Shown here: positions 1-64,000 of the stretch, piece after piece
Layout: each line of letters begins with the position of its first letter
Position numbering within the stretch: position 1 is the stretch's first letter
Assembly: GCF_900890425.1 (NCBI RefSeq)
Contig: NZ_CAAHFG010000001.1
Span: forward strand, 62,001-126,000
DNA: 64,000 bases
Reading direction: 5' to 3'
From: Pontiella desulfatans
GTDB lineage: Bacteria > Verrucomicrobiota > Kiritimatiellia > Kiritimatiellales > Pontiellaceae
Notes under the pieces: generated by a model
What the model was told of the DNA's origin: nothing
The model's input: the letters and a program-made list of their open reading frames with translations, nothing else
Database searches by the model: none
Program-made: the position numbers and the translations under genes

Positions 1-141
1 CGCGCTGACCGGGTAGCCCGTCGCGCCGAGCTGGTCGCAATGGTAGCAAAAGTTGACGGGCGCGCCGCCGAGACGTTTCCCTTCAGGGAAAACATCCCAA
101 AGCAGTTCGCCGATCCCGGCAACAATGAATGGTTGGGTCAT
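1..141 (-). CDS. PfkB-family carbohydrate kinase, N-terminal part (cut by window edge)
   Basis: Only the first 47 codons are present and the frame stays open to base 1. The visible N-terminus reads as the first beta strand and glycine-rich sugar-binding loop of ribokinase/fructokinase-type kinases: VAGIGELLWDVFPEGKRLGG, followed by AP and NFCYHCDQLGA. PfkB proteins are cytoplasmic and phosphorylate a sugar, often a ketohexose such as fructose. It begins 11 bases after the symporter stop and so looks like the last visible gene of the sugar operon. The substrate cannot be told from this fragment. A ketose produced by the upstream reductase/dehydrogenase pair is a reasonable guess. Confidence 0.85.
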   Translation of the reverse strand, partial: MTQPFIVAGIGELLWDVFPEGKRLGGAPVNFCYHCDQLGATGYPVSA

Positions 142-152
142 GGAAGCGTCCT

Positions 153-1796
153 TCAGTGAAGCATGGAATAGAGCACGATCATGATGGCGAACAGGATCGC
201 CGCCATGACGCGCGGATCGGTGATGGTGCCTTCAAGTTTTCCGCGCAGGGCGTCGAGCGGCCGCGTCCAGCAGAGGCCTTCCACCTTTTCCGCCGCGGGG
301 GCCGGGGTCGCGAGGCTGACCACGAAATAGACGAGGCTCGAGAGAATGAACAGATACCAACCCACCTGCATGAACGGTATGCCCAGCTCCTTGGCGATCA
401 GTTGCTTTTCGCCGATCAGCGGAATGTCGATGGCGAGGTAGACCAGGCCGATGACGACGTTGAATACCATGGCCGCCAATGCGCCCTGGTTGTTGCCGCG
501 TTTCCAGAAGATGCCCCACAGGAAGATCGCGGTGATGCCCGGCGCAAACGCCATCGGAATCTTGTTGATGGCTTCGAAAATACTGCCGAACTTGCCGCCC
601 TGCGTCGACCAGAGCATCGCCAGCACCACCACGACGCCCGCGGTGATGCGGCCAATCGTGACCAGCTGACGGTCGGGGGTGCCGGGGCGAACGCGCTTGA
701 AAATATCCTCGGCCGCCATGGTGGCGGTGGAGTTGAGCGCCGCTTCGATGGTGCTCATCAGCGCGGCGAGCAGCCCGGCGGCCATCAGGCCGCGGATGCC
801 GACGGGCAGCAGCTCGGTCATCATGACCATCAGCGTGGAGTCGGGGTCGTCGCCGATCTTTTCCTTGAACAGCACATAGCCGATCGCGCCCGGCAACACC
901 ATCAGGAAGACCGGCAGGATTTTAAGGTATCCCGCGAAGATCGCACCGTCGCGCCCGTCCTTCTCGGTTTTGGCCGAAAGGATTTTCTGCACAATGGTCT
1001 GGTCGGTGCACCAATACCAGATGCCCAGCACCGGATAGCCGAAGAGGATCGAATACCAGGAAAACTCGTTGAGGTCGAACCGGCCCGGCGCACCCTCCGC
1101 GAGGATCGGTTGGATCATGCTGAGCTGGTCGGGCTTGCAGGCGGCCTTGAAAGCCGCCCAGCTGTCGATGCCTACCTCGGGCAGCGCCTGGATGCCGAAC
1201 CCGGTCAGCAACGCCGCGCCGCCCAGCAGCAGGACGGCCTGGATGGCGTCGGTGATCATGACGGCCTTGAGGCCGCCGAGGATGGTGTAGATGGCGGTGA
1301 TGACGGAGATGCCGATGATCGAAACGATATAGTTGATCCCGAAGAAGGCTTCCAGCACCTTGGCCCCCGCATAGAGGCTGATGCCGATGTGCACCAGCAA
1401 CGCCGACATAATGAAGATGCCGGCCAGGAAGCTCCGCGCAACCGATCCATAGCGCTTCTCGACATATTCCGGCAACGTGCTGATTTTGGAGCGGAAATAA
1501 AACGGCGCGAAAACCATGCCGAGCAGGATCAGGCAGAAGGCCGCCATCCATTCAAAGTTGCCCACCACCAGGCCGTGCTGGTAGCCGGACGATGCCAGCC
1601 CCACCAGATGGATGGTCGAAATGTTCGCGCAGAACAGGCCGGTTCCAATGATCGGCCACTTCAGCGAACGTCCGCCGAGGAAGAAATCTTCCGACGACGT
1701 GTCCTTCTTGAACCCCGCCAGAATCCCCACGGCCATGATGCCGACGAGGTAGACGATGATGATGATCGTGTCGATTGTTGAAATGCCCGAACCCAT
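153..1796 (-). CDS. Sodium:solute symporter (SSS/SLC5 family)
   Basis: This is a 547-residue polytopic membrane protein with about 13-14 hydrophobic segments. It has the N-terminal signature of SSS transporters (a first helix near residues 8-28, then a DFFLGGRSLKW stretch and a GTGLFCANIS segment near 50-62). The family couples Na+ entry to uptake of sugars, sialic acid and similar solutes across the inner membrane. Length is normal. The start is supported by an AGGGGGAAGAT ribosome site just upstream. It begins 9 bases after the dehydrogenase stop, so it is co-transcribed with the glycosidases. It most likely imports the monosaccharide or small oligosaccharide they release. Confidence 0.93.
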   Translation of the reverse strand: MGSGISTIDTIIIIVYLVGIMAVGILAGFKKDTSSEDFFLGGRSLKWPIIGTGLFCANISTIHLVGLASSGYQHGLVVGNFEWMAAFCLILLGMVFAPFYFRSKISTLPEYVEKRYGSVARSFLAGIFIMSALLVHIGISLYAGAKVLEAFFGINYIVSIIGISVITAIYTILGGLKAVMITDAIQAVLLLGGAALLTGFGIQALPEVGIDSWAAFKAACKPDQLSMIQPILAEGAPGRFDLNEFSWYSILFGYPVLGIWYWCTDQTIVQKILSAKTEKDGRDGAIFAGYLKILPVFLMVLPGAIGYVLFKEKIGDDPDSTLMVMMTELLPVGIRGLMAAGLLAALMSTIEAALNSTATMAAEDIFKRVRPGTPDRQLVTIGRITAGVVVVLAMLWSTQGGKFGSIFEAINKIPMAFAPGITAIFLWGIFWKRGNNQGALAAMVFNVVIGLVYLAIDIPLIGEKQLIAKELGIPFMQVGWYLFILSSLVYFVVSLATPAPAAEKVEGLCWTRPLDALRGKLEGTITDPRVMAAILFAIMIVLYSMLH

Positions 1797-1805
1797 ATCT
1801 TCCCC

Positions 1806-2828
1806 CTAATCCAAGTCGATGACCACTTTCAGTGTTGTGTCGCCTTCCTTCTCGATGTAGTGGTAGGCCTCGTTATACTGCTCGAACGAGAAGTGCCCGG
1901 TCACGAGCGGTTCCGTGACCATGGAGCCGTCGGCCATCCATTCAACCGCCTGCTCGTAATCATTCTGCCGATACATCAGCGTTCCGATCAGGCTCAGCTC
2001 GCGATCGCCGACGATCGACATGTCGACGCGCGGCTTTTCGCCATAGACGCCCACCACCACAATATTGCCGCCCTTCTGGATGTGTTGCACCGCAGTATCC
2101 AACGAGGCCTCGACGCCCGCGCACTCGAATGCCACATCGAAGCCGTCGTCGCCGAAGGCTTCCTGGGTCACGTCGGCAAAGTTTTCCTTCGTTACGTTGC
2201 AGGTGAAGTCGATCTTCGCTTCCTTCGCTTTGGCCAAACGGAAGTCGCTGATGTCGGTGATCATCACTTTTTTTGCACCGCGGCAACGGGCGGCCTGCGC
2301 CACCAGGTTGCCGATGGTGCCGGCACCGAACACGACCACATTCTTTCCTGCGAGCGCCGGGGCGCGGCTGGTCGAATGGGCCGCCACGGAAACGGGCTCG
2401 ATCAATGCCCCCTGCTCGAAGGTGAGCGAATCGGGGAAGGCGACGATGCGTTCTTCCGGCACAACGAACAGATCCTGCGCACAGCCCGGCGCCTGGAAGC
2501 CCCGTACCTTCAGTGCGTCGCAAATATGGTAGTCGCCGCGCTTGCACGGGTTGCAGACCCCGCACACCTGCTGCGGTGCGGCGGTGGCCTTCATGCCCGG
2601 CTTCACTTTCGTGACGCCCTCGCCGACGGCTTCGACCACGGCGGAAAACTCATGCCCCTGAACGACGGGGTAGGGGGTGAAGGGATGCAGGCCGTGCCAT
2701 ACATGGATGTCGGATCCGCACACGCCGATCTTTTTGACGCGCAGCAAAATCTCGCCGGGCCCTGCAACGGGCGCTTCGACTTCGTTGAATTCAATGCGAC
2801 CGGGTTCGGTCATGATGGCTTGTCTCAT
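1806..2828 (-). CDS. Zinc-dependent medium-chain alcohol (polyol-type) dehydrogenase
   Basis: A 340-residue MDR-superfamily oxidoreductase. The catalytic zinc region (IGVCGSD, then GHEFSAVVEAVGEGV) lies at about residues 30-75, a structural-zinc cysteine cluster (CGVCNPCKRGDYHIC) at about 90-110, and a Rossmann motif VVVFGAGTIGNL near 160-175. This is the sorbitol/threonine dehydrogenase type, normally oxidising a secondary alcohol of a polyol with NAD+. The open frame extends upstream to 3032. The ATG at 2828 is preferred because GAGGTGAG sits just before it and the longer version would overlap the cupin gene. Its place after an aldo/keto reductase and near a PfkB kinase suggests an alditol or related sugar substrate (inferred). 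Confidence 0.92.
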   Translation of the reverse strand: MRQAIMTEPGRIEFNEVEAPVAGPGEILLRVKKIGVCGSDIHVWHGLHPFTPYPVVQGHEFSAVVEAVGEGVTKVKPGMKATAAPQQVCGVCNPCKRGDYHICDALKVRGFQAPGCAQDLFVVPEERIVAFPDSLTFEQGALIEPVSVAAHSTSRAPALAGKNVVVFGAGTIGNLVAQAARCRGAKKVMITDISDFRLAKAKEAKIDFTCNVTKENFADVTQEAFGDDGFDVAFECAGVEASLDTAVQHIQKGGNIVVVGVYGEKPRVDMSIVGDRELSLIGTLMYRQNDYEQAVEWMADGSMVTEPLVTGHFSFEQYNEAYHYIEKEGDTTLKVVIDLD

Positions 2829-2853
2829 CGTCTCACCTCTACTTCTTTTCTCT

Positions 2854-3429
2854 CTACTCTTCTGCCGGGGTGTATATAAACTGCAAATCCTGATCCATAC
2901 CCTGCGGATCCGTTGAACGCTCGAACAGAAGCAGATCCTCCGTTCCAATAACGCAATGCTCAACCTGGGGTTTAAAACGAAACGAGTCCCCGGGCTGAAG
3001 GACATGAACTGCGAGCATTGGTTCGCCGCCATTCCTCCATAGCAAGATTCCGGCGCCCTCCTTCACCTCTACAAGCTCATCTTTTTCCGCATGTTTCTCC
3101 AGAGCAAGAAATCCGCCCTGCCGGACAACAAGATACTTTTCCACATCGGGGTGCTGATAACGGGTAACCACCACTCCTCCCCACGAGGTCTGGATCACTT
3201 GTTTTTCTATTGCCCCCTGAGCGATCCGTCCGCTCAGTCGCTCAAATTCGCTGGAGGTGGCGCCGCGCCCCTCGGGATAATGCTTTCGCCAGATGTTGCA
3301 GATTCCCCGGCATACCTCGTTAAAAGAAGCCTGCGAATCAATGGCAGGAAGTCGGCGCATATCATCAATGAACCCATGGGCACCCAAGGTGCCGACAAGC
3401 GGGGTTGAATTAAGATCAAAATAATCCAT
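2854..3429 (-). CDS. Cupin-fold protein, sugar-operon associated
   Basis: A 191-residue cytoplasmic protein with no signal peptide. The C-terminal half (about residues 95-170) reads as a single cupin barrel: a KYLVVRQGGFLALEKHAEKD stretch with the H/E metal-ligand region, then PGDSFRFKPQVEHCV as the second cupin motif. The N-terminal 90 residues are not recognised. In sugar operons such cupins can be isomerases, mutarotases or regulators. The typical D-lyxose isomerase signature is absent, so I give no specific function. It lies between the reductase (57-base gap) and the dehydrogenase (25-base gap) in the same operon. Confidence 0.75.
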   Translation of the reverse strand: MDYFDLNSTPLVGTLGAHGFIDDMRRLPAIDSQASFNEVCRGICNIWRKHYPEGRGATSSEFERLSGRIAQGAIEKQVIQTSWGGVVVTRYQHPDVEKYLVVRQGGFLALEKHAEKDELVEVKEGAGILLWRNGGEPMLAVHVLQPGDSFRFKPQVEHCVIGTEDLLLFERSTDPQGMDQDLQFIYTPAEE

Positions 3430-3486
3430 ATAGTATCTTTCAGAACAACTTGAACGATGGTTCCGGAGTGGCCATCTCGTTCCGGT

Positions 3487-4629
3487 TCATCCTTTGAACG
3501 TGGTTTCCTGTTGAACCTTGTTGTGCGCTTCCCACGAAGCCTTGAACTTGGCGTAGCCTTCGCGGGTTTCGAACACCTGGCTGTCGTCCCAAAGGATGCG
3601 CCAGTCGCCGTCGGCTTCCGGCCAGAGGAAAACCTGGCCCCAGATCAGGCGGTTGTTGGCGTCGATTCCGCAGAGGCGTTGGAGCTGTTCCGGCGAGAGC
3701 AGGTCTTCGGTGGCAACGCTGAGGTTGTCGCGAATCCAGTCGGAGCGCGTCGCCATGGCCACGAATCCGCCGGACTTGTTTTCGCGCTGCGCGGCCCAGG
3801 CCAGCGCCACCTTGGCAGGGGAAGCGCCCAGCTCGGCGGCAATCGCCTGAACGGTCGGATCCAGCATATCCGCGCGGTGCTCCTTGAAGGTGTCGCGCCC
3901 CGGACGGTTGGGGGAGCCGAGCGACATGTAGCCGTTGCAGACGACGCCTTCGGATTCAAAATAGCGGCGCAGCTCGGTCTGCTGCATCAGCGGGTGCATT
4001 TCCATCTGGTTGCAGACGGGGCGCTCTTCTTCGACCACATCGCGCAGCAGGAGCTTCATGGTGGCTTCGGTATGGTTCGAGGTGCCGATGTCGACGACCT
4101 TGCCCGCTTTCTTCAGCTTAACAATCTCGCCCCAGGTTTCCATGAACGCTTCGTGGATGTAGGGGACGGCATCGGGGTTGCGGTGCTCGCCCGCGCAACC
4201 CGGCGTGTGGACGTTCGGCCATGGCCAGTGGTTCAAATACAGGTCGATCTGGTCGACGCCGAGCGCCTTGAGCGTGGCTTCGCAAGCCGGAGCCACGTCC
4301 CTCGGATTCATGTGGCCGTTCCATAGCTTGCCCGTGATGAATAGATCGTCGGCGGCGGCAATGTGGCCGGCCTTGATCGATCGGCGGATCGCCTCGCCGA
4401 CCACCTCTTCGTTTTCGTAGGCGCGCGCCGTGTCGATGTGGCGCCAGCCCAGACGGATCGCTTCCGCGGTGGCCTCTTCCATATAGTTCTGCGCCCAATC
4501 CGAGTGGAAGGTTCCGTAGGCCGCCACCGGCATCATGCGGTCGCTCGCCAGTTTTACCTGATGCACCGCCGCCGGATCGATCGGCTGGATGCTTTGATCA
4601 AAACAAACCTGTTCGATTTTCTGAGGCAT
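3487..4629 (-). CDS. Aldo/keto reductase
   Basis: A 380-residue NAD(P)H-dependent AKR-superfamily (beta/alpha)8 barrel. The catalytic tetrad is visible: Asp66 and Tyr71 in HIDTARAYENE, Lys101 in FITGKLWNG and His134 in YLNHWPWPN. The family reduces aldehydes and aldoses to alcohols, or runs in reverse as a sugar dehydrogenase. It is longer than the usual 280-330 residues, with an N-terminal extension of about 25 residues and a long C-terminal tail rich in W and D. An AAGGA site precedes the ATG by 8 bases. It follows the GH95 gene by 18 bases. Reduction or oxidation of the released monosaccharide is the likely role; the direction is not decidable from sequence. Confidence 0.93.
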   Translation of the reverse strand: MPQKIEQVCFDQSIQPIDPAAVHQVKLASDRMMPVAAYGTFHSDWAQNYMEEATAEAIRLGWRHIDTARAYENEEVVGEAIRRSIKAGHIAAADDLFITGKLWNGHMNPRDVAPACEATLKALGVDQIDLYLNHWPWPNVHTPGCAGEHRNPDAVPYIHEAFMETWGEIVKLKKAGKVVDIGTSNHTEATMKLLLRDVVEEERPVCNQMEMHPLMQQTELRRYFESEGVVCNGYMSLGSPNRPGRDTFKEHRADMLDPTVQAIAAELGASPAKVALAWAAQRENKSGGFVAMATRSDWIRDNLSVATEDLLSPEQLQRLCGIDANNRLIWGQVFLWPEADGDWRILWDDSQVFETREGYAKFKASWEAHNKVQQETTFKG

Positions 4630-4647
4630 ATTGGATGTCCTTAATGA

Positions 4648-7107
4648 TTAAAGTTTTATTTCGAAGGTGACGGACTGGTTGGCGGGGAGGGTGACTTTGC
4701 GGGAATTCCTTCCTTCGCCTTTTTTGACAGAAGCCTTGCCGGAAACAACGTTGACGTCGTTGATCTCGGACGGGAGCGCGAGCTCGATCGGCTGCTTCTT
4801 GCCGGAGACCATTTCGACCGTGACCTTTTCCGGCGACCACTGCAGGCGCTTGAGTTCGATCTGGCCGCGGCAGAGGATGCCTTCGATCGCACCTTCCGGC
4901 CATTCCTTCGGCAGGGCGGGCAGCAGTTTGATTTTGCCCGGTTCGGAGGCCATCAGCATTTTGATGATGACGGCGGGTTGTCCGCCGCTGATGTCCATGT
5001 TCAGCAGTGCCTTCGCGTTGTGCATGCTGGCCATGTTGCCCAGCCAGAAGCGGTTCACCAGGTGGGTGAGGCACTCGTAGGCGAGTTCGCTGTTTTCCAG
5101 GCTGGTGGCCACCTGCCCGAGCTGCACGAGTCCGAACGACATGAATCCGCGCTTGTTGTCGCGCCAATGTTTGTCGAGCTTGTATTCGATGCTCTTCCGA
5201 AACGCATCCTGCAGATCCGGACGGTCGGCGATCTCCTGCGGCATGCCGTCGTAGAGCGCGTAGAGCTGCGACGAGTGGCGGTGCTTGTCGTTGTTTTCGA
5301 GTTTCGGAGTGAGCCATTCCTTGAGCTGGCCGTCTTCCGCCACCAGGTAGTCGGGCATCTTCTTCAGCATGTCCTGCCAGAGCGGAATCTTATCCGCGTT
5401 GACGTTCAGCTCTTCGCTGACCGCGATCAGGTTGCCCAGCAGCTCCTTGGCGGCGGCGACATCCATCGTGGCGTTGAAGGAGCCCTGCGAGTCGGAATTG
5501 GCCGGGGTGTTTTCCGGCGATTGGGTCGGGTTGAAGACCAGTATGCCGGCATCGTTCTCGTAGAGGTAGTCTTCGAAGAAGAGCGCCGATTTTTCCATGA
5601 AGGGCAGGGCATGTTCGACGAGGAATTCCCGGTCTCCGGTGTAGAGGTAGTAGTCGTAGAAAAAGTGCGAGGCCCAGGCGGCGCCCGCCACCCAGAAGCC
5701 GCCTGCGAATGTCCCGGCGATCGCATTGTTGTATCCGGTGGTGGTCGAGCGCGAAGGCAGGATGATGCCGCGCGCGCCGAAGATGTGCTTGGCGTTGATT
5801 TCGAGATAGGGGATCAGCGACTCGATGTAGGAGGTGTAGGAGAGCATCAGCTCCGGCATGTTGCCCATCAGCATGCTGGCGATGGCGGAAGGCACGTTGC
5901 CGTTATGCGTGTAGTCGCTCGCCCAGTCGGGCACATAGGTTCCGGCCCAGAGGCCCTGCAGGTTCGGCGGCAGTTCTCCGGTGCTGGAGAGAACGTTGTA
6001 GCGCGCGGCGTCGAACTCCTTTTCGATCAGCGTGCGGTTGAGCTTTTCGAAGCTGGTCTTTTCCAGCAGCTCTTCCGTCGTAAGGTGATGCTCGTCGCCG
6101 CCGAGATCGAGCTTCATGCGCGAGAAGATGTTGTTGTGGAGCGGGGCGTGCCGGGCGAGCAGGGCGTCGTAGTCCGCCGGGAGGGCGGCGAGCTGTTCCA
6201 TGAAATCGCCGATCACGGATTGGGCCGGATCGTAGACCATCTCGACATCGATCAGCACCAGCACCTGATCCGCACCGTTGACGACCAGCTCGTTGCCTTC
6301 GGTGGACACGCTTCCGCCGGTGGCAATGACCTGGGCAATGCCTTCCATGGCGTGGATGCTGCCGGGGTAGGCGCGTGCAAAGTTCTGGCGAACCGTCAGT
6401 GCCGGGCCGGTGGCGGCAAAGGTGGTGTTTGTGACGTAGTATTCATACATTCTGTCGGAGCGCGGTTTCTGGGGCGTGCGACCGCCGCCGATCAATTCGG
6501 GGTGCGGATCGCGAACCTGCATTTTCAGGCGGCAGCCGACGGAACCCTTTTCGGTGCCGACGATCTGCATGACGGCCACGCCGTCGGCGCGCGAGACAAA
6601 CGAGCGGCGCTCATAGGTGCCTTGATCGTCCGACCACTGGATGGTGGCTTGCCCCGTCTGGAAATCGACGCTGCGCATCGTGTTCTTCGCTTCGCCCTTG
6701 GCGTCCATGTTTATTTTCAGGTCGAACGCCGGGACAAAGTGGTCGTGGTAGAGGAAGCCCTCCTGGCCGGAAAGATCGAGCGCCAGCTCGGTCGCCTGCT
6801 TGTAGAGGCCGCGGTCGATCAGGTTGCGGATCTCGAAGAGGCGGTTCCCGTTGTCGGGCGGCATGTGGGGTTTGTCCAGCGGAATGAACAACCGCTCGTG
6901 CGTCAGGATGGCGGTTTCTGCGAGCGGGTTGCCGAAGACGTTGAGGCCGAGGGTGCCGTTGCCGGAGAGCAGGCCCTGTTCCCACGTCTCGCCCGGCGTG
7001 GAGCTGATGAAGCCGCGCTCGGGCACAGGCAACGGCTGGGTGATGGCGGATGCCGCGGCGGCGAACGCAAGCATGGCGGATGCGACTGCAATTTTTTTGA
7101 GATTCAT
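4648..7107 (-). CDS. Glycoside hydrolase family 95 (alpha-L-fucosidase type), secreted
   Basis: An 819-residue protein with a cleavable signal peptide ending near AAAASA (about residue 20). It has the GH95 layout: an N-terminal beta domain, then an (alpha/alpha)6 catalytic barrel. Candidate active-site residues line up with the inverting fucosidase mechanism: an Asn-x-Asn pair at 402/404 (in YTHNGN), a likely general acid Glu532 (NPTQSPENTP) and Asp705 (NMDISGGQ). Known GH95 enzymes remove alpha-1,2-L-fucose, some alpha-L-galactose. The ATG at 7107 is chosen because an AGGAA site precedes it and the signal peptide then starts with MNLKK; an ATG at 7131 would overlap the upstream stop. It acts outside the cytoplasm, as part of the glycan-degrading operon. 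Confidence 0.9.
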   Translation of the reverse strand: MNLKKIAVASAMLAFAAAASAITQPLPVPERGFISSTPGETWEQGLLSGNGTLGLNVFGNPLAETAILTHERLFIPLDKPHMPPDNGNRLFEIRNLIDRGLYKQATELALDLSGQEGFLYHDHFVPAFDLKINMDAKGEAKNTMRSVDFQTGQATIQWSDDQGTYERRSFVSRADGVAVMQIVGTEKGSVGCRLKMQVRDPHPELIGGGRTPQKPRSDRMYEYYVTNTTFAATGPALTVRQNFARAYPGSIHAMEGIAQVIATGGSVSTEGNELVVNGADQVLVLIDVEMVYDPAQSVIGDFMEQLAALPADYDALLARHAPLHNNIFSRMKLDLGGDEHHLTTEELLEKTSFEKLNRTLIEKEFDAARYNVLSSTGELPPNLQGLWAGTYVPDWASDYTHNGNVPSAIASMLMGNMPELMLSYTSYIESLIPYLEINAKHIFGARGIILPSRSTTTGYNNAIAGTFAGGFWVAGAAWASHFFYDYYLYTGDREFLVEHALPFMEKSALFFEDYLYENDAGILVFNPTQSPENTPANSDSQGSFNATMDVAAAKELLGNLIAVSEELNVNADKIPLWQDMLKKMPDYLVAEDGQLKEWLTPKLENNDKHRHSSQLYALYDGMPQEIADRPDLQDAFRKSIEYKLDKHWRDNKRGFMSFGLVQLGQVATSLENSELAYECLTHLVNRFWLGNMASMHNAKALLNMDISGGQPAVIIKMLMASEPGKIKLLPALPKEWPEGAIEGILCRGQIELKRLQWSPEKVTVEMVSGKKQPIELALPSEINDVNVVSGKASVKKGEGRNSRKVTLPANQSVTFEIKL

Positions 7108-7127
7108 GATTGTTCCTGTTCTGTGCA

Positions 7128-10100
7128 TCACTTCAGCGAGCCCCAGGTTTTTTCCATGAGGGTGTAGAGGGCGGGATCGTGGATTTTAAGTTCCGCCGCG
7201 ACAAAGGGGTAGAAATCGTTGCGGTAGAGATAGGCCTCGGTGCCTTCCGCGAAATATTCCTTGTGGTTGGTCGCGCCGTAGTGGCGCACCGTCCGCCCAT
7301 TGAACAGCAACGCCTTGTCGTAAAGGTTCGCCGCCATGGCGGCGTCGTAGGTTTCGATGACGTCCGGATTGTCGAAGCCGCCGTCAAGAACGTTGTTGTG
7401 GTAGGCGTGTGCCAGCTCGTGGAGGATGACGGCGGGCTGCTTGATCATATAGCTCCGCGAAAGCAGCGCTTCCGCCCGGGGAATGTGCACCTTGTTGGCA
7501 AGGCGCGGATCGTAGCCCTTCGATTCCAGCCACGCGACGCTGGGGTGGTATTGCATGGCGCCCAGCTCGTGGCTGGACTCGATCCAGATTTCGAGCTGCC
7601 GCATTTTTGCCCGTTGTTCCGGCGGCAGCAGGATCGAAATGCGCTGGAGATGGTTGGCCAGCATTTCCAACGCTTCCGTTCCTTCGTTGGTGTCCAGCAG
7701 TTTCGGTTCGACATAGACCTTCCAGCCCTCGATGTTCCGGATAACGGGGTCGAAGCGGTCGGCGGTCGGCGGCGACGCGGTGACGACTTCGCGTGGAAGC
7801 ACGATCCGCTGCTTCACCATCGGAACCGGGTTGGCCGTAACCCAGGCGCCGGGGGCGAAATCGACGTTCTCTGGGTCGAAGGCCAGCACCACCAGCTCAA
7901 GCGGCTGTCCGATCATTTCCCGGGTGATCGGAATGTAGTAGGTGTTGTGGCTGTCGAAGCTGCGCGGCGGATATTCCCATGCGTTGACCGGGTAGGACGG
8001 CGCGCGGTTGGGGGCGCCGGCGTAGGCGTCGCCGACGCGCAGCGCGGCATACGCGCCTTCATGGCCATGCTGGCCTTCCAGTGCAACGCAGAAATAGCTG
8101 CCCTCCACAAACTCATCCAACGTGAACTTCAGGCTGAATGCTTTTTGGGGCGGGCGGTTGGCAAAGGTGTCGTAGAGGTAGGAGATGCGCCAGCCGTTGC
8201 TGGCGAGGAGCGTCTTCTTCGCGTAGCCTTCGATCTCGACCACTTCGTCCGGAACAAAGTCGGTGCGGAAATAGCGGATCTTTTCGCCGGGGGCCATCTT
8301 GAAGCTGATTTCGTTGCCGTTGACGACCATCGGGACGGCGTGCCAGCTTTTCAGGTTGGCCGATACTTCGGCCGTGAAGGTTTCTTTCGTGCGCAGGAGA
8401 TCCGGCAGGATGAAGAGCAGCTGGTCGATGTCGATGGCCGCGCCGAAATCGAGGCGGATGTTCCGTTTCGTCTTCAAGCGGAAGGTGCGGCTGAAGTTGT
8501 AGGCGGTGGCCAGGTCGTTGTCGAACAGGTAGGCGGGGTCGATGCCGCGCTCGTGCACCATGCGCTGGTCAACAAACGCATCGCGCGCCGCCTGCACCTG
8601 CGGAATCGCGGTCGGGCCGGCGCGGCGCAGCGAGCGGAATTCGAGCGGGTCGTTGTCGGTCGAGTAGATCGTGGCCTCATACAGCGCCTCGGCGTCCGGC
8701 GGCATTTCGCAGGGTTGCAGATCGCCGACCTTGTAGTGCCAGGGGCCGTTGATCTTTGTTCCGGGGAACGAGACGTCGACGCGCTTGCCTTCCGGGAGCG
8801 TGACCGTTGCCTTCGTGCCGGGATAACCCAACGCATCGACGAGGATGTCTTTGCCTTCGGTGTCGCGCACAACCTCGTAGTCGGTGCCTTTCAGAACCAC
8901 CTCGTTGATCGGTTCCGTGGTGGCGAGCAACAGGCAACTGCGGAATGGCATGACGGTGATAGCGGCGCTTTCGCCGGCGTTCTTTTGGGCCAGGAACTTT
9001 TCGGTGGGGTGGAACTGGTGGAGGGCCACGGAGCCTTGGGCCTTGAGGCCGATGGATTCGTCCAGCCGGATCGAATAGGTGACCGGTTTCCAGGTGAGGT
9101 TGCGCAGGGTGATGAAGCGGCGGGTGCCGTCGCCGCGCGCCACGGCGTTGGGGCCGTATTGCTCCTCGGGAAGCACGATGCCCTTCACGAGAATGTCGCG
9201 GTAGCGGCGGTGGAGGTTGTAGATCCGTGCCAGCTTGGGGAATTCGTCGTCGCGCAGGAACCACGGGTTGGCATAGATTTCCGGCGCCAGGATCAACCCG
9301 CGGTTGAACGCCTGCAGGATCAGGTCGTCGTCCCAGAAATCGACGCAGGAGGAGATGCAGACGCCGTGGTCTTCGGTCAGGCGCTTCAGGTCGGGCACCA
9401 GCCCGCGCGAGAGGGCCTGGACGCGGTTGTGGGTGCCCGTCTTTTTCCAATTGGCCATGTGGACGTCGATGTAGGTTTCCGCTCCTCCCCATAGGAAGGT
9501 GGTTGCGTGGGGCAGGGCATCGCCGAGGTTGAGGCGATGGTTCAGCAGGATCAGGTCGGGGCTGTAGGTGCGGCATTCGGTCATCAGGCGCGCCAGGGCA
9601 TCCTGTTTGTTGGTGCGCAGCTGGGTGCAGACCGCATCCATCTTGAAGAGTTGGAATTCATAGTCGCGGCACAGCCCGACCAGCTGGTCGATCCGCTCCT
9701 GTTCCTCTTCCCGTGTGTCGCCGAAGCCATCCGGCCCCAGCCAGACGCCTAGGCGGCAGCCGAACGATTTCGCCTTTTCATAGATCGGGCCGAAGCCGTT
9801 GGGGAACTGCTTCTTGAACTTGGTGGATTCCGTGCTGCCGTAGTAGCGCGGGCCGTCGATCGCCCCCGCATCGAACGCATAGATGTCGAGCTTCATGCCG
9901 TATTCATCGTGCAGCCATTCGAAAAAGCCGAGGTTGATCAGCGTTTGCTTCTCGTTGCTGCCTTCGTTGGTGTTGTTGATCCACGAAAAATATTGCGACA
10001 ACGACGGCGTGTTTTCATCCGCCCCGGGGAAGACGGGTTTTAACGGAGCTGCCGCGAAGGCCGACGGATGTTGCAGGGCGCCCAGAAAGACGGCGAATCC

Positions 10101-10163
10101 CAGAACGAGCGCGGTGCGTGCGAAGGAACCCTTCGGTACTTGGTAATTTCCAGTCTGAAACAT
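7128..10163 (-). CDS. Secreted fusion: melibiase-like (clan GH-D) TIM barrel plus C-terminal HExxH zincin domain
   Basis: A 1011-residue exported protein (hydrophobic signal segment about residues 15-38). Residues about 50-420 read as an alpha-galactosidase-like barrel: AFDAGAIDG near 96-104, GCRLGVWLGPDG near 135-146, and FKMDAV, whose Asp176 matches the K-x-D nucleophile position of GH27/GH36. A beta-sandwich region and a discoidin-like stretch follow. The last about 150 residues contain HELAH at 915-919 and a second motif KEYFAEGTEAY with Glu969, which together resemble a gluzincin metallopeptidase of the anthrax lethal-factor-like type. The ATG at 10163 is preferred over 10217 because AAGGA lies 8 bases upstream. 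It is the first gene of the operon, 20 bases before GH95. Confidence 0.8.
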   Translation of the reverse strand: MFQTGNYQVPKGSFARTALVLGFAVFLGALQHPSAFAAAPLKPVFPGADENTPSLSQYFSWINNTNEGSNEKQTLINLGFFEWLHDEYGMKLDIYAFDAGAIDGPRYYGSTESTKFKKQFPNGFGPIYEKAKSFGCRLGVWLGPDGFGDTREEEQERIDQLVGLCRDYEFQLFKMDAVCTQLRTNKQDALARLMTECRTYSPDLILLNHRLNLGDALPHATTFLWGGAETYIDVHMANWKKTGTHNRVQALSRGLVPDLKRLTEDHGVCISSCVDFWDDDLILQAFNRGLILAPEIYANPWFLRDDEFPKLARIYNLHRRYRDILVKGIVLPEEQYGPNAVARGDGTRRFITLRNLTWKPVTYSIRLDESIGLKAQGSVALHQFHPTEKFLAQKNAGESAAITVMPFRSCLLLATTEPINEVVLKGTDYEVVRDTEGKDILVDALGYPGTKATVTLPEGKRVDVSFPGTKINGPWHYKVGDLQPCEMPPDAEALYEATIYSTDNDPLEFRSLRRAGPTAIPQVQAARDAFVDQRMVHERGIDPAYLFDNDLATAYNFSRTFRLKTKRNIRLDFGAAIDIDQLLFILPDLLRTKETFTAEVSANLKSWHAVPMVVNGNEISFKMAPGEKIRYFRTDFVPDEVVEIEGYAKKTLLASNGWRISYLYDTFANRPPQKAFSLKFTLDEFVEGSYFCVALEGQHGHEGAYAALRVGDAYAGAPNRAPSYPVNAWEYPPRSFDSHNTYYIPITREMIGQPLELVVLAFDPENVDFAPGAWVTANPVPMVKQRIVLPREVVTASPPTADRFDPVIRNIEGWKVYVEPKLLDTNEGTEALEMLANHLQRISILLPPEQRAKMRQLEIWIESSHELGAMQYHPSVAWLESKGYDPRLANKVHIPRAEALLSRSYMIKQPAVILHELAHAYHNNVLDGGFDNPDVIETYDAAMAANLYDKALLFNGRTVRHYGATNHKEYFAEGTEAYLYRNDFYPFVAAELKIHDPALYTLMEKTWGSLK

Positions 10164-10403
10164 GTCAACAATCCTTGGGAAATGGTTCGTCCAATCTAAA
10201 CCATGGAAGCTAACCACGGCGCACCGTGGCCGTCTTGTAGGATTTTGGCATGCCTGTGTAGAATAGTGGGATTCCCGGTTCCCTGTTTATGGCAAAGGCG
10301 CGGCCTCCGGCCATGCCTGCGGGGCTGTTGGTTCCGGATTGTTCAAGCCGCTTGATCGGGTAGAAGCCTTGCGCTTCGGCTCCGGTCTGCTATTGTGCAC
10401 AAC
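10164..10403. promoter_or_regulatory. Divergent control region between glycan operon and PAS-AraC gene
   Basis: This 240-base gap separates the two divergently transcribed starts and so must hold both promoters. A perfect 10-base palindrome TTGTGCACAA lies at 10393-10402, directly before the ATG at 10404. I could not assign convincing -35/-10 boxes on either strand. Control of the minus-strand operon by the adjacent AraC-type protein is inferred from the divergent arrangement only. Confidence 0.45.
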
Positions 10404-11177
10404 ATGTCTAGGGGATCAGGAACGAAGGAAGGGACGCTGCGGGGTTGCGAGGCTTTTTGCGCCTCGTTGCATGGCGCCCAGCTTCAGCCGCTTTTCGATT
10501 ATCTGCCCGGCGTTTACTTTGTGGCGAAGGACCGGGCCGGGCGGGTGATGATGGCGAACAACGTGGCGGTTCAACTGTGCGGGTTTGAGCGGGAAGAGGA
10601 CATGATCGGGAAAACCGATTATGACATCTTTTCGGCGGATCGCGCGGATGCCTACGTGAAGGACGACAACCATGTCTTCGAAACCGGGGAGAGTGTGATC
10701 GACCACGTCGAGCTGGCCCCCGATCCGCACAACTCGATCAACTGGTTCGTCACCACCAAGATCCCGCTCTATTCCGACGAGGGGGAAATTGTTGGCCTGG
10801 CCTGCATTGCCCGCAACATGACCAGCGCCCACGAGAAGCTCCGGCCCTACATGGAGATGAACGAGGTGCTCGACTATGTCCGCGAAAACTATGCCGACCC
10901 GATCAAGGTGGAGGATTTGGCGAAAATCATGCATTTGTCTTCGAGCCAATTTGAACGCAGCTTCAAGAAGGTGTTCAAGATTTCGCCCACCAAGCATATC
11001 CTGAATGTGCGGGTCCGGGCCGCCTGCCGGCTCCTCTCGACCACCAACGACACCATTGCTTCCATTGCGCTGGAGGCGGGGTTCTACGACCATAGCCACT
11101 TTATCCGGAACTTCCGGAAGGTCATGGGGCTTTCCCCCCGGGAGTACCGCGAAGGCGGGCGCGAAATCCCATGGTGA
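10404..11177 (+). CDS. AraC-family transcriptional regulator with N-terminal PAS domain
   Basis: About 257 residues. A PAS domain occupies roughly residues 25-145 (FDYLPGVYFVAKDRAGR, GKTDYDIFSADRA, VGLACIARNMT). The C-terminal 100 residues are an AraC double helix-turn-helix (DLAKIMHLSSSQFERSFKKV and SIALEAGFYDHSHFIRNFRK, ending GLSPREYR). AraC proteins bind DNA near sugar-utilisation promoters; the PAS domain replaces the usual cupin sensor and would sense a small ligand or redox cue. Start is uncertain: the frame also opens with GTG at 10395, and neither start has a strong ribosome site. It is divergent from the glycan operon and upstream of the dehydrogenase/isomerase/MFS genes, so either may be its target. 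Confidence 0.9.
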   Translation: MSRGSGTKEGTLRGCEAFCASLHGAQLQPLFDYLPGVYFVAKDRAGRVMMANNVAVQLCGFEREEDMIGKTDYDIFSADRADAYVKDDNHVFETGESVIDHVELAPDPHNSINWFVTTKIPLYSDEGEIVGLACIARNMTSAHEKLRPYMEMNEVLDYVRENYADPIKVEDLAKIMHLSSSQFERSFKKVFKISPTKHILNVRVRAACRLLSTTNDTIASIALEAGFYDHSHFIRNFRKVMGLSPREYREGGREIPW

Positions 11178-11340
11178 TGTACACCCGCGTGCCTTAATTT
11201 TACAATACGCAGCATTTCCCCTTCTGCTAGCTTGTCTCCATGTCTTGGAAAACAAAGCGAGGTCCATTGGCCCTGTGCGCCGGAACGCGTGCAGCGCGTT
11301 GGCGGAAACCGGAAACGGCCCCGGAAGCCGAGGGCCGCCC

Positions 11341-12306
11341 ATGATCCGCGTTGGGATCATGGGGATGGGATACATGGGCGGAGTCCATCTGCGCAACTGG
11401 CAGGCGCGGGAGGATGCCAAGGTGGTCGCCGTCTGCGACATCAATCCCGCATTCGGAGCCACCCAGGGCAACATCGAGACGGGGGGCGATGGCCTCAACC
11501 TGGACGGTGTTGCGGTGTATCGGAGTGCCGCTGAAATGCTGGCCGCCGAAACGCTGGATGCGGTAACGGTTGCCCTGCCCACGCACCTTCACAAGGCGGC
11601 GACGATCCAGAGCCTGGCAGCCGGCCTACATGTGCTTTGCGAAAAGCCGATGGCGCTTTCGGTGCAGGATTGCGACGAAATGATCGCCGCCGCCAAGACC
11701 GCCGGGAAGGAGCTGATGATTGCCCACTGCATCCGTTTTTGGCCGGAATATGCCTGGCTGAAATCCGCCGTCGAAAGCGAGGCCTTCGGTGCCGTGAAGG
11801 CGGCGGACTTTTCGCGTCTGGCCAGTGCGCCCGCGTGGAGCGCCGATTCCTGGTTCGCGAATCCCGCAAAGAGCGGGGGCATGGCGCTCGACCTGCACAT
11901 CCACGATCTCGATTTTATCCAATACCTGTTCGGTGCGCCGGCGGCAATTGAGTCGGAGCATGCGGCTCTTGCAAACGGTCAACCCGGCCACGTGGTCTCC
12001 CGGATGGACTATGGGGCGGGCAAGGTCGTGACCGCGACGGCAAGCTGGATGATGCCGCCGTCGTTCGGGTTCCGGATGGGATTCCGCGTGGTGTTCGAAA
12101 ACGCGGCCGCGGTGTTGGATGGAGATGGATTGATGGTTTATCCGCCGGAAGGCGATGCCTATGCGCCGGAGCGGCACGTGGGCAACGGCTATCAAAGGGA
12201 AATTGAATATTTTGCCGCACGGGTCGCTGGCCCGGCGGGCAAGGATGTGATTACACCGGAGCAGGCGCGCGAATCGGTGCGCTTGACGTTGGAGACGATG
12301 AAATGA
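11341..12306 (+). CDS. Gfo/Idh/MocA-family oxidoreductase, cytoplasmic
   Basis: A 321-residue protein with an N-terminal Rossmann motif (GIMGMGYMGGVH), the family's EKP motif in LCEKPMALS and a later histidine segment DLHIHDLDFIQYLF. Family members are NAD(P)-dependent dehydrogenases of sugars, inositols and their derivatives. There is no signal peptide, unlike the two exported paralogues at 21572-24345, so this one acts in the cytoplasm. The open frame begins at 11005 inside the regulator, but the ATG at 11341 gives the expected N-terminus. Its stop overlaps the next start by 4 bases (ATGA), showing translational coupling with the TIM-barrel gene. Confidence 0.9.
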   Translation: MIRVGIMGMGYMGGVHLRNWQAREDAKVVAVCDINPAFGATQGNIETGGDGLNLDGVAVYRSAAEMLAAETLDAVTVALPTHLHKAATIQSLAAGLHVLCEKPMALSVQDCDEMIAAAKTAGKELMIAHCIRFWPEYAWLKSAVESEAFGAVKAADFSRLASAPAWSADSWFANPAKSGGMALDLHIHDLDFIQYLFGAPAAIESEHAALANGQPGHVVSRMDYGAGKVVTATASWMMPPSFGFRMGFRVVFENAAAVLDGDGLMVYPPEGDAYAPERHVGNGYQREIEYFAARVAGPAGKDVITPEQARESVRLTLETMK

Positions 12307-13097
12307 TGAAGAACCCTATTGGAATTTGCAGCTGGTCGCTGCGCAACGACGCGGAAAGGATTGCCCGGGCAATGGCAAGGCCGGAACTATCGTGCCTGCA
12401 TCTCGATATTTCGGCGGCGGAAAAACTGCGCGGCCTCGTTTCCGAAAACGGATGGACCGTGAGCTGCACCATGACCGGATTCCCGCAGGAGGATTATTCC
12501 TCGCTCGACGCCATCCGGCTCACCGGTGGAATCGTGCCCGACGAGGTCTGGCCCGAAAACCGCCGCATCGCGCTCGACGCCATCCAGGCCACGGCTGAAC
12601 TGGGAGTGGGGCAGCTCTCGTTCCATGCGGGCTTCATCGACCATTCCGATGCCGCCGGTTTCCGTACCTTCTGCGACCGTATCGTGGAGCTGGCCGACGC
12701 CGCGCAGGATTGCGGGATACTGATTCTGCTGGAGACCGGCCAGGAGACGGCGGAGGATCTCCGCCATTTCCTCGACGTGGTCGAACACCCCGCGCTCGGC
12801 GTTAATTTTGATCCCGGCAACATGATTCTCTATGGCAAAGGCGATCCGATTGAGGCGATCCGCATCCTGGGGCCGTGGATCCGGCACGTGCACGTCAAGG
12901 ATGCGATGGCGTCGCCGGTTCCCGGCAAATGGGGTTCCGAAGTCCCATGGGGCGATGGCGAAGTCGACCATGGCGCGTTTTTCCATGCGCTGGAGGAGAT
13001 TGGCTATACGGGGGCGTTCGCGATCGAACGGGAGGGCGGGGACCGACGCGAAGAAGACATTCTGTTGGCGGTCGAACGGTTCGAGGTGTACGCATGA
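12303..13097 (+). CDS. Sugar phosphate isomerase/epimerase-like TIM barrel (xylose-isomerase-like family)
   Basis: A 264-residue AP-endonuclease-2/xylose-isomerase-like barrel. Metal-site type residues occur in LILLETGQE, GVNFDPGNMILY and WIRHVHVKD, with a closing AIEREGGD segment: the usual Glu-Asp-His-Glu spacing of the family. Relatives isomerise or epimerise sugars, and some cleave or hydrate 3-keto-glycosides. It is coupled by ATGA overlaps to the dehydrogenase before it and the MFS permease after it, so the three are one functional unit. Exact substrate unknown. Confidence 0.87.
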   Translation: MMKNPIGICSWSLRNDAERIARAMARPELSCLHLDISAAEKLRGLVSENGWTVSCTMTGFPQEDYSSLDAIRLTGGIVPDEVWPENRRIALDAIQATAELGVGQLSFHAGFIDHSDAAGFRTFCDRIVELADAAQDCGILILLETGQETAEDLRHFLDVVEHPALGVNFDPGNMILYGKGDPIEAIRILGPWIRHVHVKDAMASPVPGKWGSEVPWGDGEVDHGAFFHALEEIGYTGAFAIEREGGDRREEDILLAVERFEVYA

Positions 13098-14311
13098 GTG
13101 AACAACGGATGACCTTTTCAGTCCAGGCCCGCCTGGGAATCATGATGTTCCTCCAGTTTTTCATCTGGGGCGCATGGTATGTTACGCTGGGCACCTATCT
13201 TTCCGAAACCCTGAAGTTCGATCCGGCGCAGATCGGCCGCTCCTACAGCGCCATTCCCTGGGGCGCGGTGATTGCGCCGTTCATCGTCGGGATGGTGGCC
13301 GACCGGTTCTTCGCCGCGCAGAAGGTGATGGCGTTCATGCATCTGGTGGGCGGGGGGCTGCTTTGGTATGCCAGCGGCGTGGTTCAGCCCGCCGTGCTGT
13401 TTTGGGTGCTGCTGGCCTATGCCATCTGCTACAGCCCAACGTTGAGCCTGGCCAACGCGGTTTCGTTCAACAAAATGGAGAATCCGGAAAAACAGTTCCC
13501 GGTGATCCGCGTGTTCGGAACGGTGGGTTGGATCGTGGCCGGACTGGTGATCGGCTTCATGAAGATCGAGGCGCAAGACATTCCCCTCAAGATCGCGGCG
13601 GGGTCCTCGGTGTTGCTCGGGATCTTTGCGCTCTTCCTGCCGGACACGCCGCCCAAATCGCTGGGCCACAAGGTCACGGTCCGCGATGTTCTCGGGCTGG
13701 AAACCCTGAAGCTGATGAAGAACCGCTCCTTTGCGGTGTTTGTGGCCGGCTCGCTGCTGATCTGCATTCCATTGGCGTTCTATTATAATTTCGCGAACAT
13801 GTTCATGAACGATGTCGGCGTGGCCAACGCGGCGGGCAAGATGACGATGGGGCAGATGTCGGAATTCATTTTCATGATCATCATGCCGTTTTTCTTCGTG
13901 CGGCTCGGGGTGAAGAAAATGCTCCTGATCGGCATGCTCTGCTGGGTGCTCCGCTATGTGTTGTTTGCGTTCGGTAATCCGGAGTCGTTGGTCTGGATGT
14001 ATTATATCGGCATTCTGGTGCACGGCATCTGCTACGACTTTTTCTTCGTCACCGGCCAGATCTATGTCGACAACACCGCGCCCAAGGCCATCCAGGCGCA
14101 GGCCCAGGGGTTCATCGCCTTCGTCACCTATGGCGTCGGCATGGTCATCGGCGCCAACCTCTCCGGCGAAGTCGTGAAATATTTCACCGTCGAGCAGATC
14201 ATCAACTGGCGCGCCGTGTGGCTCTTCCCGGCCATCATGGCCGGGGTCATCATGTTGCTCTTCACGGCGTTGTTCAAAGACCACGGCGCCAAGCAAGAGG
14301 AGCAAGCCTAG
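13094..14311 (+). CDS. MFS permease, nucleoside:H+ symporter (NHS) type
   Basis: A 405-residue protein with about 12 membrane helices. It opens with QARLGIMMFLQFFIWGAWYV, typical of NupG/XapB-type permeases, and has the GMVADRFFAAQKVM loop between helices 2 and 3. In PVC and Bacteroidetes bacteria this MFS branch is often encoded beside Gfo/Idh/MocA and TIM-barrel genes and probably moves sugar derivatives rather than nucleosides. The ATG at 13094 overlaps the preceding stop by 4 bases; the longer open frame from 12875 is only overlap with the isomerase gene. No clear terminator follows, though a run of eight T occurs at 14344-14351. Confidence 0.88.
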   Translation: MSEQRMTFSVQARLGIMMFLQFFIWGAWYVTLGTYLSETLKFDPAQIGRSYSAIPWGAVIAPFIVGMVADRFFAAQKVMAFMHLVGGGLLWYASGVVQPAVLFWVLLAYAICYSPTLSLANAVSFNKMENPEKQFPVIRVFGTVGWIVAGLVIGFMKIEAQDIPLKIAAGSSVLLGIFALFLPDTPPKSLGHKVTVRDVLGLETLKLMKNRSFAVFVAGSLLICIPLAFYYNFANMFMNDVGVANAAGKMTMGQMSEFIFMIIMPFFFVRLGVKKMLLIGMLCWVLRYVLFAFGNPESLVWMYYIGILVHGICYDFFFVTGQIYVDNTAPKAIQAQAQGFIAFVTYGVGMVIGANLSGEVVKYFTVEQIINWRAVWLFPAIMAGVIMLLFTALFKDHGAKQEEQA

Positions 14312-14472
14312 CCGGGGGGCTTCATCCGCCTTGAATGCCGGGGTTTTTTTTGAGGCGGGATAACAGTTGGCTGAACAGACTGCCGTGTTGTACGTTTTTC
14401 ATGGGATTCCTGCTTTAGGTTTTTTCGTTTGGTCTGTTTGGTCCAACCAGGGATTCCCATGTTTTTGAAGCT

Positions 14473-15798
14473 TTGTGGGACACGCGTGTGGAAAAATATA
14501 CGTTGGCACTGATTCTAGGGTATGGCCGCTCCGGCAAGGCCGCCGAACGGATGCTCCGTTCCGAAGGGTGCGATACGCTGGTGCTGACGCGAGAGACGGC
14601 GGGCGATCCGGAAGTCCAGCGGGCGTTGAAGGAGAATGAGTTCGATGTCTGCATCGTCAGCCCCGGTTTCGGGATCCTGAATTCGTGGGTTTGCGCGGTT
14701 CGGGATGCCGGCGTTCCGCTACTTTCCGAGTTGGAGCTGGGCTGGTCGCGCCACCGGGGAAAGACCGTGGCCATCACCGGTTCGAACGGCAAAAGCACGG
14801 CGGTCAAATGGATTTACGAAAGCCTGGAGCGGGCCGGGAAAAAGGCGGCCATCGGGGGCAACTACGGTATTCCGGCCTGCGAGGCGGTGCTGGACCATCC
14901 CGGCCTCGAGTGGCTGGTGCTGGAGGTTAGCTCGTTCCAACTCGAAACCGTCCGGAGCTTCCGGGCCGATGTGGCGGTGGTGCTGAACCTGTTGCCCAAC
15001 CACCTCGATCGCCATGAAACCATGGAGTTGTACCGGAGAGCCAAGGCCCGGATTTTCGGGCCATCCCCTTCGTTTGCCGAGGATGTCTGCCTTGTTCCCG
15101 TCGATCTGCAGGACGATTTCAGGGCGGACGTGCCGGGGGGGCGTCGGTGGGTTACCTTCGGCGGAACCGCGGATGCCGACTATTCCTTCGAAAACGGGAA
15201 TGTTTTTCGCAAAAGTGAGAGGTTGATCGATCTGTCCGGAACCCTTTTTGATTCCCCGGTGCTGGGGAGTTGCACGGGGGCGGCGGTTGCCGCCGTTGCC
15301 GAGGCCTGCGGAATATCGCCGGAGGCGGTGTTGGAGGCGGCTCGGAGTTTTCAGCCGCTGCCGCATCGGCTCCAGCGGCTGGGGGAGATGGACGGTGTGG
15401 CCTATGTGGACGATTCGAAGGCCACGAACCTGGCGGCATTGGGGGCGGCGGTAGCGGCCTGCGGGGATGGCATCCATTTGATTGCGGGGGGCTTGCCGAA
15501 GGAGTCCGACTACACTTTTGTAAAAGAAATACTGGCGGAACGGGTACGGAGCATATACGTTATCGGTCAAGCATCCCGGTCAATGTTTGAGGCCTGGGGC
15601 GGGGTTTGCAATTGCGTGGAATGCGGTACGTTGGACAAGGCTTTCAGCACCGCCCAAAGCGCGGCCAGGGCAGGGGATACCATTCTTCTATCCCCAGGTT
15701 GTGCAAGTTTCGACCAGTTTCGGAGTTTCGAGGAGCGTGGAGAGCTTTTTGAAAAGCTGTTCATCGGCGCGAAACATGCTAAACAGGGTGCTTCGTGA
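14473..15798 (+). CDS. murD: UDP-N-acetylmuramoylalanine--D-glutamate ligase
   Basis: A 441-residue Mur ligase that adds D-Glu to UDP-MurNAc-L-Ala in the cytoplasm. The ATP P-loop GSNGKSTAVKW is near residue 105, the central-domain EVSSFQLE and NLLPNHLDRH motifs near 155-180, and the C-terminal domain carries HRLQRLGEMDGVAYVDDSKA. The N-terminal domain is short. No ATG starts the frame: TTG at 14473 or GTG at 14488 are the candidates, neither with a strong ribosome site, so the start is uncertain. A LysM lipoprotein and ftsW follow, a partial cell-wall cluster lacking the usual neighbours mraY and murG. Confidence 0.93.
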   Translation: MWDTRVEKYTLALILGYGRSGKAAERMLRSEGCDTLVLTRETAGDPEVQRALKENEFDVCIVSPGFGILNSWVCAVRDAGVPLLSELELGWSRHRGKTVAITGSNGKSTAVKWIYESLERAGKKAAIGGNYGIPACEAVLDHPGLEWLVLEVSSFQLETVRSFRADVAVVLNLLPNHLDRHETMELYRRAKARIFGPSPSFAEDVCLVPVDLQDDFRADVPGGRRWVTFGGTADADYSFENGNVFRKSERLIDLSGTLFDSPVLGSCTGAAVAAVAEACGISPEAVLEAARSFQPLPHRLQRLGEMDGVAYVDDSKATNLAALGAAVAACGDGIHLIAGGLPKESDYTFVKEILAERVRSIYVIGQASRSMFEAWGGVCNCVECGTLDKAFSTAQSAARAGDTILLSPGCASFDQFRSFEERGELFEKLFIGAKHAKQGAS

Positions 15799-15849
15799 AA
15801 ATTATGGAATCGTCCGCAACCAGGGCGCGTTGGAAATAGGAGTTTGAAT

Positions 15850-16800
15850 ATGAAAATCGGATCAGCAGTAGTCGGATTGCACATCGCCGTTTTGTGCGTT
15901 TTTGCCCTCACCCAGGGTTGTGTTACCTCCGAGTCGCAGGGTAGCGGCCGAGGCGCAGGCGCCAGGCACAAAGGCCCGTTCAAGCATGAACACAAAGATG
16001 TGGATTCGGCGGGGGATGTTATGGCAACAACGGATCCGTACTACACCGACGACACGATGCCGGGCGATGCCATGTATGGTGGCGACCAGATCCAAAGCTC
16101 CGACTATTCCGTCGAACCGCAGCCTCCGGTTTCAACCAGCGGCTCCACCGAAATCTACATTGTCCAGAAGGGCGACATGCTTTCCCAATTGGCGATCGAT
16201 TTCGATACCACGACGGCAACACTGGTGGAAATGAACGGCCTCTCCAATCCCGATGTGCTTTATGTTGGGCAGGAATTGGCGGTTCCGGCCGGTCGCGGCG
16301 CTTCCAAGGCAACCACTTCCAAATCCACCGGTTCCATCAAGAAGGGCGGAACCTACACCATCCAGAAGGGCGACACCCTTTCCGGAATCGCGCTCGCCGC
16401 CGGTGTGGGCATCAACGACCTCCGTTCGCTCAACAACATCAAGGGCGACAAGATCATGGCCGGCGACACGCTCGATATCCCGAGCTACGGTAAGGTGCCT
16501 TCCTCTAGCCGTACGTCCTCCTCCACGAAGAAGGCTGAACCGGCGCCGACCCCGGTGGAGCCTGCCCAGCCAGTGGTGGATGAAGCTCCGATGATGGCAC
16601 CGCCGGTAACCACCTCGACGCCCGATGAGCCGATGTCGCTCGACGTGATCGAGGACAAGGTGCTTTATCCCGGCGAAACCCTCGACGATGTGGCCCGCCA
16701 GTATGGCGTGAGCAAAGGGGAGATCATGCGCCTGAACAACATCTCGAACGAATCTCAGGTACAGGAAGGCCAGCGCCTGCGTATTCCGATTGCGGAGTAG
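15850..16800 (+). CDS. Lipoprotein with three LysM domains
   Basis: A 316-residue lipoprotein: signal peptide with lipobox LTQGC (Cys24), a low-complexity linker, then LysM repeats at about residues 98-145 (IYIVQKGDMLSQLAIDF), 165-210 (TYTIQKGDTLSGIALAAGVG) and 270-315 (VLYPGETLDDVARQYGV), separated by Ser/Thr/Pro-rich linkers. LysM binds N-acetylglucosamine in peptidoglycan. No catalytic domain is present, so it is probably a wall-binding scaffold or hydrolase partner. GGAG before the ATG at 15850 sets the start. It lies between murD and ftsW. Confidence 0.92.
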   Translation: MKIGSAVVGLHIAVLCVFALTQGCVTSESQGSGRGAGARHKGPFKHEHKDVDSAGDVMATTDPYYTDDTMPGDAMYGGDQIQSSDYSVEPQPPVSTSGSTEIYIVQKGDMLSQLAIDFDTTTATLVEMNGLSNPDVLYVGQELAVPAGRGASKATTSKSTGSIKKGGTYTIQKGDTLSGIALAAGVGINDLRSLNNIKGDKIMAGDTLDIPSYGKVPSSSRTSSSTKKAEPAPTPVEPAQPVVDEAPMMAPPVTTSTPDEPMSLDVIEDKVLYPGETLDDVARQYGVSKGEIMRLNNISNESQVQEGQRLRIPIAE

Positions 16801-16820
16801 ACTCATTTGACTTGCTTTAC

Positions 16821-16871
16821 CACGGAGGCACGGAGACTCAGAGTTGATTCTGTAATCTCCGTGCCTCTGTG
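16821..16871. repeat. Inverted repeat, CACGGAGGCACGGAGA family
   Basis: Arms at 16821-16836 and 16856-16871 match at 15 of 16 positions across a 19-base loop, between the LysM gene and ftsW. A single arm of the same 16-mer family occurs at 25435-25450. No T-tract follows, so it is a repeat element more than a classic terminator. It could still shield mRNA ends. Confidence 0.8.
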
Positions 16872-16900
16872 TCTCTGGGGGGAAAGAAGGGTGGAGAGCA

Positions 16901-18028
16901 ATGCGTAGGACCATTTCGCTTTTCATAGCCATCGTATTGATTCTCGTCACCCTCGGCGTGCTGGTGCTGGCCAGTGCCAGCTCGGCAAAGTATGACGACG
17001 CCAGCTATTTTGTGAAACGCCAGCTCATCTGGCTGGCGTTTGCTTTTATTGCCGCGGCGGTTGCCGCTCGGTTCGACTACCGGGCATACCAGAAACTCGC
17101 CATTCCGATCGCGGCGTTTTCGGTTCTCCTGCTGATCCTCGTCCGCATTCCGGGCATCGGCAGCTACATCAACGGAAGCTGGCGCTGGATCCGCATCGGC
17201 CCCATCACGATCCAACCCTCCGAAATCTCGAAGGTGGCCGTCATCCTGCTCTTTTCCTGGTGGCTGGCGCGCAACCAGCGGCGGATCGACGAGCTGAAGC
17301 GCGGGATTGTTGTGCCTTTTGTCCTGCTGGGGTGCTTTGCGCTTCCCATCATTGTCGAGCCCGACTTCGGCACCACGATGCTCGTTTCGACGGTTGCGGT
17401 TTCCATGATGTTCCTAGGGGGGGTGAGCATTGCGCCTTTGCTGATTATCGGGGCCATCGGCCTGCTCGGGGTGGGGGTCCTGATTTTCCAGAACCCGGAA
17501 CGCATGAGCCGCATCCTCGCCTTCCTCGATCCGCAGAAATATGAAAAAGACAAGGCCTGGCAGCTCATCAATTCGCTGCGCGCCTTTGCCGGCGGCGATG
17601 TTGGAGGGGTGGGTTTTGGCAACAGCATGCAGAAATACAACTACCTGCCCGAGGCGCACACCGACTTCATTTTCCCCATCATCGGGGAAGAGCTTGGGCT
17701 GGTCGCTTCGCTACTCGTTATCGTCATGTATGTAGTCCTGTTTGTGCTCGGCCTGCGCATTGCGCTCAATGCGCGCGATGACTTCGGGCGCCTGCTCGCC
17801 TTCGGGATCACCCTCATGATCACCATCCAGGCCCTGATCAACTTTGCCGTCGTAACCGGCTGCGTGCCCACCAAGGGGCTGGCCTTGCCCTTCATCAGCT
17901 ATGGAGGATCCAGCCTCGTCATCTCCGGTGTAATGATCGGCATCCTCGTCAACGTCGCCCATTCCAGCATGAAGTCGCCCTCGAAATCATCCCGCAACCC
18001 CTTCAAAGACCGGGCAAGGAAAGTGTAG
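16901..18028 (+). CDS. ftsW: SEDS-family peptidoglycan glycosyltransferase FtsW
   Basis: A 375-residue membrane protein with about 10 helices and SEDS hallmarks: NGSWRWIRIGPITIQPSEISK near residues 90-110, IVEPDFGTT near 150, and PEAHTDFIFPIIGEELG near 250, with GLALPFISYGGSSL near the end. SEDS proteins polymerise lipid II with a class B PBP; FtsW works at the division septum, while RodA acts in elongation. The assignment to FtsW over RodA rests on the murD neighbourhood and is moderate. The Arg/Lys/Ser-rich C-terminal tail is cytoplasmic. Confidence 0.9.
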   Translation: MRRTISLFIAIVLILVTLGVLVLASASSAKYDDASYFVKRQLIWLAFAFIAAAVAARFDYRAYQKLAIPIAAFSVLLLILVRIPGIGSYINGSWRWIRIGPITIQPSEISKVAVILLFSWWLARNQRRIDELKRGIVVPFVLLGCFALPIIVEPDFGTTMLVSTVAVSMMFLGGVSIAPLLIIGAIGLLGVGVLIFQNPERMSRILAFLDPQKYEKDKAWQLINSLRAFAGGDVGGVGFGNSMQKYNYLPEAHTDFIFPIIGEELGLVASLLVIVMYVVLFVLGLRIALNARDDFGRLLAFGITLMITIQALINFAVVTGCVPTKGLALPFISYGGSSLVISGVMIGILVNVAHSSMKSPSKSSRNPFKDRARKV

Positions 18029-18091
18029 GGCGTGAAACGTGAGGCGTGAGCCATGATTCGGTTTCGCGACTCACTTTTCAATCGTCACGAA
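18029..18091. repeat. GGCGTGA/TCACG-family intergenic repeat, copy 1
   Basis: It begins directly after the ftsW stop with three near-direct copies of a GTGA-type unit (18029-18052) and ends with a TCACG-containing counterpart at 18070-18090. It is related to the copies near 19014, 46511, 50191 and 55981. This copy is less symmetrical than the others. Confidence 0.6.
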
Positions 18092-18104
18092 TTAGGAATT
18101 TATT

Positions 18105-18956
18105 ATGAACGATCAATATGAGCTGCTCGACAGCGGCAACGGAAAAAAACTCGAACGCTACGGCGACATTATCCTGGACCGCCCCTGCGCACAGGCGGTT
18201 TGGGCGCCGCGGAATCCCGGGTTGTGGGAAACCGCCACGGCCAGCTTCGACCGCGTCGGCGGGCTGAACTGGGAGGGCCGCAGCAAGGTGTCGAAAGCCT
18301 GGAACGTCGAGATTGCCGGGGTGGTGATGAAGCTTTCCGCCACCGACTTCGGGCATATTGGCGTCTTCCCCGAAACGCGCTCGCTCTGGCAGTGGATCCG
18401 CTCGGCGCTCAGGGAACAGGCGCAAACGAAGGGGAGGGAACTCAAGTTCCTGAATCTGTTTGCCTATTCCGGCGGCGCCACGCTCGCCGCCGCCCAGGCC
18501 GGGGCGCAGTGCTGCCACCTCGATGCCTCCAAGGGCATGGTCGAGTGGGCCCGCGAAAACGCCAAGCTCAACGGGTTGCAGGATGCCCCCATCCGCTGGA
18601 TCGTCGACGACGTCATCAAGTTTCTCCGCCGGGAAGTGAAGCGCGGCAACCGCTATGACGGCATTTTGCTCGATCCTCCATCGTTCGGGCGCGGCAAGAA
18701 GGGCGAGCTCTACAAGATTGAAGACCAGCTGATGACCACGCTCGACCTCGTGCACGAGGTGCTTTCCGAAGATCCCGCCTTCGTCCTGCTCACCTCGCAC
18801 ACCCCCGGTTTCTCGCCCATTGTGCTGGGCAACCTCCTCCGCCAGTACCATCAATCCGGCACGTTCGAGTGCGGCGAAATGCTCCTCACCGGCAAGCCCG
18901 GCGTGAACGAACTCCCCAACGGAAACTGGGCCTGCTGGATCAACACTTTTTCGTAG
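18105..18956 (+). CDS. Class I SAM-dependent methyltransferase, RlmI/RlmK-like
   Basis: A 283-residue protein. The SAM-binding motif I is [19 protein letters not shown] at about residues 110-130, the acidic post-I residue is in [11 protein letters not shown], and motif IV is [11 protein letters not shown] near 188-198. The DPPS form is typical of 23S rRNA C5-cytosine or N2-guanine methyltransferases. There is no PUA domain, so it is a shorter relative of RlmI. Probable role: rRNA modification in the cytoplasm; the exact target base cannot be read from sequence. It is convergent with the DUF1080 gene at 19088. Confidence 0.85.
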
Positions 18957-19013
18957 TGTTCACGGATCTGCGCGCCCGTTTTTTCTACAAGGTGGATGTG
19001 GCGTTGAAGTAGA

Positions 19014-19087
19014 TGCGTGATGATTGAGGCGTGACTAGGTTTTTTAAGCAAGCCTCATGTGTCACGCCTCACGTTTCACGAATCACG
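19014..19087. repeat. GGCGTGA/TCACG-family inverted repeat between convergent genes, copy 2
   Basis: Inverted arms GAGGCGTGAC (19026-19035) and GTCACGCCTC (19061-19070) form a hairpin, and further GTGA/TCAC units flank it. The right end touches the DUF1080 stop codon (minus-strand TAA at 19088-19090). It sits where a bidirectional terminator is expected. Confidence 0.75.
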
Positions 19088-20008
19088 TTACAGTTCCGTG
19101 GCCCAGACGTTGCGGTAGACCACGGGGTTGCCGTGGGCCTGGAAGAAGACCGGGCCTTCGGCGAGTTGGGGTTTCTTGGCGCCGTTGCCGGTGCCGGTTA
19201 GCAGCTCGAAGTCGTCGTGGATCAGCACGCCGTTGTGGCGGACGGTGATCCGGGCGTTCTTCACCTTCTTGCCGCCGTCGAGCACGGGGGCGGTGAAGTC
19301 GATGTCGTAGGTCTGCCAGCGCAGCGGCGGGTAGGTCATGTTGACATCGGGGAGCTTCTGCTTGTAAAACGATCCGCACCACTGTTTGTTGAGGGATTCG
19401 GGTTTGATGGCGTTGTTTTCGGGGTTGTTGTAGTCGAGCCCGAAGGTGTCGATCACCTGGATCTCATAATTGTTGAAGATGTAGATGCCGCTGTTGCCCC
19501 GCTTTTGGCTGGAGGGGTTGTGGCCGGGTTTGAGCGGCAACAGGAATTCGAGGTGCATGTGGAACGACCCCAAATCCTTCGCCGTCTTGCCTCCGGCCTG
19601 CATGATGCCGTCTGCCACGTTGGTCAAATCGTCGGGGAATTTGATGATCGCGTTGGCGGGCGCGGGTTTTCCAAGGGTGGGGCTTTCGCGTTCCACTTTG
19701 GAATAGCTTGCCAGCAGTTCCTTCAAGGCCATGGCGGGCATTTTTTTTGAATCGATCTTCGAGAGGTCCCATCCGTCGCCGGGCAGTCCGCCTTGGTAGA
19801 GGGCCACCAGGAACTCGCCGTCGCTAAGCAGGTTGGCCTGGATGGCGGTTTTCCCGTCTTTGGCAACATATTCGCCAATCGTGTCGAAATGTTCGACGTC
19901 CTTGGCGGCGGTTGCCGCATCCGTCCACGAAGGTGTCTCCGGTGGTTTGGCGGCGTGGACGGATAGCGATGCGAGTAGAAGCAAAAGCGTGGTGGTTGCT
20001 TTGATCAT
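19088..20008 (-). CDS. Secreted DUF1080 (3-keto-disaccharide hydrolase-like) protein
   Basis: A 306-residue exported protein: signal peptide ending about LSVHA, a unique N-terminal region of about 110 residues, then the DUF1080 jelly-roll fold. Family landmarks are SFHMHLEFLLPLKP near 145, RGNSGIYIFNNYEIQVIDTFG near 170-190, and the C-terminal HNGVLIHDDFEL. PF06439 is annotated as 3-keto-disaccharide hydrolase; related laminin-G-like folds act on, or bind, glycosides. It is last of three DUF1080 genes transcribed together, divergent from two exported Gfo/Idh/MocA dehydrogenases. Confidence 0.9.
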   Translation of the reverse strand: MIKATTTLLLLLASLSVHAAKPPETPSWTDAATAAKDVEHFDTIGEYVAKDGKTAIQANLLSDGEFLVALYQGGLPGDGWDLSKIDSKKMPAMALKELLASYSKVERESPTLGKPAPANAIIKFPDDLTNVADGIMQAGGKTAKDLGSFHMHLEFLLPLKPGHNPSSQKRGNSGIYIFNNYEIQVIDTFGLDYNNPENNAIKPESLNKQWCGSFYKQKLPDVNMTYPPLRWQTYDIDFTAPVLDGGKKVKNARITVRHNGVLIHDDFELLTGTGNGAKKPQLAEGPVFFQAHGNPVVYRNVWATEL

Positions 20009-20032
20009 TTCCGGTTTCCTCCGTTGGAATTC

Positions 20033-20668
20033 CTAAAGTTCCTTGATGCGTATGTTGCGGAATTTGTAGGTCTGGCCCTTTTCCCCATGGTGCTGGATGC
20101 CGATGTGGCCTTTGGCATCCATGCTGTCGGTGTAGTCGGTGCAGAGGACATCGTTCACCCAGATCTGGAGGTGGTCGCCTTCGGCCTTGATCCGGTATTT
20201 GTTCCAGTCGTTGCGCTTGAGCGCGCCCTTGGTCTTTTTGCGGAACGCATTGCCCGAAGGGGAATCGTTGGGCTTAAGCGGGTTGAGCCATCCGCGGCGG
20301 GCCTCGTCGTAGAGTCCGCCCGACCAGGCGCGGTCGGAGGTGTCGCACTCGGCCTGGTAGCCGTAGACCTTTTTGGGTTCGACGTGGCAGCGAAACATGA
20401 CGCCGGAGTTGGACTTGCCTTCGGGCATCTTCAGTTCCACTTCCAAGATAAAGTTGGAGTAGGTTTTTTCCGTGCAGAGGAAAAACTTTTTATTGGCAAG
20501 GAGGTGGATTTCGCCATCGACGACGTTCACTTCGCCATGCGCATAGGGGTTGGTCCAGCCCTGGGTGGTTTTCCCGTCGAAGAGCGCAACCCAGCCATCG
20601 GTTCCGGCCTGAAGGGGGGGAACACCGGCCAAAGCGAACAGAAGGAGTGCTGATACGGTTGTTTTCAT
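20033..20668 (-). CDS. Secreted DUF1080 protein
   Basis: A 211-residue exported protein: signal peptide ending near VPPLQA, then a single DUF1080 domain (LFDGKTTQGWTNPYAHGEV near 28-46, FILEVELKMPEGKSNSGVMF near 72-92, HLQIWVNDVLCTDYTD near 165-180). This is close to the minimal domain length. Its ATG shares one base with the stop of the upstream DUF1080 gene (TAATG), so the two are translationally coupled. Confidence 0.92.
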   Translation of the reverse strand: MKTTVSALLLFALAGVPPLQAGTDGWVALFDGKTTQGWTNPYAHGEVNVVDGEIHLLANKKFFLCTEKTYSNFILEVELKMPEGKSNSGVMFRCHVEPKKVYGYQAECDTSDRAWSGGLYDEARRGWLNPLKPNDSPSGNAFRKKTKGALKRNDWNKYRIKAEGDHLQIWVNDVLCTDYTDSMDAKGHIGIQHHGEKGQTYKFRNIRIKEL

Positions 20669-21429
20669 TACAGCTCCTTAACCTTGAGGTTGCGGAAGTG
20701 GATGCAACCCTGTTTGCCGGAATGAACCTGGAGGCTGAAGAAGCCCTGCTTGTATTCGTCGTTTTTCAAGTGGCCGGCCGGAACGCCGTTGATCCAGGTT
20801 TTGAAGGTGTCGCCCTGGGCTTTGATGGTGATGCGGTTCCAGTCCCCTTCTTTCAACGCATTGCGCGCTTCGGCGTGGGATTCGAGCCAAAGCGGGTAGA
20901 ACCAGCCTCCGGCGCTTTGGCCATAGATGCCGCCCGACCAGCCACGACCGGTTGCAAAGCCTTCCATTTCGGCCTGCGGGCCATAGACGATGACAGCGTC
21001 GTTCTTCCCGGGTTTTTGCAAGCCGCGGAACATCACGCCGGAGTTTCCATCGACTTCCCATTTCATTTCGGCGGTGAAGATGAAGTCGGCATAATCGGCT
21101 TTTACGGTGGAGAGGTAGGTGCTTGGGGAGCCCTTCACGCAGGTGCCCAAGATGGTGTCGCCCTTTGCTTCAAAGGTGCACGTGCCGCCCAGGGGCGTCC
21201 ACCCGGCGAGGTCTTTGCCGTTGTACAATGCGGTGAACCCGCTCTCGAGCTGCGGCTCGGGATCGGTGTTGAGCAGCATTTCGGCGGGAACCGGTACGTT
21301 GGCCTGCTTTTCATATTTCTTGATATATTGCACTTGGCTTTCGGAAACCTGGTTGCCCAGGGCGAATTGCGTTAGGCTTGCGAGTCCAATTATGCAGGGC
21401 AGCGTTCGTTTAATGGATGTTGTTTTCAT
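20668..21429 (-). CDS. Secreted DUF1080 protein, first gene of the trio
   Basis: About 253 residues. A signal peptide is followed by a charged N-terminal stretch and one DUF1080 domain (LYNGKDLAGWTPLGGTCTF near 70-90, FIFTAEMKWEVDGNSGVMFR, TFKTWINGVPAGHLKNDEY). The ATG at 21429, preceded by AAAGGTGG, is preferred over 21438. It is clearly a paralogue of the 20033-20668 protein. As the first gene of the minus-strand unit, its promoter lies in the 142-base divergent gap upstream. Confidence 0.9.
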   Translation of the reverse strand: MKTTSIKRTLPCIIGLASLTQFALGNQVSESQVQYIKKYEKQANVPVPAEMLLNTDPEPQLESGFTALYNGKDLAGWTPLGGTCTFEAKGDTILGTCVKGSPSTYLSTVKADYADFIFTAEMKWEVDGNSGVMFRGLQKPGKNDAVIVYGPQAEMEGFATGRGWSGGIYGQSAGGWFYPLWLESHAEARNALKEGDWNRITIKAQGDTFKTWINGVPAGHLKNDEYKQGFFSLQVHSGKQGCIHFRNLKVKEL

Positions 21430-21571
21430 CTGAACCACCTTTGTTGATTGAGGGTTGAAATCTATTTGTCATTGAAAGTTACAAAATAGGGTTGCCTTGG
21501 CAAGCTCCATTGTTTAAACATTTTGACCACCATAGGAAAACGTGGCCAAGCCACCTGAAAGGGACAATGAA
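21430..21571. promoter_or_regulatory. Divergent promoter region, DUF1080 genes / exported dehydrogenases
   Basis: Two short inverted repeats lie between the divergent starts: TTGCC-TT-GGCAA at 21492-21503 and GTGGC-CAA-GCCAC at 21542-21554. The first looks like a repressor or activator half-site pair; the second is close to the plus-strand ribosome site. No -35/-10 pair was convincing. A shared operator for the two units is an inference. Confidence 0.45.
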
Positions 21572-22981
21572 ATGATTATTTCCAGAAGACAGACTCTCGG
21601 AGCGGCAGGAGCGGTTGCCGGATATTCCCTAATTCCCGGCAAGGTGCTGGGCGCGAACAACCAGGTGAACCTGGCGGCGATCGGCATCGGCCAGCAGGGC
21701 GGTAACATTCTGCGGGCCATCAGCGGGGTGCCGGGCGTGAACGTGGTGGCGCTTTGCGATGTGGATATCGATAGCGATTCCCCGGTCGCGCCCGCGGACC
21801 AGAAGCCGAATTATTCCATCCCGGGCTGGATGAGTGCAAGGGCCACCCCCGCCGCTGCCGCCGCAAAATTCCCCGATGCGAAGAAATATCGCGATTTCCG
21901 GAAAATGTTTGACGAAATGGGCAGTCAGATCGATGCGGTCTGCATCGGTCTTCCCGACCATTCCCACTTCCCGGCCACCATGGCGGCGATGATGCTGGGC
22001 AAGCCGGTCTATGTTGAAAAACCCTTGGCGCGCACCTTCCAGGAGTGCGAGTTGCTGATGAAGGCCGAAAAGAAATATGGCGTAGCCACCCAAATGGGCA
22101 ACCAAGGCCATTCCGGCGACAACTATCATCAGTTCAAGCTTTGGAAAGAAACCGGCATCATCAAAAACGTAACCCACGTCGATGCGCAGATGAACAGCCC
22201 GAGGCGCTGGCATATCTGGGACAATGTGACCGGCTTCCCGCCCGGTGACAAGCTCCCGGCGGGCTTGGATTGGGATACCTGGCTGGGGACAACGGCCAAG
22301 CATCATGATTTCAACCAACGCTACCACTACGGCAACTGGCGGGGCTGGCACCAGTTTGGAACGGGGTGCTTCGGCGACTGGGGCGCGCACATTCTCGACA
22401 CCATTCATGAATTCCTCGAACTCGGTTTGCCTTCCTCGTTCAAAGCGTCGAAACTGGTCGGGCAAAACGATTATATTTTCCCGCTGCAGTCCACCATTAA
22501 CTTTGCGTTCCCGGCCCGCAACGGCATGCCGGCCATGGATATCGACTGGTACGACGGAGCCGGCAACCATGCACCGACACCGAAGGAGATGGGCGGCAAA
22601 AAGTTCCGGGGCAACGGAAAGGTGATCTATTCCGAAGACCTCGTGTTCCAGGGCGGCACCCATGGGAGCGCGCTGCAGATTGTCCCCTACGACAAGTTCA
22701 AGCAGATGCTGGTCGATGGGAAGGTTTCCAAGAACTATGGCAAGCACTCGAGCCACCACGCCAATTTCATTAACGCGGTGCGTGGCGATGAAAAGACGCG
22801 CTCGCCGTTCTCGGTGTCCGGCCCGCTCTGCCAAATGTTCGCACTCGGTTGCATTGCCCAGCGCCTCGGCGGCGAATACACCTTCGACCGGAAGACTAAG
22901 CAGATCACCAACAGCAAGCTGGCCAACGGCTTCCTGAAGGACGAGGTTCGTAAGGGTTGGGAACAATACTACAAAATCTAA
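21572..22981 (+). CDS. Tat-exported Gfo/Idh/MocA oxidoreductase
   Basis: A 469-residue protein with a twin-arginine signal (SRRQTLGAAGAVAG at residues 4-17). The Rossmann domain follows (NLAAIGIGQQGGN), then the EKP motif in YVEKPLART and the catalytic-type GDWGAHILDTIHEF. Tat export implies the cofactor is bound before secretion, as in glucose-fructose oxidoreductase. Exported members of this family can oxidise glycosides, for example at C3. The ATG at 21572 follows AGGGA; the frame upstream to 21542 adds residues before the twin arginines and is not preferred. It is 14 bases before a close paralogue. Confidence 0.92.
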   Translation: MIISRRQTLGAAGAVAGYSLIPGKVLGANNQVNLAAIGIGQQGGNILRAISGVPGVNVVALCDVDIDSDSPVAPADQKPNYSIPGWMSARATPAAAAAKFPDAKKYRDFRKMFDEMGSQIDAVCIGLPDHSHFPATMAAMMLGKPVYVEKPLARTFQECELLMKAEKKYGVATQMGNQGHSGDNYHQFKLWKETGIIKNVTHVDAQMNSPRRWHIWDNVTGFPPGDKLPAGLDWDTWLGTTAKHHDFNQRYHYGNWRGWHQFGTGCFGDWGAHILDTIHEFLELGLPSSFKASKLVGQNDYIFPLQSTINFAFPARNGMPAMDIDWYDGAGNHAPTPKEMGGKKFRGNGKVIYSEDLVFQGGTHGSALQIVPYDKFKQMLVDGKVSKNYGKHSSHHANFINAVRGDEKTRSPFSVSGPLCQMFALGCIAQRLGGEYTFDRKTKQITNSKLANGFLKDEVRKGWEQYYKI

Positions 22982-22995
22982 CCAAGGAAATAACC

Positions 22996-24345
22996 ATGAC
23001 GCTTTCCATTTCCAGAAGAAACCTGACATTGGCCGCTGGTGCAACGGCCTCCCTTTCCCTCATCCCTGGCCGGGTGCTCGGCGCCAACGGCAAGGTGAAC
23101 GTGGCCGCCATCGGCATCGGGGGCCGGGGCGGTGGGGTCATTAAATCCATCAACCAAACCGGCATCGCCAACTTCGTGGCGCTGTGCGATGTGGCGTTGG
23201 GGAGCGACCATACCGCGAAATCGGAGAAAATGTTTCCGAACGCGAAAAAGTTCACGGATTTCCGCGCCATGTTCGACCAAATGGCCAACGAGATCGATGC
23301 GGTCCTGGTCTGCACCCCGGACTTTTCCCATTTCCCGGCCTGCATGATGGCCATGTCTTTGGGCAAGCATGTCTATGTCGAGAAGCCGATGGCACGGACG
23401 TTCCAGGAAGTGGAACTGATGATGCGCGCCGAAAAGAAATACGGCGTCGTAACCCAGATGGGCAACCAAGGCCATTCCGATAACAACTACTACCAGTTCA
23501 AGGCCTGGAAAGACGCGGGCATCATCAAGGATGTCACCCACGTCGATGCCTACATGAACAAAGGCCGCCGCTGGCATCCCTGGGGCGATGTGAAGGCATT
23601 CGAATCCGGCGCGGCCGTTCCGGAAAACCTCGACTGGGAATTGTGGAAGGGGACGACCCCGGTCGCGATCGACTATAGCAACAAGTTGCATCCGGGCAAT
23701 TGGCGCGGGTGGCACCAGTTCGGCACGGGGTGCTTCGGCGACTGGGGCGCGCACATTCTCGACACCATCCACCAATTCCTCGAGCTGGGATTGCCCGAAA
23801 CCATTTCGGCCAAAAAACTCGTTGGGCAAAACGACTACATCTTCCCGATGGAGTCGACCATCAACTTTGCCTTCCCGGCCCGCAACGGCATGCCGGCGAT
23901 GGATATCGATTGGTATGATGGCGTGAAGAACATGCCACCGGTTCCGAAGGAGTTCGCCGATCGTGAGATGAAAGGGCCGGGCAAGTTCATTTATACCCGC
24001 GATCTAACATTCCAGGGCGGCAGCCATGGTTCTACCTTGCAGGTGATTCCCTACGAAAAGATGCGCGAGCTCTTGCAGGCCGGATTGCTTCCGAAGGATT
24101 TCGGCAAAAACTCCAACCACTACATGAATTTCATGAAGGCCTGCCTGGGCGAGGAAAAGACCAATTCGCCCTTCTCGGTGGCCGGGCCGCTCACGCAGGT
24201 GCTCAACCTCGGTTGCATTGCCCAGCACTTGGGTGGCGAGCTCAAGTTCGACAGCACGAAGATGCAGATTACCAACAACAAAACGGCCAATGCTCTCCTA
24301 AAGGACCATGTCCGCAAGGGGTGGGAACAATACTACAAGCTGTAG
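22996..24345 (+). CDS. Tat-exported Gfo/Idh/MocA oxidoreductase, tandem paralogue
   Basis: A 449-residue paralogue of the preceding protein, with the same twin-arginine signal (SRRNLTLAAGATASLSL), NVAAIGIGGRGGG Rossmann loop, YVEKPMART and GDWGAHILDTIHQFLELG motifs, and nearly identical C-terminal layout. Tandem duplication is evident. AAGGAAATAACC precedes the ATG. Both proteins would act in the periplasm, and they are divergent from the DUF1080 trio, suggesting a shared periplasmic glycoside-oxidation step. Confidence 0.92.
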   Translation: MTLSISRRNLTLAAGATASLSLIPGRVLGANGKVNVAAIGIGGRGGGVIKSINQTGIANFVALCDVALGSDHTAKSEKMFPNAKKFTDFRAMFDQMANEIDAVLVCTPDFSHFPACMMAMSLGKHVYVEKPMARTFQEVELMMRAEKKYGVVTQMGNQGHSDNNYYQFKAWKDAGIIKDVTHVDAYMNKGRRWHPWGDVKAFESGAAVPENLDWELWKGTTPVAIDYSNKLHPGNWRGWHQFGTGCFGDWGAHILDTIHQFLELGLPETISAKKLVGQNDYIFPMESTINFAFPARNGMPAMDIDWYDGVKNMPPVPKEFADREMKGPGKFIYTRDLTFQGGSHGSTLQVIPYEKMRELLQAGLLPKDFGKNSNHYMNFMKACLGEEKTNSPFSVAGPLTQVLNLGCIAQHLGGELKFDSTKMQITNNKTANALLKDHVRKGWEQYYKL

Positions 24346-24665
24346 GCCTGGAGACGGGGATGGACTAACCACGAATACTCACTAATCGGGCTCTTCGCAA
24401 CTGGAGTTTTTCAGCAACGAATGCAGGGAAAGCAACGAATCCATGCGGCGGAAGACTCGTTGCAAATAAACCCATCTTCAGTAGTGGGATAAACTTGGAT
24501 TTTGGGTTCGTAGACGCGACGCCCTCGTCGCATGCTTTGCAACGGGCAAGCGGTGGGGGCACCGCCTCTACAATAAGGACGATTTCAAAATGAAGATGTG
24601 CATAAGCAGTTCTTCATGATTAGTGAAAATTAGTGGGGATTAGTGGTTTCGTTTTTCGGTTGAGG
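24346..24665. repeat. Gene-free 320 bases made largely of dispersed repeats
   Basis: The stretch is bounded by an ACTAATC-type arm (24366-24387) and its inverted, multiplied counterpart (24617-24651). Inside are a CAACGAAT-family unit (24412-24441) with a partial inverted partner (24454-24463), and an unrelated GC-rich stretch at about 24505-24575. No open frame with coding character was found. Confidence 0.7.
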
Positions 24666-25373
24666 TTAAGGACCCGGCGCGCCCTTTTTCACTTCAACCA
24701 CCGTCACCTGGTTCTCCGCCTGGGTCCACTTGACCTCCAGATCGAACACATGCGTGCCGAACACGCGCGCGGGATCGTCGGGCTGGTAGGATGGGCGGGG
24801 GTTATAGGAAAGCATGTCGGCAATCAGTTGCCGCAGGGCAGGGCGCTTCCCGTTTTCGAGGTCGGCAAACCTCGCCTCAACCTCGGGTGAAAACCGCACG
24901 GCATTGGTTGGCTCCGGCGCGGCGCCTGCAAACGCTCCTTGTGCTTCAGGGAGGCTGTCGCCGTAGGGGATGTAGGGTTTGATGTCCAGCACCGGGGTGC
25001 CATCCAGGAAATCCCCACCACCCAGCCGCAGGGTTGTTCCCTCGACGCGAATCAACTCGGCAACGGATAGGCCGATGGGGTTGGGGCGGAAATTGGAGCG
25101 CGAGGCAAACACGCCGACCCGCTCGTTGCCCCCCAGCCGGGGCGGCCGAACGGTGGCTTTCCATTGATCCCTCGCGGATTGATGGAACACGAATACGATC
25201 CACAGGTGGGAAAACGCCTCGATGCCGCGGAGGGCTTCCGGTTGGTTGTAGGGGGGGAGGAGCTCCAGCGTTGCCGTCGCACTCTTCACCAGACCCGGTT
25301 GGCGCGGTATCCCAAACTTGTCCGTGTAGCACGACCGTATGATTCCAACCGGTTTGAATTCAAAACTATCCAT
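24666..25373 (-). CDS. trmO: tRNA (N6-threonylcarbamoyladenosine(37)-N6)-methyltransferase
   Basis: A 235-residue UPF0066/TrmO protein: VGIIRSCYTDKFGIPRQPGL at the N-terminus, IEAFSHLWIVFVFH near 55-70 and the SAM-binding SNFRPNPIGLSV near 92-104, then LDIKPYIPYGDS near 132. It N6-methylates t6A37 in ANN-decoding tRNAs. The C-terminal part has the expected second small domain. The start at 25373 is chosen by family N-terminus. It is the only gene of its kind here and probably monocistronic. Confidence 0.93.
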   Translation of the reverse strand: MDSFEFKPVGIIRSCYTDKFGIPRQPGLVKSATATLELLPPYNQPEALRGIEAFSHLWIVFVFHQSARDQWKATVRPPRLGGNERVGVFASRSNFRPNPIGLSVAELIRVEGTTLRLGGGDFLDGTPVLDIKPYIPYGDSLPEAQGAFAGAAPEPTNAVRFSPEVEARFADLENGKRPALRQLIADMLSYNPRPSYQPDDPARVFGTHVFDLEVKWTQAENQVTVVEVKKGAPGP

Positions 25374-25434
25374 TTGATTAACCACCCGCTTTGCTGGGGA
25401 CTCGGAGGATCGGAAATGTTTTACATGCCCTTTG

Positions 25435-25450
25435 TCTCCGTGCCTCGGTG
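25435..25450. repeat. Single arm of the CACGGAGGCACGGAGA repeat family
   Basis: This 16-mer matches the right arm at 16856-16871 with one change. It sits between trmO and vsr (85-base gap). No inverted partner was found nearby, so it is a degraded or half copy. Confidence 0.65.
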
Positions 25451-25457
25451 ATGAAAG

Positions 25458-25958
25458 CTATTTTCCCTTTTTCCCTTTCGTGATGTATTTCGCCTTGGCT
25501 TCCGCGGCAATCAGCGAAGTGTCTTCCGCCGTTGGGTAGTGCAAAACCTTCTCCGGGGTCAGCTCATTCATTAACCGAACCAGCACCTTTTCCGGATCCT
25601 TGAGTTCGCACTCCCAGATTACAATGACGTTCCAGCCCAGCTTTCTCAACTCCCGTTTATGCTTTCGGTCGTTGGCGACGTTGCGCTCGAACTTATGTTC
25701 CCAGAATTCCGTGTTCGATTTCGGGGTCGAGGCCACCCTGCAGTGTTTATGCCGATGCCAAAAGCAACCATGCACAAAGACCACCGTCTTGTGTTTTCGC
25801 AACGTGATGTCCGGCTTGCCCGGCAAATCCTTCCGATGCAGGCTGAAGCGGTAGCCCGCCCGGTGGAGCATCGAGCGGACAAGCAGTTCCGGCTTCGTGT
25901 TTTTGCCCCGTATCTTGCTCATCAAGGCCGACCGCTCCTCTGGCGTCAACGTATCCAT
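25458..25958 (-). CDS. vsr: Very-short-patch-repair (Vsr) DNA mismatch endonuclease
   Basis: A 166-residue cytoplasmic nuclease. It opens with MDTLTPEERSALMSKIRGKN, the standard Vsr N-terminus, has the catalytic Asp50 in GKPDITL and the zinc/active-site cluster HGCFWHRHKHC at residues 63-73. Vsr nicks 5' of T:G mismatches left by deamination of 5-methylcytosine. The longer open frame to 26030 has no family similarity. The C-terminal 30 residues are Lys-rich. No cytosine-5 methyltransferase gene, the usual partner, lies in this window. Confidence 0.92.
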   Translation of the reverse strand: MDTLTPEERSALMSKIRGKNTKPELLVRSMLHRAGYRFSLHRKDLPGKPDITLRKHKTVVFVHGCFWHRHKHCRVASTPKSNTEFWEHKFERNVANDRKHKRELRKLGWNVIVIWECELKDPEKVLVRLMNELTPEKVLHYPTAEDTSLIAAEAKAKYITKGKKGK

Positions 25959-26430
25959 GTCGGGAAATCTAACCACTAAATACACGAAACACACGAAATT
26001 TTCCGCAGTTGTCCTTTTTGTGTATTGCATGGCTCATGAATGCTGCAGGGCAATTGTCGGACGGCCCGTACCGCAGGCGTCCCGTCTGCCCCGCCGAACG
26101 GAAAAGCATCCATATCCTCCCCGGCTCTGTCGGCTGTCCGCCTACGAAACACTTACTGAGAGAGGTGGTCCGTGTTTCCAAACCATTCAATCGTATCCAG
26201 AATCGTTGCCAAGTTTATGGGGCCATGGTGAACGGGGGCTTCGCCCTTGTTTTCTTCGAAGATTATATGCGCTTCGCTGCGGTGGCGCGGGTTCTTGATT
26301 ACCGGCGATTTCGGCCGGGAACTCGGTTCCGGGGCTGAATTAACTCCTTTTGGATTAGGACTAGGCAATGTGGGGGAAATATTGTTTAGTTTCCGGAGAT
26401 ATTGAATTTCGCAACCAGGAGAGGGTGAAT
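25959..26430. other. Gene-free 472 bases upstream of accB, with repeat fragments
   Basis: An AACCACTAAA-type repeat fragment lies at 25971-25998 next to the vsr start. A 22-base arm at 26068-26089 matches, with one change, the right arm of the palindrome inserted in the dus gene at 46203-46253. The rest, including 26130-26400, shows only short open frames without family resemblance. The accB promoter must lie here but no boxes were certain. Confidence 0.6.
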
Positions 26431-26889
26431 ATGGAAATCAAGGATATCAGACGCATCGCGGAAATGATGAAGGCCAACGATCTTTCGGAATTTTCGATGA
26501 AAGACAGCGAATTTGAACTGGCCATGAAGCGTGGCAGCAACGAGCCCCAGGTGGTCTATGCGGCTCCGGCGGCCCATGCCGCCGCAGCGCCAGCCGCTAC
26601 TCCCGCCGCTGCACCCGAAGCCGCACCGGCCGCCGATGAAAACGACGGATTGGTTGAAATCCCGTCCCCGATCGTTGGAACCTTCTATCGCAAGCCGGCC
26701 CCGGACGCCGACAACTTTGTTGAAGTGGGTGCCGAAATCACGGTCGATACGGTGGTTTGCATCGTGGAGGCCATGAAGGTCATGAACGAAATCAAGGCCG
26801 AAGTGAAGGGGGTCATCAAGAAGATCCTCGTCGATGACACTTCGCCGGTACAGTATGGGCAGCCGCTCTTCCTCGTTGAACCCAAATAA
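26431..26889 (+). CDS. accB: Biotin carboxyl carrier protein of acetyl-CoA carboxylase
   Basis: A 152-residue protein: an N-terminal helical region (residues 1-40), a flexible Ala/Pro linker (44-70), and a C-terminal biotinyl domain with the modified Lys116 in EAMKVMNEIKAEV. It carries carboxy-biotin from AccC to the carboxyltransferase for malonyl-CoA synthesis. AGGAGAGGGTGAAT before the ATG at 26431 is a strong ribosome site. It starts a same-strand run with accC 11 bases downstream. bioB, which makes the cofactor, is also in this window. Confidence 0.97.
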   Translation: MEIKDIRRIAEMMKANDLSEFSMKDSEFELAMKRGSNEPQVVYAAPAAHAAAAPAATPAAAPEAAPAADENDGLVEIPSPIVGTFYRKPAPDADNFVEVGAEITVDTVVCIVEAMKVMNEIKAEVKGVIKKILVDDTSPVQYGQPLFLVEPK

Positions 26890-26900
26890 GGGGATTGCCC

Positions 26901-28262
26901 ATGTTTGAAAAGGTATTGATCGCCAACCGCGGCGAGATCGCGTTGCGCATTATCCGCGCGTGCAAAGAGCTGGGGGTGCGCTCCGTCGCCGTCTATTCCG
27001 AGGCCGACGCCGACTCCCTGCATGTGCAAATGGCCGACGAAGCCATCTGCATTGGCCCGGCGGCCGCAAACGCCAGCTATCTCAAGATCACCAACATCAT
27101 CAGTGCCGCCGAAGTGGCCGATGTGGATGCCATCCATCCCGGATATGGTTTTCTTGCGGAAAACGCCCACTTCGCCGAAATTTGCGCCAACTGCAATATT
27201 ACCTTCATCGGCCCCTCGGCGGACTGCATCCGCAATATGGGCGACAAAGCCATTGCGCGCGATACGATGAAGGCCGCCGGTGTGCCGATCACGCCCGGTT
27301 CCGACGGCATCCTCAAGAATTCCGACGAAGCGCTCGAGCTGGCCCATAAGATGGGCTATCCCGTCCTGCTCAAGGCCGTGGCCGGCGGCGGCGGCAAGGG
27401 CATGCGGGTGGCGCGCAACGATGTTTCGTTGGTGCAGGGCTTCATGGCGGCGGCGGCGGAAGGCGACGCCTCGTTCGGCAATCCCGACCTGTTCATGGAA
27501 AAATACATCGAGTCCGCCCGCCACGTCGAAGTGCAGATCATCGGCGACAAGCATGGCAATGTTTGCCATCTGGGCGAGCGTGACTGCTCGATCCAGCGCC
27601 GCCACCAGAAGCTGGTGGAAGAGGCCCCGTGCCCCACGCTGACCGATGAAGAACGCCAGGCGCTCGGCGATGCCGCCGTCAAGGCCGCCAAGGCCGTCGA
27701 TTACGATAGCGCCGGCACGCTGGAGTTCCTCTACGACGAGACGGCAAAACAGTTTTATTTCATGGAAATGAACACCCGAATCCAGGTGGAGCACACCGTT
27801 TCCGAAGAGGTTTCGGGCATCGACCTGATGAAGGAGCAGATCCGCGTCGCCGCCGGCGAAAAGCTCTCGTTCACGCAGGAAGAGATGCGGATCGAAGGCC
27901 ATGCGATCGAATATCGCGTCAACGCCGAAGATCCCTACAACAACTTCACGCCGTCGCCCGGCCTGGTTGAAGCCGTCCATTTTCCGGGAGGCCCCGGAAT
28001 CCGCATCGACTCGCATGTCTATTCCGGCTACACGATCTCGCCCTACTACGACAGCATGATCGGCAAGATCATCGCCAAGGGGAAGGATCGACACGAGGCG
28101 ATTGCGCGCATGCGCCGCGCGTTGGAGGAGTTCACCATCATCGGGCCGCACACGTCGGTGCCGCTGGGCGAGGCCCTCATGGTCGATAAGCGCTTCGTGG
28201 ATGGCACCTACAACACCGCCTACCTCGAACGGTTCATGCATGAGGTTTTTCTGAATTCGTAA
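26901..28262 (+). CDS. accC: Biotin carboxylase subunit of acetyl-CoA carboxylase
   Basis: A 453-residue ATP-grasp enzyme: KVLIANRGEIALRIIRACKE at the N-terminus, the glycine-rich ATP lid AVAGGGGKGMRVA near 160-172, ERDCSIQRRHQKL near 230, and EMNTRIQVEHTVSEEVSGID near 288. It carboxylates AccB-bound biotin with bicarbonate and ATP. Length matches E. coli AccC (about 450). It is followed after 22 bases by the Asp23 gene with its own GAGGAG site. Confidence 0.97.
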   Translation: MFEKVLIANRGEIALRIIRACKELGVRSVAVYSEADADSLHVQMADEAICIGPAAANASYLKITNIISAAEVADVDAIHPGYGFLAENAHFAEICANCNITFIGPSADCIRNMGDKAIARDTMKAAGVPITPGSDGILKNSDEALELAHKMGYPVLLKAVAGGGGKGMRVARNDVSLVQGFMAAAAEGDASFGNPDLFMEKYIESARHVEVQIIGDKHGNVCHLGERDCSIQRRHQKLVEEAPCPTLTDEERQALGDAAVKAAKAVDYDSAGTLEFLYDETAKQFYFMEMNTRIQVEHTVSEEVSGIDLMKEQIRVAAGEKLSFTQEEMRIEGHAIEYRVNAEDPYNNFTPSPGLVEAVHFPGGPGIRIDSHVYSGYTISPYYDSMIGKIIAKGKDRHEAIARMRRALEEFTIIGPHTSVPLGEALMVDKRFVDGTYNTAYLERFMHEVFLNS

Positions 28263-28284
28263 GTAGCGAAGAGGAGTAGTGGAT

Positions 28285-28707
28285 ATGGAAGACACAATGG
28301 GCAATGCCGTGGCGGATACGCAGGATTTCGCGTTGGCCGAAACCTCCGGTTCCCAATACGGACAGATCAGCATCAACAACAATGTCATCGCCATCATTGC
28401 GAGCGAAACCGCGAAAAAGGTTCCGGGCGTGGTTGAGTTGCAGGGCTCGCTCACCGACGGCATCGCCGGAATGATCGGGAAGAAACCCAAGGATAAAGGC
28501 ATCCGCATCGGGAAGGAAAACGAAGAACTTTTGACCATCGACCTTACCGTCGTGCTGGAGTTCGGTGTCCGGATTCCCGAAATCTGTGTCCAGCTCCAGG
28601 CCGCCGTCAAGGATGCGGTCGAGGATATGACCGGGCAGCAGGTCTTCGCCGTCAACGTGGTCGTCCAAGGCATCCGTAGCCCGGGTGAAAAGAAAACCGA
28701 GGAATAA
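28285..28707 (+). CDS. Asp23/Gls24 family protein
   Basis: A 140-residue cytoplasmic protein with an Asp23/Gls24 domain at about residues 25-125 (ISINNNVIAIIASETAKKVP, TIDLTVVLEFGVRIPEICVQ, VVVQGIRSP). The family is best known as alkaline-shock/cell-envelope stress proteins in Firmicutes, tethered to the membrane by AmaP. The ATG at 28285 has GAGGAG 8 bases upstream and is preferred over GTG at 28279. The next gene encodes the AmaP-like anchor. Confidence 0.9.
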   Translation: MEDTMGNAVADTQDFALAETSGSQYGQISINNNVIAIIASETAKKVPGVVELQGSLTDGIAGMIGKKPKDKGIRIGKENEELLTIDLTVVLEFGVRIPEICVQLQAAVKDAVEDMTGQQVFAVNVVVQGIRSPGEKKTEE

Positions 28708-28711
28708 TCCA

Positions 28712-29260
28712 ATGAAACATCGCTCCGGCAGGTTTGGCGATATTATCATGACCCTCTTGCTCCTGGTGATTGGCTCGGCCTTAATCTATGGAAACATTTT
28801 CAACCGCGCGGTGGGCGATTTCATGGCCAACATGTTGGTCATGCCCTGGGTTGGGGCGGCACTGGGCGCGGTGTTGATCCTTGCGGTCGTCCTGCGCTGG
28901 GCTGGCGGGTGCCGCAAGAAAAAGGCCTCCTATATCGACTTCCAGGCCGATGACGGCAGCGTGGGCATCAGCACCAAGGCCATCCAGGATTTCATCGAGC
29001 GCGTCTGCAAGGAGTTCGCCGCCGTCAAGAGCGTCAGCACCCAGCTGATCCAGGACAAGGGCATGTTGGATATCGCGCTCGGCGTGAAGGTGGTTTCGGG
29101 CAACAAGATTCCGGAACTCTCCCAGGTGCTGCAGCAGCGCATCCGCGAAAGTGTCCGCGAGTCGCTGGGCTTGGAGGAAATCCGCAACATCACCATTAAG
29201 GTGCTGGAAATTGTCGGCGATCCGGGTAAGCACGTTGAAGAAGATCCTGAAACCGAATAG
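28712..29260 (+). CDS. AmaP-like alkaline shock membrane anchor protein
   Basis: A 182-residue protein with two N-terminal membrane helices (about residues 10-30 and 42-62), a short basic loop, and a cytoplasmic region resembling the Asp23 fold (VSTQLIQDKGMLDIALGVKV, SVRESLGLEEIRNITIKVLE). AmaP holds Asp23 at the membrane. GAGGAATAATCCA precedes the ATG at 28712; the longer frame from 28685 would overlap the Asp23 gene. It starts 4 bases after the previous stop. Confidence 0.87.
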   Translation: MKHRSGRFGDIIMTLLLLVIGSALIYGNIFNRAVGDFMANMLVMPWVGAALGAVLILAVVLRWAGGCRKKKASYIDFQADDGSVGISTKAIQDFIERVCKEFAAVKSVSTQLIQDKGMLDIALGVKVVSGNKIPELSQVLQQRIRESVRESLGLEEIRNITIKVLEIVGDPGKHVEEDPETE

Positions 29261-29358
29261 GGTCTGCCTTGCCGCAGAGGACAAACGGCCGGGCCAGCCG
29301 GTTCCTCTGGGTCTTGTGGTGGAAATCGAGCAGCTTAATTCCGATCAGTGGTGGTAAA

Positions 29359-29925
29359 ATGGATTTAAAGAAAATACAGGCAGAAGCGCGCGCCGTTTCG
29401 GATCAGGTGTTCGACGAACTTGCCCCACAGGTGGAGCGGGTGGCGCAGGAGATGGTTGCCTGCCTCAAGGCCGGCAACAAAATCATGGCCTGCGGGAATG
29501 GCGGGAGCTCTTCGGATGCCCAGCATTTTGCCGGCGAGCTGGTCAACCGCTTCCTGATGAACCGCCGCCCCTATGCGGGGCTTGCGCTCAATACCGATGC
29601 CGCCGTGCTGACCTCCATTGGCAACGATTTTTCGTTCAACGAGGTCTACGAAAAGCAAGTGCAGGGGCTGGGCCGCTCCGGCGATATCCTGGTGGGCTTC
29701 TCCACCTCGGGGAATTCCGGAAACATTCTGCTGGCCTTCGAGGCCGCCAAGGAGATGGGCATCAAGACCGTGGCCTTCACCGGTGGAACGGGGGGCAAGA
29801 TGCTCGGGCTGGCCGACCTGGCGCTGGTGGTTTCGTGCTCCACGCACACGCCGCGCATCCAGGAGGGCCACGAAACCATGATGCACCTCATCTGCGAGCG
29901 CATTGAAGAGTTGATGGAAGGCTGA
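29359..29925 (+). CDS. gmhA: SIS-domain sedoheptulose-7-phosphate isomerase
   Basis: A 188-residue SIS protein. GNGGSSSDAQHFAGELVNRF near residues 50-70 and FSTSGNSGNILLAFEAAKE near 113-132 are the sugar-phosphate loops, and THTPRIQEGHETMMHL holds the C-terminal His. GmhA converts sedoheptulose-7-P to D-glycero-D-manno-heptose-7-P for LPS core heptose, which implies a Gram-negative outer membrane. The ATG at 29359 with GGTGG upstream is preferred to the longer frame from 29269. Confidence 0.93.
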   Translation: MDLKKIQAEARAVSDQVFDELAPQVERVAQEMVACLKAGNKIMACGNGGSSSDAQHFAGELVNRFLMNRRPYAGLALNTDAAVLTSIGNDFSFNEVYEKQVQGLGRSGDILVGFSTSGNSGNILLAFEAAKEMGIKTVAFTGGTGGKMLGLADLALVVSCSTHTPRIQEGHETMMHLICERIEELMEG

Positions 29926-29928
29926 TCC

Positions 29929-30711
29929 ATGCTTCGCGGTCGAAGGTCGAAGGTCGAAACGTCCAGGGTCTTCGCTTGGGGGCTTCTGTTGATGCCCCTT
30001 CTATTTTCCGGTTGCGCGACCCTGATCGAGAGTAAGCCGCCGGGGCCGTGGCACGAGGCCTATGAGCCCATCGAAGATGCGGCTTCCAGCCGGTTTGTGG
30101 CGGACTCGTTAAAACAAGCCATTGCCGAGTTCGGTGAACCGGTGGTACCCGTCAACGAGGTTATCCTGCGCCGCTCGCGCAAAACCGAGGCCTCGCGCCG
30201 CTACCGCATTGGCGAGGATTTTTCGCTGACCGAATGCGTGGATCCGGCCAACGGGGTCTTTGTCATCTACCTTGGCGAGGATCCGGGGCACCGGAACTAC
30301 TACGCGCTGCTCGGCCACGAATGCGCCCACCTGATCAACGCGCACATCACCGACTGGTACATGGAGGGCATTGCCACCCTGTTTTCCGAAGAGGCCTGCG
30401 CCGCGCAAAACGTGGAGTGGGGGGACTGGAAGCGCCGTTTCAGCCGCTCGCGCCGCGAACCCTATGCGCTTTCCTACCGCATGATGCGCGACCTGAAGGC
30501 CGCCTTCCCCGCGCACTATCCGCAGCTGGTCGGATTGGCCGTGCCCAGCGGGAAGCCCCCCTGGAAGCGGATCGATATCGATGCGTGGCTCGCTGCCCTT
30601 CCCCCGCACCGGCGCGCCGAGGCGCTCGGCATCATCGAACCCCATGTTTCCGTGTTGAAGCGGCAGACCAATGCCCAGTATGGTTTCGCCGTTCCCCAGG
30701 AATTGAAATAG
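29929..30711 (+). CDS. Lipoprotein with gluzincin-like HExxH site
   Basis: A 260-residue predicted lipoprotein (lipobox LLFSGC, Cys29). A zinc-protease-like motif HECAH (residues 130-134) is followed 12 residues later by a glutamate in WYMEGIATLFSEE (Glu146), which matches the third ligand of the peptidase MA clan. Otherwise no family is recognised. It starts 3 bases after gmhA and precedes the tautomerase by 9 bases, so it belongs to the same transcript. Envelope-facing protease activity is inferred only from the motif. Confidence 0.75.
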   Translation: MLRGRRSKVETSRVFAWGLLLMPLLFSGCATLIESKPPGPWHEAYEPIEDAASSRFVADSLKQAIAEFGEPVVPVNEVILRRSRKTEASRRYRIGEDFSLTECVDPANGVFVIYLGEDPGHRNYYALLGHECAHLINAHITDWYMEGIATLFSEEACAAQNVEWGDWKRRFSRSRREPYALSYRMMRDLKAAFPAHYPQLVGLAVPSGKPPWKRIDIDAWLAALPPHRRAEALGIIEPHVSVLKRQTNAQYGFAVPQELK

Positions 30712-30720
30712 GAGACTGCC

Positions 30721-31056
30721 ATGCCGCTGATCAACTTGAAGAGCTCGCAGGAAATCCCGGCCGATTTGCTGGAACGGATTTCCACCGTCCTTGCCGAAAC
30801 GATCGGCAAGCCGGAAAAATATGTGATGGTCGTCTCTTCCGTGGCCGACATGGTGATGTCCGGCACGCCGGGCGACGCGGTCTATGCCGAGGTCAAGAGC
30901 CTCGGCGGCTTGAACCGCGTGGTGAACCACGAGATCACCATGAAACTCTGCGTGCTGCTCAACGATCACCTCGGCATTCCCGCCGACCGCATCTACGTCA
31001 CCTTCGAATCCCTCGAGCGCGACCACTGGGGCTGGAACGGCTCCCTCTTTGGATAG
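30721..31056 (+). CDS. MIF/phenylpyruvate tautomerase-like protein
   Basis: A 111-residue protein of the tautomerase superfamily in the MIF branch: Pro2 (the catalytic N-terminal proline after Met removal), KPEKYVMVVSSVADMVMSGT near residues 30-50, and the C-terminal RIYVTFESLERDHWGWNGSLF, matching the MIF ending. Lys33 is conserved. Bacterial MIF homologues tautomerise phenylpyruvate-type substrates; the in vivo role is unclear. It is the last gene of the acc run. Confidence 0.9.
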   Translation: MPLINLKSSQEIPADLLERISTVLAETIGKPEKYVMVVSSVADMVMSGTPGDAVYAEVKSLGGLNRVVNHEITMKLCVLLNDHLGIPADRIYVTFESLERDHWGWNGSLFG

Positions 31057-31076
31057 TTTTTGACCGGATAACGGGA

Positions 31077-31643
31077 TCAGAAGGAGATGCCGGTTCGGTG
31101 CAAAACCGAATATTCAGCGCCGTGGGGAGTGAGTCGGCTTTGGATGAGTTCTGCCGATTCAATCGAGGTTTTTCCCAGTTCGATATCGCTATATTTCTCC
31201 ACCATTTGCAGCAGCGATCCGGTGTGCTCCGGCCCTTTGACCCGGCCCAGCGTGAGGTGGGGGGAGAAGGGCTTGTTGTCGAATCCGATTCCGGCCATGC
31301 GCAACGTTTCCAGGGTGTTTCGATGGAGCTCCAGCAGGGGCGGGCATACGGCGATGCCTGCCCAAACGACACGCGGGTGGTTCGGCTTTCCGAAATAGCC
31401 CGTTCCAACGGCATGCAAACCCAAGGCTCCGGTTCCTTGGACGTGGGAGTCCAGCGCCTTGCACAGGGGCTGGATTTTTTCGACGGGAAGGTCGCCGAGG
31501 AATGCGAGGGTGAGGTGGATGTTGTTGGGCTTCACCCAGCGGACGTCGGCGTGCGTTTTCTTGAGCTTCCGCTGCAGTTCGTCGAGCCTGCCCCGTATCT
31601 CGTTGCCGATGTCGACCGCGATAAACGCCCTGATGGTTTCCAT
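31077..31643 (-). CDS. thpR: RNA 2',3'-cyclic phosphodiesterase (2H family)
   Basis: A 188-residue 2H phosphoesterase with the two H-x-T-x motifs: HLTLAFLG (His43, Thr45) and HLTLGRVK (His129, Thr131). The N-terminus IRAFIAVDIGNEIRGRL is typical of ThpR/LigT. It opens 2',3'-cyclic phosphates to 2'-phosphates, and relatives act on ADP-ribose cyclic phosphate. The ATG at 31643 is chosen by family start. It diverges from the macrodomain gene with only 39 bases between starts. Confidence 0.93.
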   Translation of the reverse strand: METIRAFIAVDIGNEIRGRLDELQRKLKKTHADVRWVKPNNIHLTLAFLGDLPVEKIQPLCKALDSHVQGTGALGLHAVGTGYFGKPNHPRVVWAGIAVCPPLLELHRNTLETLRMAGIGFDNKPFSPHLTLGRVKGPEHTGSLLQMVEKYSDIELGKTSIESAELIQSRLTPHGAEYSVLHRTGISF

Positions 31644-31682
31644 TTGAAAACGCTCCCTTCGCAAGGCATGATCCTACGCACA

Positions 31683-32189
31683 ATGGTTGAGATAATCAAA
31701 GGCGATATTACGACGCTCAAGGTGGATGCCATCGTGAATGCGGCCAATACGACGTTGCTTGGCGGCGGCGGGGTTGATGGCGCCATCCACCGTGCCGCGG
31801 GGCCGCGCCTGCAGGCCGAATGCGCCATGGCTGGCGGATGCCCGACGGGCTCGGCCAAGTTGACCGAGGGCTACAGCCTGCCCGCCCGGTTTGTCATCCA
31901 TGCCGTCGGCCCGGTGTGGTCGGGCGGCGACCAGCACGAAGATGAGCTGCTGGCCTCCTGCTACCGCACGGCCATGCGGTTGGCGGAGGAGCACCGGATT
32001 GATTCCATCGCTTTCCCCTGCATCAGCACGGGCGTCTACCGGTTCCCGTTCGAGCGCGCCTGCGGCATTGCCCTGGCGGAAATCTTCCGGGCGCTGGACG
32101 AGGGGAGCCGGGTGAAGCAGGTTTATTGCGTCTGCTTCTCGGATGCCGACTACGAAACCTATCAAGAGGTGCTGACCACCTTTGGGTAG
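31683..32189 (+). CDS. Macrodomain protein (O-acetyl-ADP-ribose deacetylase type)
   Basis: A 168-residue MacroD/YmdB-like protein: MVEIIKGDITTLKVDAIVNA at the N-terminus, NAANTTLLGGGGVDGAIH (the ADP-ribose loop with catalytic Asn/Asp), and FPCISTGVYRFPFERACGIA near 117-136. Macrodomains hydrolyse O-acetyl-ADP-ribose, ADP-ribose-1''-phosphate or ADP-ribosyl esters. Start is between ATG 31668 and 31683; the latter gives the usual N-terminus, although neither has a strong ribosome site. It is divergent from thpR. Confidence 0.92.
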   Translation: MVEIIKGDITTLKVDAIVNAANTTLLGGGGVDGAIHRAAGPRLQAECAMAGGCPTGSAKLTEGYSLPARFVIHAVGPVWSGGDQHEDELLASCYRTAMRLAEEHRIDSIAFPCISTGVYRFPFERACGIALAEIFRALDEGSRVKQVYCVCFSDADYETYQEVLTTFG

Positions 32190-32237
32190 TACTCTGTTCC
32201 TCTTAACTTTTCGCTAGACCATACTGCCATGTTTTTG

Positions 32238-32323
32238 AACCACTAATCTTCACTAATTGGCACTAATCAACTGGTGGTTCGAATCCTGGCAAATTAGTGC
32301 CGATTAGTGCGAATTAGTGGTTT
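32238..32323. repeat. ACTAATC-family imperfect inverted repeat
   Basis: The left arm (32238-32268) carries three CACTAAT-type units and the right arm (32291-32323) carries the inverted ATTAGTG units, 23 bases apart. The same units flank the gap at 24366-24651. It lies between the convergent macrodomain gene and the minus-strand outer-membrane protein gene, where a terminator-like role is plausible. Confidence 0.75.
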
Positions 32324-32359
32324 GCCCATCCGAATGTTTAGGGTTTCCTGTGGGCTAGG

Positions 32360-32833
32360 TTAAAACTTCAGCAGAACGCCGAGGTTCGCCGAAAGGCTGT
32401 CGAGGTCGCCGCCTTCGAGGTCGTGGTAGCGCAGCTCGGCCAGCACGCCGATTTTCGAGATGGAGACTTCCACGCCGACCTGCGCAAAATAACCGGCGGA
32501 ATCATCGTAGATGGGGGAGTCGATGAAGTAGTAGCCCGCGCCAACGCCGGCATAGGGGGTAACCACGCCGGGGAGGCCGATGTTGATGGATACCTCGGTC
32601 GGAATCAGGGTGTCGATCCGGTTGGAATCGTATGAAATGTAGCTGACCCGGGCGTCCGCGAAAACGATGTCGATGAGCGACCGGGTGTATTTCAGTCCGA
32701 AGCCGTAGCCCGAGTCGTCGCCGTTCCAGTAGGTTCCGTATGCGGTATATCCGGTTTTTCCAATGGCCAGCGCGTTTCCGGCCATGAAGCAGGTTGCGGT
32801 TGCAAGCAGCAGGGCGATGGTACATTTCTTCAT
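32360..32833 (-). CDS. Small outer-membrane beta-barrel-like protein
   Basis: A 157-residue protein: signal peptide ending near GNALA (about residue 23), then alternating polar/aromatic strands with glycine-rich turns (GYGFGLKYTRSLIDIVFADA, VTPYAGVGAGYYFI, YFAQVGVEVSI), ending in Phe (LGVLLKF), as outer-membrane proteins do. About eight strands are possible. No named family. The ATG at 32833 is preferred to 32860 because it starts the signal peptide (MKKCTIALLLA). Confidence 0.75.
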   Translation of the reverse strand: MKKCTIALLLATATCFMAGNALAIGKTGYTAYGTYWNGDDSGYGFGLKYTRSLIDIVFADARVSYISYDSNRIDTLIPTEVSINIGLPGVVTPYAGVGAGYYFIDSPIYDDSAGYFAQVGVEVSISKIGVLAELRYHDLEGGDLDSLSANLGVLLKF

Positions 32834-32978
32834 GAGGGCATCCTTGGTTAGGTTCGGCAAAAGGCTAGCGGGGGGATGGTTCCCGCACCAGTAAAAAAAC
32901 AGGGACTCTTCCGCCCCGTGCTTCCGGCTCCAGTTTCAGGTTTCCAGTTCGATTGCTTTCCGCTAAATTGCGCAAACC

Positions 32979-34058
32979 ATGAAAGAATTTTTTGTCAGGG
33001 CCCGCGAGTGGGTGTGGCTGGAGGGCGATCCGGAAAAGGACCGTTCCGTCGGGCTCATGGTGTCCGGCATCTTGGAGATTGTTCTGGGGATCCTCGCTTT
33101 TTCGGTTGCGATGCTGCTTCTCGTCGTTGCCTCTTCAGCCGGTCTGGGCGGGATGAAACCCTCCCATTTCTGGATTGCGATGGGGTTGTTGTTCTATCTG
33201 GCCGGATGGTTCATCGTGATGGGACTTGGGAGCATGAAGGCCAAGCGGTGGGCGCGGGCACTGGTGCTGGTGGGGGCGTGGGTCACGGTGTTTTTCGGCA
33301 CGCTGGGGCTGGCCTTGGTGCTTTACATCCTCCCCGAGCTGCACGGGCTGATGCTGAATTCCGGCTTGATTGCCCCCGCAGTATCCATGGGTATTCTCTA
33401 CTTCGTTATTCTGGTGCTGTTCCTGTTGCAAGTGCTTTTCCCGATGGTGGCCATTGCCTTCTACAGCCTGCGCGGGGTGCAGGTGACCTGCGAGCGTCTC
33501 CATCCCGCGCCCTGCTGGACGGATAAGGTGCCGCTGCCGCTGCTGGCCATGGCGTTGGTTTCCATCATGGGGAGCCTTTCCATCCTGACCGGGGCCACCA
33601 CGAACTATGTGGTTTTCCTGTTTGGCAAGATTGTGGCAGGGGGACTGGGCATGGTGATCGTCTTGGCCATTTCGGTCGCCTGCGGGTATATCGGATGGGG
33701 GGCCTTTTCCCGGAAAATCCATGCCTGGTGGGGCGCCTATGCCCTGGTGCTGTTGACCTCTTCCTCCATGATGCTCACGTTTTCCGAAATGGATATGGAA
33801 ACCCTCTATGCCCAAATGGGCTACACGGCGGAGCAAATTGAGCGGCTGGGACAATACAGCGCCTTCAATCCCGCCATGCTGACCTTCATCAGCTGCATCT
33901 GGGGGATCATGGCCTGCGTCTACCTCGTTTGGGTACGCGACTGTTTCTATCCGGAAAAGGACACCACCGAGGTGAAATCCTACGCCCGGCGCAAAGCCGA
34001 GGAAGAGGCCGCGGAACCCGCCGCCCCCCGCCGCCCCCGGATGCGGCTCGAGGACTGA
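32979..34058 (+). CDS. Polytopic membrane protein of unknown function
   Basis: A 359-residue protein with about 8 hydrophobic segments (for example residues 25-52, 63-82, 90-112, 130-160, 185-200, 210-240, 250-265, 300-320) and a charged C-terminal tail rich in Glu, Arg and Pro. No catalytic motif was recognised. The start MKEFFVRAREWVWLEGDPEK is followed by membrane segments without a cleavable signal. It precedes parB by 170 bases and may be independent. The gap has no feature I can name. Confidence 0.7.
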   Translation: MKEFFVRAREWVWLEGDPEKDRSVGLMVSGILEIVLGILAFSVAMLLLVVASSAGLGGMKPSHFWIAMGLLFYLAGWFIVMGLGSMKAKRWARALVLVGAWVTVFFGTLGLALVLYILPELHGLMLNSGLIAPAVSMGILYFVILVLFLLQVLFPMVAIAFYSLRGVQVTCERLHPAPCWTDKVPLPLLAMALVSIMGSLSILTGATTNYVVFLFGKIVAGGLGMVIVLAISVACGYIGWGAFSRKIHAWWGAYALVLLTSSSMMLTFSEMDMETLYAQMGYTAEQIERLGQYSAFNPAMLTFISCIWGIMACVYLVWVRDCFYPEKDTTEVKSYARRKAEEEAAEPAAPRRPRMRLED

Positions 34059-34228
34059 GTGGGATGGATGGCCGGGCCAGGGGTTGATTGGGGATGGGGG
34101 GCCGGCGAAGGATCCCATGGTTCCAAAAATCCATGAATCCGATCATCCGTTTGACTTTTAGCCTTTCATTTTTCGCGCTTTGCAGGAATTATTCCGTGGT
34201 TTTAGGCATTGGAAGACGAGGAACACCT

Positions 34229-35170
34229 ATGGCAGGAAAGCAACAACGACTCGGGCGCGGTATCGACGTGCTGATCAAGGACGGTTCAACCGCCAAGAAA
34301 AAGGCCACCACCAGGAAGATCCCGACCACCACCGCCGTTGCTCCGCTCCCGGATGCGGCGGGCGTGCTCGAAGTGGCGGTGGCGAAGGTCGTGGCCAGCC
34401 CGTGGCAACCGCGTACCGTGTTCGATTCCGATGCGCTCACCGAGCTCGTCGAGTCCATCAAGGTTCACGGTGTGCTCCAGCCCCTGTTGGTCCGCACGGT
34501 TGGAACCAAGTTCGAGCTGATCGCCGGCGAACGCCGCCTGCGCGCCGCCCAGGCCGCGCTGCTCACGAAGGTGCCGGTCATTGTTATCGAGGCCACCGAC
34601 GAAAAGGCGCTGGAGATCGCCCTGATTGAAAACCTGCAACGCGAAGACCTCAATCCGATCGAAGAGGCCGAAGGCTATGCCCTGTTGCAGAAAAAGTTCA
34701 ACCTCACGCAGGAAAAGGTGGCGGAGCAGGTGGGCAAGGCGCGCGCTTCCGTTGCCAACGCCCTGCGCCTGCTTGAACTGCCGGACGGCATCCGGAAGTA
34801 TGTGGCCGAGGGGTTGCTTTCCGTCGGGCATGCCAAGGTCCTCCTGTCGCTGCAAAGCGAGAAGGAAAAAGCCGTGCTGGCCCGAAAGGCGATCAAGGAT
34901 GGCCTATCGGTGCGCGCCCTGGAAAAGCTGGTGAAAAAACTCACCATGCCGCCCAAGAAGCCCCGCGCCGAAAAAACCGACCTGCCCGGCGACTATCTGC
35001 AAACGCTTACCGACGAGCTGCACCAGTTCCTGGGCACCGGCGTTCGCATCACCCCTTCCAAAACGCTCACCAATGGTCGCAAGGTGAAGGGATCGCTCGA
35101 GATCGACTACCACGACAACGACGAACTGGACCGGTTGCTGACCATCATGGGCTATTCGAGCGATCTATAG
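34229..35170 (+). CDS. parB: Chromosome-partitioning protein ParB
   Basis: A 313-residue ParB/Spo0J protein. It begins MAGKQQRLGRGIDVLI; the CTPase/N-terminal domain has SPWQPRTVFD and IAGERRLRAAQ near residues 60-115, the helix-turn-helix is near 160-190 (KVAEQVGKARASVANALRLL), and a dimerisation region ends the protein. It binds parS and loads condensin. GACGAGGAACACCT before the ATG at 34229 sets the start. No parA lies next to it, and no canonical parS site was noticed in the window. It is followed one base later by an M48 protease gene. Confidence 0.95.
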   Translation: MAGKQQRLGRGIDVLIKDGSTAKKKATTRKIPTTTAVAPLPDAAGVLEVAVAKVVASPWQPRTVFDSDALTELVESIKVHGVLQPLLVRTVGTKFELIAGERRLRAAQAALLTKVPVIVIEATDEKALEIALIENLQREDLNPIEEAEGYALLQKKFNLTQEKVAEQVGKARASVANALRLLELPDGIRKYVAEGLLSVGHAKVLLSLQSEKEKAVLARKAIKDGLSVRALEKLVKKLTMPPKKPRAEKTDLPGDYLQTLTDELHQFLGTGVRITPSKTLTNGRKVKGSLEIDYHDNDELDRLLTIMGYSSDL

Positions 35171-35171
35171 G

Positions 35172-36290
35172 ATGCCGAACCCGCCCACAGAACGCGAAAG
35201 GATGGCCAAGGAATACGATGCCATCCACAATCGGCTTTTCCTGTTGCAGATCCTGGTGCTCGGCATGCTGCTGGGCATCTACCAGTTCACCGGAGCCTCC
35301 GCCGCGCTTGCCAACGGGCTTGCATCGCGCTTCGGCGAAAACATGTGGTGGGTCTCCAACGCCGTCTATACCCTCGTCTCCGTTTTTGGTTTTGCCGCGT
35401 TCATGTCGCCGTTTGGCTTCTATAGCAGCTATGTGCTGGAGCACCACTACGAACTTTCCAACGAAACCGTCGGCGACTGGATCTTCGACTTTTTCAAGTC
35501 GTTGCTGATCGATCTCGTGATTGCCACGATCCTCTTCTCGGTCATCTATGCGCTGTTGCGCCTGATGCCCGCATGGTGGTGGCTCGCCGCCGCCGCGTTC
35601 TACATCCTCTTCGCGGTGGTCGTTTCAACCATCGCCCCGGTGATCATCATGCCGCTCTTCCACAAGTTCGAGCCGCTGGCGGAGGGCGAGCTCACCGAGG
35701 CCGTCACCAAGATGATGACCGAGGCGGGCATCAACGTCGTCGGCGTCTTCAAGTGGGGACTCGCGGAAAGGACCAGTACCGCCAACGCCGCCTTTGCCGG
35801 CTTTGGAAAAACCAGGCGCATCATCCTCGGCGACACCCTGCTCTCCGGCTATTCGCAGGAGGAAATCCTCGCCATCCTGGCCCACGAGGTCGGGCACTAT
35901 AAGAACAAGGATACCTTCCGCCTGATGGTCACCAGTGCCTTGCTGGCCTTGCTGGGCTTCTTTGTTGCCCACCACTGTTTGGTGTGGCTTGCCGCCTTCT
36001 TCGGCATTGAACATATCTACGACATTGGCGCGGCGCCGATCTTCATCTTCAGCCTGTTTGTTTTTTCGCTCGTTTCGATGCCCGTGGCCAACCTGCATTC
36101 GCGCCGCCGCGAGTTCGCGGCCGATGCCTATGCCATTAACCGGATGGGATCGCCCGATGCCCTGGTGTCGGCCTTTGAAAAGCTGGCCGACCAAAACCTC
36201 TCCAACAAGGAACCGGCCGCGTGGGTCGAGTTCCTGCTGCATAGCCATCCGTCGATGGCCCGGCGCATCGAGCGCGCCCGGCAATCCTAG
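35172..36290 (+). CDS. M48 family membrane zinc protease (STE24-like)
   Basis: A 372-residue integral-membrane metalloprotease: helices at about residues 20-42, 60-80, 108-128, 137-160, then the zinc site HEVGH (238-242), two more helices and the third-ligand segment RRREFAADAYA near 315-325. The length and several N-terminal helices match STE24/CAAX-type peptidases, which degrade or process membrane proteins. It begins one base after the parB stop, so the two are probably coupled. Confidence 0.92.
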   Translation: MPNPPTERERMAKEYDAIHNRLFLLQILVLGMLLGIYQFTGASAALANGLASRFGENMWWVSNAVYTLVSVFGFAAFMSPFGFYSSYVLEHHYELSNETVGDWIFDFFKSLLIDLVIATILFSVIYALLRLMPAWWWLAAAAFYILFAVVVSTIAPVIIMPLFHKFEPLAEGELTEAVTKMMTEAGINVVGVFKWGLAERTSTANAAFAGFGKTRRIILGDTLLSGYSQEEILAILAHEVGHYKNKDTFRLMVTSALLALLGFFVAHHCLVWLAAFFGIEHIYDIGAAPIFIFSLFVFSLVSMPVANLHSRRREFAADAYAINRMGSPDALVSAFEKLADQNLSNKEPAAWVEFLLHSHPSMARRIERARQS

Positions 36291-36304
36291 CCCAACGGAA
36301 CACC

Positions 36305-37912
36305 ATGACCGACGAATCCCATCACCATCGAACGGAGCAGGGGGGCGGCGGCTTCTTTTCGCGCGAAGCGATGGGGAGCATCCCGTGGATGGTGCTGAGC
36401 AAGCTGGTGCTCTTCTTCGTCTACTTCGGCATCAGTATCCTGACGGTCAACGCGCTCGGCAAGGAAAAGTATGGGGTCTATAGCCTGATGATGAACATCT
36501 CGGCCTACATGCTTATGCTGTGCGGGCTGGGACTGGGGGTTGCCCTCATGCGCTATGTGCCGGAGCTGGCCGCCCGTAGGAACCGCTTCGGGTTGATCCA
36601 TCTGCTCTGGAAATCCGCCACCTTGCAACTGATCGCCGTGTTGGCGCTCTCGATGGTGTTGACCTCCCTCTCCGGGCCGCTGCAGCGCCTGTTCAAAGCC
36701 GAGCACGTCGAACACTTCCACTTCTACCTCAAGCTGGCCTGCGGCCTGACCGGCCTGCTGCTGCTCAAGGATTTTGTCGGAACCGTGTTCACCTCCCTGT
36801 TCAAGACCCGGACGGTTGCCATCCTTTCCATCGCCTCCGGCATCCTCTGGTTCATCACGCTTTGGTCGTGGCTTGGGATGCGCCCGGAGGTCGGCACCGT
36901 CTTCGCCGTACAGCTCGTTTCCGTCGGGACGATCTACGCCATTGGAGCCCTCGCGCTATTCCGCTACGTGAAAAACCTCCCGTGGGAGGTGAAGGAATTC
37001 GGCATCGGGAAAAAACGGGCGCTCTCCTTTTCCGCGACGGTTATGCTCAGCTCGATCCTGCGCATGGTCATGTTCAAGTATTCCGAGATTTTTTTCCTGG
37101 CCGCCATCGCGGGCACCACCGTGGCCGGCATCTACGACCTGGGCTACACGCTGCCCTACACCGTGATCACCTTCCTTCCGCTGGCGTTCCTCCCCATCTT
37201 CACCGCGGCCTTTGCCGAGGCCTATGTGAGGGACAACAGCTGCCTCGGGGCGCTGATCAAGTCCTACTACAAGCTATTGATGATGGTGTCGCTTCCGGTG
37301 GCGGTGCTGGGCTCCTTTTTTTGCCCGGTGGCCTACCGCATCATCTACGACGGCGAAATGGACGAAGCGGGGCTGATTGCCTCCGCCTTCTGCATGGTGC
37401 TGGTTTTGCCGCTCGTCTCCATGCCGCTCTCCGCCGCCATCAAGGCCAAGGAAAAGGTGCTGAACATGGTGCCGATGCTCATCCTCCAGATCGTCGTCAA
37501 CATCTTCCTCGACTGGTTGCTGATCGTGCACTATCGGATGGGGGTCTGGGGCGGCATCCTTGCCGTGGCGGGCACCTTCGTGCTCACCATCCCGTTCCGC
37601 CTGCTGGTGGTGCGCGGCATCATTGGCGGCATCCATTTCCCGGCCGCCTTCTGCCTGCGCATCACCGCGGCGCTCGCCGCGCTGGGGTGGGGGATGCACT
37701 GGGTTGCCGAAAAGACCCGGCTCTTTGAAGTCTTCGAGAGCCGCCTCGTCAACATGGCCGTCCTGTTTGCCATTGGCGGAATCTACCTCGGACTCTTCCT
37801 GCTGGCCGTCCGCCATCTCCGGCTCATCCGCCGTTCCGACGTCCAGGACTTCCAAGCCTTGGATATCAAGAAACTCAACGCCGTTCTGGGCTTCCTTGTA
37901 AAAGGTGCGTAA
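36305..37912 (+). CDS. Polysaccharide flippase (Wzx/MATE-like, MOP superfamily)
   Basis: A 535-residue protein with about 14 membrane helices and MOP-superfamily features: an N-terminal SIPWMVLSKLVLFFVYFGIS segment, GKEKYGVYSLMMNISAYML, and repeated helical pairs with a middle cytoplasmic loop. It likely flips lipid-linked oligosaccharides for surface polysaccharide. It begins 14 bases after the protease gene. No glycosyltransferase genes are nearby, so the polysaccharide is unknown. Confidence 0.87.
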   Translation: MTDESHHHRTEQGGGGFFSREAMGSIPWMVLSKLVLFFVYFGISILTVNALGKEKYGVYSLMMNISAYMLMLCGLGLGVALMRYVPELAARRNRFGLIHLLWKSATLQLIAVLALSMVLTSLSGPLQRLFKAEHVEHFHFYLKLACGLTGLLLLKDFVGTVFTSLFKTRTVAILSIASGILWFITLWSWLGMRPEVGTVFAVQLVSVGTIYAIGALALFRYVKNLPWEVKEFGIGKKRALSFSATVMLSSILRMVMFKYSEIFFLAAIAGTTVAGIYDLGYTLPYTVITFLPLAFLPIFTAAFAEAYVRDNSCLGALIKSYYKLLMMVSLPVAVLGSFFCPVAYRIIYDGEMDEAGLIASAFCMVLVLPLVSMPLSAAIKAKEKVLNMVPMLILQIVVNIFLDWLLIVHYRMGVWGGILAVAGTFVLTIPFRLLVVRGIIGGIHFPAAFCLRITAALAALGWGMHWVAEKTRLFEVFESRLVNMAVLFAIGGIYLGLFLLAVRHLRLIRRSDVQDFQALDIKKLNAVLGFLVKGA

Positions 37913-37939
37913 GGGAAGAAGTCTGTTGTCCCGCCTTGA

Positions 37940-39754
37940 TTACCCCAGTTTCTGGACCAGGTTGTTCTTCATCCGCTCTTCATACGACTTTTTCTTCGGC
38001 GCCAGCGCGCGGACGGTGGGCATCAGCTCCTTGCCTTCGTCGCCGAGCCAATCGACCATGTTGAGCACGGTCAGCGTCGCGTAGGATTCCTGCTTGAGCA
38101 GCTCATCCAGGCAGGCGAATCCCTGTTTCTTGCTGCCGCCTTTAATCAGCAGCCACGCGGCCATGGCGCGCACTTCGTGCGACTCGTCCCGCAATGCCCC
38201 CGACGCCGGCTTGGACTCGTTCAACAGGAAGAAGCCCACCATGCCCCAATAGCGGATGCCGGCATCCGGGCTTGCCAGCAGTTGTTCCAAGGCGGGGAGG
38301 TTTTCCTTCTTCTCTTCCAGTGCCAGGTCGGCGGCGTCGAGCAGGGCGGATAGGTTGTAGAGCTTTGGATCGCGCACCATGTCGTGGATCGTCAGGTTGT
38401 GGTCGGCGGCGCGCTTCACCATCTCCGATTCCGGCAACAGGCCGGAGTCGTGGATTTCGAGCTGCTGTTTCCGCAGGTTCTTGCGCATGCGGTTGACCAC
38501 CTGCTGGTACTCGGGGTTATCGACCAGATTGTTGATGTCGTCCGGATCCTTCTGCATGTCGTAGAGCTCTTCCGTCCAATCCTTGGGCTTGAAGAAGCGC
38601 GCCTGCACCTCGCTGGCCTTGCCGGATTGCACATGGGCTTCCCAGGCCTGCGTCGCCTTCATTTTCCAGAGATAGTCCAAGTGCTGCACCCACGGCACGT
38701 AGGGCATGTAGTTGCGGATGTAGAGGAACCGTTTGTCGCAAACGGCCCGTGCATTTTCAAGGCGTTCGTCCATGCGGCCGCGGAAGGCGAAATGGAACTC
38801 CTTCTCCGGTTCGGTGCCGGGGCCCAGGAACACGGTTCCCTGCATGTGGCCCGGCACTTCCGAGCCCGTCAGGCTCAGCCACGTCTTCGGCATGTCGACG
38901 AAGCTGACCAGTCGGTCGATCTTGCTGCCCGGTTGCGCGGCCGGCCGGAGATGCTTGTAGCGCTCCGGAATGCGAACGATCAACGGGCAGTGGATCCCGC
39001 TCTGGAAAATATAGCGCTTGCTGCGCGGCAGTACGCCGCCGTGGTCGGAGTTGTGGATGACGATCGTGTTTTCCGCCAGCCCCAGCGCCTCGAGCTTTTT
39101 GAGCGATGCGCCGATCTCGCCATCCATCCGCTTCATGGCATCGTGGTATTTCGCATAGTTCTTGCGGACATCGGGGAGATCGGGGTGGTAGGCGCGCAAC
39201 CGGGTGTTGGCCGGGTCGTGGAGGGTGTTTTCCACATCGCCCTGCGCCCTGCTTTCATGCGAGGTGGTGGAGTTGACGATCTGGAAGAAGGGCTGGTTTT
39301 TCTTCAGCTCGTCCCACTTCACCTTTCCGGGGTTGTCCCATGCCGATTTGTCATCGCGCCCGCCAATGTTGTAGTCGGTCTTGGTGCTGTTGCCGACATA
39401 GTAGCCGTTGGCCTTGAGATAATCGGGATAATACTTAATGCGGTCGTGCGGAATCTCGTTGCGGCTGCGCATCGGGAAGGTGCCGTTCGAGATCGACAGC
39501 ATGCCGGTAATCCACGTGCTGCGGCTCGGCGCGCATACCGGCGCGTTCGCATAGGCATGCATATATTGGAAACCCTCTGCCGCCAGCTGGTCAATGTTCG
39601 GTGTGTCGGCGTGCGGGTTGCCATAGCAACCCACCCAGTCAATATTGTTGTCCTCGCACGTCAGCCAAAGGATATTTGGCCGTTCTTGGGGTTTTGCCGC
39701 CGCTGGTAAGGTTGAAGCGAGTGTCGCTGTATAGATGAATACGCGTCTTTTCAT
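37940..39754 (-). CDS. Secreted sulfatase (S1 family, formylglycine type)
   Basis: A 604-residue exported enzyme: signal peptide up to about residue 20, then RPNILWLTCEDNN (metal ligands Asp35 region), the formylglycine motif Cys74-Ala-Pro-Ser-Arg78 in VCAPSRSTWITG, and HNSDHGGVLPRSK near 235 with the C-terminal metal residues. A HEAT-like helical tail covers about residues 490-600. Activation needs a formylglycine-generating enzyme or anSME, not in this window. It hydrolyses sulfate esters, probably of polysaccharide. No adjacent glycosidase; subfamily not decidable here. Confidence 0.94.
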   Translation of the reverse strand: MKRRVFIYTATLASTLPAAAKPQERPNILWLTCEDNNIDWVGCYGNPHADTPNIDQLAAEGFQYMHAYANAPVCAPSRSTWITGMLSISNGTFPMRSRNEIPHDRIKYYPDYLKANGYYVGNSTKTDYNIGGRDDKSAWDNPGKVKWDELKKNQPFFQIVNSTTSHESRAQGDVENTLHDPANTRLRAYHPDLPDVRKNYAKYHDAMKRMDGEIGASLKKLEALGLAENTIVIHNSDHGGVLPRSKRYIFQSGIHCPLIVRIPERYKHLRPAAQPGSKIDRLVSFVDMPKTWLSLTGSEVPGHMQGTVFLGPGTEPEKEFHFAFRGRMDERLENARAVCDKRFLYIRNYMPYVPWVQHLDYLWKMKATQAWEAHVQSGKASEVQARFFKPKDWTEELYDMQKDPDDINNLVDNPEYQQVVNRMRKNLRKQQLEIHDSGLLPESEMVKRAADHNLTIHDMVRDPKLYNLSALLDAADLALEEKKENLPALEQLLASPDAGIRYWGMVGFFLLNESKPASGALRDESHEVRAMAAWLLIKGGSKKQGFACLDELLKQESYATLTVLNMVDWLGDEGKELMPTVRALAPKKKSYEERMKNNLVQKLG

Positions 39755-39778
39755 TTTTTACCCCTTGGTTAGATACAT

Positions 39779-39816
39779 AAAAAACGCACCCCGGCCTATT
39801 TTATGGACGGGGTGCG
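39779..39816 (-). terminator. Rho-independent terminator of the ABM-lipoprotein gene
   Basis: On the minus strand the arms CGCACCCC (complement of 39809-39816) and GGGGTGCG (complement of 39785-39792) form an 8-bp stem, followed by a run of six T (complement of 39779-39784). It lies just downstream of the gene ending at 39836 and before the sulfatase start. Confidence 0.8.
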
Positions 39817-39835
39817 CATGCTTCGGGGAGAAGGT

Positions 39836-40378
39836 TTAGGTATCTTGCAGTACGCGCAGTTCCACACCTTCGGTCATGCCCTCCGTGTCCTGGCGGTATT
39901 GATCCATGTGCGGCGCCTCGAGGTGGGCTTGCAACGCTTCAAGGGATTCCCATTTTTCAATCACCGTTAGGATGGTTTCATCCCTTTGCTGGATGCCGAT
40001 GCCGCTGTCGGTGTCCGTGGTCAGCGTGTACTGGATGCACCCATCCTCCGCCAGTACGTTCGGCACATTGGCGTTGAAGATCTTGATCAGCTCTTCGCGG
40101 TGTTCGGGCTTCACTTTAATGAACGCAATTACATGAACCATATCTTTGCTGCTCCCTTTTCGTTTTTTGTTTATGGAATCCTTGCTTCGTTCAAGAATCT
40201 TGGTTTTCAGCCGTTGGTATTCGGCATCGCCAATGATCTTTTTCTCATGGGCTTCGTGCAGGTCGAGGAGTTCGCGCCCCGCATTGCCACGCTCGGTGGC
40301 TGTAAATTTGGTAATGGTGCATCCGGACAGCAGCACCGCCGCGCAAACGACCATTGCAATGTTCGCTATTGTTTTCAT
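39836..40378 (-). CDS. Lipoprotein with SHOCT-like linker fused to ABM (YgiN-type) monooxygenase domain
   Basis: A 180-residue protein in three parts: a lipoprotein signal (lipobox LLSGC, Cys20), a SHOCT-like helical segment at about 36-64 (ELLDLHEAHEKKIIGDAEYQ), and a C-terminal antibiotic-biosynthesis-monooxygenase domain from Met80 (VHVIAFIKVKPEHREELIKI; CIQYTLTTD; ILTVIEKWESLEALQAHLEA). ABM domains are small dimeric ferredoxin-like oxygenases, usually cytoplasmic. An internal start at Met80 with GGGAG about 12 bases upstream could give a free ABM protein, so there may be two products. Confidence 0.78.
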   Translation of the reverse strand: MKTIANIAMVVCAAVLLSGCTITKFTATERGNAGRELLDLHEAHEKKIIGDAEYQRLKTKILERSKDSINKKRKGSSKDMVHVIAFIKVKPEHREELIKIFNANVPNVLAEDGCIQYTLTTDTDSGIGIQQRDETILTVIEKWESLEALQAHLEAPHMDQYRQDTEGMTEGVELRVLQDT

Positions 40379-40464
40379 GGAGTTCCTTTCGTCTGAGAGA
40401 TGAGGTGCGATGATTTTCCTTTTTCAGAGGAATGGCAAATTATTCTGCCTTAAAATCATTCTGC

Positions 40465-41871
40465 CTATCGCCGCCGCCGCTTCTGCTCCTCCGGCGCCAT
40501 CTTTACCAGCTTCGGATCGAAGCGGGCAATGACCTCGACGAGGTCGGTTTGGGCGGCCATCACTTCGTGGATATCCTTATAGCCCATCGGTACCTCGTCG
40601 AGTCCGGCGGAGATCAGCACCACGTCGTTTTCGGCCAAAAACGTTTTGGCCTGGCTCCACGTGCAACTGTTTTTGGTGGCCGTGCGGCTCATCGCGCGCC
40701 CCGCGCCGTGCGAGGCGGAATTCATCGATGCCGCATTGCCCTTGCCGCGCACCACGAAGCCGGGGGTCGCCATCGAGCCGGGAATGATGCCGAGCGTATC
40801 CTGCGTCGCGGGGGTCGCCCCCTTGCGGTGGACGACCACCTCCTGGCCAAAGTGTTTTTCCTTCCAGGCAAAGTTATGGTGGTTTTCCACATCGGCCAAC
40901 ACCTGCGCGCCGAGGATTTTGGCGATCGATTGGTGGATCAGTTCGTGGTTGGCGGCGGCATATTCGCCCATCAGCTGCATCGCGTGCCAATATTCCTGGC
41001 CATAGGCCGAATCCAGCTCTAGCCACGCCAGGTGCTTCAACTGTTTCGGTAGTTCCGGATGCAGCTCCATCGCCAGCCGGCTGTAGTGCTTCGCCACCTC
41101 GCCGCCCGTGCCGCGGCTCCCGCTATGCGACAGCAGCGCCACATAGGTTCCGGCCTCCAGCCCCAGTTCCGGCTCTTCGAGCGTTAGCGTGCCGAACTCC
41201 ACGAAATGGTTGCCCGACCCGCTCGAACCGAGCTGAAACCAAGCCTTGTCTTTGTTTTTGTTCGTCACCGGACTCACCGACCAGTCGGCATCCATCACGC
41301 CGTGCTCGTGGCGTTTCGAAAAACCCGCGCCGACACCGAACTCCGTCTCGCGTTCCAGCGCATTGCGCAACCGCCCTTCCTCGCCGCGAATGTGCGACAC
41401 CGGCAGATCCATCACCGTCATCTTCATGCGGCAGGCAATATCCATTCCGACCGCGTACGGGATCACGCAATCCTGCGTGGCCAGCACCCCGCCGATCGGC
41501 AGGCCATACCCCATGTGGGCGTCCGGCATCAGCGCACCCGCAACCGAGACCGGAAGATCGGTGGCATTGTTCATTTGCTCGATGGCGCTCGCGTCCAGCC
41601 CTTCGCCCCAAACCTGGTAGGGCGCGCGCGATTCGCGCGGCTCGAACACCTCTGCGGGACGGGCAGATGGATTATCCGTCAGTGCTTTCGACAGTTCGCC
41701 AAAAACCTCATCCTCAGCAAAGTCGGCAGGCGATTCCAGCACCGCCTTCACCTGCTCCAGCAGCTCGCGCTTCTTAACGCCCTTCGCCGCCGCCTTCCGC
41801 GCCGCGCCAATCGCTTCCTTCAGCGCCGGACCCTGCGGCACACCCAGCTTAATCATGTCCTTCGGTTTCAT
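40465..41871 (-). CDS. rtcB: RNA-splicing ligase RtcB
   Basis: A 468-residue GTP-dependent 3'-phosphate RNA ligase. Visible motifs: metal Cys in VGMDIACRMKM, GSSGSGNHFVEFG (residues about 218-230), LLSHSGSRGTG, the long ENHHNFAWKE segment, and the guanylylation-site histidine in SASHGAGRAMSR near residue 390. It joins RNA 2',3'-cyclic phosphate and 5'-OH ends. The N-terminal about 75 residues are an added helical region. The ATG at 41871 is chosen because it gives MKPKDMIKLG and lies close to the family start. Codes alone on this strand; thpR at 31077 acts on related RNA ends. Confidence 0.94.
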   Translation of the reverse strand: MKPKDMIKLGVPQGPALKEAIGAARKAAAKGVKKRELLEQVKAVLESPADFAEDEVFGELSKALTDNPSARPAEVFEPRESRAPYQVWGEGLDASAIEQMNNATDLPVSVAGALMPDAHMGYGLPIGGVLATQDCVIPYAVGMDIACRMKMTVMDLPVSHIRGEEGRLRNALERETEFGVGAGFSKRHEHGVMDADWSVSPVTNKNKDKAWFQLGSSGSGNHFVEFGTLTLEEPELGLEAGTYVALLSHSGSRGTGGEVAKHYSRLAMELHPELPKQLKHLAWLELDSAYGQEYWHAMQLMGEYAAANHELIHQSIAKILGAQVLADVENHHNFAWKEKHFGQEVVVHRKGATPATQDTLGIIPGSMATPGFVVRGKGNAASMNSASHGAGRAMSRTATKNSCTWSQAKTFLAENDVVLISAGLDEVPMGYKDIHEVMAAQTDLVEVIARFDPKLVKMAPEEQKRRRR

Positions 41872-42277
41872 GGAAACGATTAAAGCGCAAGTTGGATGGC
41901 GGTGCAATGGCGTGGAAAGGTTTGTAATCCCGCCTTTAGTCCCCCACCAGCTGCGCTGGATTTTTCATGCATTAGACTTCCCCTCTGAATTGGAGTTGAG
42001 CAACGAATGAATGGAAAGCAACGAATTTGCGGTGGGACGGATTCGTTGGTTGCCGCTTCGCTGCCGTCGCTCCGCGCCAGCCCCACTTCGTGTTCCATTC
42101 ATTCGTTGCTGGATTCACGCTGTGCCAAAGTCTCGTTTGTAATGAAGTCTCAAACAAGGCGGAATCGTGGCGCAGGCTTTCCAGCCTGCGTAGTCGCGGG
42201 AAGGGCAGGCTGGAAAGCCCGCCCCACATGCTCGTGTCGGCTGCGCGGCCTTTCGGGGAAAGAGCCGTGCACTACCT
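41872..42277. repeat. Gene-free 406 bases containing two palindromic repeat units
   Basis: A CAACGAATGAATGGAA arm (42001-42016) has a perfect 16-base inverted partner at 42093-42108. A second hairpin has arms 42167-42189 and 42205-42227, matching at 21 of 23 positions. The rest has no coding character. The element lies between rtcB and the LOG gene, both on the minus strand. Confidence 0.75.
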
Positions 42278-43003
42278 TTACGCATAGTAGTCGGTGATCA
42301 CCTTCCATGCATCCTCCGCCTTGTCGCAGAAGGTGATGATGTCGAGATCGTTGGGGCTGATGAGGCCGCACTCGGCGAGGTATTCCCAGTTGATGAGCTT
42401 TTTCCAGTGCCCGGCATCGAAGAGGATGACGGGCATGGGATTGATCTTTTTGGTCTGGATCAGGGTCAGCGCCTCGAACAGCTCGTCGAAGGTGCCGAAC
42501 CCGCCCGGGAAAATGACGACGGCCTTGGCGCGCTGCAGGAAGTGCATCTTGCGCATGTGGAAATAGTGGAACTCAAAGTTGAGCTCGGGCGTTACGTAGG
42601 GATTGGCCTCCTGCTCGAACGGCAACTGGATGTTGAGCGAGATCGACTTGCAGCCGGCCTCGTTGGCCCCCCGGTTGCCCGCTTCCATGATGCCGCCGCC
42701 CCCGCCGGTGACGACCACATATTCGCATTCGTGGTTGGTCTGGCAAGTGGTGCTGACGATGGCCGCGAATTTTCGCGCCTCCTCGTAATAGGGTACCAGT
42801 TCGGCCAGCTTCGGGTTTTTGCAGTCGGCCGCGGTTTCGGGCGAGGGGATGCGTGCGCTGCCGAACAGGACGATGGTGGACTTCACGCCCTCCTCCTGCA
42901 TCGTTACTTCCGGATGCAGGTATTCGAGCTGCAGCCGCACCGGGCGGCAGTAGGCACTGTTTAAGAAAGAAATGTTTTCATAGGCTTTGGGGGGGCTGAT
43001 CAT
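42278..43003 (-). CDS. LOG-family protein (TIGR00730-type)
   Basis: A 241-residue Rossmann-like protein with YVVVTGGGGGIMEAGNRGA near residues 94-112 and the LOG motif PGGFGTFDE near 164-172. LOG relatives are cytokinin-activating phosphoribohydrolases or nucleotide-monophosphate glycosidases. The N-terminal 40 residues are extra relative to short LOGs. Substrate in this bacterium is unknown. Confidence 0.9.
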   Translation of the reverse strand: MISPPKAYENISFLNSAYCRPVRLQLEYLHPEVTMQEEGVKSTIVLFGSARIPSPETAADCKNPKLAELVPYYEEARKFAAIVSTTCQTNHECEYVVVTGGGGGIMEAGNRGANEAGCKSISLNIQLPFEQEANPYVTPELNFEFHYFHMRKMHFLQRAKAVVIFPGGFGTFDELFEALTLIQTKKINPMPVILFDAGHWKKLINWEYLAECGLISPNDLDIITFCDKAEDAWKVITDYYA

Positions 43004-43270
43004 GTTGCAACTCCTTCATGTTTCTCCCACCAAGTTAGCATGCAGTATAGAATGGGTCAGGTTCAAAATGCCGTGCGTCTCATCGGGCAGGGGCTTTAGC
43101 TTCATTACTTGCTAGGTGGAATAAAGAATGTGTTTTCAAGATGTCTTCAATAAATAATGGCTTGTATCTGGTATGGATACTGCTAATTGTTATGTATGTA
43201 TAGGAATTGATAAAATACTTGGGTGGAGTTGTTGTAGGCTACTACCCAGCCAAAAAAGGAACGGTAACAA

Positions 43271-43768
43271 ATGAAAATAGAATGGTGTAGAGTAGCAGGT
43301 CGTACAGTTTCATTAATGACAGCCATATCCTTGATCATGACCATAACAGGGTGTGGTGACGACGATAGCTCAGGCAATAATGGAGAGGTGTCGCTTGAAC
43401 TAAGAACTGGAGAAATTGTCGCATCGATAGGTACGGTTTCAAGTGGAAATCTTACGGTATATGGCACTTCCCCTACCGGCGGGCCATTTAATTTTTCGGT
43501 AGACATTTCCTCCGCAACCGGGGACAGCCTTCCTCAATTTGTCCAATGCAATAGCCAGACCCCAAACAGCTGGGTTTCCAATACTTCTACTGCCGAGGGA
43601 GGTCTTAACTCCCTGAATGAAGGAAGCAGTATCACTATTGAGTTTTACTCGGGATCATCTACAGCGGCTGGGGCAACAATTTCAGGCAGGATCACGGGGA
43701 AACTCTATTCAGTAGATGGTTCATACGGTCGCCAGTACGATTTTACGTTCAATGTAACCGCTCAATAA
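43271..43768 (+). CDS. Small lipoprotein of unknown function
   Basis: A 165-residue predicted lipoprotein (signal with lipobox TITGC, Cys28; then GDDDSSGNN, an acidic serine-rich linker). The mature part is Ser/Thr/Gly-rich with predicted beta character and ends ISGRITGKLYSVDGSYG then DFTFNV. No family recognised. The coding sequence is visibly more AT-rich than the neighbours. It is first of three small lipoprotein genes in the 43-45 kb island. Confidence 0.65.
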   Translation: MKIEWCRVAGRTVSLMTAISLIMTITGCGDDDSSGNNGEVSLELRTGEIVASIGTVSSGNLTVYGTSPTGGPFNFSVDISSATGDSLPQFVQCNSQTPNSWVSNTSTAEGGLNSLNEGSSITIEFYSGSSTAAGATISGRITGKLYSVDGSYGRQYDFTFNVTAQ

Positions 43769-43836
43769 CCCGAGCAATGCGAGGTGGGGTTCTTTGTATG
43801 TTGAATTGAATCCAGTCTCAACCCAAGGTTTAGGCA

Positions 43837-44244
43837 ATGAAAACGAAAAATAAATGGTGGAAACTCGCTAGGCGAACGGTTGTATTTGCTGCAACGGCCA
43901 GTTTGGTTGTAGGTTTGTCAGGATGTGAGAGCGAAGAAGGAGATACCGAGCCAAGTGTGGATGTTACAGGAATGTGGTCTGGACTTGATGCGAGTGGGTA
44001 TTCCTTTTCTTTGTCTTTAACACAGTACGGAAGTTCGGTCAGCGGAATGATGTCTGCGGAGAATTTAGTTAGCGATCATAACCTCCAGGGGTCGGTTAGC
44101 GGGAATAACTTATCATTCGTTGTGAATGGGGATTTTTCTAATACCGCAACGAAATTCTCAGGTGCCGTCGTCAATGACACATGGATAGGATCGGCTGCGC
44201 ATTTTGATGATGGATGGCGTCGTATTGAATTAACACGGCAATAG
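43837..44244 (+). CDS. Small lipoprotein with GxWxG-type beta domain
   Basis: A 135-residue predicted lipoprotein (lipobox GLSGC, Cys30). The mature domain starts VTGMWSGLDASGYSFSLSLT and continues as alternating strands (SSVSGMMSAEN, NLQGSVSGNNLSFVVNG, IGSAAHFDDGWRRIEL). The Gly-x-Trp-x-Gly start and the v-x-G repeat pattern are shared with the protein at 44562, so these two are probable paralogues. AT-rich like its neighbours. Function unknown. Confidence 0.65.
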   Translation: MKTKNKWWKLARRTVVFAATASLVVGLSGCESEEGDTEPSVDVTGMWSGLDASGYSFSLSLTQYGSSVSGMMSAENLVSDHNLQGSVSGNNLSFVVNGDFSNTATKFSGAVVNDTWIGSAAHFDDGWRRIELTRQ

Positions 44245-44269
44245 GTTGTGTATTGCAAGAGACTCTGTC

Positions 44270-44500
44270 TAAGCCATTCCGAGCATGGTGGCTCCGGCAG
44301 AGCGTCGCCCTTCATAATGTATCCATTCATGTTTAAGTTTTCCAGTTTCACGGTGGGTGCTTCACGCACGGCGGGATCGACATCGAAATAATCGTGTAGT
44401 TTAAAGTTGAACTTGCCCGCGCCGAGATTACTTGGGGAGACTTCGCACTGTTGTCGCGTGCGTTACCATCATAGAATTGCTTAATATCTTGTCAGAAACA
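44270..44500 (-). pseudogene. Possible remnant of a frameshifted minus-strand gene
   Basis: Minus-strand translation gives protein-like text in two successive frames: QFYDGNARDNSAKSP (about 44495-44450) and then LGAGKFNFKLHDYFDVDP continuing AVREAPTVKLENLNMNGY (about 44440-44310). The change of frame between them, and the absence of start and end, suggest a decayed gene fragment. I do not recognise the family, and chance is not excluded. This covers most of the 317-base gap between two lipoprotein genes. Confidence 0.3.
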
Positions 44501-44561
44501 ACTATTCAGCTCAGTCTTTAGCTGTAAGAATCACGTGGAGTTGTGGAAAGGGAATGAATTG

Positions 44562-45065
44562 ATGAAGAACATGTGGATGATTATAGCGCGACACTGGGTA
44601 GTATGGGTTGCCACGTTTTGCATGGCTTTCGTGGTGGCTGGGTGCCTCGGAGGAGATGACGATAGCTCTTCCGGTGGCCGCGGGGACACAACTCCTCCTG
44701 ATGACAGCGGTTCGTCTTCAGCCATTACGATGAACGGCAGGTGGACTGGGTCGTGCAAGGAAACAGTTTCAGGCAAGGTTTCCATGATAGACCTGAATCT
44801 GGTTCATGTTGGTGATTCAATCACCGGCACTGCCGTGGATAGCCTCTACGGGAACTTTTCGGTTCAAGGGGGGCTGAACGGTTCTTTGCACACCCTCCAT
44901 CTAATAAGTGACACAGATCCAAGCAATTTTAGTGTTGGCGATGTCCACTATATCGCGATACGCATCGCCGAGTTCACCAGTACTACGATGGAAGGCATTG
45001 TCGAGATTGGTCGATTTGGCTATGGCAGCAGACTCGACGGCACTTGGTCAGGTTATAAGGAGTAG
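44562..45065 (+). CDS. Small lipoprotein with GxWxG-type beta domain
   Basis: A 167-residue predicted lipoprotein (hydrophobic signal, lipobox VVAGC, Cys28; then an acidic and serine-rich linker with GDDDSSSGG). The mature domain opens MNGRWTGSCKETVSG and shows the same alternating pattern as the 43837 protein (VGDSITGTAVDS, NFSVQGGLNGSLHTLHL, DGTWSGYKE at the end). The ATG at 44562 is preferred to 44535 because the signal then begins MKNMWM. A rho-independent terminator follows at 45117. Confidence 0.68.
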   Translation: MKNMWMIIARHWVVWVATFCMAFVVAGCLGGDDDSSSGGRGDTTPPDDSGSSSAITMNGRWTGSCKETVSGKVSMIDLNLVHVGDSITGTAVDSLYGNFSVQGGLNGSLHTLHLISDTDPSNFSVGDVHYIAIRIAEFTSTTMEGIVEIGRFGYGSRLDGTWSGYKE

Positions 45066-45116
45066 GGCGCGGCAACGATGCGCTCACGATCATTGATGAA
45101 CGGAATGTAGACAGGG

Positions 45117-45142
45117 AAAGGCGGCTTTTGGCCGCCTTTTTT
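45117..45142 (+). terminator. Rho-independent terminator
   Basis: Stem arms AAAGGCGGC (45117-45125) and GCCGCCTTT (45131-45139) around a 5-base loop, followed by T residues. It ends the lipoprotein unit, and because the stem starts with A residues it can also act for the convergent minus-strand small gene. Confidence 0.85.
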
Positions 45143-45148
45143 GTGGGA

Positions 45149-45262
45149 TCAACCGCGTTCGCGATCCTGCTCTTCCTGTACCTTGCGGCGCTTCCGGCCT
45201 GCGGTGATGCCCCAGGCGATGGAGCCAGCAATGCATACCAATACAATAATGAATCCGGTCAT
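45149..45262 (-). CDS. 37-residue small membrane protein
   Basis: A short gene: one membrane helix (about residues 3-21, MTGFIIVLVCIAGSIAWGIT) and a basic/acidic tail (GRKRRKVQEEQDRERG). A near-perfect ribosome site ACGGAGG lies 6 bases before the ATG, and the gene ends next to the terminator at 45117-45142. Composition and signals make it likely real. Function unknown; similar one-helix proteins often modulate membrane complexes. Confidence 0.6.
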   Translation of the reverse strand: MTGFIIVLVCIAGSIAWGITAGRKRRKVQEEQDRERG

Positions 45263-45383
45263 CGATAACCTCCGTATTAATCCGGATATTAAATCGCTTC
45301 TAAGTCGGAATTCCGATTTCAAATTGCAGGCAATTGGTGCATCGGTCGGGATTTATAGGTTTGTCCTTCCCCCTTAAAGTAAG

Positions 45384-45459
45384 GTATGTAGTTCCGCCTT
45401 TAGGCGGTTTTGGTTGAATGGCTTGATGGGACTGGCCGCCTAAAGGCGGAACTACATAC
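45384..45459. repeat. Perfect 24-base inverted repeat upstream of dus
   Basis: Arms 45384-45407 and 45436-45459 are perfect reverse complements (24 of 24) with a 28-base loop. Each arm itself holds a CCGCC-TTTA-GGCGG mini-palindrome. It ends 7 bases before the dus ATG, where a ribosome site would be expected and none is seen. Confidence 0.85.
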
Positions 45460-45466
45460 TTTTCTT

Positions 45467-46525
45467 ATGAAATTATCCCCCCTCCAGTTTGGCTCCGTGG
45501 TAATCGACTTTCCCGTGGTGCTCGCCCCGATGGCGGGCTACACCGATGCCGCGATGCGCACGCTGTGCCTCGAGCACGGCGCCGGGGCGGTCTATACCGA
45601 GCTCGCCAGCTCGGAAGGGCTTTGCCGCGACGGAGGAAAAACCTTCGAGGTGCTAAAGCCTGCGGAGAACGAGCATCCCATTGCCGGACACATTTTCGGG
45701 GCGAATCCGCAGCGCATGGCCGAAGCCGCAAAAATCATGGAGCAAGAGGGCGGTTTCGACTGGATCGATATCAATTGCGGCTGCCCGGTCAAGAAGGTGG
45801 TGTCGCGCGGCGCCGGCGCGGCGCTGCTCAAGGATTTGCCGCGCATGGCGAAGATTATCGAAGCGGTGAAAGGCGCCGTCGCGTTGCCGGTCTCGGTCAA
45901 GACCCGCATTGGATTCAACCACGACACCGCCGACCATCTCGAAATCGCAAAGGTCGTCGAGGCAAGCGGGGCGGATATGATCGCCGTCCACGCCCGTCTC
46001 GCAAAACATTTCCACGGCGGCGATCCCGATTGGGAAAAGCTCGCCGAGATGAAGCAGCAGCTGAAAATCCCAATCATCGGCAACGGCGGCGTCAATTCGC
46101 CGGAAGATGCCGAAAAGATGGTCGAGGTTTCCGGCGTGGACGGTGTGATGATCGGCCGAGGCGCCATTGGAAATCCGTGGATTTTCGAGGCCATTCGGCG
46201 GGGCAGGCAGGACGCCTGCGATACAAATGCCGTACCGCAGGCGTCCCGCCTGCTACCGTCGCTCGCGGAACGCCGCGATATGATGGCGGAGCACCTGCGG
46301 CGGTTGGTGGAGCTGAATGAGCTGAAGCAGGAGGTTTCGAGCCGTGCGAAAAAATATTCGGCGGAGCAGGCCGCCTGCATCCAGTTCCGCACCCATATTC
46401 CCTATTATGTGAAGGGATTGTTTGGTAAGAAGCAGTTGCTCATGAAGCTCGCCCACCTTTTGTCGGTCGATGCAATCATGGAAGAAGTTGATGTTTTAAT
46501 GGAAAAGAATAAGCGTGACGATTGA
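45467..46525 (+). CDS. tRNA-dihydrouridine synthase (DusB-like)
   Basis: A 352-residue FMN-dependent TIM-barrel enzyme that reduces uridine in the tRNA D-loop. Motifs: VVLAPMAGYTDAAMRTLC near 16-33, INCGCPVKKVVSRGAGAALL near 105-123 with the catalytic Cys, VSVKTRIGFNHD near 145, and IGNGGVNSPEDAE, IGRGAIGNPW near 205-243. The ATG at 45467 is chosen because it gives MKLSPLQFGSVVIDFPVVLA. A 51-base palindromic element is inserted in frame at residues about 246-262 (GRQDACDTNAVPQASRL). The C-terminal residues KRDD and the stop lie in another repeat. Confidence 0.92.
   Translation: MKLSPLQFGSVVIDFPVVLAPMAGYTDAAMRTLCLEHGAGAVYTELASSEGLCRDGGKTFEVLKPAENEHPIAGHIFGANPQRMAEAAKIMEQEGGFDWIDINCGCPVKKVVSRGAGAALLKDLPRMAKIIEAVKGAVALPVSVKTRIGFNHDTADHLEIAKVVEASGADMIAVHARLAKHFHGGDPDWEKLAEMKQQLKIPIIGNGGVNSPEDAEKMVEVSGVDGVMIGRGAIGNPWIFEAIRRGRQDACDTNAVPQASRLLPSLAERRDMMAEHLRRLVELNELKQEVSSRAKKYSAEQAACIQFRTHIPYYVKGLFGKKQLLMKLAHLLSVDAIMEEVDVLMEKNKRDD
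46203..46253. repeat. In-frame palindromic repeat inside the dus coding sequence
   Basis: Arms 46203-46224 and 46232-46253 match at 20 of 22 positions around a 7-base loop. The total of 51 bases equals 17 codons, so the reading frame is preserved and no stop is introduced. A copy of one arm lies in the intergenic region at 26068-26089. The inserted residues fall after the last barrel helix, near the start of the C-terminal helical domain. Confidence 0.85.
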
Positions 46526-46575
46526 TGGGTGAAGCGTGATTTTCACGGCTCACGGCTCACGGCTCACGGCTCGTG
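46511..46575. repeat. GGCGTGA/TCACG-family repeat at dus 3' end, copy 3
   Basis: The left part (46511-46540) contains the last dus codons and the TGA stop; the right part is four tandem CACGGCT units (46543-46575). The right part is the inverse of the left GTGA units. Compare copies near 19014, 50191 and 55981. Confidence 0.75.
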
Positions 46576-46606
46576 TTTTAAACGACACGCTATGCAAAAG
46601 GAAACT

Positions 46607-46867
46607 ATGACTGAAGAAATTGAAATGAACGTCGGCACCCAGCCGTTGGATGCCATCATGACCGAGAAGAACATTAAGAACAACGATCTCGTATCGATTG
46701 CCCCTCCGGGATTCATCACCCACAAGCAGATCCAGAAAGGCCGCAAGGGCCGCCGCCTGACGATGCACATGCAGCAAAAGATCCTCGATGCGCTCAACAT
46801 CTACAGTGGCGATGAAACCTACGAGTGGGAGCAGCTGTTCACCTATCGCGGAAAGAAATCCCTATAA
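46607..46867 (+). CDS. Small conserved HTH-like protein
   Basis: An 86-residue protein. Residues about 13-75 resemble a compact helix-turn-helix protein seen in PVC bacteria: PLDAIMTEKNIKNNDLVSIA, THKQIQKGRKGRRLT, QQKILDALNIYSG. A role as a DNA-binding regulator is inferred only from this pattern. The ATG at 46607 is preferred because AAGGA lies 5 bases upstream; the open frame from 46529 runs through repeat sequence. It is 101 bases before uvrA. Confidence 0.65.
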   Translation: MTEEIEMNVGTQPLDAIMTEKNIKNNDLVSIAPPGFITHKQIQKGRKGRRLTMHMQQKILDALNIYSGDETYEWEQLFTYRGKKSL

Positions 46868-46875
46868 TAATCCAG

Positions 46876-46944
46876 CAACGAATGTAGGAAAAACAACGAA
46901 TCCCGCATGCCGCTAGTTATTCGTTGTTTTTCCTACATTCGTTG
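46876..46944. repeat. Perfect 26-base inverted repeat, CAACGAAT family
   Basis: Arms 46876-46901 and 46919-46944 are perfect reverse complements (26 of 26) with a 17-base loop. It lies between the HTH-like gene and uvrA. Related units: 42001-42108 and 24412-24463. No T-tract, so termination is uncertain. Confidence 0.88.
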
Positions 46945-46968
46945 CATCCAATATGCTGGAGTTCAGGC

Positions 46969-49788
46969 ATGGCTAAACAATGGATAAACGTGGCGGGGGC
47001 GCGGGAGCACAACCTGAAGGATGTGCATGTAAAGATCCCGCGCGATGAGTTGACGGTGGTGACGGGGCTGAGCGGCTCCGGCAAGTCGTCGCTGGCGTTC
47101 GACACCATCTATGCCGAGGGGCAGCGCAAATATGTGGAGAGCCTTTCGGCCTACGCGCGCCAGTTCCTGGGGCAGATGCAGAAGCCGGATGTGGACTACA
47201 TTGAAGGGCTATCCCCGGCGGTATCGATCGAGCAGCGCACGGCGGGTTCGAACCCGCGTTCGATCGTGGCGACGACGACGGAGATCTACGACTATCTCCG
47301 GCTGTTGTATGCGAGCATTGGCAAGGCGCACTGCTACCAATGCGGCAAGCCCGTCAGCAGCCAGAGCGCCGAGGAGATTGTCGAGCAGTTGATGCAGCTG
47401 CCCGCCAAGACCAAGCTGATGATCCTCGCGCCGATGGTGCGCGGCCGCAAGGGCGAGCATGTGGAGGTCTACGAGCAGATCCGCAAGCAGGGCTTTGTCC
47501 GCGCGCGCGTCGATGGCGAGGTGTACGAAATCGAAAACGTGCCGAAGCTGAAAAAGACGTTCAAGCACACCATCGACGCGGTGGTGGATCGCCTTGCGGT
47601 TTCGGACGACATCCGCAGCCGCATGACCGATTCGGTCGAGCTGGCGCTGGGGCAGGCCGAGGGCTTGGTGACGGCGCTGGTGGCCACCGGGGATGGCGGC
47701 TGGGAAGAGCGGCTCTTTTCGGAGCATAACGCCTGCAACGATTGCGGGATCAGCTTCGATAAGCTCGAAGCCCGACACTTTTCGTTCAACAGTCCGTATG
47801 GTGCCTGCCCGACCTGCCATGGCCTCGGCACGCAAATGGTGTTCGACGAAGAGCAGGTGGTGCCGGACCCGTCGCTGGCCATCGAGTCCTGTGTGCATCC
47901 GTGGCGCTATGGCGGGCACCGGATGATCATCTATCATAAAAAGCTATTGCAGGCGGTGGCGGAGCGGCACGGGATTGATCCGCGCACCCCGTTCCAGGAG
48001 CTTCCGAAAAAGGTGCAGAAGGAAATCTTCCATGGCACGGGCGACGAAGATATTGAATACTACATGCGCCGCCGCCTGATCAAGAAGCCGTTCCGGGGCG
48101 TTTTCCCGATGTTGATGGAGCGGGTGGAAAGCAACGAGAGCGAGGCGATGAGCCACTGGTTGCGCGGCTACATGACCAAGCGGATTTGCCCCGAGTGCAA
48201 TGGCTCGCGCCTGCGCCCGGCGGTGCTCGCCTGCACCATGAACGGCCGCAATATCCGCGAAATCATCACCGATTCGGTGATCGATTCGCAGCGCTTTTTC
48301 GAAGCGCTCAAGCTGACCAAGCAAGAAACCTTGATCACCAAGGAAATCCTCAAGGAGATCCGGTCGCGCCTCGGCTTCATGGTCAACGTGGGGCTCGACT
48401 ACCTCACGCTCGACCGCGAGAGCGGCACGCTCTCCGGCGGCGAGGCGCAGCGCATCCGGCTGGCAACGCAGATCGGGGCGGGGCTGGTGGGCGTGGTCTA
48501 TGTGCTCGACGAGCCGAGCATTGGCCTGCACCAGCGCGACAACGACCGGCTGATCCATACGCTGCAAGGCCTGCGCGACCTGGGCAACACGGTGATTGTG
48601 GTCGAGCACGACGAGCAGACGATCCGCACGGCCGACTATGTGGTCGATCTCGGCCCCGCCGCCGGGCGCCACGGCGGCGAGGTGGTTTTTGCGGGCAGGA
48701 CCGACAAGCTGATGACGGCCGATACGCTGACGGCGAAGTATCTGCGCGGCGAGCTGCAGGTGGAGGTTCCGGAAAAACGGACGAAACCCTTCAAGGGGTG
48801 GATCGAACTGAAGGGCGCGGAGGCCAACAACCTGAAAAAGGTGGATGCCCGTTTCCCGCTCGGCCTCTTCACCTGCGTGACCGGGGTGTCGGGCAGCGGC
48901 AAGAGTACGCTGACCGACTACACGCTCAAGCGCGCGCTGGCGCGGCATTTCAATGGATCGAAGGATGCACCCGGCAAGTTCAAGAGTGTTGAGGGGCTCG
49001 ACTTTGTCGATAAGATGATCGTGATCGACCAGTCGCCGATCGGCCGCACGCCGCGCTCGAACCCGGCCACCTACACCGGGGCGTTCACCGATATCCGCAA
49101 CCTGTTCGCCACATTGCCTGCTTCCAAGATGCGCGGCTACAAGCCGGGTCGCTATAGCTTCAACGTCAAGGGCGGACGCTGCGAACGCTGCAAGGGCGAC
49201 GGCATCCTCAAGATCGAGATGCACTTCCTGCCGGATGTCTATGTGCCGTGCGAGCAATGCAATGAAAAACGCTACAACCGCGAGACGCTCGAAGTGCATT
49301 ACAAAAGCAGGAATATTGCCGACGTGCTCGATATGACGATCAACGAGGCGCTCGAATTTTTCGAGGCGGTGCCCAAGATCCAGCGCAAGATGAAGACGCT
49401 TTGCGAGGTGGGGTTGGGTTATCTCAAACTCGGCCAGCCCGCCACAACGCTTTCCGGCGGCGAGGCGCAGCGCGTCAAGCTCTCGACCGAACTGAGCAAA
49501 CGCTCGACCGGGCAGACCGTCTACATCCTGGACGAGCCGACCACGGGCCTCCACTTCGCCGATGTCCACAAGCTGCTGGAGGTGCTCGAGCGCCTGCGCG
49601 ACGAGGGCAACACCGTCATCGTGATCGAGCACAACCTCGACATGATCAAGCGCGCCGACCACATTGTCGACCTCGGACCCGGCGGCGGCATCAATGGCGG
49701 AACCGTGGTTGTTTCCGGGCCGCCGGAAAAAGTGGCCAAGTGCGCGAAATCCTACACGGGGCAATATTTGAAGGAATTACTGGATTAA
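46969..49788 (+). CDS. uvrA: Excinuclease ABC subunit A
   Basis: A 939-residue DNA-damage sensor of nucleotide-excision repair, with two ABC ATPase halves. First Walker A is GLSGSGKS at residues 33-40 with the UvrA-specific [19 protein letters not shown]; the second is GVSGSGKST near 640. [16 protein letters not shown] and [16 protein letters not shown] are the ABC signatures. Zinc cysteine pairs occur ([30 protein letters not shown]). The ATG at 46969 has GGAG upstream; the open frame to 46924 runs into the repeat. Length is normal (about 940). Confidence 0.98.
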
Positions 49789-49794
49789 CAAACA

Positions 49795-49846
49795 CACAAA
49801 CGCCTTATCCAGATCGACGGCCGTCGATCTGGATAAGGCGTTTGTG
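49795..49846. repeat. Perfect 52-base palindrome between uvrA and the SET gene
   Basis: Bases 49795-49820 are the exact reverse complement of 49821-49846: 26-bp arms with no loop. It starts 6 bases after the uvrA stop and ends 11 bases before the SET ATG, next to a G-run that may serve as the ribosome site. It would form a strong mRNA hairpin. There is no T-tract on the plus strand. Confidence 0.95.
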
Positions 49847-49857
49847 GGGGGGGCGAT

Positions 49858-50193
49858 ATGCCGAACATGCACAAGCTGGAGGTGCGGGATAGCCGCATCC
49901 ATGGAAAAGGGGTCTACGCCATTGAACCCATCGATAAAGGCGCGAAGATTGGAACCTACCATGGCCATCGTACCGAGGAGGACGATACCTATGTGCTTTG
50001 GGTCACGGACGAGGACGGGGTTGAATATGGCGTGAACGGGTATACCAACCTGAAATTCCTGAACCACTCCTGCGAACCGAACGCGGAATTCGATGGCGAA
50101 GAACTCCATGCGCTGCGGGCTATTGACCCCGGCGACGAGATCACGTTTCACTATGGCAATCTGTTTGTCGAATGGTTGGAAAGTGAAAAGTAA
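49858..50193 (+). CDS. SET-domain protein
   Basis: A 111-residue minimal SET fold: EVRDSRIHGKGVYAIEPIDK near 8-28, FLNHSCEPNAEFD near 66-79 (the N-H-S-C pseudoknot) and GDEITFHYG near 93-101. SET domains transfer methyl groups to lysines using SAM; bacterial members modify ribosomal or other proteins, or are chromatin-like effectors. A tryptophan-containing C-terminal tail follows. No post-SET zinc. Substrate unknown. It lies between uvrA and pdxB, convergent with the latter. Confidence 0.9.
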   Translation: MPNMHKLEVRDSRIHGKGVYAIEPIDKGAKIGTYHGHRTEEDDTYVLWVTDEDGVEYGVNGYTNLKFLNHSCEPNAEFDGEELHALRAIDPGDEITFHYGNLFVEWLESEK

Positions 50194-50259
50194 GGCGTGA
50201 ATCGTGATGGGCTTGGCCTATGCGGTAGGCTTGCCTTGTCACGCCTCACGCCTCACGTC
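50191..50259. repeat. GGCGTGA/TCACG-family repeat between convergent genes, copy 4
   Basis: Left arm begins at the SET stop (50191-50211). Right arm 50239-50259 contains the minus-strand end of pdxB: its last residues RREA and TGA are read from the repeat. A spacer of 27 bases separates the arms. It sits where a bidirectional terminator is expected. Confidence 0.8.
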
Positions 50260-51400
50260 TCTTAAAACCCATCGCAGCCACTTTGCGCTGCAGGCCGGCG
50301 GAGGCATTGGGCAGTGCGACCTCCGTGTTGTGGAATTCCCGGCGGGTGCGGTAGTTCTTGCGCAGGGCATCGAAGTTCCGGGCCCGTTCGATTTCGCCCT
50401 GGACGGCGGCTTCGCGGATTAGCCGGTCGTCGGTCTCAATGTCGTAGACTTGTTGCACGATCTTGTGCAGCACCTCTTCGTCGTCCCGGTGGGCGCAATC
50501 GATTTCGAGGGTTGGAACCTCGGCGACGGGCAGGGAGGAGGCCACGTTCCACGTTTTCCGGATCTCGAAGAAATTGCAGAGTTCGTCGTAGCAGGCCACG
50601 GTTCCGTTAAGCTTGCCTTCGTAGGAGTGGCCGGCGATATGCGGCGACGCGAGGTCGGCGCGTTTGAGGACGTCGGAGCGGAAGGCCGGCTCGGGCGTCC
50701 ACACGTCGAGCACCATGCGGGAGACGGCGCCGCCGGCCTGCGCATCGAGCAGTGCGTCGTAGTCGCAGGCATCGCCCCGGGCGGCGTTCACGAAGATGGC
50801 CCCGGGTTTCAGTTGTTCGAAGAAGGTGTAGTCGGCCATGCGCTCGGTCGGCCAAGGCTTATGTTTCACCAGCGGAACATGCAGGCTGACGATGTCGCAC
50901 TCCGGCAGAACGGCTCCCAGCGGCATAAAGTCGGGGTCGGGCGAGACGGCGGCCAGCGGCGGATCATTGCGCAGCACATCCAGGCCCAGCGCATGAAATT
51001 TTTTCACCACCCGGCTTCCGACGTTGCCGCAGCCGATCACGCCGATCGTTTTTCCCGCGAGATCGAATCCATGCCGGCGGCTGAGGGTGAGCAGGGCGGC
51101 GACCAGGTATTCGGAAACGCTGTTGGCGTTGCATCCGGGCGCGGCGCACCAGTAGATGCCGCGTTTTTGCAACCACCCGGCATCGATGTGGTCGGTGCCG
51201 GCCGTGGCGGTCCCCACAAACTTGACGGGGGTGTCGTGCAATAGTTCGGCGGTGGCCTTTGTTTTAGAGCGGATAATCAGCGCGTCGGCATCGAGCAGGT
51301 GCTCGCGTGTGATTTCGCGGTCGGGGATGACCTCGGTCTTCCCCGCGTTGGAAAAAGCCTCGTGGCCAAGCAATACGGTTTCTGCGCAAACGATTTTCAT
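50246..51400 (-). CDS. pdxB: 4-phosphoerythronate dehydrogenase
   Basis: A 384-residue D-2-hydroxyacid dehydrogenase with the PdxB layout: substrate domain VGTATAGTDHID near 61-72, NAD-binding GKTIGVIGCGNVGSRVVKKF near 115-134, FVNAARGDACDYDALLDA near 203-220, PHIAGHSYEGK with catalytic His near 253-263, and a C-terminal PdxB-type dimerisation region. It oxidises 4-phosphoerythronate in pyridoxal-phosphate synthesis. Length agrees with E. coli PdxB (378). The C-terminal end lies in a dispersed repeat. Confidence 0.92.
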   Translation of the reverse strand: MKIVCAETVLLGHEAFSNAGKTEVIPDREITREHLLDADALIIRSKTKATAELLHDTPVKFVGTATAGTDHIDAGWLQKRGIYWCAAPGCNANSVSEYLVAALLTLSRRHGFDLAGKTIGVIGCGNVGSRVVKKFHALGLDVLRNDPPLAAVSPDPDFMPLGAVLPECDIVSLHVPLVKHKPWPTERMADYTFFEQLKPGAIFVNAARGDACDYDALLDAQAGGAVSRMVLDVWTPEPAFRSDVLKRADLASPHIAGHSYEGKLNGTVACYDELCNFFEIRKTWNVASSLPVAEVPTLEIDCAHRDDEEVLHKIVQQVYDIETDDRLIREAAVQGEIERARNFDALRKNYRTRREFHNTEVALPNASAGLQRKVAAMGFKRREA

Positions 51401-51456
51401 GGGTACGCATTGTCGGCCTATCCCCGAGGTGGCTCAAGAACCAATGATGGGAAAAT

Positions 51457-51783
51457 CTAGGGGCGTTGGCGGCGGAACTCGCGTTCCCTCATTGCGGGGT
51501 GGTGCTTCGTGTGTTGCTTGTGGCGCGCGTGGGTGGAGTTTTTCTTCCACAGGTGCTTGAACCAAAACTTGGCCGTTGCAAGGATGGCCAGGCAGATGCA
51601 GAGGACGGCGGTGACGATGAGCGTCAGCACACCGCGGCGCTGGAAGTCGCCGGTGCCTTCCTCCTGCGAGAAAAAAGACATGGCCAGCAAGAAGCCCATG
51701 ATCAAAATGAGAATCATTGCTCCCGTCACGATCGGATGGGGCCGCATGGTGAAATGCGGAACTTTGCCTCGGGTCATTTGCAT
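51457..51783 (-). CDS. Small two-helix membrane protein of unknown function
   Basis: A 108-residue protein with two hydrophobic segments (about residues 19-40 and 52-73) and a very basic His/Lys/Arg-rich C-terminal tail (HARHKQHTKHHPAMREREFR). No family recognised. It is 27 bases from the tRNA-Leu gene, between pdxB and tRNA. Start not confirmed by a clear ribosome site. Confidence 0.55.
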   Translation of the reverse strand: MQMTRGKVPHFTMRPHPIVTGAMILILIMGFLLAMSFFSQEEGTGDFQRRGVLTLIVTAVLCICLAILATAKFWFKHLWKKNSTHARHKQHTKHHPAMREREFRRQRP

Positions 51784-51807
51784 AAGACTAAAACTGTACT
51801 AAAAAGA

Positions 51808-51892
51808 TGGTGGGCGAGGCGGGACTCGAACCCGCACGCTGTTAGGCACGAGAACCTAAATCTCGCGTGTATACCAATTTCACCACTCGCCC
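51808..51892 (-). tRNA. tRNA-Leu (anticodon UAG)
   Basis: The minus-strand sequence folds as a long-variable-arm tRNA: acceptor GGGCGAG pairs with CTCGCCC, the D-arm contains GGT, the anticodon stem CGAGA/TCTCG encloses loop TTTAGGT (anticodon TAG, reading CUA and related codons), the T-arm has CGGGTTCGAGTCCCG, and CCA is encoded at the 3' end (51808-51810). No pseudo-features. Confidence 0.97.
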
Positions 51893-51939
51893 GGTAAAAA
51901 AGAGGGTAATGTAGTGGGTCGGGCGGGGGGGGCTCAAGT

Positions 51940-52566
51940 TCAAAAAACGTGGCGTTCCCATATTTTCTGCAAGGCCCGGATGGCGGCTGCGGGATCGGTT
52001 GCGGCGTTGACGGCGCTGACGACGCAATAGTTTTGTGCCCCGGCTTCGAGCAGCCCGGGGAGGTTTTGAGCGTTGATGCCGCCGATGGCCACGGCGGTGA
52101 GCGGGGATTGGCCTATGATCCGGCCCACTTCCGCGGCACCGAGCGCGGGATCGGCATCGGCCTTGGTTGGGGTGGGATGGACGGGGCCGACGCCGATATA
52201 GTCGGGCGCGGCCTCGGCGGCCAGAAGCGCCTGTTCGAGGCTGTGGGTGGACAATCCGAAAATTTTGCCGGGAACGCTCCAGGTTGAGCGGGCTTCTTCG
52301 ACGGACAGGTCGGCCTGACCCAGGTGGATCCCGTCGGCATCGGATTCGATGGCCACGGTGAGGTCGTCGTTGACGATGAAGCGGGTTTGGGTGTTTTTGG
52401 TGATGTCGCGGAGGGCGAGGGCGGTGGCGGCCACCTGCTCCCGGGGGGTGTTTTTCATACGTAGCTGGAGATAGCGCACGCCGCATTCAACGGCGGCCTT
52501 CGCGGCGGCTTCGTAGCCGGAAACGGGGTCGGTCAGGATGAGGTAGAGTCCGAAATTTTCCTTCAT
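51940..52566 (-). CDS. thiE: Thiamine-phosphate synthase
   Basis: A 208-residue TIM-barrel enzyme joining HMP-PP and thiazole phosphate. Motifs: LILTDPVSG at the N-terminus, RYLQLRMKNTPREQ near 31-44, FIVNDDLTVAIESDADGIHLGQ near 63-84, GVGPVHPTPTKADA near 125-138, and AVAIGGINAQNLPGLLEAGA near 158-178. It works in the pathway that also needs ThiC, encoded at 57444. It lies between the tRNA and the SHD1 genes and has no own riboswitch that I can see. Confidence 0.94.
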   Translation of the reverse strand: MKENFGLYLILTDPVSGYEAAAKAAVECGVRYLQLRMKNTPREQVAATALALRDITKNTQTRFIVNDDLTVAIESDADGIHLGQADLSVEEARSTWSVPGKIFGLSTHSLEQALLAAEAAPDYIGVGPVHPTPTKADADPALGAAEVGRIIGQSPLTAVAIGGINAQNLPGLLEAGAQNYCVVSAVNAATDPAAAIRALQKIWERHVF

Positions 52567-52696
52567 AGGCGTTCATTAAGACATAAGGATTCCGGGGAGG
52601 AAACTGCGAATGCATAGGAAAGGGCAGGTTTTTTCTTTTCAACGTTTTGTTGATCCGTAAACTATGCATTCAGTTTTGAGCATGCGGGGGATGCAT

Positions 52697-53479
52697 ATGA
52701 AACGGGGTAGACGTTGGAGTTTGTTGTTGGGAGTGGTCTTTTGCGGGTCTATTGCGCAGGGCACCAGTAAGTTACATATATTTACCAGCCAGCAAGGGCA
52801 GGTGGTGAGCGCCAGGATTATCCAGGTTGATTCCCAGCGCGGCCTGGTGGAGCTGGAGCTGGAAAACAAGCAACGCAAGAAGGTGAAGCCTACGGTTTTC
52901 ATTGAATCCGACCAGGCTTATATCCGCGACTGGGCTATTGGGCAGGCATTCATGGCCAGTTCAGGATTCCGCTTCAAGGGGGAGAAGAAAGTGATTGAGG
53001 ATTGGAGCGAAAGTGGCGGGATTGGCGTCAACCGCGAATTCGAGAAGGTCGTCTACATTTGCGACCTTAAGAATGGCTCGGCCTACACCTTCGAGAATAT
53101 CGAGGTGGAGTATTGCGTCTATTGGGAGCAGGAATATCCCGAGGCCAGCGGCGAACGGAAGGAACGGCTGGACTATTCCGGGCGGAACAGCATTAACTCG
53201 GTGGCTCCCCGGACCGCCGTCGCAGTCCAGACCGATCCCGTGACGTTGGTCTACCAGTATCTGGCCGGAGGCTATTACTATTCCAACGGGGCAACCGGCA
53301 AACAGAGTTCGAAGATGAAGGGTGTTTGGCTGAAGGCCAAGTTGACCACGGAGAGCGGCGAAACCTTTGTCCGCGACTTTTGCGAGCCGGCCAGCGTTAT
53401 GAAGCAGCAGGTTTGGAAAGCCCCTCCAAAAGCCGAGGTGGAAACCTCTTCGGGCAAGAAGAAGCGCAAAAAGAAATAG
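52697..53479 (+). CDS. Secreted SHD1-domain protein, first of tandem trio
   Basis: A 260-residue protein with a signal peptide (about 1-25, ending IAQG) and an SHD1-like domain at about 28-80 (GQVVSARIIQVDSQRGLVEL, then KVKPTVFIESDQAYIRDW). The rest is a beta-rich region with Tyr-rich strands (YYYSNGATG) and a basic Lys-rich tail. SHD1 (SLA1 homology 1) is a ubiquitin/actin-adaptor domain in eukaryotes, but is common in secreted PVC proteins with unknown role. The ATG at 52697 has GGGGG 6 bases upstream. Confidence 0.7.
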   Translation: MKRGRRWSLLLGVVFCGSIAQGTSKLHIFTSQQGQVVSARIIQVDSQRGLVELELENKQRKKVKPTVFIESDQAYIRDWAIGQAFMASSGFRFKGEKKVIEDWSESGGIGVNREFEKVVYICDLKNGSAYTFENIEVEYCVYWEQEYPEASGERKERLDYSGRNSINSVAPRTAVAVQTDPVTLVYQYLAGGYYYSNGATGKQSSKMKGVWLKAKLTTESGETFVRDFCEPASVMKQQVWKAPPKAEVETSSGKKKRKKK

Positions 53480-53494
53480 CATTAGGAGAAGACG

Positions 53495-54214
53495 ATGAAA
53501 TCAATCCAATCCATTTTAATCTGTTCGGTGTTGTTGGCCTCTGGTTGGGCCGTAGCCGAAATGCATGCGTTCAAGTTGCCGGACGGTCGTTCCGTCGAGG
53601 CGGAGATTATGGACTACAACGCGAAGCTGGGCCAGGTTGAGCTCCAGCTGGCAAACGGCTCGCGCAAGAAGATCGATCCTACGATTTTTGTGCAGGCGGA
53701 CCAGGATTATATCAAGGAATGGGCCTCCCTCGATGGCTTCAGAAGCTCGTCCCAGTTCAAGATCGAATGCGCCAAGAAAAAGCTGGAGCAGTGGAAGGAG
53801 GGCGACGACGCCTTCGAGACCAAGTTCGAGAAATATGTCTATGAAGTTTCTTTGGCGAACCGCACGGCTTCCGAGATCGACCCCTTGAAGGTGGAGTATC
53901 GTATTTACTACGAACAGGAGGAAAACGATATGGCCACCAAGAAGGTGGTGAACCACCAGCAGGTCAAATCGGGAACGCTCGACGTCGAACGGGTGCGGGC
54001 GAAGGAGACGCGGCGAGCCAATACGGAACCGGTGGTGCTCAAGGAATTCGAGTTCAACATGTCGGACTACTATGTGGAGGGTGGCGATCCCGAGTCGACG
54101 AGCGGCGAGCTCAAGGGGATTTGGGTGCGGTTGACGGTCAAGACCAAGAGCGGTCAAACCGCGGTGCGCGATGTCTATGAACCAGACAGCATCAAAGGCA
54201 AGTATGCCTGGTAG
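53495..54214 (+). CDS. Secreted SHD1-domain protein, second of tandem trio
   Basis: A 239-residue paralogue: signal peptide (about 1-22, ending AVA) and SHD1-like domain FKLPDGRSVEAEIMDYN, GQVELQLANGSRKKIDPTIF, ADQDYIKEWASL, at about 25-80. The remainder follows the same beta-rich plan (YVYEVSLANRTASEIDPLKV, LKGIWVRLTVKTKSGQTAVR). AGGAGAAGACG lies before the ATG. It begins 15 bases after the first gene. The three share order, length and domain, so they arose by duplication. Confidence 0.72.
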   Translation: MKSIQSILICSVLLASGWAVAEMHAFKLPDGRSVEAEIMDYNAKLGQVELQLANGSRKKIDPTIFVQADQDYIKEWASLDGFRSSSQFKIECAKKKLEQWKEGDDAFETKFEKYVYEVSLANRTASEIDPLKVEYRIYYEQEENDMATKKVVNHQQVKSGTLDVERVRAKETRRANTEPVVLKEFEFNMSDYYVEGGDPESTSGELKGIWVRLTVKTKSGQTAVRDVYEPDSIKGKYAW

Positions 54215-54224
54215 AAGGACGTCA

Positions 54225-54953
54225 ATGAAGGTTGCCGTGCTGTTGGTTTTGGCGCTCGCCCTTTCCTCCTTCGGGGACGGCGAATACCGCACCTTCACCG
54301 ATCAGGATGGCCGCGAGATCAAGGCGAAGCTCATCAAGGTTGATACCCGGTCCGGGAAAATCACGGTCGAGCGTGACGACCGCCGCAAGGTCACCGTCCC
54401 GGCAAATATCTTTTCCGAGGCCGACCAGGCCTACATCAAGGAATGGCTGGCCGCCCAGAATTTTCTTTCGAACTCCAAGCTCCGGGTCAACGTGGACAAG
54501 AGAAAGGGAACTGCGGGGGAGACTTCGGAAACCAAACGGGCGAAATCCCCCTGTTTCTATGAGATCCAGCTGGATAACAAATCGGGCGCCCCGTTCGAAG
54601 GGATCTGGATTGAATACTGCATGTATATGAATACCGAGAATCTTGCAGGCGGTGCGGATAAGCTGACGGTGGAGACGGGAAAATCAAAGGTCCTTAGGCT
54701 TCCTGTTCGGGGGAAGCATCTTGAAACGACCAAAGAGATTAAACTATTCCGGTATTATCAGGCACAACTGGAGACGACCTATTATTCAGATGGAACCGTT
54801 GACCGCAATACGTCCTACAACAAAATGTCCGAGGATAATATGGAGGGCATCCGCGTGCGGGTCTACCTCAAGACGCCGGCCGGAAATACCTTCATGCGCG
54901 AAATCTGCGATCCCAGTTCCGTCGAGAAGGAATACACCTGGAAGCGCCATTGA
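54225..54953 (+). CDS. Secreted SHD1-domain protein, third of tandem trio
   Basis: A 242-residue paralogue with the clearest SHD1 domain: RTFTDQDGREIKAKLIKVDT, ITVERDDRRKVTVPANIF, and SEADQAYIKEWLAAQN at about 22-80, after a short signal peptide ending near SSFG. The remainder has the same strand plan, with EGIRVRVYLKTPAGNTFMRE near the end. The start at 54225 follows AGAAGGACGTCA. It lies 10 bases after the second gene. Divergence between copies is substantial. Confidence 0.74.
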   Translation: MKVAVLLVLALALSSFGDGEYRTFTDQDGREIKAKLIKVDTRSGKITVERDDRRKVTVPANIFSEADQAYIKEWLAAQNFLSNSKLRVNVDKRKGTAGETSETKRAKSPCFYEIQLDNKSGAPFEGIWIEYCMYMNTENLAGGADKLTVETGKSKVLRLPVRGKHLETTKEIKLFRYYQAQLETTYYSDGTVDRNTSYNKMSEDNMEGIRVRVYLKTPAGNTFMREICDPSSVEKEYTWKRH

Positions 54954-54995
54954 CGCAAAGCCGGTAAGGAAGAACGAGCAGATGAAAAAGCGTGC

Positions 54996-55973
54996 CTATG
55001 CTCGTCGTAGAATCCGCTCCACATCCGCGATGGACCCGGTCTGCATCAGGCGGGCGCGTAGCTCGGCGGCGCCGGGGAAACCCTTGGAATAGATGGAATA
55101 ATAGTGGCGCAGGATGTGGAAATTCTTGGTGTCGCCCCAAACGCGGTCGAAAAGCTCGGTATGCTTCCATAGCAGATCGAGCTTTTCCTCTTTGGTGCGC
55201 TCGCGCTGCTCTTCCATGAAGATCCATGGATTATGGAAAATGCCGCGGCCGATCATTGCGCCATCCAGCTTGAATTCGGCGCACTTGGCGCGTGCTTCCT
55301 CCAGCGAAAGTACGTCACCGTTGCCGATCACAGGCAGCTCCAACCCGAGCTGGTCGCGCAACCGTGCCGCCCTGGCAATCTCGCCCCAGTCGGCCAGGCC
55401 ATCCGACATCTGCTTTTGCGTCCGCCCGTGGATCGTCAGCGCGGCGGGTTTGGTTTCGAGCACATGGCCAATCCATTCCTCGGTGGCGACCGACTTCAGG
55501 CCGATGCGTGTCTTGACGGAAACCGGAAGGTGGGTGGCTTCCTGCGCGGCCTGGATGATTTCCTTGGCGAGCGACGGATTGCCGATCAGACCGGAACAGC
55601 ATCCGCGGCGCACCACCTTCGGAACAGGACAACCCATGTTGATGTCGATCCCGTCGAACTCCATTTCATCGGTGATTTCCCTGACCACCTGCTGGTAGTT
55701 TTCGGGGGTGTTGCCCCAAATCTGGGCCACGATCTTTACGTTCTTCTCCTTGAGCAACCGCCGCTCTTCGCCAGTCACCTGCAGGCGATGGCTAATGCGC
55801 TTGCGGGCTTTCGGGTGCACCAGCCCATCGGTCGAGACAAACTCCGTCATCACCACATGCAATGCGCCCGGATCGGCCAGCCCGATCAATAGCTCGCGCA
55901 GTACCGTGTCGGTAACATCTTCCATCGGTGCCAAGGCAATGATCGGGCGGTCTATGGAATTCCAGAAATTCAT
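54996..55973 (-). CDS. tRNA-dihydrouridine synthase (second Dus)
   Basis: A 325-residue Dus: IIALAPMEDVTDTVLRELL at 10-28, ARKRISHRLQVTGEERRLLK, INMGCPVPKVVRRGCCSGLI with catalytic Cys near 110-130, VSVKTRIGLKSV and TIHGRTQKQMSDGLADW near 180-196, GNGDVLSLEEA and MIGRGIFHNPW. The best subfamily is uncertain; it is more diverged from the 45467 protein than a recent copy would be. It lies 47 bases downstream of bioB on the same strand, with a repeat between. Confidence 0.92.
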   Translation of the reverse strand: MNFWNSIDRPIIALAPMEDVTDTVLRELLIGLADPGALHVVMTEFVSTDGLVHPKARKRISHRLQVTGEERRLLKEKNVKIVAQIWGNTPENYQQVVREITDEMEFDGIDINMGCPVPKVVRRGCCSGLIGNPSLAKEIIQAAQEATHLPVSVKTRIGLKSVATEEWIGHVLETKPAALTIHGRTQKQMSDGLADWGEIARAARLRDQLGLELPVIGNGDVLSLEEARAKCAEFKLDGAMIGRGIFHNPWIFMEEQRERTKEEKLDLLWKHTELFDRVWGDTKNFHILRHYYSIYSKGFPGAAELRARLMQTGSIADVERILRRA

Positions 55974-55980
55974 GGTTGAT

Positions 55981-56030
55981 GACGAGTGACGATTGAGCCG
56001 TGATTATCACGCCTCACGCCTCACGCATTC
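55981..56030. repeat. GGCGTGA/TCACG-family repeat at bioB 3' end, copy 5
   Basis: Left arm (55985-56003) and right TCACGC units (56007-56025) are inverted. On the minus strand the last codon and TGA stop of bioB (56021-56023 region) are read from the right arm. Same family as copies near 46511 and 50191. Confidence 0.78.
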
Positions 56031-57001
56031 ATTTCAATCTCGAACCCGGCGTCTTCGATCATGCGCTTGTCTTCCTCATAGCTCTGTCCGCCGGTGGTCA
56101 GGTAGCCGGCGGTAAACATGGAGTTGGCCGGGTAGAGGGCGAGGGGCTGGAGGTCGCGCAGCGTGGTTTCGCGTCCACCCGCAATGCGGACTTCCGTTTC
56201 CGGGATCACAAAGCGAACCATGGCCAACGCCCGCAGGCAGTCGTTCGGCTTCAACGGGTTGGGCTTGCCCGCGAACTCTGTACCAGGGCGCGGGTCGAGG
56301 AAGTTGATCGGAACAGAGTCCACGTTCAGGTCGGCCAAGGCAAAGGCAAGATCCACACGATCCTGAAGCGACTCTCCCATGCCAAACAGGCCACCGCAAC
56401 AGAGGTCGAGCCCGACCTTCTTCACAATCTTGGCGGTGTTGACCCGATCCTCGAATTCGTGGGTGGTCACCACTTCCGAAAAATAGTTTTCGGAGGTTTC
56501 GAGATTGTGGTTGAAACGGTCGACGCCTGAATCCTTCAGGCGGATCGCCTTTTCCTCGGTCAGCAGGCCAAGGGACGAACAGATTTCCAGATCCGGATAT
56601 TTCCGTTTAATCTGGATGGCGGCTTCGCAAATGGTTTCCAGCTCCTTCGGCGCCGGGGCGCGGGTGCTTGACACCACGCAGTAGCGCTTGGCATTGCGAT
56701 CGACCGCGGCCTGCGCCCCCTCGACAATGCTTTCCACCGTCTGGAAGTCGTAGCGCTCCACATCGTTGATGGCCGAGGTCGATTGCGAGCAAAACGCGCA
56801 ATCCTCGGGGCACTTGCCGCTTTTCACGTTGCGCAAGAGGTGCAGCGAAACCGTGTTCCCAAAATATTTCCTACGGATGCGGAAGGCGCCCTGCAGCACC
56901 TCCAGCAGCTCGTCGTCCGGCGACTCCAGGATCGCCAAGGCTTCCTCTTCCGTAATGTTGCCGCCATCCAACACGCGGTCGCTGATTACTTTCCAATCCA
57001 T
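56021..57001 (-). CDS. bioB: Biotin synthase
   Basis: A 326-residue radical-SAM enzyme that inserts sulfur into dethiobiotin. The radical SAM motif CPEDCAFCSQ uses Cys64, Cys68 and Cys71; other marks are YCVVSSTRAPAPKELE near 105-120, GVDRFNHNLETSENYF near 152-168 and GLFGMGESLQDRVDLA near 203-218. TTTGGAGAGAAAACC precedes the ATG. It is the only biotin-synthesis gene here. The product serves AccB/AccC. Confidence 0.97.
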   Translation of the reverse strand: MDWKVISDRVLDGGNITEEEALAILESPDDELLEVLQGAFRIRRKYFGNTVSLHLLRNVKSGKCPEDCAFCSQSTSAINDVERYDFQTVESIVEGAQAAVDRNAKRYCVVSSTRAPAPKELETICEAAIQIKRKYPDLEICSSLGLLTEEKAIRLKDSGVDRFNHNLETSENYFSEVVTTHEFEDRVNTAKIVKKVGLDLCCGGLFGMGESLQDRVDLAFALADLNVDSVPINFLDPRPGTEFAGKPNPLKPNDCLRALAMVRFVIPETEVRIAGGRETTLRDLQPLALYPANSMFTAGYLTTGGQSYEEDKRMIEDAGFEIEMNA

Positions 57002-57033
57002 GGTTTTCTCTCCAAATCAATTAACGGGGGCGG

Positions 57034-57061
57034 ATACTACCACGGGATTCCGGGTTGTAAA
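57034..57061 (-). promoter_or_regulatory. Likely sigma-70 promoter of bioB
   Basis: Minus-strand -35 TTTACA (complement of 57056-57061) and -10 TAGTAT (complement of 57034-57039) are separated by 16 bases, about 33 bases upstream of the bioB ATG. No other regulatory site was seen. Confidence 0.6.
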
Positions 57062-57104
57062 CCGATAGATGCGCAAAAGATGATAAACATAGTCATCAAA
57101 AGGG

Positions 57105-57132
57105 TTGACGCGTGTCGGCGAAGGCGTATATT
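57105..57132 (+). promoter_or_regulatory. Likely sigma-70 promoter of thiC
   Basis: -35 TTGACG (57105-57110) and -10 TATATT (57127-57132) with a 16-base spacer. The expected start site, about 57139-57141, is directly before the riboswitch aptamer at 57142. Confidence 0.8.
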
Positions 57133-57141
57133 CACTGCCTA

Positions 57142-59357
<2,216 letters not shown>

Positions 59358-59532
59358 AACGCTGCTCCGCGCAAAGCACGCCGCGTTTAGGTCGGCGCGG
59401 TTGGCGCAACGCATTTCGTTAAACGGAGTGTCGCCCGGGGCCAAGGAATGTTGCCGTTTCACATGGACCCTGCATGCTCTCCATTGAACGAAATCTTGAT
59501 ATCGCCCTCTAAAAGATGCATAGGAGATAACC

Positions 59533-60087
59533 ATGAAAACGAGATGGATCACGATGGCATTGGCGGCTGTGGCAGTTGCGGCGGGCGCAGGGACTAAGGA
59601 GACAAAGATGGAAAAGGCGGTATTTGCGGCGGGTTGCTTCTGGGGGGTTGAGGCGGTCTTCCAGGAGTTGGACGGAGTGGTCGATACAACCGTAGGCTAC
59701 ACCGGCGGAAAAACCGACGACCCCACCTACAAGGAAATCTGCAGCAAGGAAACCGGCCATGCCGAGGCGATTGAAATCGTCTATGATCCCTCCAGGGTTT
59801 CCTACGACGAGCTCTTGGCCTATTTCTGGCGGTTGCACGATCCCACCACCATGAATCGCCAGGGACCCGATAAAGGAACCCAGTATCGGTCGGCCGTTTT
59901 CTACTACACCCCCGAGCAAAAGGCCGCCGCCGAAAAGATAAAGGCCGAATCCCAGAAAAAGTGGAATAAGCCCATCGTGACCGAAATCACGGCCGGAGGA
60001 AAATTCTATCCCGCCGAGGCGTATCACCAGGATTATTTCAAGAACCGCGGCTCCCACCACACCGGCTGCCACTATCTGCGGGATTGA
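59533..60087 (+). CDS. msrA: Peptide-methionine (S)-S-oxide reductase MsrA, exported form
   Basis: A 184-residue MsrA with an N-terminal signal-like segment (about 1-20, ending AGAG), then the catalytic GCFWG (Cys35) and VGYTGGKTDDPTY, GHAEAIEIVYDPSRVSY, KGTQYRSAVFY and NRGSHHTGCHY with the resolving Cys near the C-terminus. It reduces Met-S-sulfoxide. The signal segment suggests an envelope location. GGAG before the ATG. Gap 59358-59532 before it has nothing recognisable. A strong hairpin follows at 60091. Confidence 0.94.
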   Translation: MKTRWITMALAAVAVAAGAGTKETKMEKAVFAAGCFWGVEAVFQELDGVVDTTVGYTGGKTDDPTYKEICSKETGHAEAIEIVYDPSRVSYDELLAYFWRLHDPTTMNRQGPDKGTQYRSAVFYYTPEQKAAAEKIKAESQKKWNKPIVTEITAGGKFYPAEAYHQDYFKNRGSHHTGCHYLRD

Positions 60088-60090
60088 GTG

Positions 60091-60142
60091 AAACATCATA
60101 CTTGCATAAGTATGATATCGTACTTATGCAAGTATGATGTTT
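60091..60142. terminator. Bidirectional hairpin between convergent msrA and prmC
   Basis: Arms 60091-60112 and 60121-60142 are perfect reverse complements (22 of 22) around an 8-base loop. On the plus strand TTTT follows, and on the minus strand the stem starts with A/T, so either gene could terminate here. Inside, CATACTT/AAGTATG units make nested palindromes. Confidence 0.8.
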
Positions 60143-60184
60143 TGCCGTCAGCCCACCTTGGCTTCGGCAGTCGGAAAAAAGGGG

Positions 60185-61051
60185 CTACGGATTGGTGGCG
60201 ATGGCCATGCGGTCGTGGCCGGCAAGGTCGCTTTTGATCTGGATGTCGGCATAGCCCATGTTTTCAAGGCACTCAAGGACGGCCTTGCCTTGGTTGTAGC
60301 CGAATTCGAGGAAGATCTGCCCGCCCGGAACGAGGATGGATCGAGCCTGCATGGCTAGGTCTTCAATCAGCTCCATGCCCGTAGGGCCGCTGTCGAGCGC
60401 CGACTTCGGCTCGTGGTCTCGCACCGATGGGTGGAGCTCGCTCCAGTCCTTCGAGGCAATATAGGGCAGGTTCGCCACAACCACATCGGCGCTTTCGGGG
60501 GCGTGGCCCTCGAGCAAGGATCCTTCTATCCAAAGAATGCGATTTTTCAGGCCATGGGCTTCCGCGTTTTCCCGGGCCAGCTCAAGGGCGGACGGGGAAA
60601 TATCCACCGCCTTGAAGTTGGCATCCGGTCGTTGCTTGGCCAGGGTTATGACGATGCACCCGGAGCCAATCCCCACATCGATAACCGTTGCCGGCTTCTT
60701 TTGGTTCCAAACCTTCGAGGCCAAAACCTCTTCGACCAAAAGCTCCGTTTCGGGGCGGGGGATCAGTGCGCGCGGATCGCACTTGATTTGGAGTCCCCAA
60801 AAGTCGACGTGGCCAACCACGTACTGCAGCGGTTCGCCGTTCTCAATTCGTTCGGCCAGCGGTTCAAGCCGGCTGATGATCTTGAACTGCTCGGCGGTGG
60901 AGCGCGCTTCGGGGGGCTTCCCGGTGTAGATTTCCAGCGGCCGGCATTCAAAGACGTGGGCCAGTAGTTCCTCCGCCACCCGTTTGGCATTGTCCACGCC
61001 GGAGGCTTTGAAGCGGAACGCGAACGATTCAACTAGTTGGTCTATTTCCAT
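60185..61051 (-). CDS. prmC: Peptide chain release factor N5-glutamine methyltransferase
   Basis: A 288-residue SAM enzyme methylating the GGQ glutamine of release factors. The N-terminal helical domain precedes VGHVDFWGLQIKCDPRALIP (residues about 79-98) and the SAM motif IDVGIGSGCIVITLAKQRPD near 123-142. The active-site motif reads VANLPYIASKDW (Asn-Leu-Pro-Tyr in place of the common NPPY), a known variant. No prfA gene is next to it here. Convergent with msrA. Confidence 0.93.
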   Translation of the reverse strand: MEIDQLVESFAFRFKASGVDNAKRVAEELLAHVFECRPLEIYTGKPPEARSTAEQFKIISRLEPLAERIENGEPLQYVVGHVDFWGLQIKCDPRALIPRPETELLVEEVLASKVWNQKKPATVIDVGIGSGCIVITLAKQRPDANFKAVDISPSALELARENAEAHGLKNRILWIEGSLLEGHAPESADVVVANLPYIASKDWSELHPSVRDHEPKSALDSGPTGMELIEDLAMQARSILVPGGQIFLEFGYNQGKAVLECLENMGYADIQIKSDLAGHDRMAIATNP

Positions 61052-61078
61052 GGTTGTCCGGTCCGGGGCGTTTGGGCC

Positions 61079-62611
<1,533 letters not shown>

Positions 62612-62805
62612 TTTTGCATCCTCATGCGGGGTGGGCTTGTTCATTGCCCAAACCTGAATACAAAAATGTATCTAAATAGGCAGGGTGCACACAAGTGTGT
62701 TTTGGAAATATTTGTCCTACGGGCATGAAGCAGGCGGGGCGGGGGGCGATTCAAACCAAACGCTGAAAGAAAAAGCCAAGGTCGGGGGAATGCACCGATC
62801 CCCCG

Positions 62806-64000
62806 CTACGATTTCTTTGGCTGGCGCATTTCGTTCCAGTATTCGAGTAGTTCCTGGTTGCGGTTGTGGGCCTTGGAGGAAATCTTGAAGTAGAGGAAGG
62901 CATCGAGGAAGCCGCGGCTTTGCATGAAACGCTGCGGTCGGCGCCCTTTGGTGCGTTCGAAGCGCTGCTGGTTGCCCATGATGTCGGAAACCTGGTAAAT
63001 CACGTTTTTGGGCACGCGGACGTTTTCGCACATGCCCTTGAGGTGGCCGTGCACCGCGTTGCGGGCGGCGTCGAGGTGCGATTGGCCAGCCTCGACGAGC
63101 TGCTGGATCAAATATTCGTGATACTCGCCGAAGATCAACGCGAAGAGCAGGGCCGGGTGCACCTGCAGGCCGGCCTTGCGCCACCGGTCCATCTGGTCCA
63201 GCGCATGGATTACCCAGTCGTGGCGCGTCTTGTCCTCGTCGATCCAGTGCGAGAAATCGTGGAACATCGGGTGCAGGAGATCGGTTTTTTCCAGCCAGTG
63301 GAAAACCTCCTTGGCATGGCCGCAGAAAAAGAGCTTCTGGACTTCCTCATACATGCGCGAAGGGGCCGCGTGGCGGAGCAGGTCCTTGTTGCGGCAGATG
63401 GAGTCGTAGGCTCCCTGTTCGATCTCGAAACCGAGGGTGCCGGCAAAACGCGCCGCGCGAATCATGCGCACGGGATCTTCGGCAAACCGTTTGTCGGGAT
63501 CGCCGATGACGCGGATCATCTTTTGTTCCAGGTCTTCAAGGCCGCCCGCGTAGTCGATCACGGAAAAGTCGGCAATGTTGTAGAAGAGCGCATTGATGGT
63601 GAAATCGCGCCGGAGGGCATCCTCTTCCGGGGTGCCGAAAATATTGTCGCGCATCACCTGCCCGGAATCGGCGGTCCGAAAGGTGTTTTCGCAGTGGACG
63701 GTGTCATCGGCATCTTCAGGCACCGGGGCGCGGAAGGTGGAGGTTTCAATCACCTCGCCGCGGAACAGGATGTGGGCCAGCCGGAAACGGCGGCCAACCA
63801 GTCGGCAGTTGCGGAACAATTTGCGGATCTGTTCGGGGGTGGCATTGGTTGCCACGTCGAAATCCTTGGGGTTGCGGTTGAGCAACAGGTCGCGTACGCC
63901 GCCCCCGGCCAAATAGGCGGTATAGCCTTCGTCCTTCAGGTGATAGAGCACCTTTACGGCGGCGGAGCTGATATTTTTTCGGCTGACATTGTGGTCGGCT
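62806..64000 (-). CDS. pcnB: PcnB-type nucleotidyltransferase (poly(A) polymerase / tRNA nucleotidyltransferase family), N-terminus cut by window edge
   Basis: The reading frame stays open to base 64000. The residues upstream of GTG 63951 read NVSRKNISSAAVKVLYHLKD, the usual PcnB beginning, so the true start is outside the window. Seen: YLAGGGVRDLLLNRNPKDFD (catalytic region), DFTINALFYNI, FAEDPVRMIRAARFAGTLGF near 150-170, and a C-terminal helical region shorter than in E. coli. The enzyme adds poly(A) tails or CCA ends; the overall layout favours PcnB. It begins upstream of the NifA-like gene, on the same strand. Confidence 0.9.
   Translation of the reverse strand, partial: ADHNVSRKNISSAAVKVLYHLKDEGYTAYLAGGGVRDLLLNRNPKDFDVATNATPEQIRKLFRNCRLVGRRFRLAHILFRGEVIETSTFRAPVPEDADDTVHCENTFRTADSGQVMRDNIFGTPEEDALRRDFTINALFYNIADFSVIDYAGGLEDLEQKMIRVIGDPDKRFAEDPVRMIRAARFAGTLGFEIEQGAYDSICRNKDLLRHAAPSRMYEEVQKLFFCGHAKEVFHWLEKTDLLHPMFHDFSHWIDEDKTRHDWVIHALDQMDRWRKAGLQVHPALLFALIFGEYHEYLIQQLVEAGQSHLDAARNAVHGHLKGMCENVRVPKNVIYQVSDIMGNQQRFERTKGRRPQRFMQSRGFLDAFLYFKISSKAHNRNQELLEYWNEMRQPKKS

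Follow-up and report, generated by a model that had tools for sequence, protein, structure and literature searches.

The palindrome carried by the dus gene of Pontiella desulfatans is very probably an inverted dimer of REPs from a dispersed family, here termed family A, that lies as a REPIN-like, non-autonomous element in a loop of the encoded enzyme, keeps the reading frame and is read as 17 residues predicted to be disordered. On balance, we consider it rather probable that it belongs to a broader, coding-adapted REP/RAYT lifestyle in the Verrucomicrobiota and Kiritimatiellota, in which REPs are open in all frames and RAYT transposases persist, as complete genes, in the form of in-frame domain insertions in housekeeping genes (priA, xseA, cca, leuS, valS, carB and others); these would pass down together with their host gene and at times move to another. 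The dus palindrome would be a non-autonomous part of this system, its palindromic state maintained in place by copying from one arm to the other.

The dus gene and its palindrome

The window, that is, the whole stretch of 64,000 nt that was analysed, corresponds to bases 62001-126000 of contig C1 in a genome of 8.66 Mb and 6 contigs. Its dus gene has an intact reading frame, with an ATG at 45467 and a stop codon ending at 46525. A profile search finds the Pfam domain Dus in the product (E=4e-72), and the structures nearest to the predicted model are 1vhn and E. coli DusB (6ei9). The locus comprises the following features.

45377-45466, no strand: family-B REPIN (GTAGTTCCGCCTTTAGGCGG...), immediately 5' of the dus start codon; family B is also found in the dus loop of relatives
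45467-46525, + strand: dus, DusB-like tRNA-dihydrouridine synthase of 352 aa (ORF, translation, Pfam, structure model)
46203-46253, no strand: very probable family-A REP dimer (REPIN-like), 51 nt or 17 codons, in frame, residues about 246-262 (inverted repeat, dispersed family)
46203-46224, - strand: left REP, hairpin GCAGGCA-GGA-CGCCTGC with tail GATAC, equal to a tag GTATC on the - strand (family alignment)
46225-46231, no strand: 7-nt spacer AAATGCC (family alignment)
46232-46253, + strand: right REP, tag GTACC and hairpin GCAGGCG-TCC-CGCCTGC (tag common in the listed copies)

No ribosome-binding site is evident between the family-B REPIN and the dus start codon. A second Dus paralogue, 40% identical over the matched part, is encoded on the - strand of the window (55197-55955; G000:C1:117197-117955).

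A preliminary description, made from the window alone, had reported a 51-nt inverted repeat of 17 codons in frame within dus, and the sequence, the ORF and shuffle comparisons confirm it: two arms of 22 nt (46203-46224 and 46232-46253), matching at 20 of 22 positions, are separated by a spacer of 7 nt, and flanking bases such as TTCGGCGGGG may also be part of the element. The linker region folds with a minimum free energy of -67.3, versus -44.0 for dinucleotide shuffles (z -5.8), and its stem score of 16 exceeds the best among 60 shuffles (9). No stop interrupts the element in any of its six frames. That the insert falls in a loop ahead of the C-terminal helical domain is borne out by linker comparison and by the AlphaFold model, in which pLDDT falls to 54 over residues 251-260, inside the insert (overall mean 91.9); this low-confidence block is preceded by a helix that ends at 249 and followed by the C-terminal helix 266-290. 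In this model, the palindrome-encoded residues are a disordered loop preceding the C-terminal helical domain of Dus.

Family A as a dispersed REP family

The dispersed character attributed to the sequence holds genome-wide. The 17-nt core GCAGGCGTCCCGCCTGC occurs in 29 exact places and in 112 at up to two mismatches, some of the latter being palindromic places counted once on each strand, versus 4 for the reversed control, and more than 50 near-exact family-A arms are present in the genome. The second occurrence of an arm that had been pointed out within the window is likewise present, as a single REP:

26068-26089, + strand: single intergenic family-A REP GTACCGCAGGCGTCCCGTCTGC, with one mismatch in the 17-nt core

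A GTAC or GTAT tag lies 5' of the core in 27 of the 30 listed copies, and inverted dimers, several with a 7-nt spacer, are formed by the dus element, by L010-L013 and by L028-L029. The palindrome in dus belongs to a family with REP/REPIN architecture and a variant tag. Family B, copies of which are scattered through 14 of the 28 genomes of the genus, has exactly GTAG as its tag.

The preliminary description had proposed to look for copies inside other reading frames. In the genome of the window, three such in-frame REPs lie in a GH106-like gene, and others in a GH2 beta-galactosidase gene, in a DUF4080 B12/radical-SAM gene and at the end of a ResB gene. In-gene palindromes are nevertheless rare overall. 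In 864 kb, made up of evenly spaced stretches of the genome and the window, 44 strict palindromes were recorded, of which 5 lie within ORFs, versus approximately 39 expected at a coding fraction of 90%. Three of these five are in ORFs of 122-162 aa that are perhaps spurious and one is close to an ORF start, so that dus holds the only clear in-gene palindrome of the survey.

Several further palindromes are seen in the window. The 5' end of uvrA carries a perfect 27-nt inverted repeat (46875-46945; GCAACGAATGTAGGAAAAACAACGAAT), which is probably another REPIN family, since a related palindrome occurs at L254 19616-19688. Two spacerless palindromes of 52 nt, with 26-nt arms matching at 100% and 96%, are located at 49795-49846 and 60091-60142, one of them just after uvrA. 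Another (57374-57431) lies near the start of the ORF at 57303-59357, the true start of which may be downstream. Lastly, a REP-like palindrome at 42167-42227 (GCAGGCTTTCCAGCCTGC) is similar to translated sequence beside the RAYT in the cca genes of relatives (GQAGKPAPHVEQAFQPA).

Recurrent occupation of the Dus loop in relatives

The close relatives compared are Pontiellaceae (Kiritimatiellota), most of them represented by MAGs, many of these fragmented, and include the isolate Pontiella sulfatireligans F21 (G021; dus locus NZ_CAAHFH010000002.1). Measured from GNPWIF to the next helix, the linker is exactly 24 aa long in all ten genes of the neighbouring family, none of which shows a long stem or a significant palindrome, and most Dus homologues further out likewise have a shorter linker than this gene. 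The palindrome in dus is thus well supported as an insertion by these comparisons, although the 17-residue gain expected from alignment becomes a net gain of 13 residues (37 versus 24 aa). The preliminary description had also held that equivalent residues in all close homologues would speak against an insertion. Within the family such residues are present in part, but they are mostly palindromic elements themselves, and the outgroup lacks them. What did not stand is the notion of an isolated insertion in one species: because relatives share the occupied loop, a private event in the window species is rejected.

A significant palindrome, above every shuffle, occupies this loop in 12 of 18 Pontiellaceae dus genes, the remaining loops holding half elements, decayed elements or none. 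The palindromes are of at least three unrelated kinds, with A stems (GCAGGCG), A' stems (GCCTGCT-type), family B (GTAGTTCCGCC) and an inverted C type all seen. On a Dus tree built without the loop, the deep branches of which are weak, the element types are interleaved, suggesting that the loop was probably colonised more than once. The A-lineage copies have one common frame and orientation in 10 of 10 cases, though six frames are open, and the family-B copies retain the dispersed B consensus, including its AAAGG/CCTTT ends. A single ancestral insertion of family A, followed by changes, losses and replacements, would be the simplest reading of these patterns. No recent empty-site pair was seen among the dus genes of the relatives, and we infer the insertion event across deep divergence. 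The loop of P. sulfatireligans, with a linker of 63 aa, holds half a family-B REP and, nested next to it, a further and longer hairpin (GGGGTCAGTCCTATG...; L069 / L086). The dus gene of G025 (L068 / L095) is frameshifted at the element, which, in a low-coverage MAG, represents either decay or sequencing error.

Matching of the two arms

Across seven in-gene copies, both sides have changed in 8 of the 22 pairs of the long hairpin, and double-changed cells number 19, versus 6.5 in shuffles. The local REP hairpins covary likewise, and REP copies elsewhere than dus also keep paired stems. In G004, whose genome has 58 near-consensus matches, the arm GCAGGCGACCCGACTGC is matched exactly at dus alone, where two copies stand in inverted orientation. 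Two changes are common to both of these arms and are found nowhere else in that genome, suggesting that the palindrome has been kept matched in place. The exact arm of G013 is similarly confined to its dus, with related stems present elsewhere in the genome. Template switching between hairpin arms is a known route of mutation and would match the arms without selection; repeated invasion by different subfamilies could be another source of the covariation.

RAYT transposases in frame inside host genes

A profile search of the window genome yields 19 Y1_Tnp loci, four of which have other REP families on their flanks, as repeated hairpins with a GTAG or GGAG tag. No cognate A-REP RAYT is found among the 19; in place of the close A-type RAYT, the best RAYT of this genome is 47% identical and carries other REPs. 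The dus element may hence now be immobile in this genome. RAYTs flanked by family-A REPs do occur in relatives (L207, L289, L319 and others). In G004, an ORF of 807 aa encodes, along with B12-binding, radical SAM and DUF4080 domains, a complete Y1_Tnp domain that lies between in-frame family-A REPs, and the DUF4080 gene likewise holds a RAYT with A or A' REPs in G005 (the copy stopping at a contig edge), G006, G008, G014, G016, G020 and G021, as well as in G030, from the neighbouring family. The same gene is free of RAYT in some relatives and in the window genome, where in-frame A REPs occupy one of the two sites. In-frame members of the same broad RAYT group are found in priA, xseA, cca, mvaD, a cmoB-like gene, tatD (C-terminal) and a fic gene, many with translated REP-like repeats at their flanks. 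Representative loci are the following.

L207 2752-5178; L289; L319; L320; L303; L304; L291; L395; L396; L397: RAYT domains in frame in DUF4080, priA, cca, xseA, leuS, valS and carB

For priA, the genomes G005, G012, G014, G016, G017, G021, G025 and G026 yield nothing beyond the two halves of a single gene, so that no uninterrupted copy seems to exist beside it. RAYTs cluster by host gene, with 8 changes (the minimum) versus 24.6 in shuffles; apparent switches of host have led to fic and have taken place between mvaD and cmoB. Both catalytic motifs, NHxH and Y[IV]xxN, are kept in 35 of 35 in-gene RAYTs checked in the genus, and dN/dS, where computable, is about 0.06-0.17, a rough value given that synonymous sites are near saturation. 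Phylum-wide, 50 of 150 listed RAYTs lie within open frames of at least 450 aa. Both halves of the host gene are recognised in, among others, leuS, valS and carB, and some of the other long frames may have arisen by chance in GC-rich DNA. An intein-like nature of the embedded RAYTs was rejected, Y1_Tnp being the sole family in the inserts and no Pfam splicing or intein domain being found in them.

Alternative explanations

The element in the loop may be the same and its history different. Each species could have received its own REPIN from a currently dispersed family, the loop acting as a true target hot spot. This sub-model of REP insertion is a possibility of some weight that we nonetheless regard with doubt. 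It accommodates the unrelated families A, B and inverted C type interleaved in one loop, and the B copies that still match their dispersed consensus. It does not, however, readily account for the frame and orientation common to the ten A-lineage copies, or for G004 arms and an exact G013 arm that are unique to dus in their genomes.

That selection keeps the hairpin for a regulatory role in the dus mRNA, or as an attenuator, is very unlikely: it would explain a very stable hairpin (z about -6) and the paired changes on both arms, yet the hairpin has been lost or has decayed in several relatives, it has been replaced by unrelated palindromes, it is absent from the sister family, and its paired stems are a property of REP copies elsewhere too. 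Rfam gave no match above the gathering score; the sub-threshold hits were microRNA-like hairpins only, and a known RNA family was rejected. That the residues are ancestral to Dus, the palindrome being coincidental or compositional, is scarcely credible. Although the linker is similarly long in most homologues of the same family, it is 24 aa in the outgroup and likewise shorter than in this gene in most of the more distant ones, and this reading is already contradicted by the core sequence, which recurs in more than 50 other places. The stem lies far above the shuffles, by which a chance palindrome was rejected.

A model of REP entry and persistence in dus

In the REP insertion model, a RAYT, acting as a single-strand HUH transposase, would have placed the family-A element in dus, entering at the loop that joins the catalytic barrel to the C-terminal helical domain. 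The shared REP sequence points to mobilisation by the in-gene RAYT lineage. The A lineage would have entered once, in a Pontiellaceae ancestor, after which hairpin-templated copying of one arm onto the other would keep the arms matched, and the permissive loop would be re-colonised by other REP families after loss. Dus presumably retains its activity despite the insert.

These observations suggest a family of mobile elements able to live long inside translated genes, where it acts as a source of new protein loops and, beyond these, of an entire transposase domain, apparently without destroying essential enzymes. A single loop holding several palindromes in many species provides natural replicates for testing palindrome persistence. 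They likewise allow asking whether host proteins are produced with a RAYT as one of their parts, and whether embedding in an essential gene is what protects these transposases from loss, given that removal would need a precise in-frame deletion.

Comparison with known systems

REPs and REPINs dispersed by RAYT (TnpA-REP) transposases are well described (Bertels and Rainey, 2011, PMC3116915; PMC8266576). The elements reported here share with them short tagged hairpins, inverted dimers, dispersal, several families per genome and REP-flanked RAYT genes, but the tag is GTAC/GTAT instead of the known GTAG, the dus copy lies within a coding region, and the cognate-type RAYT of relatives is in frame within a host gene. 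The Rickettsia-like character suggested in the preliminary description applies to the in-gene palindrome as such. RPE-1, RPE-4 and RPE-6 are also in-frame palindromes within genes, a resemblance in kind. The closest counterpart is REP/REPIN with RAYT, where RPE-4 and RPE-6 have been classed as REP-like (PMC3733652), and not RPE-1, which is longer; the Rickettsia elements also belong to another phylum, and the present system includes a cognate transposase.

In-frame REPs have been published before, both as Rickettsia RPEs and as intragenic GTAG/CGTC REPs, which form dimers of 20-30 codons in genes, are richest in Opitutus terrae (Verrucomicrobiota), have tRNA-modification genes among their targets and, in recB of two Xanthomonas species, occupy about the same site (Di Nocera et al., 2013, PMC3733652). 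As in those cases, the whole element lies inside the coding region, the frame is kept and homologues without the element exist. Unlike them, at least three families occupy one loop in 12 of 18 species, the arms change together in place, and RAYTs are themselves in frame. A large HUH survey documented in-frame REPs within tnpA-REP genes of subclass 2.4; RAYT proteins of unexpected length were discarded there, being taken for annotation errors or fusions of genes (PMC6006769). Insertion of a REP without frame disruption is common to both systems, but in subclass 2.4 the REP lies within the transposase gene, whereas here a whole transposase lies within host genes. A literature search that included few subscription papers returned no report of RAYTs in frame in housekeeping genes such as priA and leuS, and the embedded in-frame RAYT domains are probably the most novel observation of this work. 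The recurrent occupation of one loop by several families, the in-place matching of arms and the embedding of RAYTs in housekeeping genes appear to be new.
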